Counted from the first letter of the stretch, positions 1 through 64,000 are shown. The stretch: DNA of 64,000 nt from Fibrobacteria bacterium (GCA_025360005.1 JANYDA010000004.1:1-64000); one strand, 5' to 3'. Program-made: numbers and translations. The notes: generated by a model not told the origin, from the sequence alone.

Positions 1-135
1 CCCGAGCGGCATAACCCCTACTCCATCGCGACGCTGCGCATCCTCCTGGCGCGCTCCCTGGTGCAAACTCTGAAGTTCTGTCCGGCTTGCTGCTCCGCCA
101 ATCTCCCTCCTCGTACTTTTTATATGACACAGTAG
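1..135 (+). CDS. Possible C-terminal fragment of an unidentified gene entering from the left edge
   Basis: Frame 1 is open from the first base to a TAG at 133-135 and encodes about 44 residues. The first 20 or so codons have the GC-rich third positions of the neighbouring genes. The last part is cysteine-rich and lacks that bias, so a frameshift or chance extension is possible. I recognise no domain. It overlaps the leftward continuation of the secreted-protein remnant on the other strand, so at most one of the two readings is likely to be real. Confidence 0.18.
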   Translation, partial: PERHNPYSIATLRILLARSLVQTLKFCPACCSANLPPRTFYMTQ

Positions 136-162
136 AATTAAGCGTGTCGCCTTTCAGAAAAT

Positions 163-612
163 TCAAAGGCACGTACGCTGAAAAAATCGTGATGTTCGAT
201 CCGGCCATACGGCGGATGATGGATACGCAATGCCTTCCGTCATCAAAATTCGCCCATAATAATTATCGGCATCGACCAAGCGCACGAACAGGTGCAATTG
301 TCCGTTGTATATATTCGCGGCGTTGACGCCCCACACGCCTTCGCTATATTGGGCGGCACCGGGAGCGATGTCGTTCCGGCGGATGATGCCGAGGCTGCTC
401 TTTTCAACCAACATCCCATTGAAACGCGTGAGTCCCGCGCGGATTGTGGTCCAAGCCCCGGATACGGGGCCGGTTCCCGTGAAATCGTCACGGGCGACAG
501 CTCCCGGGCCTTGAGGGAATTGGCCGAGGGGCGCTTGTCCGGAAACGGGCGCCGCAGTGGAGAAGAGGGAAACGGCCAGAATACCGGCCAGGATATACAA
601 ACGCTTTTTCAT
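163..612 (-). CDS. Secreted protein remnant, probably frameshifted, concanavalin-like fold suspected
   Basis: The 149-residue product begins with a clear signal peptide (MKKRLYILAGILAVSLFSTA, cleavage near residue 25). A domain follows with the phrase EGVWGVNAANIYNGQLHLFVRLVDADNYYG, here split across residues 90-122, which resembles laminarinase/LamG-like beta-sandwich domains. The reading ends abruptly in a low-complexity tail. In another frame of the same strand, from about 192 down to base 1, there is no stop and the reading (AGSNITIFSAYVPLNF and so on) looks like a natural continuation. A frameshift near residue 133 is therefore likely, with the 3' end lost or outside the window. No specific function can be assigned. 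Confidence 0.5.
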   Translation of the reverse strand: MKKRLYILAGILAVSLFSTAAPVSGQAPLGQFPQGPGAVARDDFTGTGPVSGAWTTIRAGLTRFNGMLVEKSSLGIIRRNDIAPGAAQYSEGVWGVNAANIYNGQLHLFVRLVDADNYYGRILMTEGIAYPSSAVWPDRTSRFFQRTCL

Positions 613-988
613 ATCAATATTCCTTCGATGCGGGCTTCGGCCCGTCGTTTCAAGTCGTTTTTTTCCAACAAGGGTTCGGTTTTATCCCCGCCAGGGACCC
701 CCCGGGCGATAGCGCGGATGGGATCCCCGCTGCCTCCAAGAAGTCCCGCAATGTCTGAGTCGACGGCCCGCCGGGGATCTCATTACCCATACCGACCGGA
801 GATGCGCGTATCCTCGGCTTGAGCGGAAATGGGTTAGAAAAGATCGAGGGTAGGCGGCCTCAGCCTATTGGTAAGGGATAAAATCGCACCCGCAATCATT
901 ATCCAATATGATCGGAATCTCGGCGGTTTTATGTCTGTAAATTCGTGGTTCGATCAACGTAAATTAGCGGTATGATATTTGTAATTTT
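613..988. other. Intergenic stretch, no gene seen
   Basis: Open frames here are short and lack coding bias. The part from about 880 to 1000 is AT-rich. An inverted pair GGTATGA (969-975) and TCATACC (989-995) overlaps the stop codon of the GT87 gene. It could form a weak 3' hairpin but has no T-tract on the transcribed strand. Confidence 0.5.
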
Positions 989-2266
989 TCATACCATAAT
1001 TTCGATTCCGGCCTTTTTCGGTCCATGGAACGATTTTTTCCTGTTAAACAAACCTGGAGACTGCCACAGCGCCGCCGTCCAAAGCAGAAGATGTCCCGCC
1101 AAGGTAAATCGGGCCTGTGCCAATCCGTAAACGCATGCGATCAAGAGCGCGACCGTCCATTGCCCCCCCGGGACCCCGGCGCGACGGGTCCAAAGGAGAA
1201 ATATGGCGGGAAGGGCCATGACTCCGTAATGGAACAAAGCTCCCGGATAGATAATCAAAGCCATAAGCAGAGTCAGGCATAACGCCCAATCCGAGTCCTC
1301 CCGCGGGCAACGGTATACCGCCCACATGGTAAGTCCGGCCAGAATCGCCGAGCCCAATAGGTTAGGCAAAGTGAAAACGGGAGAAATGCCGAGCGGCTGC
1401 GCGCCTACTCGCAGAAAGAAAGCGGAGAGGGATTGGTTCACATCTTCGCTGAAAACGGAAAAGGGAAGTTTGGATGTGGGCTTTTCCGTCACGTAACTGA
1501 GAAACACTTTCCCTCCGAATACAAGCAGGGCGATCAGGAACAAACAAGAGGAGACGGTAAAAAATCCGATACCGGCGCGCAGCTGTCGTTTCATCACGGG
1601 GAATAGCAACAGCACGGCAAAATACGGTTTGACCGCCAAGCCCAACGCTAGGGCGGCTCCGCCTTTGAAGGAGTTCCGATGGGCCCAATATCCGAGAAAG
1701 GCGCAGAGAGTGGGGAGATTGGTCTGGGCATACTGGAAAGTCGAAAGCAGGGGGGGAAACAACAATACGAGCGCTGCGGTAAACGCCAAGCCCTGGATTC
1801 CCGAGCCTCGGAGGAAGATGCGCCAAAGCAAACCTATGGCGATCGCCAAGCAAAGAAAGTGGATCCCATACCATAAAAAATAGCCGTGGGAAAGCGCCAT
1901 CCAGCCCATTGGCAAGAGTAGGAGCATGGTAGGGGGCGGATAGGGGAAACCCACATTCAGTACTTCCCTGATGAAATCCTGGGACGGTGATATCGGTAAC
2001 GCGATATGGGTAAAGTTCGCCGCCTTATAGAAATCCTGTCCGGACGCGCCCGCTTGCGCATAAGTCCAAAAGGCGAGGAAGTCCCATTCGGTGGGGCCTA
2101 CCCAATGCCAATAAAGAATTCTGACTATGTATAAAAGGCTGATCAGGGCCGGGATCACGCAAGCAATCACAATCGCATGGGGGGAGCGGCCGAATCTCGT
2201 ACGGTAATGGTAAGCAAGCGACAAAAGCGCCGGAGCCAAAATCGACCAGAGCAACCAATGGTTCAT
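989..2266 (-). CDS. GT87 (DUF2029) polytopic membrane glycosyltransferase
   Basis: A 425-residue, very hydrophobic protein with roughly ten membrane segments. Family features are WDFLAFW after the first segments (about residues 60-66), followed by a periplasmic loop containing FPYPPP (about 107-112). These are typical of GT87/DUF2029 enzymes, which use polyprenyl-phosphate mannose or a similar lipid-linked sugar outside the membrane. Its ATG overlaps the stop of the upstream GT2 gene as ATGA (2263-2266), so the two are translationally coupled. The GT2 would make the lipid-linked donor and this GT-C enzyme would transfer the sugar. The acceptor is unknown. Confidence 0.8.
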   Translation of the reverse strand: MNHWLLWSILAPALLSLAYHYRTRFGRSPHAIVIACVIPALISLLYIVRILYWHWVGPTEWDFLAFWTYAQAGASGQDFYKAANFTHIALPISPSQDFIREVLNVGFPYPPPTMLLLLPMGWMALSHGYFLWYGIHFLCLAIAIGLLWRIFLRGSGIQGLAFTAALVLLFPPLLSTFQYAQTNLPTLCAFLGYWAHRNSFKGGAALALGLAVKPYFAVLLLFPVMKRQLRAGIGFFTVSSCLFLIALLVFGGKVFLSYVTEKPTSKLPFSVFSEDVNQSLSAFFLRVGAQPLGISPVFTLPNLLGSAILAGLTMWAVYRCPREDSDWALCLTLLMALIIYPGALFHYGVMALPAIFLLWTRRAGVPGGQWTVALLIACVYGLAQARFTLAGHLLLWTAALWQSPGLFNRKKSFHGPKKAGIEIMV

Positions 2267-3036
2267 CGGCGACGATCCCTTCTTAACCGTCGCGCGATCC
2301 GCAATAGTTCAAAAGCTGTTCGGGCCATTTGCCATGATCCGAGTTTGGATCCCGGTTTGTCTACCCAGATGCGGAGCGGTTCTTCCATGATTTGCGAGGA
2401 AGGCATCGCTGTATGGGTCCGGCTGCCGGTGAGAAGCCGGCCGAGCAATTCCACATCGAAGGCCCATCGGGAAATAAAAGGTTGCTCAATCGCCGATTTC
2501 AGCAGCGGTGTGCTTAGGAACAGCTTAGCCCCGCATTGGGTATCGTAAACGCGCAATTGAAGCGCCCAGGATGCCGCGGAAGCGAAAATACGGCCGAGGT
2601 AATGCCGATGCGTATTGCGCCTTACATCGCGACCAAGCAAGGCGACTCGCGCCCCTATCAGGACCTCCATCCGGCTTGCCTTAAAGACGCCAAGCAGGCG
2701 TTGAATCTCGCCTACCGGCGTCGACAAATCCGCATCCACGTATCCCACTGCATCCGAGGCGCCGGAAACGGCCTCCAGCAGGCCTCTCCGCACCGCCTCC
2801 GCCTTGCCCCGGTTTCGATCGAGAGCCAGCATGGAAATCCGTTCCGGACGAAGGGCGCATAACCCCTGCAACCGATCCCGCGTTCGGTCAGAAGAACCAT
2901 CGTCCACGAACAGCAGATTCATCCGGTATTCTTGCGAATCGGTCAGAGTAAGAAAAGCGTCGTCGTCCAGGCGGGACGCCTCATTGAAGCAAGGCACTAC
3001 AAGAGTCGTCAGACCCAAAGGGGTGGTGAGAATCAA
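2263..3036 (-). CDS. GT2 dolichyl-phosphate-sugar synthase-like glycosyltransferase
   Basis: A GT-A fold enzyme of about 257 residues resembling Alg5/Dpm-type polyprenyl-phosphate glucosyl/mannosyltransferases. Visible motifs are VVPCFNEASRL near the N-terminus, LFVDDGSSDRTRD, YVDADLSTP (the metal-binding DXD region) and DTQCGAKLF. A longer reading to 3153 would run deep into the upstream gene. The better start is TTG at 3036, which overlaps the methyltransferase stop as TTGA and has GGAAGGA just upstream. It should make the lipid-linked sugar used by the GT87 protein encoded next. The sugar cannot be told from sequence. Confidence 0.8.
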   Translation of the reverse strand: MILTTPLGLTTLVVPCFNEASRLDDDAFLTLTDSQEYRMNLLFVDDGSSDRTRDRLQGLCALRPERISMLALDRNRGKAEAVRRGLLEAVSGASDAVGYVDADLSTPVGEIQRLLGVFKASRMEVLIGARVALLGRDVRRNTHRHYLGRIFASAASWALQLRVYDTQCGAKLFLSTPLLKSAIEQPFISRWAFDVELLGRLLTGSRTHTAMPSSQIMEEPLRIWVDKPGSKLGSWQMARTAFELLRIARRLRRDRRR

Positions 3037-3815
3037 GACTTCCTTCCCAATGCCCAAACGCTCAGGCCGGGCAAGGAAAGCCCCCCCGCGGCAAAAATAC
3101 GGGAGAAACCATTGTCGATCTTCAACGCGAGCTCTACGATGCCGGTCACCCATGGTTTGCCCGACCAGCGTCCGACTTCCGTTTCCGCTTGCACGGCCGC
3201 GGACTCGGGTCGGGGCGTAGCCCGAAAACCTTGCAGCCTTTCCTTCGTCTTCGCCAGCAAGCGCGGCAAAATCAGGCTATGGAATACGCCGCCGCGGGCT
3301 TCAAGGCGCAATCCGCATCCGGTCATAACATCGCAAAGCTGGGAGAGACGATAGCGTCGATAATGGCCTAACGCCAGGTCATGGGCGGTAAACAAGGACA
3401 TGAAAGCGGGAACGCTGATGAGCGCTCTCCCACCGGCGTTCAACGCGGCGCCGACCCATTCGGCGAGAGTTGCCCGATCATCGGGAACATGCTCAATCAC
3501 GTCGAGAAGAAGCAGCAGGTCGAAATTCCCTTGCGGCCGATCCGCAGTGAACGTGATGCATAAAGGCGCGTCTGCGCTTAGCTGCCGTAAATGGGACGGG
3601 GAATAATTGGGATCGAAGCAGACGATTTGGCTACCAGCCGGCAAACGGCCCGCAAGCCGGGCGGCGAAGTAACCGTCGCCCGCGCCAATGTCCAAGACTC
3701 TACAAGGCGATGGAAAGGCCTGGCGGGCGGCGAGAAGCTCTGCGAAGAAGCGAGCCCGTGCTCTTTCCCAAGGGTGCCGCTGTTCCAAGTCCTTCCTGGA
3801 TTCGCGAAGATCCAT
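3033..3815 (-). CDS. Class I SAM-dependent methyltransferase
   Basis: About 260 residues. SAM motif I is VLDIGAGDGYF near residue 40, an acidic residue follows in VCFDPNYSP, and motif IV is DLLLLLDVIEHVPDD. This is the Methyltransf_11/UbiE-like layout. The ATG at 3815 is preceded by a GAGG-containing site and begins the conserved part. An upstream ATG at 3881 would add a basic 22-residue extension. It is the first gene of a three-gene operon with the two glycosyltransferases, so a sugar or lipid-linked glycan is a reasonable substrate guess, but the substrate is not known. Confidence 0.75.
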   Translation of the reverse strand: MDLRESRKDLEQRHPWERARARFFAELLAARQAFPSPCRVLDIGAGDGYFAARLAGRLPAGSQIVCFDPNYSPSHLRQLSADAPLCITFTADRPQGNFDLLLLLDVIEHVPDDRATLAEWVGAALNAGGRALISVPAFMSLFTAHDLALGHYRRYRLSQLCDVMTGCGLRLEARGGVFHSLILPRLLAKTKERLQGFRATPRPESAAVQAETEVGRWSGKPWVTGIVELALKIDNGFSRIFAAGGLSLPGLSVWALGRKS

Positions 3816-3909
3816 AATAGCCTCAGTTCGTTTGCCGGAATTGGATCTGGTTTTAAACGCTCGGCGGGAAAAATGATACAATAATAAGGGCTTGCTGAAC
3901 AGCGAGGGT

Positions 3910-3946
3910 GAAAAAAAACATTTTCAGGTCCGGGTCGCCCCGGACC
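3910..3946 (-). terminator. Rho-independent terminator downstream of the transposase
   Basis: On the minus strand the perfect 8-bp stem GGTCCGGG/CCCGGACC with a 4-base loop is followed after a short spacer by eight T residues (AAAAAAAA at 3911-3918 on the plus strand). It lies just after the transposase stop and just inside the left end of the element. Confidence 0.6.
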
Positions 3947-3950
3947 CCCT

Positions 3951-5195
3951 TTACCCTGCCCATGCGTTCATTCTCGGGGGCGCGGTGGTGTAGCCAAGTA
4001 ACCTAAACGTTACCCTAGCCATGCTCCATAGTCCTTCAAAAATGCCCAACAAAAGATCCCGGAGGATCTTGTAGAGATTCATGACCAGGAAGACTATGGT
4101 AATCGCACTCTCCGACGTCTCCTTCAAGCGCCTCATGATGCGTGACAAGCCGTAGCGGCGCTTGGCCACGCCGAAGCGCCCTTCCACCGGAATCCGTTCC
4201 ACTTCATCCTGCCGCTGTTGCCTGCGGTTCTCTTTCCGCGTCTCTTCATCCGCCACCGGCCGTCCCAACATGGGACCTGACAGCCGTATGCCGCGCGCCT
4301 TGCACCACGCAATGTTCTCGCGCGTCAGGTAAATCTTATCCGCGTGAATCGATGCAGGCCAATACCCCATGCGCCGATGATAGGCCGCGGCTTGGCCGAT
4401 CAGGTCGCCGCACTCGTTGTAGGCGTCGAAGGATAAACGATCCACAAAACTCATCCCATCAATCACCGAGAGGGATAGCTTTGCGCCAAACTCCACGGGA
4501 CATCCGGCTTTGCCGCGTACAATAGGCCGCACATGAGGCTTCCACACACTGACGATCCGATCGGGTACGCTTCGCCGCTCCCCTTCCTTCAGCGAGAAAA
4601 GAATGCGTTGCTGCCGCTCCAGTTCCGCCACCACCAACAGCGCACGGTAGAGCCGCTTCCCAATCGATTCCAATGGGATGTCCTGATGCAAACGCGCGAT
4701 GGACTTTTGGTTCCGGCGGATGCAGCGCAGTTGATACCGTAACGCCCGGCGCAGCTTCTGGGATGAGAGCTTGCGGGAACGGATGGCACTGAGAAAGGCC
4801 ACACGTCCCTTCTTGCGGTAGGTCCGCGGTTTAACGGCCTTCCGCAACGAAGTGGGGCGTACGACCCACAGGGCATCGACAACCGCCTCCGTCACTTCGC
4901 GGGCTTCGTTCAATAGACTCAGGTCATTGGGGAAGCGGATGTCTTCGGGGGCGCAGGTGGCATCCATGAGAAGCTTGCCTTGTGGCGGCATCGATTCTTC
5001 TTGAACAGTCGCAGGGCCTGCGTCGGGACCCGGGCTCGCATCGGGAGCGGACGACAAAGGCGACGATGAGGTTGACGAGGGCGGCTCGGTTTCCTTTTGT
5101 GGTTTATTGTCGGACCTCGCCAAGCCTTGCAGCGCGATGCGCTCGTTGATGGCCTTGAGCATTTCGGCGGATAGGCGTTTCCGGAAATGGACCAA
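3951..5195 (-). pseudogene. N-terminally truncated DDE transposase, IS5/IS1182 type
   Basis: The 414-codon frame opens only at a TTG inside the conserved VHFRKRLS motif. Family members have about 80-100 more residues before this point. In the same frame the expected upstream text RRRPRFALDAPFDASTL is present, but it is cut off by a TGA at 5247-5249. The catalytic DDE triad is still recognisable: D in LLMDATCAPEDI, D in SIHADKIYLTREN and E in PVEGRFGVAKRRYG. A Ser/Pro-rich low-complexity linker lies near residues 38-65. With no proper start and an internal deletion at the 5' end, it is unlikely to make active transposase. Confidence 0.7.
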
Positions 5196-5344
5196 GGTGG
5201 AGGCGTCGAAGGGCGCGTCCAGCGCGAACCGGGGCCTGCGTCGGACTCAGTCGCGATATTGCTCCGAATATTGCTCCTTCGTCCTCCTTGGCCGCGGCCC
5301 GCTCGCACGGCCTTTGGCCTCGCGGGGACTTTTTCAACACCCTG

Positions 5345-6421
5345 TTAAGATTGCTCGTGAACCGCATCCACGAAAGCGCGCGCATGATCGGGCGGAATAT
5401 CCGGAAGGATACCGTGGCCGAGATTATAGATATGCGCCCGGCCGCCTACTTCCGCTTTCAGGGCTTTCACCCGGGCGGCAATCTGTTGCGGCGAAGCGTA
5501 GAGGGCGCAGGGATCCAGGTTGCCCTGGAAAATCTGTTCGGGATAGGCGCGCAAGGCGTCCCCCAAATCGATGCGCCAGTCCAGTCCCAGCACGTCCGCA
5601 CCCAACTGCGCAAAATGCGGCAACAGGTGGGGTGCGCCGTTGGCGTAATGGACCACGGGCACTTGCGGGAATTCCGCCTTGATGTCCGCGATGATCTTCC
5701 GCGTATGCGGGAACACCAGGGAGCGGTATTCGTGGGGGCCCAGATAACCGGCCCAGGAATCCATGATGGTGATGACGTCCGCGCCTTGGCGCACCTGTTC
5801 GCGTAGATAACAGGAGGTGACCGAGGCGAGTTTTCCGATGAGGGTGGTGAACACTTCCGGCCGCGAGAACAGCAAGGATTTCAGGCGCGCCAGTTCTTTG
5901 GAGGAACCGCCTTCCACCATGTAGGACGCCACCGTGAAAGGGCCGCCGGCGAATCCGATCAGCGGGACCCGGTTTCCCAGCGCTTTTTTGGAGAGGCGGA
6001 TGCCTTCGAAAACGTATCCCAGTTCGGAATTGAGATCCCCGTCCGGCAAGGCGGCGATGACGGCATCGTCCCGCAAGGGGTTGGCCACCACGGGTCCGCG
6101 CTTTTCCTGGAACTCCACCTGCAGGCCCATGGGCGGGAGCAATACCAAAATGTCCGAGAACAGGATGGCCGCGTCCACGCCGATTTGATCGACGGGTTGG
6201 ATGGTGACCTCGGCGACATGCTCGGGCGAACGGCAGAAGTCCAGGAAGTTGGGGAACAAGGCGCGCACGCGACGGTAATCCGCGAGGTACCTGCCCGCCT
6301 GGCGCATGATCCACACGGGCGCCCGCGCCGGCATGCGTCCCTGGGCCGCGTCCAGCAAGGAGGCGTTCAGGAATTTCCGGGGAGATTCGGCGGGGGCGGG
6401 CGTAGGCTTGGCTTCTGGCAT
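5345..6421 (-). CDS. hemE: Uroporphyrinogen decarboxylase
   Basis: HemE converts uroporphyrinogen III to coproporphyrinogen III in cytoplasmic haem synthesis. The 358-residue product has the substrate-binding motif PVWIMRQAGRYL (about residues 35-46), ILVLLPPMG, GFAGGPFTVASYMVEGG, and the C-terminal NLGHGILPDIPPDHARAFV. Length and motifs are normal. The chosen ATG at 6421 precedes the conserved region. A longer reading to 6508 would overlap prmA. No clear ribosome site is visible. The gene ends exactly where the insertion sequence begins, so the element landed at or immediately after its stop codon. It probably follows prmA in one transcript. Confidence 0.95.
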   Translation of the reverse strand: MPEAKPTPAPAESPRKFLNASLLDAAQGRMPARAPVWIMRQAGRYLADYRRVRALFPNFLDFCRSPEHVAEVTIQPVDQIGVDAAILFSDILVLLPPMGLQVEFQEKRGPVVANPLRDDAVIAALPDGDLNSELGYVFEGIRLSKKALGNRVPLIGFAGGPFTVASYMVEGGSSKELARLKSLLFSRPEVFTTLIGKLASVTSCYLREQVRQGADVITIMDSWAGYLGPHEYRSLVFPHTRKIIADIKAEFPQVPVVHYANGAPHLLPHFAQLGADVLGLDWRIDLGDALRAYPEQIFQGNLDPCALYASPQQIAARVKALKAEVGGRAHIYNLGHGILPDIPPDHARAFVDAVHEQS

Positions 6422-6477
6422 GGGGGGTAATTTAGCACAATACGCCGGGAACGTCCGGTGCGGTTCCGGTCCGGAGC

Positions 6478-7392
6478 CTACTGCTCCAGCGCGGCTGCGA
6501 AGCCCCACCAGCCGTCCATTTCGGTTTCATGCACGATGCGGAACGGAGCGGTTTCCCGCCAAACCAGGAAATGGGGTTTGTCCTCCAAGCGTTGTCCGGA
6601 GACTACGAAGAGTCCCTTGCGGCCGGCCGTGCCCGCCGGGCCGCCCAAGGAAAGCAGGCCGCGCAGTTGTTCACGAAAGGGCCACAGCTCGGTGCGGATC
6701 ATATTGCAGATGACCACGTCGAAGCGGGCGTCCGCGGCGAGCGCGTCGATTTCCCCGATCAAGGTGCGGAAGCGGCAGCCGGCCGGCGGCGGATTCAGGA
6801 TCAGGTTTTCATTCAGGCAGGGGCCTACCACGGGATCGATATCCAGAGCGAGCACGGATGCGGCGCCCAGTTGGGCCGCGTAGATGGCCAGGATGCCGGT
6901 ACCGGTGCCTATGTCCAGCACGCTGCCGCCGGCCACGGCGATGCGTTCCAGCAGAGCCGCGGCGATGCGTGTGGATTCATGCGAGCCGGTTCCGAAAGCC
7001 ATCTTGGCCTCCAGGCGGATGACGTGGCGGCTGTCCTCGGGAGCTTGCACCCAGGGCGGCATCACCACCAGGGAGTCCGTAACGGAGACGGGAGTCTGCC
7101 GATCGCGCCAGCTGCGATCCCAATCCTCGATCTTCTCTTCGCCCTGGCTCAGATCCTGGCGGCCATTAAACCAAGCGCGCGCGGCCGCCAAAGCAGGCGC
7201 GGTCGCGAAAAACGCTTTCACCAATACTTCGCGGGCGGACGGCAGGCCGTTGTCCGCGGAAGGCGCGCCATCGGCGGAGTCCGGTTCCTCAACCTCCTCA
7301 ATCCCGGTCGCTTCCAATTCAAAAAGCCGGTCTTGATCGAGTTCCAGGGATGCTTGCGGGGTGCGGAAACAAAGCCACCAATAGGAATCCAA
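6478..7392 (-). CDS. prmA: Ribosomal protein L11 methyltransferase (PrmA)
   Basis: PrmA trimethylates L11. The product has the PrmA signature KMAFGTGSHEST (about residues 130-141) followed by SAM motif I, SVLDIGTGTGILAIYAA, near 157-171. The usual NI/NP catalytic-loop motif appears as CNMIRTELWPF, a mild divergence. A TTG at 7392 is preferred because GGAGG lies 7 bases upstream. An ATG at 7455 would add 21 residues rich in Leu and Arg with no homologous look. The N-terminal domain is slightly acidic and Ala-rich. It is divergent from the polyprenyl synthase gene and upstream of hemE. Confidence 0.88.
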   Translation of the reverse strand: MDSYWWLCFRTPQASLELDQDRLFELEATGIEEVEEPDSADGAPSADNGLPSAREVLVKAFFATAPALAAARAWFNGRQDLSQGEEKIEDWDRSWRDRQTPVSVTDSLVVMPPWVQAPEDSRHVIRLEAKMAFGTGSHESTRIAAALLERIAVAGGSVLDIGTGTGILAIYAAQLGAASVLALDIDPVVGPCLNENLILNPPPAGCRFRTLIGEIDALAADARFDVVICNMIRTELWPFREQLRGLLSLGGPAGTAGRKGLFVVSGQRLEDKPHFLVWRETAPFRIVHETEMDGWWGFAAALEQ

Positions 7393-7459
7393 GTAGAGCC
7401 TCCGTATTCTTGCGATACCGCGCAGAACGGCGCAGAGGGGCAAATATAGGCACATTTCC

Positions 7460-7487
7460 TTTCATCTTCTGACCGGATTTCTATATT
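7460..7487 (+). promoter_or_regulatory. Candidate promoter of the polyprenyl diphosphate synthase gene
   Basis: In the 150-base divergent gap, TATATT (7482-7487) is a good -10 element. A poor -35 (TTTCAT, 7460-7465) lies 16 bases upstream. The gene's GTG start is at 7546. Confidence 0.3.
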
Positions 7488-7545
7488 AACCGGTCTAGCC
7501 AAGCCTCCATGCCGGCTTTGGCCCAAGCAAGGAAAAAGGAGTCCC

Positions 7546-8556
7546 GTGAGCGATTTTCTGACCGCGGTCGTTTCCTATGAGCAGGTGCTCAAGGATGCCC
7601 GTGATTGCGTCGCCGCCGGCTTGGACGAAGTTCATAAGGCCATGCTGGAAGTGGCCGAGAAGGCGCCTGGGAAATTGTCCGGGCAATTGAACTCCCTCAT
7701 CGTCCGCAAAGGCAAGCGCATCCGATCGACCTTCCTGTTCCTGCTCGCATCCACGGGCCGCAACTGGAATTCAGAGCGCGCCGTGCGCGTGGCAGCCGCC
7801 ATCGAGCTCATCCATCTCGCCTCATTGGTGCACGATGACATCATCGACGACAGCGATCTCCGCCGCAACGAGAAGACGGCGCACAAGCGCTGGGGAAACC
7901 GCATGGCGGTCCTGCTGGGCGATTATACCTTGGCCAAATCCATGGAGATGGTCTGGAGCGATCGCGATCACCGCATTCCCTTGAGCCTCAGCAAGGCTTC
8001 CAGCCGCCTCATCATGGCGGAGGTGATGGAAGTGGAAGGCGCCGGCAATGCGGACCTCTCCCAGGCGCAATATTTCGACGTGATCGAAGGCAAGACCGCG
8101 GCGCTGCTGATGGCCTGCGGCGAATGCGGATCCATCCTGGCCGGGTTCGATGAGGTTATGGTCAAGGCAGGGAACGAGCTGGGCCGCAACTTCGGCATGG
8201 CCTTCCAGATCATCGACGATTTGCTGGACTTCGGCTATGGCGCCGAGAACCTCGACAAACGCACCTTTTCAGATCTCAAAAACGGCTACTTCACCTTGCC
8301 TTTGATCCTTTTCTTCGAGACCTGCTCTCCGGCCGAGCGCGTGGAGATGCTGGCTCTGCTGACTACGGCCGGACTGGAAAGCAGCCAAATCAAGATCAAG
8401 CGGCTGTTGGAATCGCGCATGGCTTTCCAACGGGCGCGGGAAATCGCCGTGGCCAAGATCAACGCATGCATGCCTTTCCTGGAAAGCCTTCCCGAATCCC
8501 CCGCCGCGCAGCATCTCAAGAAGCTGTGCCGGCTCATGACCGATCGCTCCATCTAG
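7546..8556 (+). CDS. Long-chain polyprenyl diphosphate synthase (IspB/HepT-like)
   Basis: A trans-isoprenyl diphosphate synthase of 336 residues making the side chain of the respiratory quinone. The first aspartate-rich motif is DDIIDDSDLRR (residues 97-107). The second is DDLLD (224-228) within AFQIIDDLLDFGYG. GKTAALL precedes it. The residue five before the first motif is alanine (LASLVHDD), a small residue as in long-chain synthases such as IspB. An octaprenyl-class product is therefore likelier than a C15/C20 product, though exact chain length cannot be read. The GTG start has AAAAAGGA six bases upstream. Confidence 0.85.
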   Translation: MSDFLTAVVSYEQVLKDARDCVAAGLDEVHKAMLEVAEKAPGKLSGQLNSLIVRKGKRIRSTFLFLLASTGRNWNSERAVRVAAAIELIHLASLVHDDIIDDSDLRRNEKTAHKRWGNRMAVLLGDYTLAKSMEMVWSDRDHRIPLSLSKASSRLIMAEVMEVEGAGNADLSQAQYFDVIEGKTAALLMACGECGSILAGFDEVMVKAGNELGRNFGMAFQIIDDLLDFGYGAENLDKRTFSDLKNGYFTLPLILFFETCSPAERVEMLALLTTAGLESSQIKIKRLLESRMAFQRAREIAVAKINACMPFLESLPESPAAQHLKKLCRLMTDRSI

Positions 8557-8574
8557 GCGATCGCCGCTATGGCC

Positions 8575-8595
8575 GGGAGCGCGTCTCCCCGCTTT
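8575..8595 (+). terminator. Weak terminator-like hairpin between convergent genes
   Basis: GGGAG/CTCCC stem with loop CGCGT, followed by CGCTTTT. It lies between the convergent polyprenyl synthase and mltG genes. The stem is short, so confidence is modest. Confidence 0.35.
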
Positions 8596-8605
8596 TCCGT
8601 TCTGA

Positions 8606-9763
8606 TTATCCGGCTTTGGAATGCGCCGGCGCCTTGCGGGGGGCCGCGGGCCGCTTCGCCGGGGAGTGCGGGAGCGCTTGACGCGCCTTAGGCCTATCGA
8701 TGCCCCGCTTGACGCGGTTGGCAGCGGCCACGTCCTTGAAGCGCAGGTGGTTGGAGTTGTCCACCGAGAAGAAATGCTCTCGCGAGCCATCGTCCTTGGC
8801 CACGAAATACATCTTATCGGTAGGCATGGGATTGAGGGCCGCCAGCAAGGCGCCGCGGCCGGGATTGCAAATAGGCCCGGGCGGCAGGCCCGTGAACTTG
8901 CGGGTGTTGTAGGGGGAATCGGAATTCAGATCGGAAACGAATAGCGGGCCGGTAGGCTTATGCACGGCGAAGCGGACGGTGGGATCCGCGCCCAGGCTCC
9001 AGCCTTGCAGCAGCCGGTTGTAGAATACGCCGGCGATAAGGTTCTGCTCGGCCGGAACGGCCGCTTCCTTCTCCACGATGGACGCCAGGGTGAGCCAGCC
9101 CAGTTGCCCGTATTTCCGGTACATGGGGGATTGCTTATCCAAGTAAGCGGTGACTTCCTGGAAGCGCCGCGTCATTACCTTGATCACATCGCGTTCGGTC
9201 ACCTTCCAGGGCAGCACGTAGGTGTCCGGAAAAAGGAAGCCTTCCAGCGAGGGGGCGTTGACGTTGCAGGCCTTGGCGAAATCCGCGGAGTGGACCAGGG
9301 AATCGAAGCGCAGGCTGTCCAAGGGGAAACGGGCCTTGAGGATGGTGAAGGTTTCCCAGGAAGCCTTGCCTTCCGGAATGGTCACCATCTGGGTGGCCAT
9401 CTTGCCCAGGGTCAATTTCCCCATCATGCCCAGGGCGGAATTGGAAGGGCGCACGTAGAAATAGCCCGCGCGGATTTTCCTGTCCTGGCGGGAAAAGCGG
9501 AGCAACAGCCGGAATACCGTGGCGTTAGGGATCAGTCCCTTGCCCTGGAGATCCTGCGCCAGGCTGGCCAGCGATACCTTGGGGGGTACCTCGTATAATA
9601 CGTCCCCGCTGACCGGGTCCGCCTCCAGCCCGGTTTCCGCCGCGGGCTTGGGCGCCGACTTCACGGTCAATAGCCGGCCCACGGCCGAACCGGCCGCGAT
9701 GACGACGGCCATCAGGGCCAAGCCGCCCCAAAAAGAAGATCTTTTTTTCCCCCGTTTAACCAT
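8606..9763 (-). CDS. mltG: Endolytic murein transglycosylase MltG (YceG-like)
   Basis: MltG cleaves nascent glycan strands at the inner membrane and sets their length. The 385-residue product has one N-terminal membrane anchor (about residues 11-33). A LysM-like region follows (SLASLAQDLQGKGLIPN, about 64-80). The catalytic domain contains ASIVEKEA with the essential glutamate near residues 231-233, then FYNRL, NTRKFTGLPPGPICNPG and YFVAKDDGSREHFF. All hallmarks are present. The C-terminus ends in a Lys/Ala/Pro-rich tail. No strong ribosome site is seen before the ATG. Confidence 0.92.
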   Translation of the reverse strand: MVKRGKKRSSFWGGLALMAVVIAAGSAVGRLLTVKSAPKPAAETGLEADPVSGDVLYEVPPKVSLASLAQDLQGKGLIPNATVFRLLLRFSRQDRKIRAGYFYVRPSNSALGMMGKLTLGKMATQMVTIPEGKASWETFTILKARFPLDSLRFDSLVHSADFAKACNVNAPSLEGFLFPDTYVLPWKVTERDVIKVMTRRFQEVTAYLDKQSPMYRKYGQLGWLTLASIVEKEAAVPAEQNLIAGVFYNRLLQGWSLGADPTVRFAVHKPTGPLFVSDLNSDSPYNTRKFTGLPPGPICNPGRGALLAALNPMPTDKMYFVAKDDGSREHFFSVDNSNHLRFKDVAAANRVKRGIDRPKARQALPHSPAKRPAAPRKAPAHSKAG

Positions 9764-9814
9764 CGATGTTGCGCCGCGCTGAGGTTTGCCTTGTCCTGAA
9801 CCAATTATGGAAAA

Positions 9815-10969
9815 TTATCCGCCGGATTCCAATTCAAAGATTCCACGGATCCGTTCCGCCACCAGCTTCGCCTCCAGCTTGCGCAAGCAGGAGAAATGCC
9901 CGCATGGGGGCATGGACCCCAGGTAATAACAGGGCCGGCACGGTAGCGATTCCAGGAACACGGGCGTGGACGTGAGCGGGTTCCACTTGCCGGGATCGGT
10001 GGGTCCGAACAGCGTCACCGTGGGCACGTCGCAGGCGGCGGCCAGATGCATGGTCCCGGTATCATTGCCCACCAGCAAATCGCATGCGGCCACCTGGCGC
10101 TGGAGGCCCTGGAAATCCAGGCTTCCCGTGGTGTCCGTGATTCTGCCCCGGGCTTTGCCCGCGATGCGCGCGGCTTCTTCCCGTTCTTCGCCTGCGCCCA
10201 ACAGGATGAATTCATGTCCGTCATCGGCCAGCAAGGTAATCAGCTCCGCGTACTTCTCCCACGGCCATTTTTTCTGCGGCCAATTGAAGGAGGAGCCGAA
10301 GACGATGCCGATGCGGCGTCGGCCGCGCCTTTCCGGCCCGGCCGGGCCGCTTGCCTCCCCGGCGGATGCGGGGTACAAGGCCTCCGGCTTGCCGTCCGGG
10401 ATTTCCATGCCCAGCACGCGGTAGAAGCATTGCCACTCCGGCATATGCCTGGGCAACGGCACCTCGAAGTCATGGTATTTGGGAAGGGCTCCTTCCACCT
10501 GGAAGCCGCGGGAATAGGGAATTCCGATCAGCCTTTTCAGGATGGGGCCGGTCCCGCGGTACAATTCCAGATCGATGAATTGGGAATAGCGGTTCCGGCG
10601 CAGGCGGGCCAGCAGGGAGAAGAAGCGGATCCAGAGTTTGGGATGGAGCAATTCCAAAAGCAGGCGTTTTCCGGTCAGGGGAAGCACGTGCACGCCGCGG
10701 ATTCCGGGGACGCGGAGGTATACTTCCGCGATGCGCGCGGAGACCAGCATATCGATCACGATGTCGGGATGTCTGTGTTTGAACTCGCGGATGGCATAGA
10801 GGGAAACGATGGCGTCCCCCATGCAGCACCATTTGCAGACCAGGACGCGTTGCCGGCCCGTCGGCTCCGCCGGCCTCGGCATGCCGCGTTCGCGGCTGCG
10901 GATCAGGGCCAGCGCCACCCTCATGGCCGAATGCTCCAGGCTGCGGATCAAGGCGTTGCTGCGCGTCAT
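9815..10969 (-). CDS. GT9 glycosyltransferase (heptosyltransferase family)
   Basis: 384 residues in two Rossmann-like halves. The family is recognised from VCKWCCMGDAIVSLYAIREF near the N-terminus, GIVFGSSFNWPQKKWPWEKYAELI at the start of the second half, and LLVGNDTGTMHLAAACDVPTVTLFGPTDPGKWNPL, the ADP-heptose/nucleotide-sugar site of WaaC/WaaF-like enzymes. A cysteine-rich end (CRPCYY and PPCGHFSCLRKL) is also common in the family. It is the last gene of the exopolysaccharide operon and overlaps the preceding GT4 stop as ATGA. LPS-core heptose transfer or addition to the exopolysaccharide are both possible. Confidence 0.82.
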   Translation of the reverse strand: MTRSNALIRSLEHSAMRVALALIRSRERGMPRPAEPTGRQRVLVCKWCCMGDAIVSLYAIREFKHRHPDIVIDMLVSARIAEVYLRVPGIRGVHVLPLTGKRLLLELLHPKLWIRFFSLLARLRRNRYSQFIDLELYRGTGPILKRLIGIPYSRGFQVEGALPKYHDFEVPLPRHMPEWQCFYRVLGMEIPDGKPEALYPASAGEASGPAGPERRGRRRIGIVFGSSFNWPQKKWPWEKYAELITLLADDGHEFILLGAGEEREEAARIAGKARGRITDTTGSLDFQGLQRQVAACDLLVGNDTGTMHLAAACDVPTVTLFGPTDPGKWNPLTSTPVFLESLPCRPCYYLGSMPPCGHFSCLRKLEAKLVAERIRGIFELESGG

Positions 10970-12105
10970 CGCGATCCGTCCCCGCCCCGGTCTGCCGGCG
11001 CGAGCGTTTCCGCAAAAGCCGACTGCATGCGTCTGGCCGCGGCCGCGGCGCCGTAATGGGCTTGGGCGGCTTCCCGGTCCTCCGCCAACAGCGCTTCGCC
11101 GGGAAACGCGGCGAACACTCCCGCCACTCCTTCCGCCAACCGGGCCGGCGTGTCCAGATCTAGAGCCGTCATGGTGGGGAACTGGCGGGCCAACTCGGAC
11201 AGGTTGCCGGTGCGGCTGGCGAGCACGGGTAACCCCAAGGATACCCCTTCGATGGCCGCCTTCCCGAACTGTTCGGCCTGGCGCGGATTCTCGCCGGTGG
11301 GCATCACCAATAAGGAAGCCCCTTGCAGGGCCGATTCCAGCCGGGAGTTCTCGATATGCCCCAGGAACTGTACGCGGGAAGCCAGTCCCAGGGATTTTGC
11401 CAAGGCGGCCAGGCGCGCCCGTTCCGGACCGTCGCCGACTATGCGCAGCCGGTGACCCGGCAATAGGGCCAGGCTTTCCACCAAAAGGTCCACGCGCTTA
11501 AGCGGGATCAGGCGCCCGACATAGGCCAGGCAGCGCGCGCCTGCGTCCGCCCGCAATGTCCCGCGGGGCCGGATCCACAGCGGGATGACGAATACCTTCC
11601 CCGGGAATCCCGTGGCGGTTATCCTATCCTTGATTTCACGCGTGGGAACGATGCACGCCCGGTAGCGCGCGAACGCGAGCTTCTGCAAAAGCGGGAAGGG
11701 CCATGGCAGGCGTTTGGGACGGTTCTCGGCGCTGTAGCAGAGCAGGGGTATCCCCATGCCGGCAGCCATGCGGCCCACCTGCCAGGTGGCAAGGCACCAG
11801 GGTTCCTCCCAGCAATAGATGGCGGCCGGTCGCAGGCGGCGCAATAGGCGGTCTAGGCCCAGCCAGAGGAACAGGGAATTGCGGCCCGTGCCCAACGTGG
11901 CGAGGGGATGGACGGACGCCTCCCCGTAACCGCCGCGATACGGGGAGGGGCGCCCATAGGCATGACCCAGGGAACGCGCTTTCCAGAAAGAGGGGACGAT
12001 CAAATCCACCCGGTAATCGGTCCAGCCTTGGAACGCCAGGCGGTTCTCGTCCGCCGCCAGGGGATGCCCGATCACCGCTATCCGGCGCGACGACGCTTCA
12101 GGCAT
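10966..12105 (-). CDS. GT4 family glycosyltransferase
   Basis: 379 residues with a GT-B fold. The second half has the classic donor-binding region: AYVGRLIPLKRVDLLVESLALLP, RIVGDGPERARL, VQFLGHI, and the E-x7-E-like segment GKAAIEGVSLGLPVLAS (EQFGKAAIEG). The N-terminal acceptor half contains SAENRPKRLPWPFPLLQK. It overlaps the polymerase gene by 8 bases upstream and the GT9 gene by 4 bases downstream. It is predicted to add a sugar to the repeat unit on the cytoplasmic face. The sugar is unknown. Confidence 0.8.
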   Translation of the reverse strand: MPEASSRRIAVIGHPLAADENRLAFQGWTDYRVDLIVPSFWKARSLGHAYGRPSPYRGGYGEASVHPLATLGTGRNSLFLWLGLDRLLRRLRPAAIYCWEEPWCLATWQVGRMAAGMGIPLLCYSAENRPKRLPWPFPLLQKLAFARYRACIVPTREIKDRITATGFPGKVFVIPLWIRPRGTLRADAGARCLAYVGRLIPLKRVDLLVESLALLPGHRLRIVGDGPERARLAALAKSLGLASRVQFLGHIENSRLESALQGASLLVMPTGENPRQAEQFGKAAIEGVSLGLPVLASRTGNLSELARQFPTMTALDLDTPARLAEGVAGVFAAFPGEALLAEDREAAQAHYGAAAAARRMQSAFAETLAPADRGGDGSR

Positions 12106-13651
12106 GGGCGCCTCCGGGCCATTGCAAGGAGCGTCCGGGCGGGCTGGCGGGTTTGTCCTTGGCCATCCGCGAGGTAGCGGCGGTCTGGCCGGCAGCCGTC
12201 TCCAAAGCCTCCTGTGCCCGCCATTGGCGGTAGAACCTGGAGATGCATCCCATCGTGAACCAGAAGAAGATGTCCCCGGGCGGAGTGTGGAGGTGCGTTC
12301 CCGTAAGGTTCAGGACGCTGAGCATGAAGATGATCGTGCATAGCAATCGCATCAGCTCCACGGCCTCCTTATCCTTGGAATGGGCGATGAACTTCATGGC
12401 CCGGTAGAAGCCGATGAATACGATGGTCAGGAAACAGACGAACCCGGGATAGCCTATCTCGCCGAGCACCAGGAAATAATAGCTGTGCGCGTAGCCGGTG
12501 GTGCCTTGGCCCTTGCCGAATGGGAAATAGAACGATGTATAGATGATCCCGGCCCAGGTTTCCATCCGCTTCTGCACGCTGTATTCCTGCAGGGGATTGG
12601 CCAGCGCGGCGGTGCGGTTTGTGATCATCGTCTCGGTCAAATTGGGGTTTTTCCTGTTCAGCTTGGCTGAGATGACGGCATTCTGGGCCATGCCGCCGCC
12701 GCTCCCGCCTCCGCCCTTGAGGGTGTTGGCGGCGACCCCGGCGGCCATCAGAACGATCAGGGCCCATTGGAGCCATGCCTTTTTCAAACGCAGGAAGACC
12801 CCGTAGAACAGGAGGCCGGCCACTACCGCCAACCAATTGGTGCGCACGGTGGCGATCATGATGGGCGGTATGGACGCGATGGTCATCAGGATTCCGAAGA
12901 AGAGCAGGTAGCGTCCCTTGGCGAACATCCAGAATATGCCCAGCATGAACAGGATGGTCATCCCGTCCGACATGGCGGCGGGCGAGACGTAGGTGGAAAA
13001 AGGCCTCACCACGCCGTCGATGCGCAAGGTGGTGAAGGTTATCGAGTCCAGCCACTTCTGCTCGAAATTCGTGAAGCCGAAAAGGATTTGGTTGATGCCG
13101 TACAAGGCGGTGAAGAAAAGCAGCCAAGATCCGTATCCCAAGAGGGCACGGGTTTCCTTGTAGCCGGTGAGGACATAGCTGCCCGCGAAAAAGAAAAAGA
13201 CGTACAGCCCGTTGAACTTGAATCCGTACAGGCCTTCCTGGATGCCCAATTGCGAGCCCACGAACACTTTGGCGAAGAGGAGCAGGGTATAAGCCACGAT
13301 AAGGATTGAAAACACGTCCTTGGACCGCTCTTTGTTCATGATCCAAAGCAGGAGCAGGGCCATGATGAGGCCGGCCATGACGCCGTCGGAGATGAGCATC
13401 AGGTAATCCAGGGCCGGGCGTTCGCTGACCAGATAATACATGCGGCGGAACAAGGGCGTGAACAGGGGAAGGCAGAACAGGTAATACACGCCCACCTTCG
13501 GGAATTTCAGGGTGGGGATGAGGAAGAAGGCTATGCAGAAGATCGCCGTCTCCATGCGGCTGGGTATATGCATCAAACGGTATACGAAGCCGAAGCCCAG
13601 CAGCAGCAGGATGGGAAAAGTGAGATACTTTAAAAGCGCGGATTTGATCAT
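12098..13651 (-). CDS. O-antigen ligase/polymerase-like membrane protein (Wzy-type)
   Basis: A 517-residue polytopic membrane protein with about 11-12 membrane segments. A large loop near residues 310-380 contains NRTAALANPLQEYSVQKRMETW and the segment FPFGKGQGTTGYAHSYYFLVLGEIGYPG, a pattern of Wzy_C/WaaL-like O-antigen polymerases and ligases (Arg and His in periplasmic loops). In an operon with Wzx, Wza and Wzc homologues, polymerisation of lipid-linked repeat units in the periplasm is the most likely role. The C-terminal 50 residues are soluble. It overlaps its neighbours by a few bases on both sides. Confidence 0.72.
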   Translation of the reverse strand: MIKSALLKYLTFPILLLLGFGFVYRLMHIPSRMETAIFCIAFFLIPTLKFPKVGVYYLFCLPLFTPLFRRMYYLVSERPALDYLMLISDGVMAGLIMALLLLWIMNKERSKDVFSILIVAYTLLLFAKVFVGSQLGIQEGLYGFKFNGLYVFFFFAGSYVLTGYKETRALLGYGSWLLFFTALYGINQILFGFTNFEQKWLDSITFTTLRIDGVVRPFSTYVSPAAMSDGMTILFMLGIFWMFAKGRYLLFFGILMTIASIPPIMIATVRTNWLAVVAGLLFYGVFLRLKKAWLQWALIVLMAAGVAANTLKGGGGSGGGMAQNAVISAKLNRKNPNLTETMITNRTAALANPLQEYSVQKRMETWAGIIYTSFYFPFGKGQGTTGYAHSYYFLVLGEIGYPGFVCFLTIVFIGFYRAMKFIAHSKDKEAVELMRLLCTIIFMLSVLNLTGTHLHTPPGDIFFWFTMGCISRFYRQWRAQEALETAAGQTAATSRMAKDKPASPPGRSLQWPGGAHA

Positions 13652-14727
13652 GCCGACCCCGCGGTCCTGGCTTGCGCCATGCGGTACAAGTCCGCGTAGG
13701 CGGCGGCTACGACGGCAGGTGAAAAGCGCCGGGAGAATTCCCTGGCTTTGTTCGCGATCTCGTTGCGGGACTTCTCATCCCTCATGATCCGGCCGAGCAT
13801 GGCCGCGATCCCTTCCAGCGGCCGCACGATGCCGGTATCGCCGTCCCGCACCAGGTATTCGCTGCCGGGATGGGGCGAGGTCACTACCACGCAGGAGCAC
13901 GCCATGGCTTCGATGATGCCCACCCCGAAACCTTCGTAGCTCGATAGGCAAAGGTAAATCCAGCTTTCCCGGTACAGGGCCGTCAGCGTTTCCTGGGGAA
14001 TGCGCGCATGAAACCTCACGCCCTCGAATCCGGATCGGGCCTTGAGGCTTTCCACCTCCTGCTCCGGTCCCACATAGTTGAGGCGCAGTTCCGGAAAGGA
14101 TTCCCGCAGCCCCCGGAAGATTTCCAAGGCCGCCTCGCCGCGTTTGCGGGATCGGTGGGAACCCAAGTAGATGAGGCTGGGATAAGGGGTCTTTGCCCAG
14201 GCCACGGGATCCGGCTGGCCGGGCAGCATGCAAGGTATCACCCGATCGACGCCGGGAAGATGCGCGGCCACGTGGGGGGAGATGCCCACTGTCAGCCTGC
14301 AGCGGCGGGCTTCCCGCCTTTCCATCCAATAGGAAAGGCTTTGCGCCAGCTTCCCTTTCAACGTGCGCGCATGTCGGAATTCCAGGGCGGCGGTACCATA
14401 GAAGGTACGTACGAAATTCCCGCGGTAGCGGATGAAGCCGCCGTCCCCGTGGATGTGCACGGCATCGTAGCCCTCCATCGCCAGGCCCCGGTACCAGAGC
14501 GGATACCAGAGGCGCTTGAGGAAAGGGGCCAGCCGCAAGGCGGCGCGCAAGCAGGGGAGATCGATGGGAAGCACGCGATAGCGCGCGTTCACGGGCCGCA
14601 AGGTATGGGTATGGACGGAAACGTCATGCCCCAGATCGATCAGCGCATTGGCGAGCCGATGGACCTGGGTAGCCACGCCGGTGAAGGTATCGGGAGGGAG
14701 ATCGCGATGCAGGAAGAGGATTTTCAT
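13648..14727 (-). CDS. GT4 family glycosyltransferase
   Basis: 359 residues starting MKILFLHRDLPPDTFTGVATQVHRLA, the usual glycine-containing GT4 N-terminus. The donor half has LIYLGSHRSRKRGEAALEIFRGL and the catalytic segment LSSYEGFGVGIIEAMACSCVVVTS (E-x7-E). A reading open to 15093 has no homologous look and overlaps the upstream gene deeply. The ATG at 14727 makes an ATGA overlap with that gene's stop. It belongs to the exopolysaccharide operon. Linkage and sugar are unknown. Confidence 0.82.
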   Translation of the reverse strand: MKILFLHRDLPPDTFTGVATQVHRLANALIDLGHDVSVHTHTLRPVNARYRVLPIDLPCLRAALRLAPFLKRLWYPLWYRGLAMEGYDAVHIHGDGGFIRYRGNFVRTFYGTAALEFRHARTLKGKLAQSLSYWMERREARRCRLTVGISPHVAAHLPGVDRVIPCMLPGQPDPVAWAKTPYPSLIYLGSHRSRKRGEAALEIFRGLRESFPELRLNYVGPEQEVESLKARSGFEGVRFHARIPQETLTALYRESWIYLCLSSYEGFGVGIIEAMACSCVVVTSPHPGSEYLVRDGDTGIVRPLEGIAAMLGRIMRDEKSRNEIANKAREFSRRFSPAVVAAAYADLYRMAQARTAGSA

Positions 14728-15830
14728 CCGCCCTCCCCGCGCAGGAATTCCCAGGTCTCCCGGGCCGTGACTTCCGCCGTGAAGCGTTCGCGCACGTTGC
14801 GGTTCTGGGCCCCGCGCACGGACGATTGGTTGGCGAGCGGCAGGTTCGCCAGCATGACGGCCAGGGATTCCGCATCCCCCTGGCGGAAGGTGGTTTCCGG
14901 GAACAGGGTGAGTTCCGGGATATGCCCGGAGTCGCTTCCCAGCGCCACGCAACCGCACAGGATGCCTTCGATCAGGGATCGGCCGATCTGTTCTTTCCAA
15001 TCCGGCCGCGTCAGGGAAGGCAGGATCACGTAGTCCCCGGCCTGGTAAAAGCGGCGCAGGCCTTCGCCATCCAACGCGCCCAGGTGGATCCATTGCCTTC
15101 CCGGCGCCGCTCGCAGGGTATCTTCCAACGGCCCGTTCCCGGCGCTGGCTACCCGCAGCCGCGGGAAGCGCGGCAGCAAACGCTTCAGCAGCAATAGCCC
15201 CTTCGCTTCCACCAGGCTGCCCGCGTACAGGAGCAATATGTCCCTATCCGCGAGGGACAGGCTCCGTCGGAACTCGCGGATGGACTCGGCTTCGCCCGGG
15301 AAGAAAAAATCCTCCGATCCCCACAAGGGCACCACCTTGACGGGCTTGGCGTAGCCGTTGGCCTTCAGCACTTGCTCGGCCTCCCGGGAAGCGGCTATGC
15401 TGCGCCATACCAGCTTTCCGTTGATCCGCGCGGCCAAGCCATGGTACCAACGATGGTAGGCGGGCTTGGCCAGGTTCTGCAAGGCGTAATTGATCACGCG
15501 CGCGCGCGGCCAGGCCAACCGCGCCAGCAAGGCGTGCCAGGCCAGGCTTGGCCTGTCCATTTCATCCATTATGTACAGGTAACTTGGGCGATACGTCCAC
15601 AGGTGGAATAACAGGGATGGGATCCAATAACGGGAACTCCGTTCCGGAATATAGGCGGCGGAAACGATCTCGCAATCCCCCGCGCGGAAGGTTTCCGCCC
15701 GGAAAGATCTCGATCCGTGCGTCCAGGCGCGCGGAGCCAGTACGCGGACAGGCGCATTCCCGGCCAGCTCCAGGAAGAACTGCCGATAGGCCGGTACCAG
15801 GGCCCCGGACCATATGATCAGGATCTTCAT
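14724..15830 (-). CDS. GT4-like glycosyltransferase
   Basis: 368 residues. The product starts MKILIIWSGALVPAYRQFFLEL. The C-terminal half has LLYAGSLVEAKGLLLLKRLLPRFP, VASAGNGPLEDTLRAA, WIHLGALDGEGLRRFYQAGDYVILPS and the E-x7-E-like segment IGRSLIEGILCGCVALGSDSGHIPE. The ATG at 15830 forms ATGA with the stop of the upstream GT2 gene. The open frame extends to 16028, but that part is antisense-like Arg/Pro-rich text. Predicted cytoplasmic repeat-unit assembly. Confidence 0.8.
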   Translation of the reverse strand: MKILIIWSGALVPAYRQFFLELAGNAPVRVLAPRAWTHGSRSFRAETFRAGDCEIVSAAYIPERSSRYWIPSLLFHLWTYRPSYLYIMDEMDRPSLAWHALLARLAWPRARVINYALQNLAKPAYHRWYHGLAARINGKLVWRSIAASREAEQVLKANGYAKPVKVVPLWGSEDFFFPGEAESIREFRRSLSLADRDILLLYAGSLVEAKGLLLLKRLLPRFPRLRVASAGNGPLEDTLRAAPGRQWIHLGALDGEGLRRFYQAGDYVILPSLTRPDWKEQIGRSLIEGILCGCVALGSDSGHIPELTLFPETTFRQGDAESLAVMLANLPLANQSSVRGAQNRNVRERFTAEVTARETWEFLRGEGG

Positions 15831-16759
15831 GGGGATTTCAAGCCGATTATCTTGCCCAGTTGCGATGCGCAGATGGCGCCGATGCAGAGCTGTTCCAGCA
15901 AGGCCACGATCATGGCTTCGCCGGCCGGGAGCAGGCCGCGCAAACGCTGCGTTCCGGAAAGGCCGGGAGTGGCGAACAGGTAACGCAGGCATTCCTTGAG
16001 GTAAAGCGCGGAGTATTTCCGGCACCATGCCAGCAGGGTCCCGCGAGCGTCCGGATAATGGCGCACGCGCGCATAGCTTCCCGGATGCTTCTGGTACAGG
16101 CGGATTTCCGCGCGCACCACGCGGTCCTGGGAGGTATAGGCGCCGCGCAGGGCGGGGAAGAAGCTGCGCGGGATATGCGGGTGTTCCACCACCAGATCCG
16201 GGCAGAAGGGAATGGGGCCGCGGCGATCGATGATGGTGAGCGCCAGATCGGTGTCCTCGCGGAAATTGACGGTAAAGCCTTCGTCGAATCCGCCCAGGGC
16301 CAGCACCTGGGCCACGTTGAAGACCATGTTGGCGGTGGCATAGGTGCCGCCGTCCGGGTTATGCAGAGAATGGGTGAACGGGGGCTTGGGTCCGGGAGCG
16401 GGGCGCACCGCGCCTTCCACCGCCACCGCCTGGGGAAACCGCGCGGGTACCCCGGCGAGCGTGGCGAAGTAACCGGCGTCGAGCAGGCAATCGGTATCCG
16501 AGAAAGCGATCCAGGGCGTGGCGCAGACGCGCAGCGCATGGTTGCGCGCGTGTGCGGCGGAGACATGGGCCAGCCGGTGGATGGCGATCCCGACTCGGGC
16601 GGCCGTGGATGCGAGCAATTCCCAGGTACCGTCGGTGGATCCGTCATCGACAACGATAAGGGGGATGCGGCCGGAACCGTGGCGGAGATAATTATCCAGG
16701 AAGCCTCGCAGCAGCGGGGCCTGGTTGTAGGTTGCAATCGCGAGGGTGATCAGCGGCAT
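15827..16759 (-). CDS. GT2 family glycosyltransferase
   Basis: 310 residues with a GT-A fold. Motifs are TLAIATYNQAPLLRGFLDNYL, LIVVDDGSTDGTWELL, HARNHALRVCATPWIAFSDTDCLLDAGY (DXD-like SDTDC) and the later NFREDTDLALTI, which is the ED acceptor/base motif. The C-terminal 80 residues include two hydrophobic stretches and may sit on the membrane. It sits four bases after the sugar-transferase gene, so it is a candidate for the second sugar of the repeat unit (inference from order only). Confidence 0.8.
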   Translation of the reverse strand: MPLITLAIATYNQAPLLRGFLDNYLRHGSGRIPLIVVDDGSTDGTWELLASTAARVGIAIHRLAHVSAAHARNHALRVCATPWIAFSDTDCLLDAGYFATLAGVPARFPQAVAVEGAVRPAPGPKPPFTHSLHNPDGGTYATANMVFNVAQVLALGGFDEGFTVNFREDTDLALTIIDRRGPIPFCPDLVVEHPHIPRSFFPALRGAYTSQDRVVRAEIRLYQKHPGSYARVRHYPDARGTLLAWCRKYSALYLKECLRYLFATPGLSGTQRLRGLLPAGEAMIVALLEQLCIGAICASQLGKIIGLKSP

Positions 16760-16763
16760 GCGT

Positions 16764-17399
16764 TCACACTGCGCCCCGGCCCAGGAATACGGTGGGGAAG
16801 GTGGCCAACAGGATTTTGAAATCGATCAGCAGGGATGCGTTCAGCGCATAGTGGACATCCAGATCCACCATGTCGTCGAACTTGAGGTTGGACCGCCCGC
16901 GCACCTGCCAAAGGCCGGTCATTCCCTGCGGCACCGTCATGCGGACCTTCTGGATTTCGTTATACTGGCTTACCTCGCGCAACAAGGGCGGGCGCGGGCC
17001 CACCAGCGACATGTCCCCGCGCAGCACATTCCAGAACTGGGGCATTTCGTCCAGGCTGGCGCGGCGGAGGACGCGGCCCACGCGTGTGATGCGGGGATCG
17101 TTGTGCAGCTTGAAGGTGATGCCGCCGGACTCGTTCAGGTTGTCCAGCTCCCATTGCCGCAGGTGCGCGCCCACTTTCATGGTGCGGAACTTGATGAACT
17201 TGAAGCGGTGCCCGTATTGGCCCACGCGCGTCTGGACGAAGAAGATAGGTCCGCCGGAATCCAGTTTGATGAGCGGGACCAGCAAGATGAAGGCGGAGAA
17301 CAGGGCCATCAGTCCCAGCAGCGCGCCGACGATGTCGACGGCGCGTTTTACGCTGCGGTAAACGCTATCCCCGATCCCCTGCCGAATGCTTTGTCCCAT
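16764..17399 (-). CDS. Undecaprenyl-phosphate sugar phosphotransferase (WbaP/ExoY-type initiating enzyme)
   Basis: 211 residues comprising the short, catalytic-only form of the polyprenyl-phosphate hexose-1-phosphate transferase family. An N-terminal membrane hairpin (VDIVGALLGLMALFSAFILLVPLI) is followed by GPIFFVQTRVGQYGHRFKFIKFRTM, then RRASLDEMPQFWNVLRGDMSLVGPRPPL and PGMTGLWQVRGRSNLKFDDMV (read with a Q before GMTG). These are all signature motifs. It loads the first sugar phosphate on undecaprenyl phosphate and so starts each repeat unit. It lacks the extra five-helix N-terminal region of long WbaP enzymes. It overlaps the upstream GT4 gene by 35 bases. Confidence 0.9.
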   Translation of the reverse strand: MGQSIRQGIGDSVYRSVKRAVDIVGALLGLMALFSAFILLVPLIKLDSGGPIFFVQTRVGQYGHRFKFIKFRTMKVGAHLRQWELDNLNESGGITFKLHNDPRITRVGRVLRRASLDEMPQFWNVLRGDMSLVGPRPPLLREVSQYNEIQKVRMTVPQGMTGLWQVRGRSNLKFDDMVDLDVHYALNASLLIDFKILLATFPTVFLGRGAV

Positions 17400-18612
17400 A
17401 GGTTTCCAACAAGCGCATTGCGCATGCTTCCGGAGCGAACTCCGCCTGGATGGCGGATGAAACGTCCCGCATGCTCTCCGGGATTTCCCGGTCCCTCAGC
17501 TTACATTCTCTTATTTTTCCGGCCAGCATGGCGCTGTTTTCCGCGGGAAACAGCATTCCCCGCGCGGGCCTGTCGATGATTTCCGGAATGCCGCCCACTT
17601 GGCTGCCCAGCAGGAAACAGCCGCGGGACAACCCCTCCAAAGCCGCGTAAGGATAGTTCTCCATCAGGGACGGCAAAACTAGCACTCCGGCCCAGTCATA
17701 ATGCCGGTGCATCAGGGCGTGCTCACAAGGGCCGGCGTATTCCAGCGTATATCCCGTCGCGTCCGCAAGCCCTTTTTCCGCACGATGCCGCTCCAGGTCG
17801 CGGATGCATTCCGCATCCAGATCCCGGGTGGGACGATGCATATGGCCCACCACGCGCAGGTGGAGGCCCCGTCCTTCCTCACCCAGGGAGTCCAAGGCCC
17901 GCAGCAACACCTGCAGGCCCTTGCGGTGCTCTACGCGTCCCACATAGAGGAGATGGGAGGCCCGTTTCGAGCCCCAGTCGATGGGCTGTTCCCAGAGGCG
18001 CAACGGGTTCCGGCTCACCACCGCTTCCCTGCCCACCCGCAAGGTTTTGCGCAGGTAATCCCCGGCCATGTAGTGGCTGGGGGAGACCAGCAAGTCCGCA
18101 CGCAGGCAGGCCTTGCGTTGCAGATTGAGCAGCAGGCGCCGCTCCAGGAAGTTGTCCGCGTAGGCGTCCATCCAACCCGTATGCACCCGACAGACAAGGC
18201 GGGGATGCCTGCCGTCCGGGCGCCCGCCGCAGGAGGGCGGGAAAAAGGCGCCTTCCCCCGACGTTTCCGGGAACTCCCAGGCGTCGAAACCGGAAAGTCC
18301 CGGAAGCGCGGCCAGGTACGCGGAAGCCGTGCGGGCCCAGGTCAAGGCCTCCAGGTAATGCGGCAGATGCCTGCGGTACCATGCGCGATACGGGTAGAAA
18401 ATCCGCCCCGGCGGAAAAGGGTGTTTCCCCATGGGCACGCGATGGACGGTGATGCGGTCTTGGGAGAGGATTTCCGCTTTCGGCCCGTTGCAGACCACAT
18501 GGATCTCATGCCCGTTGCGGGCGAGCAACCCGGCCGCCGCCGCCGAGTAGGTGGCGATGCCGCCCACATGCGTGAGCGGAGGATACTCGCGCGAGAGGAT
18601 GCCGATTTTCAC
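17365..18612 (-). CDS. GT4 family glycosyltransferase
   Basis: 415 residues from a GTG start at 18612, which forms a GTGA overlap with the upstream gene stop. The start gives VKIGILSREYPPLTHVGGIATYSAAA, the glycine-rich acceptor loop of GT4 enzymes. The donor half has LLYVGRVEHRKGLQVLLRALDSL, RVVGHM, VLVLPSLMENYPYAALEGLSRGCFLLGSQVGGIPEI with the E-x7-E motif. Part of the exopolysaccharide operon. The acceptor is unknown. Confidence 0.82.
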   Translation of the reverse strand: MKIGILSREYPPLTHVGGIATYSAAAAGLLARNGHEIHVVCNGPKAEILSQDRITVHRVPMGKHPFPPGRIFYPYRAWYRRHLPHYLEALTWARTASAYLAALPGLSGFDAWEFPETSGEGAFFPPSCGGRPDGRHPRLVCRVHTGWMDAYADNFLERRLLLNLQRKACLRADLLVSPSHYMAGDYLRKTLRVGREAVVSRNPLRLWEQPIDWGSKRASHLLYVGRVEHRKGLQVLLRALDSLGEEGRGLHLRVVGHMHRPTRDLDAECIRDLERHRAEKGLADATGYTLEYAGPCEHALMHRHYDWAGVLVLPSLMENYPYAALEGLSRGCFLLGSQVGGIPEIIDRPARGMLFPAENSAMLAGKIRECKLRDREIPESMRDVSSAIQAEFAPEACAMRLLETYGTKHSAGDRG

Positions 18613-19895
18613 GCCGGTACCGCCGCCCGCATCCACGCGTCCAGCAATAGCGGGGGAATGCTTTTGCCACGCTCGCGCAAATAGGCGGCCTGGGCCGTCA
18701 GCGCCTTACCGTCCGCGCCTGAGCAATGCGCGCGCAGCGCGTCCAGCCAGGAATCCTCATCCCCCGGGCGCGGGGACAATGCGCCCGTGATCGCGGCCAC
18801 GGCTTTCATTTCTCCCGTCGCCGAGCCGATGCAGGCAAGCCCGGCGGCCATGCCCTCGAAATAGACGTAAGGGCTATTCTCCCAAAGCGAAGGCGCCACC
18901 AAGACGCTGAAACGGCGGAACAGGGCCGCGCGCGCTTCCGCAGGGCAGGGGGGTTCCCAACGGATCCTGAAGTGCAGGGGCGCGGGTAGCGATTCGATCA
19001 GGTTCCGTACCGATTCGGAATAAGCGCCGGGCGAAGCCGAACCCACCAGTGTCAGGGTCGCATAGGGTTGCTCTTGCGCAAGGCGGATGAAGGCGCGCAC
19101 CAGCACGGACACGCCTTTCCTTTCCTCGATCCTGCCCAGGTACAGGAAGCGATGCGGCCGGATGCGGGTGGGCCGCGGGGCATTGCGCTCCGCAATCTCG
19201 GCGGGATCGGGATCCGCGGCCTTCCAATCCGAATCATCCTGGGGCAACCGGGAAGGATGGGCCGGAGGAGGGTTCTCCGTTACCCGTATCAGCGCAGTTA
19301 CCTCGGCCAGGGAGTCGTGGCAATCGCCAGGCAGGGGGTTGGGAATATGCTCCCAGCCGGTAAGCCAGGGAAGCTTTTCCCGCATGAACTCCGCGGACGG
19401 CGCCGTGATCCGGCGCGCCCGGCGCAGCGCATCCCGTTCCCGCCAACTGCCAAGCTTGGCGGCCAAGCGATCGATGGCCTTGGCAGGCGGGCCGGAGCGC
19501 ACCAGGAAATCGGGGGTGTGGATGCGCACCAGGATCCTTTCCCGCAACGGCCGGTTCCGCAAAGCGAAAAAACCATAACCCAGGAAATCGGCGAACTCAT
19601 ATACCCTGTCGGGGCGATCCCCGGATCGCAATTCCCCGCTCAGCCAATAGGCCTGTTCCCACAGGACATTCTCCCGGTACAGCCAGCGATAGGCCAAGCC
19701 CCGGAAAGGCCGCCGCAGCCAGGGTTTGCGACCGATGGGGAAGGCCGATCCGTGCGGATAGGCTTGCGGATTGTGGGTGTATACGCGCGCGCCGTGCCCG
19801 GCTTCCAGGCAGATGCCTATCGCCAGGATGAGGTAGGTCCGGATGCCGCCGCCCGCCGCGTCCGGAGGTTCCGGGTCGATGAAGACCACTTCCAC
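18609..19895 (-). CDS. GT4 family glycosyltransferase
   Basis: 428 residues. The N-terminus MEVVFIDPEPPDAAGGGIRTYLI carries the GG loop of GT4 enzymes. The C-terminal half has FLYLGRIEERKGVSVLVRAFIRL, LTLVGSASPGAYSESV, and SLWENSPYVYFEGMAAGLACIGSATGEMKA (E-x7-E). It is similar in layout to the next gene (SLMENYPYAALEG there, SLWENSPYVYFEG here), which suggests an old tandem duplication. It lies 30 bases downstream of the flippase gene. Confidence 0.82.
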   Translation of the reverse strand: MEVVFIDPEPPDAAGGGIRTYLILAIGICLEAGHGARVYTHNPQAYPHGSAFPIGRKPWLRRPFRGLAYRWLYRENVLWEQAYWLSGELRSGDRPDRVYEFADFLGYGFFALRNRPLRERILVRIHTPDFLVRSGPPAKAIDRLAAKLGSWRERDALRRARRITAPSAEFMREKLPWLTGWEHIPNPLPGDCHDSLAEVTALIRVTENPPPAHPSRLPQDDSDWKAADPDPAEIAERNAPRPTRIRPHRFLYLGRIEERKGVSVLVRAFIRLAQEQPYATLTLVGSASPGAYSESVRNLIESLPAPLHFRIRWEPPCPAEARAALFRRFSVLVAPSLWENSPYVYFEGMAAGLACIGSATGEMKAVAAITGALSPRPGDEDSWLDALRAHCSGADGKALTAQAAYLRERGKSIPPLLLDAWMRAAVPA

Positions 19896-19925
19896 GTCAG
19901 CGCCTCTCCGCTCCCCGGGGCCCAG

Positions 19926-21554
19926 TCAAGGGGCTCCTCGACCGGCGGAAAGCTTGCGCGCCAGCACCCAACTCAAGGGGCGCGGGAGGAAGCGGTGCAC
20001 CGCCGCCAGGATGCGGCGGTCGTCATCCTGGGGATTGAAGAGAGCCAAGGTAAATCCCAGGTAGAAGATTCCCGATACCAGGAAGGAGAATATCAGCCGG
20101 ATGCCGCGGCTTCCCAGCAGGATTTCAAAGTCGTGCCCGGTGTATTCCATCAGGATCATCTGCGTGGGCTGGAAAAGCGAGAAGGCAGAGCTTTCCACGC
20201 GCAGTATCATCCACATCACGAATACCATCAGACCGGTGGCGGCGGCGCATTTGCCCCAGGCCCCCCACGGGATGCTCAAATCCATTTTGCGCGAGGTATA
20301 GATGAACCCGCCGATCACGCCCAGGGAAGTGGTGGAGGAATAGCAGAAGGCCGCCCCGCGCGCGCCGTATTTGGGCACCAGCCAAAAGCAAAGGACGATG
20401 TTCAGCACGGCCAGCACGGCTCCGTACTTGAGAATGAAGTTCTGGCGGTTGCTGGCGTAGATGACGGCGGATCCCGGCTGGGCCAGCGAAGAAAGCAAGG
20501 CGCCGGCGCACAGGATCTGGAAACAGTCCTTGGCCTCCGAATAGGCATGACCGTAGAAAATGACGATGAGCTCATAGGAGGCCATGAAGCAGACCGCCAC
20601 GGTGGGGAAGACGAAGAATGCCGAATAGCGCAATGCGTGGCGGTAGGTTTTCTTCATCTTCTCGAATTCCATGCGGCCATGATGCTCGGAGGAAAGCGGC
20701 AGCAGAATGCGCCACATCAGGTTCGGGAGAGTCCCGGTGAGTTTGACTATCAGGTTCTGGGCCAGGTTGTAGTAGGCGATTTGGGGGGCATTGCAATACC
20801 TGCCCAAAAAGTAATTCTCGGAACGCGACCACACCACCAGGTCCACGAAATGGATGCCGATGCCGGAACGGTTGTAGGCGAGGATTTCCTTTTTCCACCT
20901 GCCGTCATTGGGTTGGAAGCGGAACCAGCCTTGCAGCAGGCCCTCGCGCCGCGCCGCGAAATAATAGAAGGCCAGGTTGACCACGGCGAAGACGAGGTTG
21001 ATGCAGAATAGGGAAACCAGGCCGTAGCCGTGCATCATCACGTAGACCTTGAGCAATAGGGCTGCGGGCGTGACCGTCAGGGAATGCACGGTCTGGTAGC
21101 GGAAGATCTGCGCGCCTTCCAAGGTGGCCGAGAAGATGGCCGTCTGGATGCCGGGCGTGATGGCCATGAAGGCCAGCATGAAGATCCAGGTCTGCTTGGT
21201 GGTGAAGTAATGATCGGCGATGGAGGAGGCCATGAGCATCAGGCCGATGCTGGTCGCCAAGGCGATGGCGAACTCGATATAGAAGATGAATCTGACCGCC
21301 GAGAGTACGTCCGCATCGCGGCCCTCCGCCCGGAACTGCGCGGTGAATTTTGTGATCGATGTAATGAATCCTAGTGATATTACCACGGAAACCGTGCCCG
21401 CGAACCATTGCACCTGGTGGAAAATCCCAAGATCATTGGGGCCCAGGTTGCGCGCCATCACCACGGATGCCGCCATGCCCAATATGAAAGACACCGCGTT
21501 GGAGCACAAAAAGTGGACGATGTTCCGGGTTACCTTGCGGAGGGTGACCGACAT
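19926..21554 (-). CDS. Wzx-like oligosaccharide flippase (MOP superfamily)
   Basis: 542 residues with about 12-14 membrane segments. The start MSVTLRKVTRNIVHFLCSNAVSFILGMAASVVMARNLGPNDLGIFH is the typical polysaccharide_synt family opening (xRNLGPxxxGxxx). Residues near 220-330 contain YNRSGIGIHFVDLVVWSRSENYFLGRYCN, the family pattern around membrane segment 7. It is predicted to flip the undecaprenyl-linked repeat unit to the periplasm for the polymerase. The C-terminus has two extra hydrophobic segments before a basic soluble tail. Confidence 0.85.
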   Translation of the reverse strand: MSVTLRKVTRNIVHFLCSNAVSFILGMAASVVMARNLGPNDLGIFHQVQWFAGTVSVVISLGFITSITKFTAQFRAEGRDADVLSAVRFIFYIEFAIALATSIGLMLMASSIADHYFTTKQTWIFMLAFMAITPGIQTAIFSATLEGAQIFRYQTVHSLTVTPAALLLKVYVMMHGYGLVSLFCINLVFAVVNLAFYYFAARREGLLQGWFRFQPNDGRWKKEILAYNRSGIGIHFVDLVVWSRSENYFLGRYCNAPQIAYYNLAQNLIVKLTGTLPNLMWRILLPLSSEHHGRMEFEKMKKTYRHALRYSAFFVFPTVAVCFMASYELIVIFYGHAYSEAKDCFQILCAGALLSSLAQPGSAVIYASNRQNFILKYGAVLAVLNIVLCFWLVPKYGARGAAFCYSSTTSLGVIGGFIYTSRKMDLSIPWGAWGKCAAATGLMVFVMWMILRVESSAFSLFQPTQMILMEYTGHDFEILLGSRGIRLIFSFLVSGIFYLGFTLALFNPQDDDRRILAAVHRFLPRPLSWVLARKLSAGRGAP

Positions 21555-21581
21555 ATATGTCTAGGGGAAAGGGTTTAAGAG

Positions 21582-21620
21582 AATTTTGCAAATTGCAAAT
21601 CGCAAATCGCAAACTGAAAG
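21582..21620. repeat. AT-rich TTTGCAAATTGCAAATCGCAAA repeat, copy A
   Basis: Between the flippase and tyrosine-kinase genes is a run of near-tandem 7-9 base units (TTGCAAA, TTGCAAA, TCGCAAA, TCGCAAA). It stands out from the GC-rich surroundings. The same vocabulary recurs at 31680-31718 and 31794-31832, and in altered form near 24655-24760. Confidence 0.65.
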
Positions 21621-21646
21621 ATGGGAATGGGATTGCATTCCAAACA

Positions 21647-23800
21647 TCAATCCTTCTTCGCCAGATAATTGTGGTAGTAATGCTTATAGTACCCGTACGA
21701 ACTATAGCCCTTGGTGATGTCCACGTCGTTGAGAATGCAGCCGAGCACGCGGGCGTTTACGTTCCGCAAGGTCTGCAAGGTCCGCGAGCTCACGCCCAAG
21801 GTGGTCTTGTTGGCCCGGATCACCAGCACCACGCCATCCAGCTTGGTGGCCAGGATGGCCGCATCGGTGACGGCGATGACGGGCGGGGTATCGAAGAGGA
21901 TGTAGCGGTAGCGCTTCTTGAGCTCCTCCAGGAAAGCATCCATCTTCTTGGAGCCGAGCAACTCCGCGGGATTGGGCATGTAGGCCCCGGCCGTCATCAC
22001 CTTGAGGTTGGTTCCGGGGATCTCGCGGCAGACTTCGTCGATGGTGTTGGTGCCGGCGAACAACTCTCCGAAGCCGGGACCGCGATCGAATCCGAACAGG
22101 TGGTGGTTCACCGGGCGGCGTAAATCGGTATCGATGACCAGGGTTGGCTCGCCTTGCTGAGCGAAGGACAGCGCGGTGTTGGCCATGGTCAGGGACTTGC
22201 CTTCGCCCGGCCCGCTGCTGGTGATCAGCAGGGTCTGGATAACCTTGTCCGGGCTGGAGAATACGATATTGGTTCGCAGCGATCGGTAGGCTTCCGCCAC
22301 CACGCTTTCTTCGTTCTGCGGACCTATCATCAGGCCCGGATACTTGTTGCGGATCTGCTGCTTCTTGCCCTTGGTGAATGTGCGCTTTACTTCCAGATCA
22401 GATTTCTTGGCGACGATGTGGGGGATGGTTCCCAACAAGGTGAGCGCCAGTTGCTTCTCCACGTCGTCCGGGGACTTCACGGTATCGTCCATGAACTCGC
22501 GCAAGATGCTGAGCCCGATGCCGATGGCCAGGCCTACCACCAGGGAGACCGCGTAGAAAACGAAATCGCGGCGCGGCACCGGCTCGGTGGGAACCTGGGC
22601 CGCGTCCACCAGCTTGAGGCCACCGGATTTCGATTCCATCTGGATCACGGCGTCCTCCAACCGTTCGGACAGACGCTGATGGGTGGCGATATAGCGCGCC
22701 AGCAGGTTGTCCAACTGGGTGAGCTCGAACTCCTCCTGGCCCAACTTTGGGTGGCCTTCCCGGTAGTTCACGATGGCGCGCTTGAAGGCGTCCAGGCGGG
22801 CGCGCTTCATGTTCATTTCCGATTCGGAAGAGTTCAACTCTTTGCGGATGGCCTGCCATTGGTTGAGCATGCCTATGTCCTGTTTGCTTTCGTTTCCCCG
22901 GCTGAGCCGGACGATGCCGCTTTCCGCGGAGGCCAGGTCCTTCGTAAGCTTGCTGTCCGGGGTCAAGGTGATCCCCAGCCGCACCATCTTTTCCTTCTCT
23001 TTCTCCAGCACTTTCATCTGGGCGCGCAGGGAGTCCAACTCCTTCTCGCTTCCGCTGGCTGCGGGCTTGTTTATCACGTTGTCCAGCGACTTGAAATAAC
23101 TGCGCTTGGCTTCCAGGTTGGCCTTATCCAGTTCAAATTTCACCAGCTCATCCTGGTAATTCTTCTCCAGTGCGGTCAGTCCCGCCGCATCGCCTATGCT
23201 TTGCAGGCTGGAGATATCCGACTTGCGGTTCCGCTCCATCTGGATGTCGTCGCGCTTCTTGATGCAGACGTCTATTTGCTCTTTGATGGCCTGGATGGCT
23301 TTGTCGGCCTCTTCGTTCTCCACCTTCCGGCAGAATACGATCAGGCTGTCGGTGGCGGTTTTCACCAAGGCGTAGCTGAGCGCGGGGGAATTGGTCTTAC
23401 TGGTCAAGGTGATGAACGTTTCCACGCTGCCTTCGCCCACAGCCAGGTTCTGGGTGATGTATTCCTTCTGCTTGGTAGTGATCCCCGCCTTGGCCAACTG
23501 TGCCGCGGTACCCTGGACCATGCGGTCCAGGAAGGCCTGGCTCTGGAAAATGGCGCGGTAGAATCCGATGTTCTTGGTGTTGGAGCTATTGTCCATCAGC
23601 ACCGAGGCCGCGTTCACGGGCTTTTCGTCCATTACCAATTGGCTGGAAGTGATGTAGGAATCCGGCAGACGCTTGATGAACCACCAGGTGGGCCCCAGGA
23701 ACGCCGAGATCGAGAACAGCAGGATGTACCTGCTCTTGACCAGCAGCCGGAAATAATCCCCGAATGCCAGTTCGCGTTGTCCTTTGACCGGTTCGCTCAT
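21647..23800 (-). CDS. Wzc-like polysaccharide co-polymerase / BY-type tyrosine autokinase
   Basis: 717 residues. The N-terminal Wzz domain has two membrane segments (about residues 29-47 and 410-430) flanking a long periplasmic coiled-coil. The cytoplasmic kinase has Walker A SSGPGEGKS (about 528-536), Walker A' LVIDTDLRRP (about 554-563) and Walker B YILFDTPP (about 634-641). The last 20 residues contain seven tyrosines in a GYSSYGYYKHYY cluster, the autophosphorylation tail. Such proteins control chain length and export with the Wza-like channel encoded immediately upstream (ATGA overlap). No cognate low-molecular-weight phosphatase gene is seen in the window. Confidence 0.93.
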   Translation of the reverse strand: MSEPVKGQRELAFGDYFRLLVKSRYILLFSISAFLGPTWWFIKRLPDSYITSSQLVMDEKPVNAASVLMDNSSNTKNIGFYRAIFQSQAFLDRMVQGTAAQLAKAGITTKQKEYITQNLAVGEGSVETFITLTSKTNSPALSYALVKTATDSLIVFCRKVENEEADKAIQAIKEQIDVCIKKRDDIQMERNRKSDISSLQSIGDAAGLTALEKNYQDELVKFELDKANLEAKRSYFKSLDNVINKPAASGSEKELDSLRAQMKVLEKEKEKMVRLGITLTPDSKLTKDLASAESGIVRLSRGNESKQDIGMLNQWQAIRKELNSSESEMNMKRARLDAFKRAIVNYREGHPKLGQEEFELTQLDNLLARYIATHQRLSERLEDAVIQMESKSGGLKLVDAAQVPTEPVPRRDFVFYAVSLVVGLAIGIGLSILREFMDDTVKSPDDVEKQLALTLLGTIPHIVAKKSDLEVKRTFTKGKKQQIRNKYPGLMIGPQNEESVVAEAYRSLRTNIVFSSPDKVIQTLLITSSGPGEGKSLTMANTALSFAQQGEPTLVIDTDLRRPVNHHLFGFDRGPGFGELFAGTNTIDEVCREIPGTNLKVMTAGAYMPNPAELLGSKKMDAFLEELKKRYRYILFDTPPVIAVTDAAILATKLDGVVLVIRANKTTLGVSSRTLQTLRNVNARVLGCILNDVDITKGYSSYGYYKHYYHNYLAKKD

Positions 23801-24744
23801 TTCTTCAGCACCGATGAGATGACGAACCAGGCCGTGAGCAGGGCGACGATATCGCGGGCCATCTCCAGGGTCTTGGTCCAGGTTATCGTCTTGCCGTAAA
23901 CGATCATCATATCGCCTTCGGAAAGCAGGGGCAGATCCTCCGTCTTGCCGTTGTCGATGAACTTCTGCATGTCCAAAAGGAAATCCGCCTTCTGTCCGCC
24001 CGGGCTGCTGATGATGCGCACCTTGGACATGTTGGCGTCCGGAGCCGGCCCGCCCGCCAGGTAAAGCATATCGAATACGGAAGAGGCCTCGCCGATGGGA
24101 TAGAAGCCGGGCTTGTTCACCGAACCCAGGATCTTCACGTACTTGGATTTCTTGGAGGAAAGCAGGATGATGCGATCGCCGTCCAACAGGCCCGGCAGCA
24201 AAGTAAGATCTCCCGACGCCAGGAATTTCTGGAGATCGTAGTAGCTGGCGTTCTCATCGCCCTGGTTCTTGTGGACTATCTTCACGCGGTTGAGATCCGC
24301 CGTCTCCATGTTCCCTCCCGCCGCCATTAGGACTTCCTGCAGGCTGGACTTGGGCGGGACCATCACCAGTCCCGGCTTCTTCACCTGGCCCAGTATGTAA
24401 AGGGTGATGGGGTTTTCAGTCAAGACGCTTACCAGCACCATGGGCGACTCCACCAGCTTGGCCAGCTTGTAGGCCAGCAGATCCTGCAATTCGCTGGTGG
24501 TCTTGTCCACCACCGAAGCATCCTGGTACAGCGGATAGTCGATGGTGCCGTTGTCGTTGACGCGGACTATCTGGGTGAGATCCTTGTCGCCCTTCACCAC
24601 GATGCTCAGCATCATGCCGGCTTTGATGACGGTAGCCTGTGCGGGAGAAGTCAAAATGCAAAAGGCAAAAGGCAGAAGGAAAAATTTAATGAAGGAAAGA
24701 ATTCCGCCTCTTACATTTTGCACTTTGAATTTCGGCTTTTTCAT
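23797..24744 (-). CDS. Wza-like polysaccharide export protein with SLBB domains
   Basis: 315 residues. A signal peptide runs through FFLLPFAFCILTSPAQA (cleavage near residue 37). Then come a Poly_export domain (IKAGMMLSIVVKGDKDLTQIVRVNDNGTIDYPL) and two SLBB domains (ITLYILGQVKKPGLVMVP and KYVKILGSVNKPGFYPIGE). A C-terminal helix (ALLTAWFVISSVLKK) could span the outer membrane as in Wza. No lipobox cysteine is obvious. The ATG at 24744 is preferred over 24867 because it begins the signal peptide. The first 60 codons overlap AT-rich repeat-like sequence. Confidence 0.88.
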   Translation of the reverse strand: MKKPKFKVQNVRGGILSFIKFFLLPFAFCILTSPAQATVIKAGMMLSIVVKGDKDLTQIVRVNDNGTIDYPLYQDASVVDKTTSELQDLLAYKLAKLVESPMVLVSVLTENPITLYILGQVKKPGLVMVPPKSSLQEVLMAAGGNMETADLNRVKIVHKNQGDENASYYDLQKFLASGDLTLLPGLLDGDRIILLSSKKSKYVKILGSVNKPGFYPIGEASSVFDMLYLAGGPAPDANMSKVRIISSPGGQKADFLLDMQKFIDNGKTEDLPLLSEGDMMIVYGKTITWTKTLEMARDIVALLTAWFVISSVLKK

Positions 24745-24760
24745 TTTGCATTCTACCTGG
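24655..24760. repeat. AT-rich repeat-like segment overlapping the Wza-like start, copy B (divergent)
   Basis: The segment contains AAAATGCAAAAGGCAAAAGG, CATTTTGCACTTTGAATTTCGG and TCATTTTGCATTC, the same A/T-rich TGCA/TTTGCA vocabulary as the intergenic repeats at 21582 and 31680. Here it spans the start codon and signal-peptide codons of the export gene. Similarity is loose, so this may be convergent. Confidence 0.4.
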
Positions 24761-24797
24761 TTGACCACACCGATTATACTTCCTGGATCGCTCCCGC

Positions 24798-25835
24798 CTA
24801 GGCCGGCTTGAATACGAATGGCGATTTCATTTCCACGGGGCCGCCGCCGGAGGGAGGGAATATCCAACGTTTGATGCGACGGAGCAGGTCCGCGGTGAAG
24901 TCCGGATCGTCCAAAGTGGTTTCCGATTTCAATATGGATACGTTGGAGACGGTTCCGTCTTCCTCGATAACCATAATTACGGTCACCTTGCCCTCCAAAG
25001 CGGGATTGGATTTCAACCTTTCTTCATAGAGCATGCTCACCATGGATTGCTTCTTGTTGATGAAGGTGGCCACTTCCGTGGGGCTGCGGTTGCCCGTGAA
25101 TTTCGCGGAACGATCCATCTGTTCCGGTTTTTCCGCCTCCGCCACCCCGATTTTGCTCAGCGTGCCGCTCTTGGCGTTCTCGAAGCCCTTCACCAGCTTG
25201 TCGATGCCGGAGGTGGCGGCTACGGCATCGCCTTTGGAGCGGGGTGGAGGATCGCCATCCCGGTTGAAGTCCCCTTTCTTACCATCGATCTTGGTCAATC
25301 CCTCCAGGTTGCCCAGGCGCGCGTCCAGGTCCCCGAACCCGGCGAAGCCGTCGCTCTTGGCGCGTCCTTGCCGGCCCACGGCCTTGCCGGCGGTAGCGGG
25401 TCCCTTGCCCGAGAGGATGGAAAGCACCGCCGCCTTGGTGATACGCTCCTGAACCTTCACAATCTGTTCGCTCACGGTGTGGCGGGAGCGTTCGATTCGC
25501 GCCGAAGCCGATGCGCTGCCTTTGACTATCGGGTTGGCGCGCTTGGCCGGGCCGGCTTTGGCCTCTTGCGGTTTCGGGATCGCCTTGCCGGGCGGCTTCA
25601 ACGGCATGATGATCTTGGAAACCCTATCGGAGAGATCTTCCAGGGAAGGCTTGTTCAACGCGCTATAGTCCACCGAGCGGACGCCCACCAGCAACAGGAT
25701 GAAAAGGAGAAGGCAGGCGATGAAACTGGTGATGGAAGGGACGTCGATATGATCGAAGAGGCCCCCCTTGTACCCGGCGCGGGGATCTTCCGGCGGTTTC
25801 CCCTTCGGCTTTTCCTGCAGGTTCTCAGTCGACAT
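24798..25835 (-). CDS. AgmX/TonB-like energy-transducing envelope protein
   Basis: 345 residues. A short cytoplasmic N-terminus leads to one membrane segment (ITSFIACLLLFILLLVGV, about residues 34-51). A Pro/Lys/Ala-rich periplasmic spacer follows, then a C-terminal domain of about 100 residues. It contains NKKQSMVSMLYEERLKSNPALEGKVTVIMVIEEDGTVSNVSILKS and ends in FPPSGGGPVEMKSPFVFKPA. This is the AgmX/PglI C-terminal and TonB_C-like fold (VxFxIxxDGxVxxVxVxxS). It directly follows a TolQ and two ExbD genes, overlapping the second ExbD by 11 bases, so it is probably the protein moved by that motor. Its outer-membrane partner is not in the window. Confidence 0.8.
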   Translation of the reverse strand: MSTENLQEKPKGKPPEDPRAGYKGGLFDHIDVPSITSFIACLLLFILLLVGVRSVDYSALNKPSLEDLSDRVSKIIMPLKPPGKAIPKPQEAKAGPAKRANPIVKGSASASARIERSRHTVSEQIVKVQERITKAAVLSILSGKGPATAGKAVGRQGRAKSDGFAGFGDLDARLGNLEGLTKIDGKKGDFNRDGDPPPRSKGDAVAATSGIDKLVKGFENAKSGTLSKIGVAEAEKPEQMDRSAKFTGNRSPTEVATFINKKQSMVSMLYEERLKSNPALEGKVTVIMVIEEDGTVSNVSILKSETTLDDPDFTADLLRRIKRWIFPPSGGGPVEMKSPFVFKPA

Positions 25836-26316
25836 CTTTTTTGCTCACCGCCAGGGAGAAACTGCTGTAGCCGTTGTCGCCGCATGTCGCCAGTACCTTT
25901 TGCAAAAGCCAATAAGGGATCAGCTTGTCCCCTTGGATGGTCAGCTTCCCGCTGAAGGAAACGTTCTTATCGTACTCGGCTATCGCCTCCGTCTGCTTGC
26001 GCTTGTCTTCCAGGAAGGTGGCCAGCCCGGGGATGACGTTCTCCCCGCGTTCCTGCTCTTCGCTAACCAGGGCCACGGGATTGCCGTCCGCCAGGATATG
26101 CTTGGCGCTGATGGAGATGTTCAGCATCTGCTCCGGCCGGGTCTTGGCGCTGCTTTCGGGCAGCTCCAGGTTCTTGGTCTGCGTCACGATGTCGCCCTCG
26201 GTGGAAAAGTTCTTCAGGAGGAAGAACACGAGCACGGTGAGCACGTCCACCAGGGAGGTCATTTGCGGCTTCGCGAATTCCCCTCCGCCCTTGCGGCGCT
26301 TGCGTCCCAGCTTCAT
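25825..26316 (-). CDS. ExbD/TolR-family protein, with the membrane aspartate
   Basis: 163 residues. A basic N-terminus (MKLGRKRRKG) precedes the single membrane segment MTSLVDVLTVLVFFLLKNFS. The conserved proton-carrying aspartate is Asp24. The periplasmic domain follows (DKLIPYWLLQKVLATCGDNGYSSFSLAVSKKD). With the TolQ-like channel it should convert proton flow to movement of the AgmX/TonB-like partner. It overlaps that gene by 11 bases and lies 29 bases after the other ExbD. Confidence 0.86.
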   Translation of the reverse strand: MKLGRKRRKGGGEFAKPQMTSLVDVLTVLVFFLLKNFSTEGDIVTQTKNLELPESSAKTRPEQMLNISISAKHILADGNPVALVSEEQERGENVIPGLATFLEDKRKQTEAIAEYDKNVSFSGKLTIQGDKLIPYWLLQKVLATCGDNGYSSFSLAVSKKDVD

Positions 26317-26345
26317 GGCCTAAAGTCCCTCATGGCTGCTGCGGT

Positions 26346-26876
26346 TCATTGGTACACCCCGCCGGAGAGCAGGATGTTCGGGAATTTGCTTTCGCGCATC
26401 ACGTCCATGGCGGTGATGATGTCCTGGTACACGATGTTGGAATCGATCAGGAGCACCACGTTCTCAGAAGTCGGGTATTCCTCTTTCAGCTTTTTCATGA
26501 AGCCGCCCAGGGTGGGATAGTCGTAACCTTTTGCGCTCTTAGGGATGGGATCGAGTTTGCGCCCTTCGCCGATCACCTGGAATCCGCTTTCGCTCACCAC
26601 CACGGTGATGTCCACGTCCGGGCCCTTGTCTTTGCTGGAGTCGGCCGCGGCCTGGGTTTCCCCGCCGCCGCCTTGGGCCGGAGGCAGATTGAATTTGATC
26701 ACGGCGATTTGGGTAAAGACCACCATGGTCACCAGGAAGGAGATGAGGATGATAAGCATGTTCATCATCGGCGTCATGTCCAGATCGATGGGCGTTCCCT
26801 CGGTTAACCCTCCTCTGGAAGTGATCCCTCCCCGGGACTTGCCCCCCGAAGACGGTCCGGAAACGGATCCGCTCAT
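26346..26876 (-). CDS. ExbD/TolR-family protein lacking the membrane aspartate
   Basis: 176 residues. A Gly/Ser-rich N-terminus precedes IDLDMTPMMNMLIILISFLVTMVV. Family members have Asp where this protein has Asn39 (codon AAC at 26762-26760). The periplasmic domain has DVDITVVVSESGFQVIG and VVLLIDSNIVYQDIITAMDVMRESKFPNILLSGG, normal for ExbD/TolR. The loss of the proton-carrying residue while the second ExbD keeps it suggests an asymmetric pair. The ATG overlaps the TolQ stop as ATGA. Confidence 0.86.
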   Translation of the reverse strand: MSGSVSGPSSGGKSRGGITSRGGLTEGTPIDLDMTPMMNMLIILISFLVTMVVFTQIAVIKFNLPPAQGGGGETQAAADSSKDKGPDVDITVVVSESGFQVIGEGRKLDPIPKSAKGYDYPTLGGFMKKLKEEYPTSENVVLLIDSNIVYQDIITAMDVMRESKFPNILLSGGVYQ

Positions 26877-27559
26877 CCCTGTTGGCCCGCCGCGCCGGGG
26901 GCCTGCCTGCGGTCCGGATTGGTTTTGCGCTGGGCGTTCAGGAAATTCACCAGGCGCAGCACGGTCTCATCGATCTGCTCCAGCAACTGATTGGATTTGG
27001 ATCCCAGCCAGGTGAAGGCCACCATGCAGATCATGGCCGACATCAGTCCCAAGGCGGTGGCGTTCAAGGCCAAGGTGATTCCGCGCGCCAGCAGCTTGCT
27101 TTTCTGGGACGGGTCCGCGGATTCCAGAGCGGAGAAGGCTTCCTGCAATCCGAAGATGGTTCCCAACAGGCCCACCAGGGTGCAGAGGTTGGCAAGCAAG
27201 CCCAGGTAATGGGTCCTTTTTTGGAGCCGGGGCACCTCCCGCAGCGCCACTTCTTCCAGGGCGTCCTTGATTTCCTCCGCCGTGGAGGATTGCTCGTACT
27301 TCCAGATGCCGGCCTCAAGGATCAGTCCTAGCGGGGTCCCGGTGGCATTGCAAAGCTTCCTGGCATCGGCGATTTTTTCCTTTCGGATCAAGGCCGTGGT
27401 GTCTGCCAGGAGTTTCTTTGCGTTAACGCGGCATTTGATAAAGAAAAACCAGATCCGCTCGAAAATGACCGATAAACCCAATCCCAGCAAGCCCAGGATC
27501 AAGTATTCAACAGCCCCCCCTTCGTCCACGAATTTGGCAATTTTCATCAGGATTTCCAT
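26873..27559 (-). CDS. TolQ/ExbB/MotA-family proton channel protein
   Basis: 228 residues. One membrane segment lies near the N-terminus (VEYLILGLLGLGLSVIFERIWFFFI). A cytoplasmic helical region follows, then two segments near residues 120-145 (YLGLLANLCTLVGLLGTIFGLQEAF) and 165-190 (ITLALNATALGLMSAMICMVAF). The TxxGLxGTxxG pattern and the small residues in the last segment fit the MotA/TolQ/ExbB domain. It is the first gene of the motor set and probably of the whole minus-strand operon. The region upstream is a divergent intergenic gap. Confidence 0.9.
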   Translation of the reverse strand: MEILMKIAKFVDEGGAVEYLILGLLGLGLSVIFERIWFFFIKCRVNAKKLLADTTALIRKEKIADARKLCNATGTPLGLILEAGIWKYEQSSTAEEIKDALEEVALREVPRLQKRTHYLGLLANLCTLVGLLGTIFGLQEAFSALESADPSQKSKLLARGITLALNATALGLMSAMICMVAFTWLGSKSNQLLEQIDETVLRLVNFLNAQRKTNPDRRQAPGAAGQQG

Positions 27560-27874
27560 AAAACCTCTGGCTTTCCAAACAACGGCGTGATGCTGCGATT
27601 ATCCCATTCCGGGAATTTTGCATGCAATGGAACCCGGGGAAGAAGAGGTAATAAGGGGGTAAACTCGGTCCGGCTTGCAAAGACGCTGTGGGGGCTCAGG
27701 CAACCTTTCGATGGGAAAGATGGGATTCAGGGGAGGTGGGTTTAGGCCCTGATTTCCCCTCTAATCCAACAAAAAACGCGCATTTTCTTGCCCCGGTCCC
27801 TTGTGCATTCTCCGGATCCGCTATATATTGCTAAGCATCGGACACGGTTCCCCACCGTTTTTAAGGAAGGACTT
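27560..27874. other. Divergent intergenic region between the tolQ-like and SH3-like genes
   Basis: No gene is seen. It must carry the leftward promoter of the motor/exopolysaccharide operon, which I could not pin down, and the rightward promoter described separately. A GGTAAAC heptamer at 27659-27665 matches the motif found near 56100-56330 but stands alone here. Confidence 0.5.
27801..27829 (+). promoter_or_regulatory. Sigma70-type promoter for the SH3-like secreted protein
   Basis: TTGTGC (27801-27806) and TATATT (27824-27829) are separated by 17 bases. The ATG follows at 27875 with AAGGAAGGA in front of it. Confidence 0.55.
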
Positions 27875-28333
27875 ATGAAGAAGATTATCGCTTTCCTCCT
27901 GCTCGGCTTGGCCACGTTTGCCATGGCGGGATCCAAGACTGAAACCTCCACGGTCACCCGGATCAAATCCGGCGGCGCCGCCATCTATAAATCGGAGGCA
28001 TCGGATGAAGGCGATAAGATCGCCGATCTTGGGACCGGCGATGAAGTGACAATCTTGAAGCAGAGCAAAGCGCGTTCGATGATCAAGACCTCCGGTAATA
28101 TCAAGGGTTGGGTGGAAAACAGCACCATCGAAAAAGTGAAGATCACCAGCGGTGGTTCCCACAACCTGAAAGACGTCGAAGTCGTGGGCTGGCTGGACAA
28201 TCCTTCCGCCGTTTATATCTTGGATAATTCCAATCCCGATATGAACGCACTTCCCCTGGATCGCAATTTCAGCAGCGAAATCGTCGAGAAAAAGGACCGC
28301 GAAGAAGTAGAGCGCGCCTACGACGAGAACTAG
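27875..28333 (+). CDS. Small secreted protein with SH3-like domain
   Basis: 152 residues from the ATG at 27875, with AAGGAAGGA upstream. The signal peptide is MKKIIAFLLLGLATFAMA, so export to the periplasm is expected. Residues about 25-85 (VTRIKSGGAAIYKSEASDEGDKIADLGTGDEVTILKQSKARSMIKTSGNIKGWVENS, split here) have the pattern of a bacterial SH3 (SH3b) domain, ending in the characteristic GWVE. The C-terminus is acidic and of unknown fold. It has its own promoter and terminator. The target is unknown; SH3b domains often bind peptidoglycan peptides. Confidence 0.75.
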   Translation: MKKIIAFLLLGLATFAMAGSKTETSTVTRIKSGGAAIYKSEASDEGDKIADLGTGDEVTILKQSKARSMIKTSGNIKGWVENSTIEKVKITSGGSHNLKDVEVVGWLDNPSAVYILDNSNPDMNALPLDRNFSSEIVEKKDREEVERAYDEN

Positions 28334-28385
28334 GTATATTGGAAATATGTAAGCGGCTGGGCTGGACCTGGACCGTTGAAGGGAA

Positions 28386-28409
28386 GGGCCTCTGAGGAGG
28401 TCCTTTTTT
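28386..28409 (+). terminator. Rho-independent terminator
   Basis: A 7-bp stem GGGCCTC/GAGGTCC (one G-T pair) with a 4-base loop is followed by six T residues. It ends the SH3-like gene transcript. Confidence 0.75.
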
Positions 28410-28448
28410 ATTTCTGAGCCTTGTGGGCTGCTGAGGTCTTAACGAAGC

Positions 28449-29444
28449 TCACCATCCCTCTTGCCGAATCCCCTTTTCACCTATAAGGGCGCGGATTTCG
28501 CCTTTGAGATCGGGGAGGCCGGCGCCGGTGATGGCGGAGGTCTTCACGATCTGGCAGCCTTCCTTCTTGAAGCGCTTGTCCAATTTGAAATCGCCCAGAT
28601 CCGCTTTGTTGAGCACGATAAGCTTGGGCTTGGTCAGGAGCAAGGGATGGAACTTTTCCATTTCCTTGCGCAGGATCTGGTATTGGCCAAAGGGATCCTT
28701 TTCGCTGCTGTCCAGAACATAGGCCAGGCAGAAACTCCGTTCCACGTGCCGCAAGAATTGATGGCCAAGGCCTTTGCCTTCTGCGGCGCCTTCGATAAGG
28801 CCGGGAATGTCCACCAGCACGAAACTTTTGCCCGGGGCCACTTCCACTATTCCCAGCACGGGTTTCAGAGTGGTGAATGGATAATCCGCCACCTTGGGCG
28901 TGGCCGAGGAGAGCTTGCGGATGATGGAGCTTTTACCCGCGTTTGGGAATCCCACCAGGCCGCAATCCGCCACCAGTTTCAATTCCAGCAGGAGCTTGCG
29001 GGAAATGCCCTCCGTACCGGGGCCGCATTTGCGCGGGGCCCGATTGGTGCTGCTCTTGAAGGCCGTGTTCCCCAAACCTCCTTTGCCTCCCTCCGCAGCG
29101 ACGAAAGTTTGGCCGTCATCTTTGAGATCGGAGAGCAGCTCGCCGGTCACCAGATCCTTGACTAAGGTACCCATCGGTACCGTGATCACAATATCTTTTC
29201 CGCTGCGGCCCGTGCACATGGAGGTGCCGCCGCCTTCGCCGCGTTCCGCCCGGAAGATGCGTTTGTTGCCGATGTCGTAGAGAGTGTGCACGCCCGAGGT
29301 TGCTTGCAAAATGATATGCCCGCCGCGGCCGCCGTTACCGCCGCTGGGACCTCCGAGCGGGACGAATTTCTCCCGCCGGAAACTGATCATGCCTTTACCG
29401 CCATGGCCAGCATGGACTTCCAATTTCGATTCATCAATGAACAT
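28449..29444 (-). CDS. obgE: Obg/CgtA-family GTPase
   Basis: 331 residues. The glycine-rich Obg domain (HAGHGGKGMISFRREKFVPLGGPSGGNGGRGG) is followed by the G domain with G1 GFPNAGKSSI, G3 DIPGLIEGA, G4 NKAD and G5 SAITG. ObgE is a ribosome-associated GTPase acting in 50S assembly and the stringent response. The protein ends right after the G domain, so it lacks the C-terminal OCT domain present in some homologues. The ATG at 29444 begins the conserved MFIDESKLEVHAG. The usual rplU-rpmA neighbours are absent. Confidence 0.93.
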   Translation of the reverse strand: MFIDESKLEVHAGHGGKGMISFRREKFVPLGGPSGGNGGRGGHIILQATSGVHTLYDIGNKRIFRAERGEGGGTSMCTGRSGKDIVITVPMGTLVKDLVTGELLSDLKDDGQTFVAAEGGKGGLGNTAFKSSTNRAPRKCGPGTEGISRKLLLELKLVADCGLVGFPNAGKSSIIRKLSSATPKVADYPFTTLKPVLGIVEVAPGKSFVLVDIPGLIEGAAEGKGLGHQFLRHVERSFCLAYVLDSSEKDPFGQYQILRKEMEKFHPLLLTKPKLIVLNKADLGDFKLDKRFKKEGCQIVKTSAITGAGLPDLKGEIRALIGEKGIRQEGW

Positions 29445-29890
29445 GCCGGTAAATTTAGTAAACAAGCGCTCGCGGAGCGCTCGCCATGCACGCAAAGCGT
29501 GTGCCATTCGGTTGACGCTTCCGGAGGCCGCACTCGTTGGGCGAAACGCTGTTGCTTTTTTGGGGCTTCTCCGGCAGGGGACACCGCTTACGAGCGCTTA
29601 CCCGTCATCTCGGATGCCCTCCAGCCCTTATGGGTGGCGGGCTGGAGATGTATTCACACTTCCCGCCAATCGTATCCTTTCCATCCCGTGATGCCGGCAT
29701 GGCCAGGCATCCGGTCCTTTTGCCAGGTGTGACAATTGCGATCACAAAGCAAGATGATGGGCGTACGTTCCGTACGTAGCATTTTTCTCCAGGAACTTGA
29801 GAGGTTTGATACCCGTTGTTAACTTGATCGAATTCATGGTGCCCGGATCGCATCCGGCGTTTAGACCACCAGTATAGGGAGTTGCCATCG
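29445..29890. other. Hairpin-rich intergenic region between divergent obgE and HTH genes
   Basis: No convincing protein is encoded. Inverted repeats are unusually frequent: AGCGCTC-GCG-GAGCGCT (29465-29481), CTCCAGCCC (29619-29627) with GGGCTGGAG (29639-29647), TGTGA (29728-29732) with TCACA (29742-29746), and CGTACG-TTC-CGTACG (29762-29776). It could hold a structured leader or small RNA, or operator sites for the HTH gene. Confidence 0.45.
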
Positions 29891-30142
29891 ATGTCAAAGA
29901 AAAGATTCGTGACGACCGGCGAGATCGCCAAGATATGCGAAGTCAGCCCCAAGACCGTCATCGCCTGGATCGAGCGCAAACAATTGCGGTCCTTCCGGAT
30001 CGGACGGGGTCCCCGCAAGGTTACCCTTGCGGATTTGTATGATTTCCTGGGATCGAGGAATTTCCCGATCGGATCGCTTGAGGAGCTCACGAAGATGCTC
30101 GAGGATCAGGCGACGCGGGAAGTATTGGTCCCCGTAGTCTAG
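29891..30142 (+). CDS. Small MerR/BldC-like helix-turn-helix DNA-binding protein
   Basis: 83 residues from the ATG at 29891, with GGGAG upstream. Residues about 5-50 (RFVTTGEIAKICEVSPKTVIAWIERKQLRSF, RIGRGPRKVTLADLYDFL) have the winged-helix layout of excisionase/BldC-type regulators. No ligand-binding or dimerisation domain follows, only a short helical tail. It ends 52 bases from the convergent NtrC-type regulator gene. Possible operators are the palindromes in the upstream gap. It could also be a phage-derived excisionase, but no integrase is nearby. Confidence 0.7.
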   Translation: MSKKRFVTTGEIAKICEVSPKTVIAWIERKQLRSFRIGRGPRKVTLADLYDFLGSRNFPIGSLEELTKMLEDQATREVLVPVV

Positions 30143-30194
30143 GCCATTCCGGCTGCCAAAGTCCGCTCCCGGATGCCCGTCCGATGGGGACGAT

Positions 30195-31640
30195 TCAGCC
30201 GGTCCGGGCCAAGCCCGCACCGCCTTTTCCTTCCGCGCTATTACCGGCTTGCCGCAACTCCTTGCTGTTGATCCCCAGTTTCTTCATTTTGTTATGGAGA
30301 GCGGTTCTGGTTATCTCCATCACCTTGGCGGCATCGGACACGCTCCATCCGCTGCTCTTGAGCTTCGCAAGCACGAAGTCGCGTTCGATTTTCCGCAAAT
30401 GGTTTTTCAAGGTAGGGTAGGTCTGCTTATCCAGGGCCACGACCAGCGGCTGCGCAGTCTGGGTTGATCCCGTTTTCAGATAGGCTTCTACTTCCTGTTT
30501 GGAGATGTGGCCGGACTTGGCGAAAGAGATGGCGCGCTGGATGATGTTCTCCAATTCGCGGATGTTGCCCGGATAGGCGTAATGGGTCAGCAGTTCCAGG
30601 GCATCATCGGTGACGCCCACCTTCACGGCATTCCGCTTCTGGTGCTTGGCCAGGAAATGGCGCACCAGTAGGGGGACATCCACGATACGGGAGCGCAGCG
30701 GCGGAAGCTGGATGGGGATCACGTTAAGGCGGTAGTACAGATCCTCGCGGAAATGCCCTTGCTTGATGGCCTCTTCCAGGTTGCGATTGGTGGCTGCGAT
30801 GACGCGCACGTTGACATGGCGGACCTTGTTCTCGCCCACGCGGCGGAACTCCCCTTCCTGCAGGATCCGCAACAGCTTAGTCTGGCTGCGGAGGGGGATG
30901 TCCCCGATTTCGTCGAGGAAGATGGTTCCGTTGTCCGCCATTTCGAAAAGACCTTCCCGATCCGCCACGGCTCCGGAGAAAGCGCCCTTGGTATGGCCGA
31001 ACAGCTCGCTTTCGATCAAGCCTTCCGAGATGGCGCAGCAATTGACGATAACGAAACCGGTGGCGGCCGCGGAAAGCTCTGCGCTGTAGATGGCGCGGGC
31101 CACCAATTCCTTGCCGGTACCGCTCTCCCCGCGGATAAGGACATGGCCGCGCGAATGCCGCGCTTTGTCGATGACGCGGAACACTTCGGCCATTTGTTCG
31201 GATCCGCCGATGATGTTCTGGGAGGCGTATCCGCTTTCGCCCAACTTCGCCAGCGGGCCCGCCTTGCTGCGCGTGCCTTTCTCGAAAGTCTTGGCCAGGG
31301 CAGCATGCAACTGGTCCGGATTGATGGGCTTGAGCAGATAATCATCGGCGCCGATGGTCTGGGCCTTGCGAGCCACATCATAGGATCCGTGGGCGGTGAG
31401 GATAAAAACGGGCAATTCCGGCCGCAGCTGTTTCACCTTGCGCACCAAGGCGAAGCCGTCGATGCCGGGCATCACCAAGTCGGTAATGATCAGGTTGAAT
31501 TTGCGCGCGCCCAGCAGTTCCAACGCCTCTTCGCCGTTCTGGGCCAGATGCACGTCGTAGTTCGCCGCGGTCAGGATATCCTTCAGGTAAAAGGCGGTTA
31601 TCTTCTCGTCGTCGACGATGAGGATGGAGAGGTTAGCCAT
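30195..31640 (-). CDS. NtrC-family sigma54-dependent response regulator
   Basis: 481 residues. The receiver domain has LIVDDE and the phosphoacceptor in LIITDLVMPGIDG (Asp54), ending in DYLLKP. The AAA+ domain has Walker A GESGTGKE, the sigma54 loop as GAFSGA (family consensus GAFTGA), and Walker B GTIFLDEIGD. A Fis-type helix-turn-helix (WSVSDAAKVMEITRTALHNKMKKLGI) sits near the C-terminus. It would activate sigma54 promoters when phosphorylated. No histidine kinase is next to it. The start at 31640 begins the receiver. A longer reading to 31685 runs into a repeat region. Confidence 0.92.
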   Translation of the reverse strand: MANLSILIVDDEKITAFYLKDILTAANYDVHLAQNGEEALELLGARKFNLIITDLVMPGIDGFALVRKVKQLRPELPVFILTAHGSYDVARKAQTIGADDYLLKPINPDQLHAALAKTFEKGTRSKAGPLAKLGESGYASQNIIGGSEQMAEVFRVIDKARHSRGHVLIRGESGTGKELVARAIYSAELSAAATGFVIVNCCAISEGLIESELFGHTKGAFSGAVADREGLFEMADNGTIFLDEIGDIPLRSQTKLLRILQEGEFRRVGENKVRHVNVRVIAATNRNLEEAIKQGHFREDLYYRLNVIPIQLPPLRSRIVDVPLLVRHFLAKHQKRNAVKVGVTDDALELLTHYAYPGNIRELENIIQRAISFAKSGHISKQEVEAYLKTGSTQTAQPLVVALDKQTYPTLKNHLRKIERDFVLAKLKSSGWSVSDAAKVMEITRTALHNKMKKLGINSKELRQAGNSAEGKGGAGLARTG

Positions 31641-31679
31641 GGGAAAGCGGGGAGGGTGGGGGGAGGCAAGAAAGGATTC

Positions 31680-31718
31680 TTGCAAATTGAAAATCGCAAA
31701 TTGAAAATCGCAAATTGA
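31680..31718. repeat. AT-rich TTGCAAATTGAAAATCGCAAATTG repeat, copy C
   Basis: Three near-identical tandem units of about 15 bases (CAAATTGAAAATCG) just upstream of the response-regulator gene. Copy D, in opposite orientation, lies 76 bases away, so the pair could form a long hairpin. Confidence 0.7.
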
Positions 31719-31793
31719 GGCGGGTCCTCAATTTGGGGCGAGGGAATGCGAATGCATTGCGCGCTACGAGACCGTGCCCGAACACGATTCTTA

Positions 31794-31832
31794 CAATTTT
31801 GAATTTGCGATTTTCAATTTGCATATTGCAAT
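31794..31832. repeat. AT-rich repeat, copy D (inverted relative to copy C)
   Basis: The segment contains TTTGAATTTGCGATTTTCAATTTGCATATTGCAA, split here, which is close to the reverse complement of copy C. It lies between the response-regulator gene and the degenerate GGDEF gene. Confidence 0.7.
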
Positions 31833-31886
31833 CCATCCCGGCTGACAATATAGCCAACACCACGCCGGACCGTACCCGATCCCGGC

Positions 31887-34136
31887 CTATCCGGCAGCTT
31901 GCCAGCTCTTGACCAGTTCCGCGTAGATTTTCGGGTAGGTATTGGCGGTATCCTTCTCGAAAGTGGCCAGGCCGCAGCGGGGCTTGATGGACAGCCGCGT
32001 GCCGTTGGGAAGGGCGACTTGGCGGTTGAAGTTTTCCTGGAACTTCTTCACGATGGTAGGCGCCGCGTCCAGCCTGGTCATGGGCAGCACCACCAGGAAA
32101 CGGTTGAATGTGAGATAGCCAACGAAGTCCGATTCGCGCAGGTATTTGCGCATGTCCCCGATGAGGACGTTCTGGAGCCCGCGCAGCGCATCCCCATGCT
32201 GTTCATGGCCGGCTTTATCCTCGGGCAATCCCTGGAAGGAGATGAGCAGGGCGCTGAAAGGGAGATTGTAGCGGACGGCGCGGCTGATCTCGGACTTGAA
32301 GAAGAAGTCCAAGACGGCTTTGACATAGACGCCGGCGGGCAGCTCCTTGGACATGTGCTTCTCGCGGCGGGCGGCCATCTCCGCGCGCGCTTTCTGCATC
32401 ACCTGTTGGCCAACGTCCCGCGCCACCGTCTCCGGATCCAGGGATTCCTTCACCTGGCCCATCACCTCTTCCATCTCTTTTTCGTCGGCGAACATCTCCA
32501 GCAGGAAATGCACCTTTTCCGCTTCCGTGGATTTGGAATCCCGCAATTGCGCCAGGGCCGCTTTGCCTTTCAGATCCACGATGGAACGTTGCATGCGCAG
32601 GCGCAGCTTCTGCTGACCCATGGCCCGCAACTCTTCCGGCATGCCCTTCTGGAGCAGTTCCTTGTTGACCTCCGCCTCCATCTGATGGAGCATGGAGCTG
32701 AGCTTGGTCGCTTCCTTGGGATTGGTCTCCATGCGGCCGCCCGCGGCTTCCCCCGCTTTTTCCACGAAGTCGGCCAGGGACTGGATCAGGTCCTCGGCGG
32801 AGTTCTCCCTGCTTACCTTGCGCGCTTCGCTGGCCAAAACAATCAACTGCGCGGCCTGCTGTGGATTCTCCTGCAGCTCGCGCAGAAGTTCATCATGGCT
32901 GATGCCCAGGCTGTTGCCGGCCTTCAGGAATTCCTGATAGCTCTGGTCCGCGCCCAGGATGGTATTGAGCTCGGACAGCAAGTTGAAGAATTCGATCAGG
33001 GGCACGCCCTGTTTGACCAGATCCACGCGGAAGAGAGTGAGAACCTTCTGCAGATGATGGCGATCCGGGACGATGCGTTGCACCACCTGGGCCATGCGTT
33101 TGGGGTTGCCTTTGCACTTCTGGTATTCGGCCATCACCAGCTGCGCGGCCGTTTGCACGAAGATTTCGTCGGCGGCATCGGTGAGGCGGTTGGCTTCGGC
33201 GAACTTTCCCGGCTCCATGGCCTTTGCGGAACCGGGCATGGCAAGGTCGCCGGGCCTGCCCACGGTTCCCGGTGAACCCGAAAAGTGCTGGGCCAGGCCC
33301 TGTTGCGCCTTCACCGCTTTGAGCAGTTCCGAACGCATATTGTACATGCCCGCCAGCAGATCCTCGATGGGAACATTGCCCTGCCCGGCCTCCGTGCGGA
33401 ACGCGCCCACTACGTTCATCAGGCTTTGCTTGAGCGCATGCGCCTCGTTGCCGGGGTTCCCCGCGGAAGCTTTCAGGATGGCATCGGGGAAGGCGGAAGG
33501 GGATTCCAGGACCTTCAACAAGCTGAGATTCGCATTCATTTCCTGGGCGGTCAAATGCCCAAGGACCACGCGCATGGCTGCATCGTCGAAAGCGCTGCGC
33601 TCGCGGTGGGATTCGCCGGCGGGGATGGTGTGGGAGCCGCCGTCGCCGCCATGCCCGCCCACGCGGCCGGAACCGTTGCTGGTGACCGACTCGCCTTCCT
33701 TGACCGTTTGCAAGGAGACATTGTTGACGTTAAAACTGCGGATTCCCTGGTTGGTCAGATAAGCCAGGAAGCGGGCCGCATCCGCATGGGTGAGCGTGCA
33801 GGCGTCCAGGAAACGGGAAAAGTCTCGCAGCGAGAGGGGGGTGGAAACGCTGACGGATTCGATCCCGAAGCGGCGCAGATGATCGGCGATTTTCCGGTTG
33901 TTGGGCTGGTAGACCAGATCGACGTGCCCGATGTAGTAACCGAATTCCTGGAAGAGCAGGGACAGCGATTTGTCATTGCCCAGGCATTTGCGAAGGGCTG
34001 CGAACACGCGCGGAATCATCTCCTGCGCCGCGGGATGATCGAAGGCGTAGGCTACGGTTCGCTGATAAAACAGGTTCCAGAGGCGCACCAGGTTTTCGGC
34101 ATCGGTACGACTAAAACCTTTGGTATCTTGGCTCAT
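31887..34136 (-). CDS. Large cytoplasmic protein with helical N-terminus and degenerate GGDEF-like C-terminus
   Basis: 749 residues with no signal peptide or membrane segment. Residues about 10-130 (NLVRLWNLFYQRTVAYAFDHPAAQEM, FGIESVSVSTPLSLRDFSRFLDAC) resemble an uncharacterised N-terminal domain seen in deltaproteobacterial signalling proteins. The middle is long and helical with Gln/Glu-rich stretches. The last 150 residues follow the GGDEF fold in outline (RAVRYNLPFSALLISFQGL, ESDFVGYLTFNRFLVVLPMTRLDAAPTIVKKFQENF), but the GGDEF loop reads LTFNR and the metal-binding residues are absent, so cyclase activity is not expected. It is divergent from the kinase gene. Function unknown; a c-di-GMP or protein-scaffold role is only a guess. 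Confidence 0.7.
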   Translation of the reverse strand: MSQDTKGFSRTDAENLVRLWNLFYQRTVAYAFDHPAAQEMIPRVFAALRKCLGNDKSLSLLFQEFGYYIGHVDLVYQPNNRKIADHLRRFGIESVSVSTPLSLRDFSRFLDACTLTHADAARFLAYLTNQGIRSFNVNNVSLQTVKEGESVTSNGSGRVGGHGGDGGSHTIPAGESHRERSAFDDAAMRVVLGHLTAQEMNANLSLLKVLESPSAFPDAILKASAGNPGNEAHALKQSLMNVVGAFRTEAGQGNVPIEDLLAGMYNMRSELLKAVKAQQGLAQHFSGSPGTVGRPGDLAMPGSAKAMEPGKFAEANRLTDAADEIFVQTAAQLVMAEYQKCKGNPKRMAQVVQRIVPDRHHLQKVLTLFRVDLVKQGVPLIEFFNLLSELNTILGADQSYQEFLKAGNSLGISHDELLRELQENPQQAAQLIVLASEARKVSRENSAEDLIQSLADFVEKAGEAAGGRMETNPKEATKLSSMLHQMEAEVNKELLQKGMPEELRAMGQQKLRLRMQRSIVDLKGKAALAQLRDSKSTEAEKVHFLLEMFADEKEMEEVMGQVKESLDPETVARDVGQQVMQKARAEMAARREKHMSKELPAGVYVKAVLDFFFKSEISRAVRYNLPFSALLISFQGLPEDKAGHEQHGDALRGLQNVLIGDMRKYLRESDFVGYLTFNRFLVVLPMTRLDAAPTIVKKFQENFNRQVALPNGTRLSIKPRCGLATFEKDTANTYPKIYAELVKSWQAAG

Positions 34137-34228
34137 TAGACCCCGTTATTTTAGCCCTTTCCCGGCTGGACCGCCATATAATCCGGGTCAACTCCCAAGT
34201 TTCGCTATAGGTTTTGGGATATCGGTTA

Positions 34229-35266
34229 ATGCTATCATTGTCCGGAATGAACCAGCCGCGCGCTTTACCGGATTTGACCGGACAGAACCTGGGCACGGTC
34301 ACTCTCCTGCATAAAATCGGCGAGGGCAGCATGGGCGTGGTCTACCGGGGATTCCAGAATACCCTGAGCCGGCCGGTAGCGGTGAAGGTGGTCTTCCGGC
34401 AAAAATTGAACAAGCTCTTCACGTCCGACCGGTTCCGCCAGGAAGCGGAAGTGGTGGCGAACCTGCTCCACCAGAACATCATCACCATCTTTGAATACGG
34501 CGAGCAGGCGGAGTTCATGTATTTCGTGATGCAGTTGGTGGACGGCATCAGCCTATCCCAATGGCTCAAGCAGAAAAAGAAACATCCGTTGCCTAAAAAA
34601 CGCCTGCCCTCCCTGGACGATCAAATCCGCGTGTCGGAACAGGTGCTGGAGGTGCTCGGCTTTGCCCACCATGAAGGAGTGGTCCATAGGGATATCAAGC
34701 CGGAAAACCTGCTGTGGATCGAAAAATCCCGCAAGGTCATGGTCGCCGATTTCGGATTGGCGGCGGTATACCACACCATCTACGATGAAGAAAAAGCCTT
34801 CATATTGGGATCGCCCCTGTACGTGTCGCCGGAACAGGCGCGCGGAGACATCGTGGATGGCCGGGCCGATCTTTTTTCCTTCGGTTGCGTTCTGCTGGAG
34901 CTGACCCTGGGATTCCTGCCGGTCAAGGTAGAGCGTCCGGAACGGATTTTCCAGACCCGGGCCAAGGAAAGCCCCGATATGTTCACGGGCATGGCCCACG
35001 ACCATAGCCCAGCCGTGCCTCGCATCTGGAGCGATTTCATCGCCCGTTCCCTGCAACCCAACCGGGACAAGCGGTTCGCGAGCGCGGACCACATGCTCGC
35101 GGAATTGCGCGCCATAGCCCCCGCCCTACGGACCCAAGAAGCGGCGGGCACCCCCGATGCGGCCGCTCCATTCCCGCTTCCCTACCGCGGTTCCGGCCAG
35201 GGACCGGACGGTCAAAGACCAGACGGCCAAAGACCAGACGGCCAAAGACCGGCTGAGGGCGGATAA
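34229..35266 (+). CDS. Eukaryotic-type Ser/Thr protein kinase (Hanks type)
   Basis: About 345 residues. Kinase subdomains are all present: glycine loop IGEGSMGVVYRG, Lys in VAVKVVF, catalytic loop VVHRDIKPENLLW, DFG in VADFGLAAVYH, activation-segment SPE in PLYVSPEQARG, then DLFSFGCVLLELTLG. There is no membrane segment or PASTA/sensor domain, so it is a soluble kinase. The C-terminal tail is Pro/Ala/Gly-rich and ends in a tandem GQRPD repeat. The start is uncertain: ATG at 34229 or 34247, neither with a strong ribosome site. TATAAT at 34177-34182 is a possible -10. It heads a pair with the acidic-tailed gene. Confidence 0.88.
   Translation: MLSLSGMNQPRALPDLTGQNLGTVTLLHKIGEGSMGVVYRGFQNTLSRPVAVKVVFRQKLNKLFTSDRFRQEAEVVANLLHQNIITIFEYGEQAEFMYFVMQLVDGISLSQWLKQKKKHPLPKKRLPSLDDQIRVSEQVLEVLGFAHHEGVVHRDIKPENLLWIEKSRKVMVADFGLAAVYHTIYDEEKAFILGSPLYVSPEQARGDIVDGRADLFSFGCVLLELTLGFLPVKVERPERIFQTRAKESPDMFTGMAHDHSPAVPRIWSDFIARSLQPNRDKRFASADHMLAELRAIAPALRTQEAAGTPDAAAPFPLPYRGSGQGPDGQRPDGQRPDGQRPAEGG
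35202..35246. repeat. 15-bp tandem repeat at the kinase 3' end
   Basis: Three copies of GACCRGACGGYCAAA are followed by a partial copy up to about 35254. They encode the repeated Asp-Gly-Gln-Arg-Pro at the kinase C-terminus. In-frame length change by slippage would vary the tail. Confidence 0.75.
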
Positions 35267-35378
35267 TCATTCTACATCCATCATGGGGATTGACAAATCC
35301 CCGCGTCACCCTATTTTTACTGCGGGAGACAGGAAACATCGGTGGTTCCGGATCCCGAGAAAGAAGGACTTAATCATC

Positions 35379-35900
35379 ATGGCGCAAGAGGGAGCGGGAA
35401 TCAGCAAGGACGATCTGCTGGAGTCGCTGTTAAAAGGGCTCCGGGAAGACAGCATCGGCGTGCTGGATGAGTTCACCGATTACCAGAAATCCGGTGCGCA
35501 GTTCTTCGAGAAGGTGGAAGTGGCCCACGAGTTCCTCGATTTGCTGACCTTCAAGATCAAGGAATCCAAATCCAAAATGAATAAGGAGCAACTCGCCCAG
35601 TTCTCCCTGATCTTCCTGCGTCAGACCATCCGTACCTACGGCTATAATCCGAAGTTCGTGGCCATGCAGGCTAAGGCGCTCATCACCTATTACCAGAACC
35701 AGAAAAACCTGGACAAGGCGATTGAAGTCTGCGAGTTCCTGATCCTGCAGGGGATCACCGATGACGATGCCAAGGGATTCCACGTCCGTCTCGACGAGCT
35801 CTTCCGCCTAAAGCGCAAGATTGAAGAGAAGGGCGGGGACGTGAGCGGCATTTCCTTCCCCACCATCGACGATGATGAGGATGACGATTCGGGCGATTAG
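35379..35900 (+). CDS. Conserved-looking soluble protein with acidic C-terminus, function unknown
   Basis: 173 residues from the ATG at 35379, with AAGAAGGA upstream. It is mostly helical (KDDLLESLLKGLREDSIGVLDEFTDY, KFVAMQAKALITYYQNQKNLDKAIEVCEFLILQG). The second segment reads like a TPR-type helical pair. The last 20 residues are rich in Asp and Glu (DDDEDDDSGD). There is no signal peptide or membrane segment. It is 112 bases downstream of the Ser/Thr kinase gene and in the same direction, so it may be a substrate or partner. That is inference from position only. It has good third-position GC bias, so it is a real gene. Confidence 0.7.
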   Translation: MAQEGAGISKDDLLESLLKGLREDSIGVLDEFTDYQKSGAQFFEKVEVAHEFLDLLTFKIKESKSKMNKEQLAQFSLIFLRQTIRTYGYNPKFVAMQAKALITYYQNQKNLDKAIEVCEFLILQGITDDDAKGFHVRLDELFRLKRKIEEKGGDVSGISFPTIDDDEDDDSGD

Positions 35901-35913
35901 CCGGAGAGGCGGG

Positions 35914-36666
35914 CTACCAGAATTTGGTCATGACTTCGGGACCGTTCCGCGTCATGGCCACGGTATGCTCGAACTGGGCTGAAAGCTTCCCGTCCCGCGT
36001 GAAAACGGTCCATCCGTCATCGGCCACGAAAACGTCCGGACTGCCTTCGTTGATCATGGGCTCGATGGTGAAGACCATGCCTTCCGTGATCTTGTGGCCA
36101 CGGCTGCCGGTGCGGTAATGCAGCACCATCGGGTCCTCATGGAAACCGCGGCCGATGCCGTGGCCGCAGAACTCCCGCACCACGCCATAACCGTATTCAT
36201 CCGCCAAATCCTGGATGGCCGCGCCGATGTCGCCGAAATGGTTGCCCGCGTATGCGACGGCGATGCCTTCTTCCAGGCAGCGATAGGTGACGTCCACCAG
36301 CTTCTGGACCTGGGGGGAAACCCTGCCTACCAACACCGTCTTGGAGGTATCGCCATGGTAGCCGTTCAGGGTACAGGTAACATCCACGTTAACGATGTCG
36401 CCTTCCTTGAGCACGTGCTTGCCGGGGATGCCGTGGCACACCACGTTGTTGATGGATGTGCAAACGGATTTGGGGAAGCCATGGTAGTTCAAGGGCGAGG
36501 GATAAGCGCCTTTCTTCACCGTATAGTCGTGCACGAAGCGATCGATCTCATCGGTGGTGATGCCCGGCTTGACGATTTCGGAAGCGCGGGCGAGGATCTC
36601 GGCGGCCAGGACGCATGATTCCCGCATCAGCCCCATTTCCTTATCCGTCTTGATCTTGATTGCCAT
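35914..36666 (-). CDS. map: Methionine aminopeptidase, type I
   Basis: 250 residues. Removes the N-terminal methionine from new proteins. The five metal ligands are recognisable: Asp in VNVDVTC, Asp in GYHGDTS, His in EFCGHGIGRGFHEDP, Glu in FTIEPM, and Glu in QFEHTVA. The short N-terminus (MAIKIKTDKEMGLMRES) and length mark the type Ia form without a zinc-finger extension. The start at ATG 36666 has AGGG upstream; a GTG at 36672 is the alternative. It is convergent with the acidic-tailed gene and is not next to secY/infA as in many genomes. Confidence 0.95.
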   Translation of the reverse strand: MAIKIKTDKEMGLMRESCVLAAEILARASEIVKPGITTDEIDRFVHDYTVKKGAYPSPLNYHGFPKSVCTSINNVVCHGIPGKHVLKEGDIVNVDVTCTLNGYHGDTSKTVLVGRVSPQVQKLVDVTYRCLEEGIAVAYAGNHFGDIGAAIQDLADEYGYGVVREFCGHGIGRGFHEDPMVLHYRTGSRGHKITEGMVFTIEPMINEGSPDVFVADDGWTVFTRDGKLSAQFEHTVAMTRNGPEVMTKFW

Positions 36667-36811
36667 ATGCACCCTGAATTTACAAAATTATCCCCGCCGG
36701 CTCGATGGGATTGCGGCAGGTTGGCGGTAGCCGGACGCAAGCTGGCGGCAGGGAATTAATCCATGGGACGGTGAAGGTCGGCAAGTCCGCCTTTCACCGC
36801 CGGATTTTCCT

Positions 36812-38317
36812 TCAGCGGGAGCCGGGGACGGCTCCTTCGGAAGCGTCTTCATCGTCGCGGGCCAGAGGCTCGGAAAGCCCCGTGAAACGCGTCCAGTAGA
36901 ACTTGTGCAGCATCATGCCCAGCACCTGCTTCTCGTCTTCCGAACTGATCAGCGAATCCAACAATGGGACCATGCGGGCGGCGCCGGCCAGGTCGTTCTG
37001 CTTCAGGAGCCGGAACTCCTGTTCCAGGTAGACCGTGGTGCGTTCGCGTACGATGTCCGCCAATGCCTTCTCGCCTTTCAGGGTTTTCTTGACGAAGGGG
37101 ATGTCGAATTTGGACGCCGTGTTCTTAAGCGCAATTTCCTCGACCAATCCCACCACGGAGATGGCCTGGCCGGATGCGCCCGCCCGCGCCGTGCGGCCGG
37201 CGCGATGCACGTAGACCTCCGGGTCATCGGGATGATCGTACATGAACACATGCGAGAGGCCCTGGATATCGATGCCGCGGGCGGCTACGTCCGTGGCCAC
37301 CAGGAAGCGGATCTCGTTGTTCTTCAGATCCTTCATCACCTTCTGGCGCTGCTTCTGGTTCACTTCGCCGGAGATGAGGCCTACCTTGAGGCCGCGCGCC
37401 CGCAGGTACTCATGCACATAGCTGGTGTCCCGGCGCGTATTGCAGAAGATGATGGCGGATTCCGGATTGGTCTCCTCGATCAAGCGGAGCAGGGTCTTGT
37501 CCTTTTCCGTAGGCTCGCATACGTAATAGATATGCTCCATGTTGGATACGGATATGTCCGTGGGGCAGAGGCTGAGGAACTTGGGGCTCCGCATGAACTC
37601 CTGCGCCAGGCGCTTGACGTTGACGGGCATGGTCGCGGAGAACAGGTAGGTGCAGCGATCGCGCGGGAGCATGCCGTGGATGCGCTTCATGTCCGGGTAG
37701 AATCCCATGGAGAGCAATTCGTCCGCTTCGTCCAGCACCAGATCGCGGATGGAATTGAGCTTGAGATTGCCGTTGATGATATGGTCCAGCAAGCGGCCGG
37801 GGGTACCCACCACGATTTGCACGCCGCGCTTGAACGCGTCCAACTGCGGGCCGTAGGCCACGCCGCCGTATACGGCCACGGAGCTGATGCCCATGGGATC
37901 GCCGAACTTCACCACTTCTTCGTACACCTGCAAAGCCAGCTCGCGCGTGGGCGTCATGATGAGCACTTGCGGCGCCTTGTGGGTCTTCTCGATCACTTCC
38001 AGCAAGGGGAGTACGAAGGCTCCCGTCTTTCCGGATCCGGTCTTGGATTGGACGATGATGTCCTGGGCGTTGAGGATGTAGGGGGATGCCTTCTTCTGCA
38101 CCAACATCAAATCGCTCCAGCCGTTCCCGCGGATCACGGCCTGCAAGGGCGCGGAGAGTTTGTCCATGGACAAATCCGGCAGGGGCTTGTCGGGCTCGAT
38201 GATGCGGACGGGGGCTTGGAAGTAAGGGGACGCTTGGTCCTGGGTGGGGGATTCCGGAGCGGTAGGCTGCGGAGAAGAAGAACCCGCTTCGGGCTCCCGT
38301 GATAGGTCGCTGCTCAT
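36812..38317 (-). CDS. DEAD-box ATP-dependent RNA helicase
   Basis: 501 residues. Motifs in order are a Q-motif-like GWSDLMLVQKKASPYIL, Walker A SKTGSGKTGAF, Ia PTRELALQ, Ib GTPGRLLDH, II DEADELLSMGF, III SATMP, V ATDVAARGIDI and VI HRAGRTARAG. An N-terminal extension of about 45 residues is Ser/Pro/Gln-rich. The C-terminal 130 residues lack an RGG-rich tail or a DbpA domain and are mostly helical. The Q motif is atypical (VQKKASPYI instead of PTPIQ). Likely roles are RNA unwinding in ribosome assembly or decay. The exact subfamily is not clear. Confidence 0.92.
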   Translation of the reverse strand: MSSDLSREPEAGSSSPQPTAPESPTQDQASPYFQAPVRIIEPDKPLPDLSMDKLSAPLQAVIRGNGWSDLMLVQKKASPYILNAQDIIVQSKTGSGKTGAFVLPLLEVIEKTHKAPQVLIMTPTRELALQVYEEVVKFGDPMGISSVAVYGGVAYGPQLDAFKRGVQIVVGTPGRLLDHIINGNLKLNSIRDLVLDEADELLSMGFYPDMKRIHGMLPRDRCTYLFSATMPVNVKRLAQEFMRSPKFLSLCPTDISVSNMEHIYYVCEPTEKDKTLLRLIEETNPESAIIFCNTRRDTSYVHEYLRARGLKVGLISGEVNQKQRQKVMKDLKNNEIRFLVATDVAARGIDIQGLSHVFMYDHPDDPEVYVHRAGRTARAGASGQAISVVGLVEEIALKNTASKFDIPFVKKTLKGEKALADIVRERTTVYLEQEFRLLKQNDLAGAARMVPLLDSLISSEDEKQVLGMMLHKFYWTRFTGLSEPLARDDEDASEGAVPGSR

Positions 38318-38464
38318 CCTATTGAACCATTTCTGTTAAAACCATAATTCGACGAAATCGCTATGAATTTAGAAACATACGGGGGTTTCCCAAATGGGGG
38401 TGCCACCCTAATAGGCCTGAAAAGGCTGGTCGGGAGCCTGTCGGCCGTCATTCTGGCGTTACGG

Positions 38465-38480
38465 GGCCGCAATTGCGGCC
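38465..38480 (-). terminator. Palindromic hairpin directly after the metG stop codon
   Basis: GGCCGCAATTGCGGCC is a perfect 16-base palindrome adjoining the metG TGA. It has no T-tract, so it may act as a 3' stabilising hairpin or a weak terminator. Confidence 0.35.
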
Positions 38481-40577
38481 TCATCGAACGGCGGTTCCGT
38501 CCGCCGCCTGGGCGCGAATGGGTCCCCGGGGGGATTGCAAGGGGCGATCGCGGTAACACACCAGACCGGATTTCACCGTCAGAGGGCTTTTCTCGAACTC
38601 CTTCAGGGTCAGGTCCGCTTTGGGCGCGAAGGGCGTATCGGTGGCCTTGACATCGTCCCCGGAGGCGGCGCCTTCCGGCGATACCGGCAGCACCTTGCCG
38701 CCTTCGCTTTCCGCGGCCAGGATCATGCCCCTGCTTTCCACGCCGCGCAGGTTGGCGGGCTTCAAGTTATAGACCATGACCACGTCCTGGCCCAGCAAGG
38801 CTTCCTTGCCCACGTGCTTTTTGAGGCCGGCGCATACGGTGCGAGCCTCCTCGCCGATCCTGAGTTGCAATACGTACAGCGAGTCCGCGTTGGGATGGTC
38901 TTCCACGTTCTCGATGCGGGCCACCTTGAGATGGACAAGGGAAAAAGGATCCACCGGGGCGGACGGCGCAGCGCCGTCCGTCAAAGTGCCTCCCGCTTTG
39001 CTCTTTCCTGCCGCGTGCCCGGAAATGTTCTCGACGCGTGGGAACAGGTTCACGCCTTGGCCCAAAGGCCGGGAAAATCCGAACTTGCCCCATTGGAGCG
39101 ACGTGATACTGGGCTCGGCTCCCAGCACGCCGCTGTATTCAACACCTAAGGCCGCCAAGGCTTCGCCCATTTTAGAGGGCATCACCGGATGTAGCAGGGA
39201 GAAACCAATACGCAGGGCCTCGGCGGCGTGATAGAGAACGGTGTTCAGCTTACCCTTGCCGGCTTCGCCTTCTTTAGCCAGCTTCCATGGGGCCTTGACT
39301 TCCAGGTAGCGGTTCACGGCGCGGATCAATTGCAGGGTATCCTCGATGGCGAAAGACAACTTGAGCGCCTTGACCTTTTCCAGCGCGCCCGCGACGGCTT
39401 CACCGGCGGCCTTTCGCAAGGCCGCTGCTTCTTCGCCCACGGATGCCACCGGGGTCAAACGACTTTCCAGGCCGGTGGCGGCCAGCTTGAGGATTCGGCT
39501 CAAACCGTTGCCCACATCGTTCGCCAGATCGGAATTCATGCGCTGGACCAGGGCCTCTTCGCTGAAGGAGGCGTCTTGCCCCACCACCATCTCGCGGATC
39601 AGAAAATAGCGGAACACGTCCACGCCGTACTTTTCCTTCATGGACATGGGGTTCACCACGTTGCCCGTGGTCTTGCTCATGCGGGCGTTGTCGAACATCC
39701 ACCAGCCGTGCGCCAGGATATGCTTGGGCTGCGGCATGTCCAGGGCCTTGAGCATGGTGGTCCAATACACCGCATGGGTTGTGAGGATGTCTTTGCCGAG
39801 CAGATGGTAATCCGCCGGCCACACGGGGGCGCCGCCGGAGAAAACCTTTCCGTCCACGGCGGAGCGGTAATTGAAGAGCGCGTCCACCCACACGTAGGCC
39901 ACATAGTCCGTGGCGAAGGGCAGGGTGATGCCCCAGGCCAGGCGCGATTTGGGGCGGCTGACGCAGAGATCGTTCAGCGGCTGGCGCAGGAAGCCCAGGA
40001 CCTCGTTGCGGCGGAAATCCGGCAGGATGAAATCCGGTTTCTCTTCGATGTATTTGAGGAGCCAATCCTGGTAGGCGGACATCTTGAAGAAATAATTCTT
40101 CTCGCGCACCTTCTCCACCGGCCTGCCGCTGATGGGATCCATGCCGTTCACCAGTTCCTTTTCGGTGAAGAAGCGCTCTTCGCCCACGGAATACCAGCCT
40201 TCGTATTCCTTTTCGTAGATCTGGCCCCTGTCCCAAAGCTGCTGGAATATCCCCTGCACGTAGGCGATATGCTCCGGGTCCGTGGTGCGGATGAATTTAT
40301 CGAACCCTATGTTCAAGTCCCTCCAGGCGTCCTGGAAACGCTTGGCATAGACGTCGCAATGCTCCTTGGGGGAGACGCCGGCCTTGTCCGCGGCCTGCTG
40401 CACCTTCTGCCCGTGTTCGTCCGTGCCGGTGAGGAAAAAAGTATCCTCCCCGGCCAGCTTGTGGAAGCGGGTAAGCACGTCCGCAAGAATGGTAGTGTAC
40501 GAATGCCCGATATGCGGCGCATCGTTCACATAGTAGATGGGGGTGGTGATGTAAAACGTCTTTTGAGTATCGCTCAT
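38481..40577 (-). CDS. metG: Methionyl-tRNA synthetase with C-terminal tRNA-binding domain
   Basis: 698 residues. The class I HIGH motif is in TPIYYVNDAPHIGHSYTT (residues about 10-27) and the KMSKS equivalent is NARMSKTTGNVVNP. The core lacks the Cys zinc-knuckle seen in E. coli MetG, so it is the B. subtilis-like form. The C-terminal TRBD/EMAP-like domain (DPFSLVHLKVARIENVEDHPNADSLYVLQL and VMVYNLKPANLRGVESRGMIL, split here) aids tRNA binding. A Gly/Ala/Lys linker separates the two parts. The ATG at 40577 begins the conserved core and overlaps the cysG stop as ATGA. An open frame extends to 41174 but is not coding. Confidence 0.95.
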   Translation of the reverse strand: MSDTQKTFYITTPIYYVNDAPHIGHSYTTILADVLTRFHKLAGEDTFFLTGTDEHGQKVQQAADKAGVSPKEHCDVYAKRFQDAWRDLNIGFDKFIRTTDPEHIAYVQGIFQQLWDRGQIYEKEYEGWYSVGEERFFTEKELVNGMDPISGRPVEKVREKNYFFKMSAYQDWLLKYIEEKPDFILPDFRRNEVLGFLRQPLNDLCVSRPKSRLAWGITLPFATDYVAYVWVDALFNYRSAVDGKVFSGGAPVWPADYHLLGKDILTTHAVYWTTMLKALDMPQPKHILAHGWWMFDNARMSKTTGNVVNPMSMKEKYGVDVFRYFLIREMVVGQDASFSEEALVQRMNSDLANDVGNGLSRILKLAATGLESRLTPVASVGEEAAALRKAAGEAVAGALEKVKALKLSFAIEDTLQLIRAVNRYLEVKAPWKLAKEGEAGKGKLNTVLYHAAEALRIGFSLLHPVMPSKMGEALAALGVEYSGVLGAEPSITSLQWGKFGFSRPLGQGVNLFPRVENISGHAAGKSKAGGTLTDGAAPSAPVDPFSLVHLKVARIENVEDHPNADSLYVLQLRIGEEARTVCAGLKKHVGKEALLGQDVVMVYNLKPANLRGVESRGMILAAESEGGKVLPVSPEGAASGDDVKATDTPFAPKADLTLKEFEKSPLTVKSGLVCYRDRPLQSPRGPIRAQAADGTAVR

Positions 40578-41983
40578 GCTGCCAATCCGCCCTTGCGGGC
40601 AATTCTGGAACTTCTCTCCGCGGCCAAGGCCACCACGGCTCCGATCACGATAAGGGTGGGCGAATCGAATCCCAGCCTGGCCGTTTCCGATCGAATAGCC
40701 GCCAAGGTGGAAACGCATACGCGTTGATCCGGCATGGTCGCGCTCTGGATGGCCGCAGCCGGGGTTTCCGCGCTCCAGCCCTGCGCCAGGAAGGCGGGGA
40801 TGATTTCTTCCAACCGATGCAACCCCATCACCAATACGATGGTATCCGCCTTGGGGATCTCCGTGTTGGTTTGCGAATAGGCCATGCCGGACATGACCGC
40901 GAAGGAGCGGGCCAAGCCGCGATGGGTGAGGGGGATGCCGGCCCACCCGGGTCCCGCCGTGGCGGAGCTGACTCCGGGAATGGCGGTCCAGGGGATGCCT
41001 TGCTCTTCCAGCGCCAGCACTTCCTCCCATCCTCTTCCGAACACGAAAGGGTCGCCGCCTTTGAGCCGTACCACGCGCCTGCCCATGCGGGCTTGCTCGA
41101 CCAGCTTGGCCTCGATCTGCTCTTGGCGGGCGGATTCGAAATGCCCGCGTTTGCCCGCCGCGATCAATACGCAATCGGGCGCGGCCAAATGCAGGATCTC
41201 TTCCGGTATCAAGCGATCGTGGATGATGACTTCGGCTTTGCGCAAGGCTTCCGCGGCCGCCAGCGTCAATAGGCCGGGATGCCCCGGACCCGCGCCTACC
41301 AAGGCGATCGGATGCAGGACGGCCTCGGCGGGTTGGGCGGACCGCGCGGCCGCGCCCAGCGTGTCCCTGATATCGGCAAGGAATTTTTCCACTACGGGCG
41401 CGCCGGAGGCCCGGATATCTTCCAGCAGCTTGCGATAGGGCAGGGCTTCCATGACTGCGGAGGCCCGGTCGGCATCGGGACCGTTCCGCAATCCGGCGCG
41501 GAAGCGTCCCAGCAAGGCCGCCAGCTCCGCGGTCCCTTCGCCCAGGGTCTCCGCGAGCAGGCGCTTGAGGTAGCGGGTGAGGCCGGGAGCGTTCCCTCCC
41601 GTGCTGACCGTCAGGGTAACATCCCCTTTACGTACCACGCCGGGTACGTGGAAAGAACCTTCCGGAAAAGCATCGGCCACGTTGCATAGGATATTGGCGC
41701 GCCGGCATAGGCCGGCGACTTCCCGGTTCACCGCGCCGTCGTCCGTGCAGGCGAAAACCAGGTAACGGCCCCGTTCGTCCCCGTTCCGGAAAGGCCTTTG
41801 GATCAAGCGCAGGGCCGTAGCCAGGCGTTCCACGGCGGGAACCGGATCGGGGGCGATCAGGGTGATGTCCGCCCCGCAACGGAGCAATTCGGTCAGCTTA
41901 CGCGCGGCCACGTTCCCGCCGCCGACTACCAGCACGGGTTTCCCGCTTAAATCGACGGCTAGCGGATACAGGGTCCTGGGCAT
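40574..41983 (-). CDS. cysG: Siroheme synthase (CysG-type bifunctional)
   Basis: 469 residues. The N-terminal half is precorrin-2 dehydrogenase/ferrochelatase, with NAD site KPVLVVGGGNVAARKL near residues 14-29 and NREVAGLCRRANILCNVAD. The C-terminal half is uroporphyrinogen III methyltransferase, with VALVGAGPGHPGLLTLAA, RLKGGDPFVFGRGWEE and IPGVSSATAGPGWAGIPLTHRG. Together they convert uroporphyrinogen III to siroheme for sulfite or nitrite reductase. Length matches full CysG. The ATG at 41983 starts the conserved region. It competes with HemE for uroporphyrinogen III. A large inverted repeat lies upstream. Confidence 0.93.
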   Translation of the reverse strand: MPRTLYPLAVDLSGKPVLVVGGGNVAARKLTELLRCGADITLIAPDPVPAVERLATALRLIQRPFRNGDERGRYLVFACTDDGAVNREVAGLCRRANILCNVADAFPEGSFHVPGVVRKGDVTLTVSTGGNAPGLTRYLKRLLAETLGEGTAELAALLGRFRAGLRNGPDADRASAVMEALPYRKLLEDIRASGAPVVEKFLADIRDTLGAAARSAQPAEAVLHPIALVGAGPGHPGLLTLAAAEALRKAEVIIHDRLIPEEILHLAAPDCVLIAAGKRGHFESARQEQIEAKLVEQARMGRRVVRLKGGDPFVFGRGWEEVLALEEQGIPWTAIPGVSSATAGPGWAGIPLTHRGLARSFAVMSGMAYSQTNTEIPKADTIVLVMGLHRLEEIIPAFLAQGWSAETPAAAIQSATMPDQRVCVSTLAAIRSETARLGFDSPTLIVIGAVVALAAERSSRIARKGGLAA

Positions 41984-42091
41984 GGGCTGGAATTTAGAAA
42001 ACCGGGGAAGAATGCGACGAAGGAGAGGAACGGCCGGAGCGGGGACGGAGCCGGTTTGAGGCTTGGATGCCAATAGCCATATTTCGTCCGG

Positions 42092-42187
42092 CGTCGGGCG
42101 ATGGGCGTAAGAAAAGAAAAGCATGCGGAGCATGCTCCATCAGACTCTCTGGTGGCTCCTTCTTTTCTTAACGCCCGGCACCCGACG
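42092..42187. repeat. Long imperfect inverted repeat with nested hairpins
   Basis: The left arm is 42092-42118 (CGTCGGG, GGGCGTAAGAAAAGAA) and the right arm is 42160-42187 (TTCTTTTCTTAACGCCC, CCCGACG). They pair over about 24 of 27 positions across a 41-base loop. The loop itself holds GCATGC-GGA-GCATGC. On the minus strand the nested hairpin is followed by TTTTCTTTTCTT, so the left part may terminate the upstream operon. Size and symmetry would also fit a MITE-like or structured-RNA element. Confidence 0.6.
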
Positions 42188-42259
42188 TCAAGGGGCGTAG
42201 CTTTGGATCCAGGGCGTAGCCCGCACGCCCGACTAAACGCTGCTAGGAAGCCCTCAGCC

Positions 42260-44242
42260 TCAAGGTCCGCCGCTCTTTTTCATAACCCTCTTACTCTTCA
42301 TCCATTCCCGCGCCACGATATAAAGAATCTTCTTCCCCGCCTTCCAGCTTCCCATCACGGTGCCGGAAATCTTCGAGACGCCGATGCGCTTGCGGTAGGA
42401 GACCGGCCTTTCCGAGACGCGGAGGCCTTGATTAACGGCCTTCACCTGCATCTCGACAGTCCAGCCGAAGTCCGGGTCCGCCATGCCCAACTCTTTGAGC
42501 GAGGCGTAACGGATGGCCCGGAACGGTCCCAGATCGGTATATGCGAATCCCCAACCCAGGCGCACCAGCCGAGTAGTGAGCCAATTGCCGAAGATGGCCA
42601 CGGGCAGCAAGGCCCCTTTTTCCCTGCGGCCCAGCGCGCGCGAACCGATCACCAGGTCCGCATTCCCGCTCTTGATCGGATCGGTCAGCCTGCCCATTTC
42701 CTCCGGATGATCGCTGAAGTCCCCGTCGAGGAAAACCACGATGGCCGTATCCGGAGGCAAAGCCGCCATGCCGCGCAGGCAGGCGGCCCCGTAGCCGCGC
42801 CGCGGTTCGCAAACCACGGTAGCACCCAGGGAACGGGCCGTTTCCGCCGTCGCGTCCGTGCTGCCGTTGTCCACCACAATCACTTCGGCCGTATCGGCTG
42901 GGATGGCGCGCAATACCTTGGCGATGGCCTGCTCTTCATTGAGGGCCGGTATGATCACGCGGATGGGGCCCGTCTCGGGCGCCGTTTCCGGAATCATGCG
43001 GGCGCGGCCCTCCTTTTCCCGGGGCGGGAAAAAGCGCAGGTAAAGATAGAGGCACAGCGGCGGCAGGAATTCCGGCCAGCGTAGCCAGGGGTTTTCCCGC
43101 CATTGCCCGGTAACGTGCATGCGACCATATACCTCGTAGCTGATGAGGATGGTTCCGCTGAGCAATAGCCAGGGCCGAGAACGGGCCAACGCCGCGAAAG
43201 GCAACACCCACAGCAAGTACCACGGATGCAAAGTGGGGGCGAACAGCAGCAGCAAGCCCATATACCATAAGGCTTGGCGCTCAGGGAGGGCTTTGCGCAG
43301 GCAATACGGGCAGACGACCATTGCGGTAGCGAAGAGGCCCAGGGTGATGCCTCCGCGGGCGGCGTGGGAAAGGAACGGGAAAAAGGCGTCTACCAGGGAC
43401 GGCAAGGCGGAGTTGAAACCGAAGGTCGTGGCGAACTTGGCGAGCATGGCGAACGCTCCCACTGCCCACAAGGTCCCGCCCAGGGAGAGGGCGATCGCCA
43501 ATCCCCAGGCCAAAGCGCGTTTCCATCCCAAGCGGGGCAACAGCAGCGGCGCGAGCGCCAGGGAGGAAATCTTGGTCATGGCGCCCAAGCCAAGCAGAAC
43601 CGGAGCCCAGGCTTTCCGTGCCGTCAGCGCAGCGAAAAAAGCGAGATTGAAAAAAACCGGCAGGCTTTCAAAATGCCCGTGTCCGGCGATCTCGAAAATC
43701 AGCAACGGATTCATGAAGTAGATAGCCAGCACATGGGCGCCTCTGCTGCCGATTTCCCCGGATGCATCCTGATCCGGCCCGGACCCCCGCAGCACTATCG
43801 ATCGCAGGACAAAGAACCCCAGCAGATCGAATCCCAGGAATCCGATTTTGAATACCGGTACCGATTGCCCCAGCTTGGCCAGCAGGTAGAAGACGGTTTG
43901 GGCCAGCGGCGGATAAATCGTCGCCATATCCGGGTGGTTGATGCCCGCCCAATTGGCGTCCCTGAGAAAGGCCAGGGAGGCATGGATGGGGGATAGCAGG
44001 TACGGATTGAAACCCCGCGCCAGGATTTCCCCCTCCCAGATGAACCGGTGGATATCGTCCGAGGGCGGCAAGGGGAGCAAGCATAGGCGTGCCAGCAGAC
44101 CCAGCGCCAAGGTATGCGAAGCCGTGAGGCGGAAAAGGTTTTCCTGGCAACCGAACCAGTAAACGGCAAAGGCCGGGATTAGGCACGCCAGGGTTCCGGG
44201 AACATCGGCCTCGGTGGCGCCCACGCAGGCTAGGGCCATGTA
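42260..44242 (-). CDS. Fusion of GT-C membrane glycosyltransferase and GT2 polyprenyl-phosphate sugar synthase
   Basis: About 660 residues. The N-terminal part (about 420 residues, 10 or more membrane segments) has GT-C features, including DDIHRFIWEGEILARGFNPYL, AGINHPDMATIYPPLAQ and HPWYLLWVLP. The C-terminal part (about 235 residues) is a GT2 domain with VIIPALNEEQAIAKVL, VIVVDNGSTDATAETA, FLDGDFSDHPEEM and DLGPFRAIR, as in dolichyl-phosphate mannose/glucose synthases. A short linker joins them, and an in-frame ATG there could allow separate synthesis. The start is uncertain: ATG 44242 is the first canonical start without deep overlap, but membrane segment 1 seems to begin upstream near 44290. 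It would make and use its own lipid-linked sugar. Confidence 0.8.
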   Translation of the reverse strand, partial: YMALACVGATEADVPGTLACLIPAFAVYWFGCQENLFRLTASHTLALGLLARLCLLPLPPSDDIHRFIWEGEILARGFNPYLLSPIHASLAFLRDANWAGINHPDMATIYPPLAQTVFYLLAKLGQSVPVFKIGFLGFDLLGFFVLRSIVLRGSGPDQDASGEIGSRGAHVLAIYFMNPLLIFEIAGHGHFESLPVFFNLAFFAALTARKAWAPVLLGLGAMTKISSLALAPLLLPRLGWKRALAWGLAIALSLGGTLWAVGAFAMLAKFATTFGFNSALPSLVDAFFPFLSHAARGGITLGLFATAMVVCPYCLRKALPERQALWYMGLLLLFAPTLHPWYLLWVLPFAALARSRPWLLLSGTILISYEVYGRMHVTGQWRENPWLRWPEFLPPLCLYLYLRFFPPREKEGRARMIPETAPETGPIRVIIPALNEEQAIAKVLRAIPADTAEVIVVDNGSTDATAETARSLGATVVCEPRRGYGAACLRGMAALPPDTAIVVFLDGDFSDHPEEMGRLTDPIKSGNADLVIGSRALGRREKGALLPVAIFGNWLTTRLVRLGWGFAYTDLGPFRAIRYASLKELGMADPDFGWTVEMQVKAVNQGLRVSERPVSYRKRIGVSKISGTVMGSWKAGKKILYIVAREWMKSKRVMKKSGGP

Positions 44243-44316
44243 GGGGAGTAACAGGAAGGTTACGATGGCCGCGGGATGGATCCGGCGGCCCGTCCCGGAT
44301 GGCGGGAAAGGGGCTA

Positions 44317-45837
44317 TCAGGCCTCTTGCAGCGCGGCCACGGCCGCGAACTTGACCAGGTAGAACTTCTTGACGTAATGGGAAAGGGACATGCACCCCAC
44401 TACCAGGAAGCCCACCGCGTAGAGGCCCAGGAAGGGACCCACCAGGTATTTCTCGGCGGCGATGTAATGGAGGAAACCCATGAAGCAATAAGCGGCCAGT
44501 CCCAGCTCCAGCACGGAGGCGAACGGGAACTTGGACTTGTAGATATGCACCATCTTATCGCCGGCCTTGGGGGTGCGGATGAACGCGCCTTTACGTCCGG
44601 AAAGCGCGGAAAGCACGGCGCGGGTATTGTTCAGGGCCACGCCTACGCCCAATGCCATCAAAGTGGGCAGGGAAAGGATCCGGCTCTTCCAGTTCTTGCG
44701 GGAAACGCGTTGGGCCACCAGATACAGTATGGAAGGCGCCAGCGAGGAAATAAGTATCAGGACGCACAGGCCCGAGAAAGCGGCGGTGCCGACCTTGAAC
44801 GGGAACCAATAGAGCAAGGGTAGAGCCAGTAGCGCCGTGATCAACATCAGCGGATGGATGGCATAATGCGTGGTGTGCAGCACGCTCTGGATTTTGACCT
44901 TGAGCGGCTGCTTGGATCCCATCACTTGCGGCAACAGCTTCATGGCGGTCTGGATGGAGCCCTTGGCCCAACGGAACTGCTGCGACTTGAATGCGTTGAT
45001 ATCGGAAGGCAATTCCGCCGGCACTACCACGTCGTATAGGAACTTCATGCGCCAACCATTCAGCTGGGCGCGATAGGAGAGATCCATGTCTTCGGTGAGG
45101 GTGTCTCCCTGCCAGCCGCCGGAATTCTCGATGGCGGTCTTGCGCCAGATGCCTGCGGTACCGTTGAAGTTCATGAACAAGCGGCCCCAGGAGCGCGCGG
45201 ATTGCTCGATCACGAAATGGCCGTCGATGCCGATGCTCTGCGCCAGCGTGAGCGAGGACTCCTGGGAATTCAGATGGCCCCAACGGGCCTGCACCAGCCC
45301 GATGTCCTTGTCCATGGTGAGAAAGGGAACGCAGCGGGTGAGATAATCGACCGGCGGGACGAAGTCAGCGTCGAAGATGGCTATGAACTCGCCTTTGCAA
45401 ACCTGCATGCCTTCATTGAGCGCACCGGCCTTATAGTCATGGCGGTCGGTGCGGTGGATAAGCACGATGTCATGGCCCTTAGCGCGCATTTCCGCCACCA
45501 AAGAGGCCGATAGTTTCTCGGATCCGTCGGTGGAATCGTCCAACACTTGGATCTCATGGCGATCCTTGGGATACTCCATGGCGCAGACGGAACGAATGAG
45601 GCGCTCGATCACGTTGGTTTCGTTGTAAACCGGTAACTGGGTGGTAACGATTGGAAGCTTATCCATTCCGCCTTCCGCGTAGAAGCGGCGGAGCTTGCGC
45701 TTGTCGTGCACCACCTCCTTCCGCTTGTTCTTAAGGAAGAGGGTTAAAAGCCAGTAGCAATTGATGCCATAAGTGAATAGCCCGATTGAAGCTATGGCAT
45801 ACAGTCCAAACATGGCATAGATGATTGGTGAAGGCAT
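44317..45837 (-). CDS. Processive GT2 glycosyltransferase (cellulose synthase-like, membrane)
   Basis: 506 residues. N-terminal membrane segment (YAMFGLYAIASIGLFTYGINCYWLL), a cytoplasmic GT2 domain, then three or four C-terminal segments. Motifs are TTQLPVYNETNVIERLIRSV, QVLDDSTDGSEKL, AIFDADFVPP (DXD), TLTEDMDLSYRA (TED) and QQFRWAKGSIQTA (QxxRW type), the set of processive beta-glycosyltransferases such as cellulose or glucomannan synthase-like proteins. The substrate is not known and no BcsB/C or PilZ partner is adjacent. It overlaps the beginning of the fused GT gene region and follows the DUF2064 gene by one base, forming an operon. Confidence 0.88.
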   Translation of the reverse strand: MPSPIIYAMFGLYAIASIGLFTYGINCYWLLTLFLKNKRKEVVHDKRKLRRFYAEGGMDKLPIVTTQLPVYNETNVIERLIRSVCAMEYPKDRHEIQVLDDSTDGSEKLSASLVAEMRAKGHDIVLIHRTDRHDYKAGALNEGMQVCKGEFIAIFDADFVPPVDYLTRCVPFLTMDKDIGLVQARWGHLNSQESSLTLAQSIGIDGHFVIEQSARSWGRLFMNFNGTAGIWRKTAIENSGGWQGDTLTEDMDLSYRAQLNGWRMKFLYDVVVPAELPSDINAFKSQQFRWAKGSIQTAMKLLPQVMGSKQPLKVKIQSVLHTTHYAIHPLMLITALLALPLLYWFPFKVGTAAFSGLCVLILISSLAPSILYLVAQRVSRKNWKSRILSLPTLMALGVGVALNNTRAVLSALSGRKGAFIRTPKAGDKMVHIYKSKFPFASVLELGLAAYCFMGFLHYIAAEKYLVGPFLGLYAVGFLVVGCMSLSHYVKKFYLVKFAAVAALQEA

Positions 45838-45838
45838 C

Positions 45839-46480
45839 TTATCGTATTCCCAAATTTTTGAGTGGTTCCAGATGTTTCACCCGATCGAAGTCTTCCAGGG
45901 TATCCACATCGGAAAAGGCGTTATGCACAAAGTAACTTAAAGTTTGAAATTTTAGAATATTTAAGGTTTTCTCGAATACTTTTTCGGTACTCCAAGGGAT
46001 ATCCCGGAAAAGCGAGGGGTTACCCTCTTTCAAGCCGAGCAAATAGTAACCTCCATCGTCCGTGGGTCCAAGGACCACATCGTACCGGTTTAACGCATCG
46101 AAAGAGGAAGTTACGGATTCTTTTGAAATTTGCGGGCAATCGCAACCGAGCAAGAGGATCTTTTGCGCGCCTCTGGAAAGTCCGGACTCCACCGCCGCCC
46201 ACATTCTCGCTCCCAAGTCGCCGCCGCTTTGCGGCAGATAGGCGTCCATTCCTGGCGCCCATTCAAACGCATCATGAACATGCCCGGGAGGATCCACCAT
46301 CAACACCTTGCGAAAAGGAGTGGTACGCACTATAGAGAGGGTATGCGCCAAGAGCGCGCGGTAGATACGCAGGGCGTTCTCTTCGCCCACGCCCCTGGCC
46401 AAACGCGTCTTGCAGCGGCCTCGTTCGGGATACTTGGCGAAGATAAGGATTTCGCATTCCGGATCGGTTGAGGGCGTCAC
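45839..46480 (-). CDS. DUF2064 / TIGR04282-family nucleotidyl- or glycosyltransferase-like protein
   Basis: 213 residues, GT-A-like. The motifs ILIFAKYPERGRCKTRLARGVG, LLGCDCPQISKESVTSSF and VVLGPTDDGGYYLLGLK are characteristic of the TIGR04282/DUF2064 family, whose name refers to arsenosugar biosynthesis but whose members are widespread and mostly uncharacterised. The first motif resembles a nucleotide-sugar pyrophosphorylase loop. Next to two GT2 genes it probably serves the same glycan route. The substrate is unknown. It is the first gene of that operon. Confidence 0.82.
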   Translation of the reverse strand: MTPSTDPECEILIFAKYPERGRCKTRLARGVGEENALRIYRALLAHTLSIVRTTPFRKVLMVDPPGHVHDAFEWAPGMDAYLPQSGGDLGARMWAAVESGLSRGAQKILLLGCDCPQISKESVTSSFDALNRYDVVLGPTDDGGYYLLGLKEGNPSLFRDIPWSTEKVFEKTLNILKFQTLSYFVHNAFSDVDTLEDFDRVKHLEPLKNLGIR

Positions 46481-46572
46481 ACGGCGAAAATAAATATTCC
46501 CGCCCTCGGGCGAAACCCCTAAGATGCGTTAGGACGAAATGAGTTGGAGGATGTTGGGAAAAAGGGTAAACG

Positions 46573-46599
46573 AAAAAGCGAAGCCTTGAGGGCTCCGCT
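46573..46599 (-). terminator. Rho-independent terminator of the zinc-finger-like gene
   Basis: On the minus strand AGCGGAGCC/GGCTTCGCT (nine pairs, one G-T) with a 5-base loop is followed by TTTTT. It lies about 50 bases past the stop of the gene at 46650. Confidence 0.7.
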
Positions 46600-46649
46600 T
46601 CCGGACGGACGCGAACGTCGGCTTCAATAGCCGCGCCCGGCTTGCGGTT

Positions 46650-47183
46650 TCAATGCACGGATCCGCGCGGCTTCTTGGTGGGGAATGGGATTACATGGGG
46701 CTGGCTCAAGGCGTATTCCTCGAACTGCATTTCATAGTCGCTCCACTTTTCAAACGACTGCGCTTGTCCGTCGGCGGGTTTGCGGCCCGTCGAGATCATC
46801 CGTTGGAAGTGGCGCCGCTTGTATTCGGTGCGGTGCAGTTCGCAATACATGGGATAGATATTATGGTCGGGATAGATGGTGAAGGTGTACTCGCGTTTGC
46901 ATTCGGGGAGCGAGCAGCACATGGTCTTCTGGATCGGCTGTATCTCATCCGGCTCGATGACCAGATTGCTGTCTTCGGGCTTGGGAGCTTCCTTGGGAAC
47001 GAACCGTTCGGCGCGGCTCTTACGGGTGCGGTGGTCGGTGCAATACAAAGACGTGGGCGAGCCCTCGAATTTCTTATTGCATCCCGGATGCTTGCAGGAG
47101 CGGATTTCCTTGCGGACGCGGCTCCCGTTGTTCATCCCTTGGTTGAAGGTCCTGCCTTCGAGAACATGCGCTTGCTTTTCCAT
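46650..47183 (-). CDS. Protein with two CxxxxC...CxxH zinc-finger-like motifs, function unknown
   Basis: 177 residues without signal peptide or membrane segments. Two similar motifs are seen: CKHPGCNKKF-x7-LYCTDHR (about residues 30-52) and CSLPECKREYTF-x8-MYCELHR (about 90-118). Each has four potential zinc ligands (C-x4-C ... C-x2-H) and is followed by basic residues, suggesting two copies of a small zinc-binding unit. The N-terminus and C-terminus have no recognised fold. It has its own terminator and lies divergent from algH across a gap with an 18-base palindrome. No family name comes to mind. Nucleic-acid binding is a reasonable guess only. Confidence 0.65.
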   Translation of the reverse strand: MEKQAHVLEGRTFNQGMNNGSRVRKEIRSCKHPGCNKKFEGSPTSLYCTDHRTRKSRAERFVPKEAPKPEDSNLVIEPDEIQPIQKTMCCSLPECKREYTFTIYPDHNIYPMYCELHRTEYKRRHFQRMISTGRKPADGQAQSFEKWSDYEMQFEEYALSQPHVIPFPTKKPRGSVH

Positions 47184-47330
47184 TGTTTGGTTCGCTCCCT
47201 ACCTTGATTATCGGAGGCGGCGGGCAAAAGCTTTAGCGGTGAAGTGATACTTAAAGCATTGAAAACACCTTGGTTTACAAAGAAACCCAATGGGTTTTTT
47301 GGGATCACCGTCTGCGAAGGGTAAGTTCCC

Positions 47331-47348
47331 GTTCCCGGGCCCGGGAAC
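47331..47348. promoter_or_regulatory. Perfect 18-base palindrome upstream of algH
   Basis: GTTCCCGGGCCCGGGAAC reads the same on both strands and ends 35 bases before the algH start. It lies in the gap between two divergent genes. Operator or hairpin; protein unknown. Confidence 0.4.
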
Positions 47349-47383
47349 ATTTATCAAAGAGGTAAAATTCCTATATTCCCGCC

Positions 47384-47956
47384 ATGGCTTCCGAGACCGG
47401 CTCCGGCACCGAGTTCAATGCGCAGGAACACATGGCAAGGCTGAAGCCCGGCGTGGTTCTGTTGGCGCGCGACATGGCGGATCCCAACTTCAACGCCACT
47501 GCCGTGCTCGTCTGCCAGCATGGATCGGAAGGCTCTTACGGCCTGGTGCTGAATCGGCCGTCGCATATGCCGCTCTCTGAAGTCTTCGACAAACCGCCGG
47601 CATGGGCCGGCGACGCCGCGCGCAAGCAACGCATCTATATCGGCGGACCGGTGCAACCGGAAGAGTTGCAGATCCTGCAAGTGACCACCGCGCCCGTTCC
47701 GGGCTCCTACATAGTGGCGCCGGAAGTATACCTTGGCGGATACTGGGGCGATCTTAAGGACATCCTGGATTTGGATCCCCAAACCATCCGCCTGTTCCTG
47801 GGCTATTCTGGTTGGGGGGCGGAACAATTGGCCAGGGAAGTGCTTGCCCAGGCCTGGGAAGTATGGACTGTGGATATCAAGAAACTCCTCCTGGGCCCCG
47901 AATCCACTTGGCTCGGCGGGATCGGACAGTTCAAGGATTACCTCGCCTCGCTTTGA
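47384..47956 (+). CDS. YqgE/AlgH family protein (DUF179)
   Basis: 190 residues. The family is recognised from LKPGVVLLARDMADPNFNATAVLVCQHGSEGSYGLVLNRPS (split here), IYIGGPVQPEELQIL, and LFLGYSGWGAEQLAREVLAQAW, the conserved GYxGW-x-QLxxE signature. The biochemical role of the family is not settled; the name derives from an alginate-regulation phenotype in Pseudomonas. The ATG at 47384 has no strong ribosome site. It is 437 bases upstream of gltB in the same direction, but the gap suggests separate transcription. Confidence 0.88.
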   Translation: MASETGSGTEFNAQEHMARLKPGVVLLARDMADPNFNATAVLVCQHGSEGSYGLVLNRPSHMPLSEVFDKPPAWAGDAARKQRIYIGGPVQPEELQILQVTTAPVPGSYIVAPEVYLGGYWGDLKDILDLDPQTIRLFLGYSGWGAEQLAREVLAQAWEVWTVDIKKLLLGPESTWLGGIGQFKDYLASL

Positions 47957-48393
47957 GTTCAACGGCTGTTCCTTTTCCCATCCGCCCCCGGAAATCCGCT
48001 TTGTCAAATGGCTTGCAAATCCGGGCAATCCATGACACATGCGTAAAATCGGCGCTGCCGCGCGTTCCCCGCCGCTCCGAAGCCGCATCGGTTCCCAGGG
48101 GATCTCACGCGTCGCTTCCCGCGGGGAAAAAAAGAGTGACTATTTCCGAATTCTTCTTATTTTTCCCGATCGATGGCTGACTCTTCCAAAACCCTGATTC
48201 CAAGCCTCCTGCGGGCCGGAATCCGTTCACGCTCTAAACGCGTGGACATTGTCGCAGCGCTCAGGTAAGGCAAATCGGGGAACGTTTTCCCATGGCCTCC
48301 CTGAGCGGGGAGATGCAATCAGGCATGTGCTTGGCGCAAGCTTTCGGCTTGCCCAGGACTTCAGTATCAATCGGTCAAGCTAGGAACAGAACC
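47957..48393. other. Long leader/intergenic region before gltB
   Basis: Open frames here, including one joined to gltB from 48292, lack coding bias. I could not assign a promoter. A small hairpin GCAAGC-TTTCG-GCTTGC is at 48336-48352, about 40 bases before the start. The region may carry nitrogen-control sites, but no clear sigma54 or GlnR/NtrC sequence is visible. Confidence 0.45.
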
Positions 48394-51300
48394 ATGAAGG
48401 CTCACGGATATCCGGAACAGGAAGGCTTGTACGACAGCGCGTACGAGCATGATGCTTGCGGCGTAGGATTTGTCGTCCACATCAAGGGCAAGAAATCACA
48501 TGATATCGTGGCCAAGGGCATGCAGCTGCTGGATAACCTGGAGCATCGCGGGGCCTCCGGCGCCGAAAAGAATTCCGGCGACGGCGCGGGCATCATCACC
48601 CAGCTTCCGCATGCCTTCTTCCTGAAGAAATGCAACGAACTGGGCATAGCCTTGCCGCAACCCGGCGAATACGGCGTGGGACAGCTTTTTCTGCCCAAGG
48701 TGGAAGATCAGCGCAAGGAAATCCAGAAACTCTTTACGCGCTGCGTTGAGGAATCCGGACAACAGATCCTGGGCTGGCGCGTGGTGGACACCAACAACTC
48801 CCAACTGGGGGAATCGGTCAAACGCACGGAGCCGGCCCATTACCAGGTATTCGTCAAGCGCGGTAAGAACGCCAAGGATGCGGAAGCCTTCGAGCGCAAG
48901 CTGTACGTGATCCGCAAGTATGCGGAACGGATGATCCGCGACAGCAAGGAGCCGGGCAGCGACATGTTCTATGTCGGTTCGCTCTCGCACAAAACCATCG
49001 TGTATAAGGGCCTGTTCCTGTCGCCGCAGGTGATGACCTATTTCCCCGATCTGGCCGATGAAAGCTATGAGTCCGCGCTGGCGCTGGTGCACAGCCGCTT
49101 TTCCACCAACACTTTCCCCACCTGGCCCTTGGCGCATCCTTTCCGATACCTGGCCCATAACGGGGAAATCAATACCCTGCGCGGCAATGAGAACTGGATG
49201 AAGTCGCGCGAGTCCCTGCTCAAGTCCAAGCTGTTCAGCCCGGACGAGATCAAGAAACTGCTGCCCATCATCGACGAGCGGGGATCGGATTCCGCCAAGC
49301 TGGACAACGTGGTTGAACTTTTGGTCATGTCCGGCCGCAGCCTGCCGCACGTGATGATGATGATGATCCCGGAAGCCTGGGAAAAGGATCCGGAGATGAG
49401 CCCGGAGAAAAAGGCCTTCTACGAATACCACGGCACTTTGATGGAACCTTGGGACGGCCCCGCCTCGGTGGCTTTCACGGACGGCCATATCATCGGCGCC
49501 ACCCTGGATCGCAACGGCCTACGCCCCTCGCGCTATCAGCTTTCGGACGACGACATCCTGGTGATGGCTTCGGAAGCGGGCGTTATCGAAGTCGCGCCCG
49601 AAAAGATAAAGCTGAAGGGCCGCCTGCAGCCCGGCCGCATGTTCGTGGTCTCGCTGGAAGAAGGCCGCATCATCCCGGACGAAGAGATCAAGCACAAGGT
49701 CGCCACGCGCAAGCCCTACGCCAAGTGGCTGGCCAAGAACAAGATCGAGATCGTCAATCTCAAGCCGCCCCGGGAAATCCGCCAACCGGATCCGGACACG
49801 GTACTCAAGCGCCAGAAGACCTTCGGCTACAGCCTGGAAGACCTGCGCATCCTGATGGCTCCCATGGTCAACGGCGGGGAAGAGGCGCTGGGCTCCATGG
49901 GCAACGACGCGCCCCTGGCCGTGCTGTCCGACAAATCGCGCAACCTGTTCGATTATTTCCACCAGTTGTTCGCGCAGGTGACCAATCCCCCTATCGATAA
50001 GGACCGGGAGGAGATGGTCATGTCCCTGACCTCCTTCGTGGGCAAGGAAGACAACCTGCTGGACGAGACCGACAAGCATTGCCGCGTCATCGAATTGCCG
50101 CAGCCGGTTTTGACCAACGACGATCTGGAACGCCTGCGCTGGGTGGACAAGAACCATTTCCAGGCCCGCACCATCCCCATCGTGTTCAAGGCCTCGCTGG
50201 GCGAGAACCGCATGGCCAATGCCCTGGAGCGCATCCGCCGCCAGGCTTCCGAGGCCGTCCAGGAAGGCTATAACGTCATCGTCCTTTCGGACAAGCCCAT
50301 CGACTCCGATCATGCGGCCATTCCCTCTCTGCTGGCGGTCGCGGCCGTGCACCATCATCTCATCCGCGAAGGCACGCGCTCGCAATGCGGCATCATCATC
50401 GAAACGGGCGAGGCCCGCGAGGTGCATCACTTCGCTTTGCTGCTGGGCTATGGCGCCAGCGCCATCAATCCCTACCTGGCTTTCGAGACCATCGAGGACA
50501 TGCGCCGCCGGCGCATGCTCAAGGAAGGCCTCACTTCCGAGAAGGCGCAATCGCTGCTGATCAAATCGGTCAACAAGGGGCTGCTCAAGGTCATTTCCAA
50601 GATGGGCATCTCTACCATCCAATCCTATATCGGCGCGCAGATTTTCGAAGCCGTGGGACTGCATACGGACTTGGTGGACGAATATTTCACCGGCACCGTC
50701 TCGCGCATCGGCGGCATCGACCTGGCCACCTTGGAGGAGGAGACCCTGCTCCGCCACCGCTTCGCCTATCCGGAAATGCCGGAAGAGGACGGCGCGGAAC
50801 TGGAACTGGAAGTGGGCGGGCAATACCAATGGCGCCAGCGCGGCGAACGTCATCTCTTCAATCCGGACACCATCCATAAGCTGCAGCATTGCGCGCGCGC
50901 CAACAATTACGCGGCCTATAAGGACTTCGCCAAGTCCGTGGACGATCAGGCCAAGAACCTGTACACCATCCGCGGGCTGTTGGAGTTCGCGGGACTTACC
51001 CCCATTCCCCTGGAATACGTGGAATCGGAAGAGGCCATCCTCAAGCGGTTCGCGTCGGGAGCCATGTCCTTCGGGTCCATCAGCTGGGAAGCCCATACCA
51101 CCTTGGCCATCGCTATGAACCGCATCGGCGGCAAGAGCAATACCGGCGAGGGCGGGGAAGACGCTTCCCGCTATAAGCCCCTTCCCAACGGCGATAGCAT
51201 GCGCTCCGCCATCAAGCAGGTGGCTTCCGGCCGCTTTGGCGTGACCTCCAATTACCTGGTCAATGCGGACGAACTGCAGATCAAGATGGCGCAGGGCGCC

Positions 51301-53028
51301 AAGCCCGGCGAGGGCGGGCAATTACCCGGCTGGAAGGTGGACAAGTTCATCGCCAGGACGCGGCATTCGACCGCGGGCGTGGGCCTCATCTCGCCGCCGC
51401 CGCATCATGATATCTATTCCATCGAGGATCTGGCGCAGCTGATCTACGATCTCAAGAACAGCAATGATAAGGCCCGCATCAGCGTGAAGCTGGTGGCGGA
51501 AGTGGGCGTAGGCACGGTGGCGGCCGGCGTAGCCAAGGCGCATGCGGACGTGATCCTCATCTCCGGCTACGATGGCGGCACGGGCGCATCCCCGCTCACC
51601 TCTATCAAGCATGCGGGCATGCCGTGGGAACTCGGCCTTTCCGAAGCCCACCAGGTGTTGATGAAGAACGGGCTGCGCAGCCGCGTGGTATTGCAAACCG
51701 ATGGCCAGCTCCGCACCGGCCGCGATATCATGATTGCCGCGCTGCTGGGCGCGGAAGAATGGGGCGTCGCCACCGCCGGCCTGGTGGTGCTGGGCTGCAT
51801 CATGATGCGCAAGTGCCATCTGAACACCTGCCCGGTGGGCGTGGCCACGCAGGATCCGGACCTGCGCAAGCTGTTCAGCGGCGAAGCCGATCACGTGGTC
51901 AATTATTACCGCTTCCTGGCGCGGGATCTGCGCGAGCATATGGCTATGCTCGGCTTCCGCACCGTCAACGAGATGGTGGGCCGCGTGGACAAGCTGGCTC
52001 CCAAGCGGGACGTGAAGCATTGGAAGGCCAAGCAGCTGGATCTGAACAAGCTCCTGTACAATATGGGCGATGCCCATAAGGGCATGGGGACTTTCTGCTG
52101 CGAACGCCAGGATCATGGCCTGGACAAAGCGTTGGACTGGAAGCTGATGGAAGCCGCCAAACCCGCCCTTGAAAAGGGCGAGCCGGTCAAGGGCGACTTC
52201 ACCATCCGCAACGTCAACCGCACGGTGGGGACCATCCTGTCCTCCAACATCTCGCGCCGCTATGGCGAGGACGCGCTGCTGGAAGACACCATCCACTTCA
52301 AGTTCAAGGGATCCGCGGGCCAGAGCTTCGGCGCCTTCGGCGCCAAGGGCGTGACCTTCGAGTTGGAAGGCGAGGCCAACGATTATTTCGGCAAGGGGCT
52401 ATCGGGCGCCAAGCTCATCCTGTACCCGCCGCGCAAGTCCAAGTTCGTGCCCAAGGATAACGTCATTATCGGCAACGTGTCCTTCTACGGGGCCACGGGC
52501 GGCGAGGCCTACGTGCTGGGCATGGCGGGCGAACGCTTCTGCGTGCGCAACTCCGGCGCCAAGGTGGTGGTGGAATCCTGCGGCGACCACGGCGCGGAAT
52601 ACATGACCGGCGGCACCGCAGTGGTGCTGGGCGAGATCGGCAAGAACTTCGCGGCCGGCATGAGCGGCGGCGTGGGCTATATCTGGGATCCCCAGGCCAA
52701 GTCCGCCGCGCGCATCAATAAGGAAATGGTGGATCTGGAGGAAGTCACGGAGGCCGAAGAGGCCATCGCCCTCAAGACCCTCATCGAGAGGCATTGCGAA
52801 TACACCGGCAGTTCCACCGCTAAGGACATCTTGGCGGACTGGAAGAACAGCCTGGGCAAATTCATCAAGGTGATGCCGCGCGATTACAAGCGCGCCATGA
52901 AGGATATGGCGATGGAAACCTCGGCGGGGCAGTCGGCCCCGTCCGTTGGGGTGGGGGCTCCCGGAGCCTCCGGGGCGGTTGCCGAGGATTTGGCCGCGCC
53001 CGTGATTGCGCCGAAAGCGAAGGGGTAG
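48394..53028 (+). CDS. gltB: Glutamate synthase (GOGAT), large subunit
   Basis: 1544 residues, full family length. Transfers the glutamine amide to 2-oxoglutarate, making two glutamates. The class II amidotransferase domain begins at the catalytic cysteine (Cys22 in HDACGVGFVVH, as processing or an internal nucleophile requires). The central domain and FMN-binding synthase domain follow (GGKSNTGEGGED, AGVAKAHADVILISGYDGGTGASP). The 3Fe-4S cysteines are in GCIMMRKCHLNTCPVG (about 1134-1149), and the C-terminal glutamate-synthase beta-helix domain completes it. The ATG at 48394 has AGGAACAGA upstream. A frame reaching 48292 adds non-conserved residues. It is 11 bases before gltD. Confidence 0.97.
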   Translation: MKAHGYPEQEGLYDSAYEHDACGVGFVVHIKGKKSHDIVAKGMQLLDNLEHRGASGAEKNSGDGAGIITQLPHAFFLKKCNELGIALPQPGEYGVGQLFLPKVEDQRKEIQKLFTRCVEESGQQILGWRVVDTNNSQLGESVKRTEPAHYQVFVKRGKNAKDAEAFERKLYVIRKYAERMIRDSKEPGSDMFYVGSLSHKTIVYKGLFLSPQVMTYFPDLADESYESALALVHSRFSTNTFPTWPLAHPFRYLAHNGEINTLRGNENWMKSRESLLKSKLFSPDEIKKLLPIIDERGSDSAKLDNVVELLVMSGRSLPHVMMMMIPEAWEKDPEMSPEKKAFYEYHGTLMEPWDGPASVAFTDGHIIGATLDRNGLRPSRYQLSDDDILVMASEAGVIEVAPEKIKLKGRLQPGRMFVVSLEEGRIIPDEEIKHKVATRKPYAKWLAKNKIEIVNLKPPREIRQPDPDTVLKRQKTFGYSLEDLRILMAPMVNGGEEALGSMGNDAPLAVLSDKSRNLFDYFHQLFAQVTNPPIDKDREEMVMSLTSFVGKEDNLLDETDKHCRVIELPQPVLTNDDLERLRWVDKNHFQARTIPIVFKASLGENRMANALERIRRQASEAVQEGYNVIVLSDKPIDSDHAAIPSLLAVAAVHHHLIREGTRSQCGIIIETGEAREVHHFALLLGYGASAINPYLAFETIEDMRRRRMLKEGLTSEKAQSLLIKSVNKGLLKVISKMGISTIQSYIGAQIFEAVGLHTDLVDEYFTGTVSRIGGIDLATLEEETLLRHRFAYPEMPEEDGAELELEVGGQYQWRQRGERHLFNPDTIHKLQHCARANNYAAYKDFAKSVDDQAKNLYTIRGLLEFAGLTPIPLEYVESEEAILKRFASGAMSFGSISWEAHTTLAIAMNRIGGKSNTGEGGEDASRYKPLPNGDSMRSAIKQVASGRFGVTSNYLVNADELQIKMAQGAKPGEGGQLPGWKVDKFIARTRHSTAGVGLISPPPHHDIYSIEDLAQLIYDLKNSNDKARISVKLVAEVGVGTVAAGVAKAHADVILISGYDGGTGASPLTSIKHAGMPWELGLSEAHQVLMKNGLRSRVVLQTDGQLRTGRDIMIAALLGAEEWGVATAGLVVLGCIMMRKCHLNTCPVGVATQDPDLRKLFSGEADHVVNYYRFLARDLREHMAMLGFRTVNEMVGRVDKLAPKRDVKHWKAKQLDLNKLLYNMGDAHKGMGTFCCERQDHGLDKALDWKLMEAAKPALEKGEPVKGDFTIRNVNRTVGTILSSNISRRYGEDALLEDTIHFKFKGSAGQSFGAFGAKGVTFELEGEANDYFGKGLSGAKLILYPPRKSKFVPKDNVIIGNVSFYGATGGEAYVLGMAGERFCVRNSGAKVVVESCGDHGAEYMTGGTAVVLGEIGKNFAAGMSGGVGYIWDPQAKSAARINKEMVDLEEVTEAEEAIALKTLIERHCEYTGSSTAKDILADWKNSLGKFIKVMPRDYKRAMKDMAMETSAGQSAPSVGVGAPGASGAVAEDLAAPVIAPKAKG

Positions 53029-53039
53029 GAAGAACTAAG

Positions 53040-54506
53040 ATGGGAAAGATTACCGGTTTCAAGGAATTCGAGAGAAAGACCCCTAAATATCTGGCGGTCG
53101 ACGAACGCACCAAGAACTATCAGGAGTTCACGGTGCAATTGTCCAAGGAGGAAGTGGAAACGCAGGGAGCCCGCTGCATGGATTGCGGCGTGCCCTTCTG
53201 CCATACCGGTTGCCCGCTCGGCAACATCATCCCGGATTTCAACGATCAGGTCTATAACGCCAAGTGGCAGGCCGCCCTCAAGACGCTGCTGTCCACCAAC
53301 AATTTCCCCGAGTTCACCGGGCGCATCTGCCCCGCGCCTTGCGAGTCCGCTTGCGTGCTGGGCATCAACAAGCCCCCGGTCACCATCAAGAACATCGAAG
53401 TCTCTATCATCGACTACGCGTACGCGCAAGGCTGGATGGTGCCGCAACCCCCTTCCGTCCGCACCGAGAAGCGCGTGGCGGTGGTGGGATCGGGTCCCGC
53501 CGGCTTGGCCGCGGCGGATCAGCTCAACAAAGCCGGCCATTCCGTGACCGTGTACGAGCGAGCCGATCGCATCGGCGGGCTGCTACGCTACGGCATCCCA
53601 GACTTCAAGCTGGATAAGAAACACGTGGCGCGCCGCGTGGAAATCATGGAGAAGGAAGGCGTCAAGTTCGTGACCAACGCCAACGTGGGCGCGAACGTCC
53701 CGGTTTCGGACCTGAAGCAGAACTTCGACGCCATCGTATTGGCGGGCGGCTCCACCATCGCGCGCGATTTGCCCATCGGAGGCCGCGAAGCCAACGGCGT
53801 GCATTACGCCATGCATTTCCTGACCCAGAACAACAAGCGCGTGCAGGGCGATAAGATTCCGGAAGACGTGGCGCTTATGGCCACCGGCAAGCATGTCGTC
53901 GTCATCGGCGGCGGCGATACGGGTTCCGATTGCGTGGGCACCTCCATCCGCCACGGCGCGGCTTCCGTAACGCAGATCGAGCTTTTGCCAAAGCCGCCGG
54001 AAACGCGCACCGCGGAGACGCCCTGGCCCACGCATCCCGGGCCGCGCATGCTCAGCACCTCTTCCTCGCAAGCGGAAGGCTGCAAGCGCGATTGGTCCGT
54101 ACAGTCCAAGGAATTCGTTAAGGATGAGCGGGGGGACTTGAAGGGCATCAACTGCGTGCGCCTGGAATGGAAGGGCGGCAAGCCCTCCGAGATCCCGGGT
54201 TCCGAATTCTTTATGCAGGCGGATTTGGTCCTGTTGGCCATGGGCTTCCTTTTCCCGGACTCGCAGAGCTTCGTGGATCAACTGGGCGTTGAAAAGGATG
54301 AACGCGGCAACATCAAGGCGGACGGCAAGTACCGGACCAACGTGGAAGGCGTCTACGCCGCGGGGGATATGCGCCGTGGCCAATCCCTGGTGGTGTGGGC
54401 CATCTCCGAAGGCCGCGAGTGCGCGCGTTCGGTGGATGAGTTCCTACAGGGCCATTCGTCCATGCTTTTGGCCAAGAGCCGTTCCCTCACCGAGATAGCA
54501 GCCTAG
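53040..54506 (+). CDS. gltD: Glutamate synthase, small subunit
   Basis: 488 residues. Passes electrons from NADPH to GltB. The N-terminal Fe-S region has [21 protein letters not shown] and [16 protein letters not shown]. The FAD site is [19 protein letters not shown] and the NADPH site is [15 protein letters not shown]. The C-terminal [26 protein letters not shown] is typical. Length and motifs are normal. It forms an operon with gltB, and a strong terminator follows. Confidence 0.97.
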
Positions 54507-54580
54507 TCCCGCGTTGGGACCGCTTCCGGTTTCCAGTGTGCGGCATGCCCGGCAGCGGCGCTAGTCGATCCAAAAGAAAA

Positions 54581-54608
54581 CCCCCGGATTTCCACCCGGG
54601 GGTTTTTT
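54581..54608 (+). terminator. Rho-independent terminator of gltBD
   Basis: CCCCCGG/CCGGGGG-type stem around ATTTCCA is followed by six T residues. The A-run AAAAGAAAA before it makes the structure usable on the other strand for the convergent secreted-protein gene. Confidence 0.85.
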
Positions 54609-54664
54609 CTTTCGCGTAATGTCCCGATAGGGATCGGAATCCGGCGGCGCAAACCGGTTCCTTT

Positions 54665-55945
54665 TCAGGGCGTCAGGAATCCGATCGACTTTAGAGCCTT
54701 GATGAACTTGGCCCGAATGCTCCTGCCAAGGGGATCGCGGACCTGGGAGGAATTCGCCACGCCGGCGGAAACGGCTCCGTCCCTGCGCGCGCCAGGCCGG
54801 ACGGCGGAAGAAGAGACGATGGCGTTGTCTCCGTGGCTGGAGTCCGCCATCACCCATGCATCCGCACCGACCACCTTGACGCGCAACTTGGTGGTGGTTT
54901 CCGCGGGAACCGTCCAGGCATAGCTGCCCGTATTATTGATGTTGTCCGCAGCCTTCACCCAACCGGCGCCCCCGCCCAGGTTATAGAACACGCTGACTTT
55001 TTTCACATCGCCCAAGGTCTTCCAGGTGACATTGGCGGTGGAACCGCTGGTGAGTTGCGCTCCCGTACTGGGATTGGTGACGAATAGCTTGGTCTGGAAA
55101 TCCGGTCCCGTATCCGGCAGCTCCATGATTTCCCAGCGCCGGTAATGGACAATCGCCTTTTCCGCTTCCAGGCCCACGGCTCCGCTGGGCCAGGCCTTTT
55201 GCATGACGCCGGTGTTGTCTGTGATGCGGATGTTCCACAGCTTGAAAACCTTCAGGCCGTTCATGATGTGAGTGGCGGTATCGGCGCCCCTTACGATGAC
55301 TTCCTGATCGTTCCATCGGGGTCCCGGATAGTCGGCTTTATCCGGCGTAGCGCCGAAGTTACGGCCGTCGCAACCGAACTGGCATACCTTGATGGCTTTT
55401 CCGTTCGGATCCCATCTCCCGTTGGTGACCCGGGTATCGAAAGTGACCTGTTGGATGGAAAAAGCGTCGCCGCCGTCCCCTTGCAGCATCTGGCATTCTA
55501 TGCTTCGCGGCCAATTCCCTTTCGCCGTGGTCCCGTCCCCGCCCATGCGCGGATAGGTCTCATCGATGGCATACAGGAAGCCGGCGTTCAGATTTCCCGC
55601 GGCGTCGAACCGATACTGCACGCGCATGCGGTAATGGGAATACGTGGTCCGCTGGGTTCCGATTTCACCGCCGATATTCCCGATGGCGATTTCCACCGAG
55701 TCCGTGCCGGCGTTCGCGATTTTGAAACCCGGATCGATGGTGGTGGTAACGGGCATGTTGTAGAGCCGGGAGTAGAGGCCGTCGAAGTTCTTGCCGTTGA
55801 AAAGCGGCACCCAACCCGAGTCCGCCTTGGAGAAGGTTTCTCCCCAGGCGGATCCGCCCGTGACCAGGGCAGCCAAGGCCAGCAGGCCCAGGCGTTTTCC
55901 TATGGCGGCCATCCTCATCGAATTACCGGCTTGCAAGTTTCCCAC
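54665..55945 (-). CDS. Secreted protein with DUF1080-like (3-keto-disaccharide hydrolase fold) domain and C-terminal tail
   Basis: 426 residues. A signal peptide (LGLLALAALVTGGSAWG, cleavage near 35) leads to a concanavalin-like DUF1080 domain. The phrases DSGWVPLFNGKNFDGLYSR, GGEIGTQRTTYSHYRMRVQYRF, YPRMGGDGTTAKGNWPRSIECQML and GPRWNDQEVIVRG are characteristic. An Ig-like domain follows (ITNPSTGAQLTSGSTANVTWK read loosely; residues about 285-370). The last 50 residues (SQVRDPLGRSIRAKFIKAL) look like a degraded sorting/anchor domain. Start is GTG 55945 with AAAGGAG 8 bases upstream. DUF1080 proteins bind or hydrolyse glycans; substrate unknown. Confidence 0.78.
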   Translation of the reverse strand: MGNLQAGNSMRMAAIGKRLGLLALAALVTGGSAWGETFSKADSGWVPLFNGKNFDGLYSRLYNMPVTTTIDPGFKIANAGTDSVEIAIGNIGGEIGTQRTTYSHYRMRVQYRFDAAGNLNAGFLYAIDETYPRMGGDGTTAKGNWPRSIECQMLQGDGGDAFSIQQVTFDTRVTNGRWDPNGKAIKVCQFGCDGRNFGATPDKADYPGPRWNDQEVIVRGADTATHIMNGLKVFKLWNIRITDNTGVMQKAWPSGAVGLEAEKAIVHYRRWEIMELPDTGPDFQTKLFVTNPSTGAQLTSGSTANVTWKTLGDVKKVSVFYNLGGGAGWVKAADNINNTGSYAWTVPAETTTKLRVKVVGADAWVMADSSHGDNAIVSSSAVRPGARRDGAVSAGVANSSQVRDPLGRSIRAKFIKALKSIGFLTP

Positions 55946-56736
55946 GCGTATTTCTCCTTTGATCCGAAGCCGGCCCAGTTTGGACCGGATTAATTTGAGG
56001 CTGCATTCGGAAGCCGTCTTATGCGGCTTCTTTGGGGAGACTCTGATTCCGTTTCACCGAAGAGAGGTACGGCTGGAGCTCTCTGTTTTGCAGCTAACCG
56101 GTAAACAAAATAACGAGAGTGGCGCAAACGTTCTGAACCCGGAATATTCCGCAATTAGCGTTATCATGGTCCCCCCCGGGACACAATCTAATCCCTGACA
56201 GGGAAAAATAATTTGCCTTTTTACGTTTACCCTGGTAAACGTGGAACCTTGCCACGGGCTACCCAGCGGCGGAAAAGCGCCATTTCCCGGTTAAATGTCC
56301 AGGTTCACTAATTTTCTGTTTACCGGGGACGCCCGCCCTAAACCTGATTCATGCGATCCTCACCAATCACGGCATTTCCCACGACGGCGGTTCCTTTCCA
56401 TCCGGTCCTACGGGCTGAACCACATTCCGGCGAGCCGGGTAAGCGTAAGTAAGCGATATGGGATGCCGGAGGTAACCTGCATGTAACCCTGGCGCGGGGC
56501 CCGGGCGGGCTCGCGACCAATGGGGAGGGGGCCGCCAGGCCACGGGGGAAAGGAGACGGCGGGTAAATGCGCAAGTGCGCCTCGTTCGCTCCAGGGGTTA
56601 AAAATCCAAAATGGATACCGCCGGGCAGCCATGAAAATCCCCAAGTAGGACATTTTGTCCAAATCGGGCCTGCCTTTGGCGGGCCTTTGGGGTGGGCGTA
56701 CCGGTCTGCCACTCCTAGAATTGACTCACAGTGCCT
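55946..56736. other. Long intergenic region between the DUF1080-like and PilZ-like genes
   Basis: No protein gene is supported; open frames here are shadows or lack coding bias. The left half holds repeated GTTTACC/GGTAAAC sites described separately. The right half (56340-56736) is GC-rich with some hairpins. I see no identifiable riboswitch or tRNA. Confidence 0.5.
56098..56326. promoter_or_regulatory. Cluster of GTTTACC/GGTAAAC sites, probable operator region
   Basis: A 20-base perfect palindrome ACGTTTACC-CT-GGTAAACGT is at 56223-56242. CCGGTAAAC (56098-56106) and its exact inverse GTTTACCGG (56318-56326) flank it about 120 and 80 bases away. All lie upstream of the secreted DUF1080-like gene (start 55945), so a repressor that loops or coats this region is plausible. 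Confidence 0.55.
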
Positions 56737-57105
56737 ATGGATGGAATCGCTCCCTTGCCGGGCCCGGCCGAAGAAATCAGCACCTTCTGCCCGGTCCGCC
56801 TTTACCTGGCCAATCGTCGCTTCGACGGTTTGCTGGATACCCTGGACCCCAAGGGCGGCACCTTCTATGTACTCACTGATAACGAGCTCCCGCACCCGGG
56901 AACGTTGCAACGCGCGGCCATGCGGAATGAAACCAGGGTGGAGCTGGCCATCGGATCCTCCGAGCATGAGTTGCGGATATCCTGCCGCGTGCGCGGCATG
57001 CGCATCGACGAAGACGGCCTCTTCGTCTATCTGGGACTGGACTTCCTCTTCGGCGGGGATTCGGAAAAGCGCCGCCTGGACGATTTCATCGCTTCCCTCT
57101 GGTAG
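56737..57105 (+). CDS. Degenerate PilZ-like domain protein
   Basis: 122 residues from ATG 56737 (GTG at 56731 is an alternative; neither has a clear ribosome site). The pattern CPVRLYLANRRFDGLLDTLDPKGGTFYVLTDNELP ... GLFVYLGLDFLF ... RRLDDFIASLW (split here) follows the six-stranded PilZ barrel with its terminal helix. The RxxxR motif is absent and the D/NxSxxG motif reads DPKGG. Binding of c-di-GMP is therefore doubtful. It lies near an EAL-domain gene, but on the opposite strand and separated by the DUF5005-like gene. Confidence 0.6.
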   Translation: MDGIAPLPGPAEEISTFCPVRLYLANRRFDGLLDTLDPKGGTFYVLTDNELPHPGTLQRAAMRNETRVELAIGSSEHELRISCRVRGMRIDEDGLFVYLGLDFLFGGDSEKRRLDDFIASLW

Positions 57106-57225
57106 CACCCGCGCTTTTCCCTGAAAACCGAGCCCGCTTCCGGTTCCGCCCGCTGTCGGCTGACCATGGGTATATATTCTCCAGCGGGCTCGTCGGTATT
57201 CAAGATGAGAGCCGGAGGGAAAGGC

Positions 57226-58566
57226 ATGCAGACCGGGAAGCGGGGCATTCCGCGGTGGCGGCAAGCGATGATAGGCGCGCTGGCGATGGCGGCGATCCGG
57301 ACCATGCCGGCATGGGGGCAATTGCCTTCGACAACCACCGTGCAAAAAGCGGATGCATGGACCCGCGTGTTCGACGGGCGCTCCGGTTGGACCGGCGCGG
57401 ATGGCATCTTCGCCATCCCGCTTTCCGGCTACGAAGGTCCGGATCATTCGGCCGGCGCCAAAACGCTTTTCGTTTTCAGCGATACCTTCATCGGTGAGGT
57501 GGATCCGGTCACCCATGCGCGCAAGAATGCCCGCATGATCAACAATTCGCTCGCCGTCTTGGATGGATCGCTGCCGGATACCTCCAAGATCCATTTCCTT
57601 TGGGGCCGGGACGATAAGGGCGGGGCGGTCTCCGCCTTCATTCCCGCTACGCCCTCCACGGCGGGCAAAGCCGATACCTGGTACTGGCTGCAGGACGGTT
57701 TTGCCCATAAGGGCGTGGTCTATGACCTGCCGCTCATCATCACCCGCAATCCTTCCGGGGATCCCGGATTCCAATTCCAGGAAACCGGCATCGGTTTGAT
57801 CCGCATTCCCCTTGGCGCGGACGGGGAGCCGGATCTTTCCCGGGCCACCCAGAAGGATACTCCGCTTTTTTACAAAGGCGCTAAGACCTTTTACTTCGGG
57901 TGCGGTATCTTTGCCAATACCGCGGAAGCAGGCGCGCCCGATCCGGACGATTCGGTGTACGTCTACGGGCGCAATTCCCTGTATGTGGCTCGCGTGCAAG
58001 TGGATGAATTCGAGGATTTCTCCAAATGGCGTTACTGGACCGGCAATGCCTGGGATGCGGACATTTCCAAATCCGCCTCCATGGGCGTGGGCGGCGCCGA
58101 GATGAGCGTCATCGCCATCGCCCAGGGCGCTCTCAAGGGAAAGTACTTGCTGACCTCGATGGCGGTGGGGCCGGATTTGTATGTACGCGTGGGGGAGAGC
58201 CCGGTGGGCCCGTTCGGCAATCCCATCAACATCTACCATGCCCCGGAAGGGGATGCTTCGGCTTCCATCTACACCTATAACGCCAAGGTGCATCCCAATC
58301 TCTCCGCCAATGGGGATTGGCTGGTGACCTACAACGTCAACACTTCCGACTGGGCCCAAAACCTGGCGGACGCGGACATCTACCGGCCGCGCTTCCTGCG
58401 GCTGCGTTTCGATCCTTCCGCCACCATCCGGACCGGGATGCCGCGTTGGGATTCGCCCGGATCGATCCTGGCGGCGGGCCGGTACGGCCCGGGCTACGGG
58501 TTGGATGGACGATGGTGGAACGGGCAAGCGCCCCTGGCCGCTGCGATGCGCATCCCGGCCAAGTAG
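57226..58566 (+). CDS. Secreted DUF5005/DUF4185-like protein, glycosidase-fold
   Basis: 446 residues. The start at ATG 57226 is chosen because GGAGGGAAAGG lies directly upstream. The signal peptide contains QAMIGALAMAAIRTMPAWG (cleavage near residue 31). The mature protein resembles DUF5005/DUF4185 beta-propeller proteins: KTLFVFSDTFIGEVD, MINNSLAVLDGS, YWLQDGFAHKGVVYDLPLII, KTFYFGCGIFAN, YVYGRNSLYVARVQ. The repeated short strand/turn pattern fits a five-bladed propeller like family 43 glycosidases. Catalytic residues cannot be named with confidence. Tandem to the DUF1080-like gene region, it suggests extracellular glycan processing. Confidence 0.72.
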   Translation: MQTGKRGIPRWRQAMIGALAMAAIRTMPAWGQLPSTTTVQKADAWTRVFDGRSGWTGADGIFAIPLSGYEGPDHSAGAKTLFVFSDTFIGEVDPVTHARKNARMINNSLAVLDGSLPDTSKIHFLWGRDDKGGAVSAFIPATPSTAGKADTWYWLQDGFAHKGVVYDLPLIITRNPSGDPGFQFQETGIGLIRIPLGADGEPDLSRATQKDTPLFYKGAKTFYFGCGIFANTAEAGAPDPDDSVYVYGRNSLYVARVQVDEFEDFSKWRYWTGNAWDADISKSASMGVGGAEMSVIAIAQGALKGKYLLTSMAVGPDLYVRVGESPVGPFGNPINIYHAPEGDASASIYTYNAKVHPNLSANGDWLVTYNVNTSDWAQNLADADIYRPRFLRLRFDPSATIRTGMPRWDSPGSILAAGRYGPGYGLDGRWWNGQAPLAAAMRIPAK

Positions 58567-58621
58567 TCCCGCCGGGGAAAGGTTTTCGGCCGGGCGACGC
58601 CGCGCTCAAGGTGCGGTTGGG

Positions 58622-59971
58622 CTAGGCGACTTTGATGTCCAGGCACAGGATGAAAGGCGAGCCGTTCCGATCCCGGAACCGGCAGGAAAGCGTGCGGCAG
58701 AGCTTACCAGAAGCCAACGAGAGGTAAGCTTCCGTGGAATAGAGCTTGGGGCCGCCTTCCGCCAGCGCGTAGAAATATTCCTTGGAGGAATGGTCCGCGC
58801 CCTTGATGGCGGGGTAGAACAAGCGCGACCACAGTTTGGCATCCATGGAGGGCGCCGTTATCGTAGGCGTTACCTGCAATCCCTGGTTGTCCAGGACGTA
58901 CAGGCACTCGATGTCCGCCGATCGCACGGCTTGCTTCTTCATTACGGCGGGAAAATCCGGAAAGGCTGCGGGGACCATCTCCGCGACCGTGGCTTCCATG
59001 AGGTTCAGGCGCACTCCCATTTCCATGCGCCTGCGGACCAAGCGCTCTGCCGAACGCCGGCGTTGGTTCTCCGCCGCTTCGATCAGATGGGCATCCACGA
59101 ATTCCAGCGACAGGCGATCCGGGGAAGCGGGCCGGCCGAAATAATATCCCTGCACCAGATCCGCGCCCAAATCCACGCAGGTGGAAACCTCCGCCTCCGT
59201 TTCCACGCCTTCGGCCAGGATCAGGGAACCGACGCGGCGGCCCAGGCCCACCAAGGATTTGAAAACCTCCTGCTTGTGGAAGTCGTTTTCGATGCCTTCC
59301 ACCAGGGATCGATCCAGCTTCAGTATCTCGGGCTTGAGGGGGCCGATGCGCGCCAGGTTGGAGAATCCCGCGCCCAGATCGTCCAGCGCGAACAGGAAAC
59401 CCTGCGCGCGATGCGTCTCCACGAAGCGCTGCAAGGCTTCCAAGTCCAGCACTTTGCTTTCATTGATTTCGATCACGATTTCAGTAGGCGATAGCCCGGC
59501 CTCGCGCACGGCGCTTGTCAGCACGCCGGATCCCTGCACGCCCAAGTCCAGGATGGACGATTCGAAGTTCAGGAACAGGAGGGGATGCTGGGGCGTGTCC
59601 GCGATGGGGGTGAAGGCGCTCAACGCTTTGCGCCTGCACAGACGATCCAGGTCCACGGTCTTTCCGTTGCGGGCCGCCCAAGCGAAGAGTTCCAACGGAG
59701 TTACCGCCCTCCCGGTTTCCCCTTCCTTGGGGCGCGCCAGCGCTTCCACGCCTACGATGGTTTTTTTCTTGAGGGAGACGATGGGCTGGAAATGCACGTC
59801 CAGGGTTTCATGGCTGAGGATATCGCTCCACCCCGTTTCCTCCCGGCCGGGCAACCAGTCCGCGGTCCTTTCGGCGGCTGAGACCAGGGAAAGCCCGGCA
59901 ACGGTTTTCAGGCTTACGGACGGCTCGGCGGCACGGCCTCTTTGTCCTGATTTGCTTCTTCGTTGCGACAT
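58622..59971 (-). CDS. EAL-domain c-di-GMP phosphodiesterase with C-terminal YkuI_C/PAS-like domain
   Basis: 449 residues with no membrane segment. The EAL domain keeps the key residues: VGVEALARP (EAL), LFLNFES, VIEINES, FALDDLGAGFSN, ILKLDRSL, LAEGVET, VQGYYFGRP. It is predicted to be active. The C-terminal 150 residues (LYVLDNQGLQVTPTI, FYPAIKGADHSSKEYFYAL) resemble a ligand-binding PAS/Cache-type sensor as in YkuI. There is no GGDEF or receiver. The ATG at 59971 has GAGGTAAAA upstream. Its function should be to lower c-di-GMP in response to a signal sensed by the C-terminal domain. Confidence 0.88.
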   Translation of the reverse strand: MSQRRSKSGQRGRAAEPSVSLKTVAGLSLVSAAERTADWLPGREETGWSDILSHETLDVHFQPIVSLKKKTIVGVEALARPKEGETGRAVTPLELFAWAARNGKTVDLDRLCRRKALSAFTPIADTPQHPLLFLNFESSILDLGVQGSGVLTSAVREAGLSPTEIVIEINESKVLDLEALQRFVETHRAQGFLFALDDLGAGFSNLARIGPLKPEILKLDRSLVEGIENDFHKQEVFKSLVGLGRRVGSLILAEGVETEAEVSTCVDLGADLVQGYYFGRPASPDRLSLEFVDAHLIEAAENQRRRSAERLVRRRMEMGVRLNLMEATVAEMVPAAFPDFPAVMKKQAVRSADIECLYVLDNQGLQVTPTITAPSMDAKLWSRLFYPAIKGADHSSKEYFYALAEGGPKLYSTEAYLSLASGKLCRTLSCRFRDRNGSPFILCLDIKVA

Positions 59972-60256
59972 TTTTACCTCTGTTACTGCGGAAATTGTAG
60001 GCGTTGGAAGCAGGTATCGGCCATGCAAAACGGGACTGGACAGGGGGACGAGGGGGAGTTTCAGGGAAGCGCGGATTGTCAGGAAAAGCCGGAAAAACCG
60101 GAACCTGCCGGCAAGAAATTGTCAGCCTGATGCAAATAACCAAACAAGCATTGGTTAAAGGAATGCATCCAAGCCAAGCCATGCACCGGTTGCGCCTGCT
60201 TCGATTGCATCTGGAGCGGAAACCATCCTGGCAGGAAAGCGGCGGCGCTTGGCGAA

Positions 60257-61555
60257 TCAGGCCTTCAACGGTTTCATCGCCGGATCATCCGCGGCCGCGG
60301 TCTCTTCGGATTTATGCGCGGTCAGCGGGGATAGAGGATCCATGCGCATCCATGCGAAGACGGCAAGCACGGACAACGCCGCGCAGGTATAGAAGAAGGG
60401 GACATTGCTCTGGGTCCACTCCTTCAGGTATGGGAAAGCGATGATGGTGATGAATGCGCCCAGGTTCCCGGCCATGTTCATCATTCCCGAAACCACGCCG
60501 GAATTCTCGCGGCCGATATCGATGCAGAAAGCCCAGGACGGGCTCAATGTCATGTCCGCCCCGAACACGGCCAAGGACATGAATGCGATGGCCCAACCTA
60601 CCGAGTCGGTCTGGGTCACCAGGATTATTCCCAGGGCCGAGAGCAGGAATCCAAGCATGGCCGGGACCTTGCGGGATCGGCTGCGCCGTCCGGCTTTGAA
60701 GAACCAATCGACCAGGATCCCGGAAGCCACGTTCCCCAAGGCTCCCGCCAGCAAGGGAATGGAGCTGTATAATCCGGCGCTGACGCCGTCCAGCGCGAAG
60801 CGTTCTTTGATGTACGGGAACATCCAGGTCAGGGTGAAGTAGAAAGTGAAATTGCTGCAGACATATTGGAACATGGCAAGCCATACATTGGGGGATGAAA
60901 GCACTCTCCCGGCGGAGAGTTTGCTCCGGACCGCTGCGGGTTTTTGCCGGTTCTCCAGGATCAGCTTCAACTCATCGGCTCCCACCAGGGATGATTCTTC
61001 CGGTTTGTTGCGGAACAGCGCATACCAGATTATCGCGAACCCGATCCCGGAAAAACCCAATATCGCGAAAGTCATGCGCCAACCCGAATGGGCGATGAGG
61101 GCCGCCACCAAAGGCAATGCGAAAGCCGCGCCCACGCGCGAACCGGAAAAATTGATTCCCTGTACGATTCCCCGCTCCTTGATGGGGAACCAATTGAATG
61201 CGACTTTGGAGAGGGCGGGAAACGCCCCCGCTTCTCCGGCCCCGAATAGGAACCGGATTATCAGGATGGAGACGAATCCGAGGGAGGCGCCCGTGACCGC
61301 CGTGAGCAGCGACCAAATGGAGACGATGCCGGTGATGACCTTACGGGGTCCGAAGCGATCCGCCAGCCAGCCCGATGGCGTCTGGAACAAAGCATAGCCC
61401 AAGGTGAACACCGCCAAAACCCAACCGAACTCGGTTTTGCTCAATCCGAAATCCTTGCTGATGCCGTCCTTGGCGGCGGAGATGCAAGCCCGGTCGACGT
61501 ACAGGAGAACGGTGAGCAGGAAGGATGCGAGGGACAGGATTATGCGGAAAGGCAT
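60257..61555 (-). CDS. MFS transporter, anion:cation symporter (sugar-acid) type
   Basis: 432 residues with 12 predicted membrane segments. Conserved MFS loops are present: GWLADRFGPRKVITG between segments 2 and 3, and RFLFGAGEAGAFPALSKVAFNWFPIKERGIVQGINFSGSRVGAAF in segments 4-5 (ACS family, as in hexuronate, glucarate and tartrate carriers). The C-terminus is Lys/Ala-rich. It is the last gene of a three-gene operon with an oxidoreductase and a four-carbon acid-sugar kinase, so a sugar acid is the likely substrate. The exact compound is not predictable. Confidence 0.85.
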   Translation of the reverse strand: MPFRIILSLASFLLTVLLYVDRACISAAKDGISKDFGLSKTEFGWVLAVFTLGYALFQTPSGWLADRFGPRKVITGIVSIWSLLTAVTGASLGFVSILIIRFLFGAGEAGAFPALSKVAFNWFPIKERGIVQGINFSGSRVGAAFALPLVAALIAHSGWRMTFAILGFSGIGFAIIWYALFRNKPEESSLVGADELKLILENRQKPAAVRSKLSAGRVLSSPNVWLAMFQYVCSNFTFYFTLTWMFPYIKERFALDGVSAGLYSSIPLLAGALGNVASGILVDWFFKAGRRSRSRKVPAMLGFLLSALGIILVTQTDSVGWAIAFMSLAVFGADMTLSPSWAFCIDIGRENSGVVSGMMNMAGNLGAFITIIAFPYLKEWTQSNVPFFYTCAALSVLAVFAWMRMDPLSPLTAHKSEETAAADDPAMKPLKA

Positions 61556-61570
61556 GGGAACTCCCGCGGT

Positions 61571-62596
61571 TCAGGTGACATCGACTGGCACGCGCGTTTC
61601 GGCGGAACGGTAGATCGCTTCCTGGACGTCCAGGTTTCTCAGATAGGCCGGACCGTCGGTTTCGGAGGGAACGCCGGCGAGGATGGATTGGATGAAATGC
61701 TTTTGGGCGGCATGGGCGCAATCGCCGGCGAAACCGTTTCGGCTGGGATGATAGGCATGCTCCTGCTCGGTTCCACCCAACTTCTGGACCGTCATCCTCC
61801 CATCCCCGTAAAGGCGGATGCAACCCTTGCGGCCTTCCACCAGAAAGTCCCCGAAGGTATAGCGCGGCTCCTTGCAATTGGATTCGTTGTAGCGGTTCGC
61901 ATCGTAGTACCCAACCGGACCGCCCTTGAATTCAAAAGCGACGAAACCGCAATCCTCGCCCCGGATATCCCGGTTGAGCTTGCGCAGTTGGGCATACACG
62001 CGCGATACGTCCCCGGCAAGGTACCTGAAGGTATCGATGAAATGGACCCCGGTCTCGAAGATGAGCAATTGCGGCATGGTCCGGAAATACGGTTGCCGTT
62101 CCAGGTAGGCGTCGGGCTGCCATCCGTCCCCCATGCGCATGCGGAAATTGAAGGTGTGCAACTCTCCGATGGCGTCCGCATCCAGGAGCCTCTTGATTTC
62201 CCGATGCCATGGCTGGAAACGGAAATTCTCATGCACGCTCACCCTCACTCCGGCCTTTTCCACATAGGCCACCAACTCCCGCGCCTCGGTTTTGGTGGGG
62301 GCCAGCGCCTTTTGGCAGATGATTTCCACCTTCCTGTCCGCCGCGATCCTGCAATACTCTAAGTGGGTTTCGGGCGGAGTGATGATATCGACGAAATCCG
62401 GTTTCTCCCGATCCAGCATCTCGGCGAAATCGGCATAGACGCGTTTGATTCCCCACTCGCTCGCGACGGAACGGCCTTTTTCAAGGGACCGATTGCATAC
62501 CGCGGCGATTTCCACCTCCGGGATGCGCGACCATCCATCATAATGGAATTTGCTGAAGTAACCCGTGCCCACGGTAACGCCCCGCAACTTGGCCAT
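61571..62596 (-). CDS. Gfo/Idh/MocA-family oxidoreductase
   Basis: 341 residues. The NAD(P) site is GVTVGTGYFSKFHYDGWSRIPEVEIAAVCNRS near the N-terminus, followed by FVDIITPPETHLEYCRIAADRKVEIICQKALAPT (the EKP-like KALAP segment) and a C-terminal domain with HFIDTFRYLAGDVSRVYAQLRK. All fit the family. The substrate is a sugar or sugar acid. The start at ATG 62596 has AAGGAG 9 bases upstream; the ATG at 62602 overlaps the kinase stop as ATGA and is an alternative. It lies between the MFS and kinase genes. Confidence 0.87.
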   Translation of the reverse strand: MAKLRGVTVGTGYFSKFHYDGWSRIPEVEIAAVCNRSLEKGRSVASEWGIKRVYADFAEMLDREKPDFVDIITPPETHLEYCRIAADRKVEIICQKALAPTKTEARELVAYVEKAGVRVSVHENFRFQPWHREIKRLLDADAIGELHTFNFRMRMGDGWQPDAYLERQPYFRTMPQLLIFETGVHFIDTFRYLAGDVSRVYAQLRKLNRDIRGEDCGFVAFEFKGGPVGYYDANRYNESNCKEPRYTFGDFLVEGRKGCIRLYGDGRMTVQKLGGTEQEHAYHPSRNGFAGDCAHAAQKHFIQSILAGVPSETDGPAYLRNLDVQEAIYRSAETRVPVDVT

Positions 62597-62598
62597 AT

Positions 62599-64000
62599 TC
62601 ATCTGCTCCTTGTAAGGATCCGGTAGGCTTCCAAAAGCGCGCTTTCGCTTCCGACGTTCCCGGGGAAAATGCAATAAGGCATACCTGGAAACCTGGCTTC
62701 CGTTCCCAAGCTCCAAACCGGCACTCCGGGCAGCAATTGGCCCAGGACCATTGCCCGCTTGACTCCCAGCGACTTGGTGGCGATGTCGCTGGAAGTGATT
62801 CCGCCTTTGGCGATCAGGAACCTGGGCTTGACGCGAATGGCGGAAACGATGTCCACCAGGAGACGGGACACTGCATTTCCGTATTCCAGATTTTCAGCCG
62901 CCCCCGCCTTCCGCACCTGATTGCGGCTGGTATACACGATAACGTCGAGGCCTTTGCCGAGCGCGCTCTCGGCGGCGCCGGTAATGCGGCGGACCTGCAA
63001 TTCGGCCGGTTCGGCTTGCTCGCCCGGCGCCACATCCAATTCCAGCGCGGGAATGCCGGCCCGTTCCCGCAGGTAGGCGAGTTGCAGCGTGGATTTAGGC
63101 ACGTATGAGCCGACCACAATCAACCCACCGTTGGCGGACGCGTCCCGCGATTCCGCCGGACTCCAGTCGCCGCGGGCCTTTATTCCCGCATAGCTTCTCA
63201 CAAAGGACGCTCCCGTGCGGTACAGGAAAGCCTTTCCCGAACGCTCCGCATGCCGGAATGCACGCGAAACGATTTCCAGATCAGAATAGGCAAAGGCATC
63301 TACGATTACGATTGATTGTCCCCGGATGGCGGATAGTGCCGCGAATACTCCTGCGACTCCGCCGCGCCGGATCATGGAAAGGGGGATCGATAGGATGTCC
63401 GAATCCCCTTTTTGGCCCTTGGATTTTTCCCGGACCCATTCGGACAAGCGCGAATGCTTGAATCCGAAGGAGGCATCCAGGGCGAAAGGCGTGTCCGCCA
63501 CCGGGATCAGTTCGTCCTTCTCGCGGACATAATGGATCCCGTCGACGGTGACGCGGCCGCCTTCGATGAAAGCCGGAATCAGGACCTGGATGGCGCCGGT
63601 TCCGTACAGGCTCGCTTCCAATAGATCCACCTCATGCGGGTAATGCCCGCGCAAGGTGCTGTCGCTTCTGCTCATCAGGCGAAAGCCCCGGCCGCATCGG
63701 GCCGCCGCCTCCCGGATGTTCGCGCCAATCAGGGTAGCCAGCTTTCCCGCCGTCCCCTCATCCAGGCTGCGGGAATTGGTGAGGATGAAGAAAACGGGAC
63801 TCTGGGCGCGGAGTTCCCCGGAAATGGCTTCCACGCTCCATTCCGTGATCACGGGCACGCTATGAACGGTCTGGGTTCCGGTGGGATCGTCATCGAGGAC
63901 GATGATGGAGATATCGGGGTCCTGTCCCTCGCCGGATCCGGGAGGCAATGCCGATTCGGTTTCCGCCGGCAGGGATTTGCGCACCTCCTCGTACAACAGG
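62599..64000 (-). CDS. Four-carbon acid sugar kinase family protein (DUF1537), partial at window edge
   Basis: At least 465 residues, with the N-terminus probably beyond the window because the frame stays open through base 64000. Motifs are IIVLDDDPTGTQTVHSVPV near the N-terminus, MSRSDSTLRGHYPHEVDLL (the SDSTLRGxxxxE acid-sugar motif) and the C-terminal KGGITSSDIATKSLGVKRAMVLGQLLPGVPVW with FPGNVGSE (ATP-binding). These kinases phosphorylate threonate, erythronate and similar four-carbon sugar acids. Together with the MFS carrier and Gfo/Idh/MocA oxidoreductase it defines a sugar-acid catabolic operon. Confidence 0.88.
   Translation of the reverse strand, partial: LLYEEVRKSLPAETESALPPGSGEGQDPDISIIVLDDDPTGTQTVHSVPVITEWSVEAISGELRAQSPVFFILTNSRSLDEGTAGKLATLIGANIREAAARCGRGFRLMSRSDSTLRGHYPHEVDLLEASLYGTGAIQVLIPAFIEGGRVTVDGIHYVREKDELIPVADTPFALDASFGFKHSRLSEWVREKSKGQKGDSDILSIPLSMIRRGGVAGVFAALSAIRGQSIVIVDAFAYSDLEIVSRAFRHAERSGKAFLYRTGASFVRSYAGIKARGDWSPAESRDASANGGLIVVGSYVPKSTLQLAYLRERAGIPALELDVAPGEQAEPAELQVRRITGAAESALGKGLDVIVYTSRNQVRKAGAAENLEYGNAVSRLLVDIVSAIRVKPRFLIAKGGITSSDIATKSLGVKRAMVLGQLLPGVPVWSLGTEARFPGMPYCIFPGNVGSESALLEAYRILTRSR

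Follow-up and report, generated by a model that had tools for sequence, protein, structure and literature searches.

Gene content and organization of the locus

The window analyzed here, a stretch of 64,000 nt, is part of contig C56 in a Fibrobacterota genome of 4.98 Mb. A preliminary description of this DNA had placed a TolQ/ExbB-like gene, two ExbD genes and a gene for a TonB-like arm at positions 24,798–27,559, reading into a Wza-Wzc-Wzx locus 53 bases on. Searches with Pfam recovered all four genes, encoded on the minus strand, and the distance between the arm gene and the in-frame ATG of wza (24744), which lies on the same strand, is indeed 53 bp (Table 1). The motor genes themselves are even more tightly packed: those for ExbB and ExbD1 overlap by 4 bp, 29 bp separate ExbD1 from ExbD2, and the ExbD2 and arm genes share 11 bp. 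The gap before wza was searched for a terminator-like site and none was found.

Table 1. Features of the motor-exporter locus (positions counted from the first letter of the window).
Feature	Position	Strand	Evidence
ExbB/TolQ/MotA-family motor subunit, 228 aa	26873..27559	(-)	PF01618, 90 bits; alignment with E. coli TolQ/ExbB; tree
ExbD1 (ExbD/TolR family; Asn for proton-binding Asp)	26346..26876	(-)	PF02472, 46 bits
ExbD2 (ExbD/TolR family; Asp kept)	25825..26316	(-)	PF02472, 50 bits
GltG-type arm, 345 aa	24798..25835	(-)	TonB_C Pfam, 33 bits; NF033768, 74.5 bits; NF033760, 60 bits
Arm-wza gap, 53 bp	24745..24797	(-)	terminator-like site not found
Wza/OPX-type export protein, 315 aa from ATG 24744	23797..24744	(-)	Poly_export and two SLBB; C-terminal hydrophobic/amphipathic segment
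Wzc-type co-polymerase, 717 aa, BY-kinase domain and Tyr-rich tail	21647..23800	(-)	TIGR01007, 183 bits; PF13807 at cut-off
Wzx-type flippase, 542 aa	19926..21554	(-)	PF13440, 79 bits
GT4 glycosyltransferase	18609..19895	(-)	PF13692, 63 bits
GT4 glycosyltransferase	17365..18636	(-)	PF00534, 65 bits
Initiating sugar transferase (Bac_transf)	16764..17399	(-)	PF02397, 209 bits
Wzy_C-like membrane protein, putative polymerase	12098..13651	(-)	PF04932, 23 bits, below Pfam cut-off of 31.7
Small secreted SH3-like protein, divergent neighbor outside the operon	27788..28333	(+)	conserved in genus and beside the motor-less G010 locus

The polysaccharide genes downstream continue on the strand of the motor and encode Wza, Wzc, Wzx, glycosyltransferases, the initiating transferase and the Wzy_C-like protein. 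An OPX protein, a BY-kinase co-polymerase, a flippase and an initiating transferase, all of them encoded here, together make up a Wza-Wzc (Wzx/Wzy) exporter, and the domains present in Wza, Wzc, Wzx and the sugar transferase are those of Wzx/Wzy-type export systems (class 1 or 3 OPX, PMC9603273). A gene for a DDE-type transposase (3951–5195) is located close to the distal end of the polysaccharide genes.

Conservation of the motor-exporter linkage

A profile of the ExbB subunit was searched against 168 Fibrobacterota genomes, most of them MAGs. The scores were bimodal, with 27 genomes at E values of 1e-97 to 1e-133 and the next at 1e-70. These 27 carriers represent nine families: the window's genus contributes six genomes, and the remaining 21 are spread over eight further families. 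From the rest of the families in the class, the same search returned no ExbB of this type. All carriers but one (26 of 27) have wza-wzc after the motor-arm block, a count that depends on the contigs. On one contig, wza comes directly after the arm gene in 24 carriers; in G093 and G098, one contig ends within the arm gene, and another, beginning within it, runs into wza-wzc. The sole exception is G167, where the motor cluster and the orthologous Wza-Wzc genes are located on different contigs and are apparently unlinked. Chance adjacency of motor and exporter was rejected because the arrangement is conserved in nearly all carriers. The direct genetic coupling to the polysaccharide exporter, read at first from a single locus, thus extends across nine families, and the comparison with related genomes leaves the original reading intact in that the order motor-wza-wzc is kept.

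Within the window's genus, the block ExbB-ExbD1-ExbD2-arm-Wza-Wzc-Wzx is intact beside the SH3 gene in all six genomes, with obg beyond the SH3 gene in the five where obg was detected. Between the genus and the other families, ExbB shows about 50% identity and Wza and Wzc about 35%, while the upstream and flanking genes differ. The exporter genes are orthologous to the motor-linked ones of the other families, both for Wza (E 8e-65; next match in the host 6e-7) and for Wzc (E 1.5e-147; next match in the host 3e-31). A second Wzc of the host is unlinked.

This type of Wzc was found full-length in 25 of the 27 motor genomes and partial at a contig end in the other two (raw genome counts, uncorrected for kinship). 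Two genomes outside the 27 also carry it. In one of them, G097, the contig begins just before Wza. The other, G010, is an order-mate of the window's host (genome 79% complete) and has orthologous wza-wzc-wzx genes beside the same SH3 neighbor (46% identity) with no motor between them (L155:6994-8673). As this locus shows, the exporter can occur with no motor beside it. Relatives were also sought in plasmid and viral collections, where none were found, and in a scan of genome contigs, which returned Fibrobacterota records and one Bacteroidales record.

Family placement of the motor

The relationship of the motor to known systems was examined in a midpoint-rooted tree of ExbB proteins, comprising the Fibrobacterota motors and E. 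coli TolQ and ExbB and containing several long outgroup branches. The 27 motors form one clade (T1, support 90/86), with a second clade, T2, as its sister. T1 and T2 join a class-wide group of clusters, the C58 type (L046, L057 and L091), with 99/99 support, and this joint group is separate from E. coli TolQ and ExbB as well as from the remaining motors of the host.

The C58-type cluster of the host (L046, G000:C58:24000-40000) encodes TPR proteins of 753 and 1247 aa, an ExbB, ExbDs and a GltG-like arm; one of its ExbDs has a long insertion (270 aa, Asn) and the other has the Asp. An Agl-Glt core complex has been reported for Fibrobacter succinogenes (Luciano et al. 2011, PMC3169522), and the C58-type cluster, which has the gene kinds of that core, fits this report. 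Genes of these kinds (AglR-, AglQ-, AglS- and GltG-like, together with TPR proteins) are likewise found in the window's set and its putative partners, with one MotA/TolQ/ExbB-family subunit and two ExbD-family subunits in a single operon, as in Agl-Glt/Nfs. However, the window's set belongs to a separate paralogous clade, which the search did not find in other parts of the class, and it has its own TPR/OM genes and the linked Wza-Wzc. From these comparisons, the window's motor looks like a specialized paralogue within a larger Agl-Glt-like group.

The sister T2 clusters (L145-L151, e.g. L149:10549-16903) combine an Asn/Asp ExbD pair with a TonB arm, a TonB-dependent receptor and a lipoprotein-like gene. 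The receptor of L149 (12881-15730) itself carries an N-terminal TonB_C domain.

Motor residues and the ExbD pair

Both channel threonines of the ExbB/TolQ family are kept in the ExbB of the window (LLGTIFG and NATALGL). The two ExbD proteins are distinct in their proton-binding position. ExbD2 has the Asp in 27/27 orthologues (TSLVDVL in the window), whereas Asn takes its place in every one of the 27 ExbD1 orthologues (TPMMNML). The same Asn/Asp pattern is found in the T2 and C58 motors where read, with Ser for Asn in one. AglQ and AglS are each described with a conserved transmembrane Asp (PMC9389320), a feature of both ExbD-type subunits that is lacking here in ExbD1. The simplest reading of these residues would be an axle in which two unlike ExbD proteins are paired and only one proton site is present. 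For AglQ and AglS, heterodimer formation is not known (PMC9389320).

Natural fusions of ExbB and ExbD were also encountered (L053:9708-10994, 428 aa; L152:7537-8844, 435 aa), with both Pfam domains above cut-off. Each fusion gene has as neighbors an ordinary ExbB gene, a further ExbD gene and the gene for a GltG-like arm. As judged from their sequences, such fusions would represent a fixed 1:1 motor subunit, which is unusual for a 5:2 motor.

The arm protein

The arm consists of a transmembrane helix (around residues 32-54), a charged, Pro-rich linker and a C-terminal AgmX/PglI/TonB domain, which is the layout of a GltG arm. The TonB/AgmX-like C-terminus noted at the outset is borne out by the NCBIfam model for the AgmX/PglI tail (NF033768), which is matched well above its cut-off of 40, and by the fold of the domain, which matches TonB C-terminal domains. 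The match to the GltG profile (NF033760) covers profile positions 334-648, its C-terminal half. All nine aligned arm members match this profile at E <= 0.001, with 60-113 bits among the members compared. Among the controls, neither the T2 TonB arms nor TolA from E. coli matched it, and one TonB_C protein from the host that contains TPRs matched over the tail only (33 bits).

The arm is not a full GltG. Its score misses the equivalog cut-off of 650, no match to an FHA domain was found in it, and it is about half as long as GltG (640 aa, PMC3169522). Overall, the profile matches support an arm of the GltG type rather than of the TolA/TonB type. The preliminary proposal of an Agl/Glt-like motor consequently holds in part: it agrees with the type of arm, the position in the tree and the TPR/OM-like partners, but the full-length GltG cut-off, the FHA domain and one of the two ExbD aspartates are missing.

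In their transmembrane helix, the Chitinispirillia-type arms keep an S-x-x-x-H motif like that of TonB and TolA. In the window's genus, Cys and Phe are present at these positions.

TPR and outer-membrane-type partners

In Chitinispirillia-type genomes the cluster has the order MerR-OMP1-OMP2-TPRa-TPRb-small-ExbB-ExbD1-(STAS)-ExbD2-GltG-Wza-Wzc, and the fixed upstream order holds in the Chitinispirillaceae records L062-L065 and in most other carriers. The two TPR proteins co-conserved with the motor, which are candidate counterparts of GltC/GltD/GltE, measure about 1160 and 1000 aa, and the cluster further includes a small exported protein and a MerR-like regulator. In the window's genus, the six outer-half genes keep this order but form a locus of their own, which is spread over contigs C9 and C23 in the host and intact in G001, G002, G004 and G005. 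Of the 27 genomes with the motor, 26 encode TPRb, and none of the others among the 168 gave a match of comparable strength. In these counts, likewise uncorrected for kinship, motor, TPR and Wzc genes go together almost without exception.

OMP1 and OMP2 are putative outer-membrane proteins of about 360-400 aa that have no Pfam match. They were assigned to this type from their signal-peptide-like N-termini and, for OMP1, from a strand-rich structure predicted at low confidence (pLDDT 39). An outer-membrane location for both, and a barrel for OMP1, is thus only suggested.

A STAS-domain protein is encoded between ExbD1 and ExbD2 in most carriers outside the genus (L123-L129, L131, L133-L140, L142 and L143); it was not found at this position in G064, G096, G098 and the window's genus. 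The insertion hints at a cytoplasmic regulation of the motor. A STAS gene also lies about 5 kb downstream of the second locus of the genus (L083:11214-11645). STAS proteins are common.

Proposed function and alternative explanations

The closest functional precedent is found in Myxococcus xanthus, where AglRQS together with Nfs moves the Exo polymer around the spore surface (Wartel et al. 2013, PMC3858216). This polymer is exported by the Wza homologue ExoA (PMC3858216). Shared with the window's system are a motor with one ExbB-like and two ExbD-like subunits, an arm of the GltG/NfsG type, TPR and OM partners, and a polymer exported by a Wza-type route, the polymer being in Myxococcus what is moved. 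The two differ in several respects. In Myxococcus, motor, nfs and exo each have a locus of their own, whereas most carriers here combine the motor, the arm and Wza-Wzc in a single operon. Furthermore, the window's Wzc has its kinase domain in the same protein, a STAS protein is inserted between the ExbD genes in Chitinispirillia-type genomes, and one ExbD is without the Asp. A proton motor in the same operon is not described for the Wza-Wzc systems in the literature examined, and a search of the open-access literature found no account of a motor-Wza operon in Fibrobacterota, although an earlier account may exist elsewhere.

The conserved pairing points to the polymer or its exporter as the target of the motor. 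In the explanation that we favor, with a probability of about one half, an Agl/Glt(Nfs)-like trans-envelope motor handles the exported polysaccharide mechanically at the cell surface. The product of the four genes would be an inner-membrane motor of the Agl/ExbB-ExbD kind that is driven by protons, in which the ExbB ring would enclose the pair of different ExbDs with the Asp on one only. This motor would move the GltG-type arm, which would reach across the periplasm with its TonB-like C-terminus. The arm may act on an outer assembly of the two large TPR proteins and the two OM-type proteins (encoded at the second locus in the genus), as well as on the Wza-Wzc exporter from the same operon. By analogy with Agl-Nfs and Exo, the output would be the driving, orienting or spreading of the polymer at the surface. 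It speaks against this explanation that the arm helix of the window's genus is devoid of the His that other members have and that occupies the motor-contact position in TonB/TolA-like proteins (PMC12204202). Further points against it are the G010 exporter, which has no motor next to it, and the apparently unlinked motor and exporter of G167.

Cyst formation and flagellar swimming have been described in strains of Chitinispirillum (PMC4814513, PMC11700989). A role in handling a coat is therefore conceivable, should these cyst formers carry the cluster.

A related, tentative possibility is that of an exporter with a built-in proton-driven motor. The arm would then pull or turn Wza or the polymer, so that export or placement is powered, and the axle would be an obligate heterodimer with one proton-carrying site. 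Active export belongs to this possibility.

The linkage may instead reflect shared regulation rather than contact. Motor and exporter would then be co-transcribed parts of one surface program, for example a cyst or biofilm coat, with the motor acting on another outer-membrane target. The separability of the halves fits such an arrangement, given the motor-less exporter of G010, the motor of G167 without an adjacent exporter and the outer half at another locus in the window's genus. However, the linkage to wza-wzc was kept in all carriers but one, although the TPR/OM half moved away in the genus, and this type of Wzc is confined almost exactly to motor genomes. Mere co-regulation is hence considered rather doubtful.

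It is unlikely that the motor serves gliding, moving surface adhesion complexes as in the A-motility of Myxococcus with the polysaccharide as the slime or adhesive that is gripped. The GltG-type arm, the TPR partners and the Agl-like motor clade would all be expected of such a machine, and slime polysaccharide aids adhesion in Myxococcus (PMC3858216). According to Luciano et al., however, the core complex alone is insufficient for motility (PMC3169522), and, should Chitinispirillum and its relative ANBcel5 carry the cluster, it counts against gliding that they are described with a polar flagellum and that gliding is unmentioned (PMC4814513, PMC11700989). The original suggestion was of a gliding or trafficking motor, or one that energizes export, coupled to the polysaccharide. 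The coupling is conserved, but gliding itself does not find support, in view of the GltG cut-off, the FHA domain, the ExbD1 Asp and the flagellated cultured Chitinispirillum.

The motor families and the C-terminal fold of the arm are shared with ExbBD-TonB and TolQRA, from which the window's set differs by its two different ExbDs, its GltG-matching arm and the absence of a receptor, TolB or Pal from its loci. An ExbBD-TonB importer energizing an outer-membrane receptor would agree with the TonB fold of the arm domain and with the sister T2 motors, which drive a TonB arm beside a receptor gene. It is nonetheless very improbable, because neither locus contains a TonB-dependent receptor such as that of the T2 clusters; OMP1 and OMP2 do not match Pfam families, and the arm, unlike those of T2, matches GltG. 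A Tol-Pal-like system for outer-membrane integrity, to which TolQ as the best-scoring named NCBIfam model for ExbB would point (59 bits, cut-off 221), is likewise very improbable, because the host's only TolB lies elsewhere (contig C45, beside another ExbB/TolQ-type gene); the motor cluster contains no TolB or Pal, all full-length TolQ and TolR cut-offs are missed and the motor falls outside the TolQ/ExbB branch. The set thus does not group with ordinary Tol-Pal or TonB systems, in keeping with the preliminary description, as the arm is of the GltG type and the motor stands apart from TolQ/ExbB and the Tol/Ton-like motors of the host.

Implications

The invariant Asn/Asp pair of ExbD proteins would make the motor a naturally occurring asymmetric form of the 5:2 type. 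For capsule-type polymers that have reached the outer membrane, how or whether they are energized and placed is still an open problem. What Agl/Glt-like core complexes do in bacteria other than gliding myxobacteria has been described as unknown (PMC3169522). The conserved motor-Wza-Wzc operon makes it possible to test both questions together.
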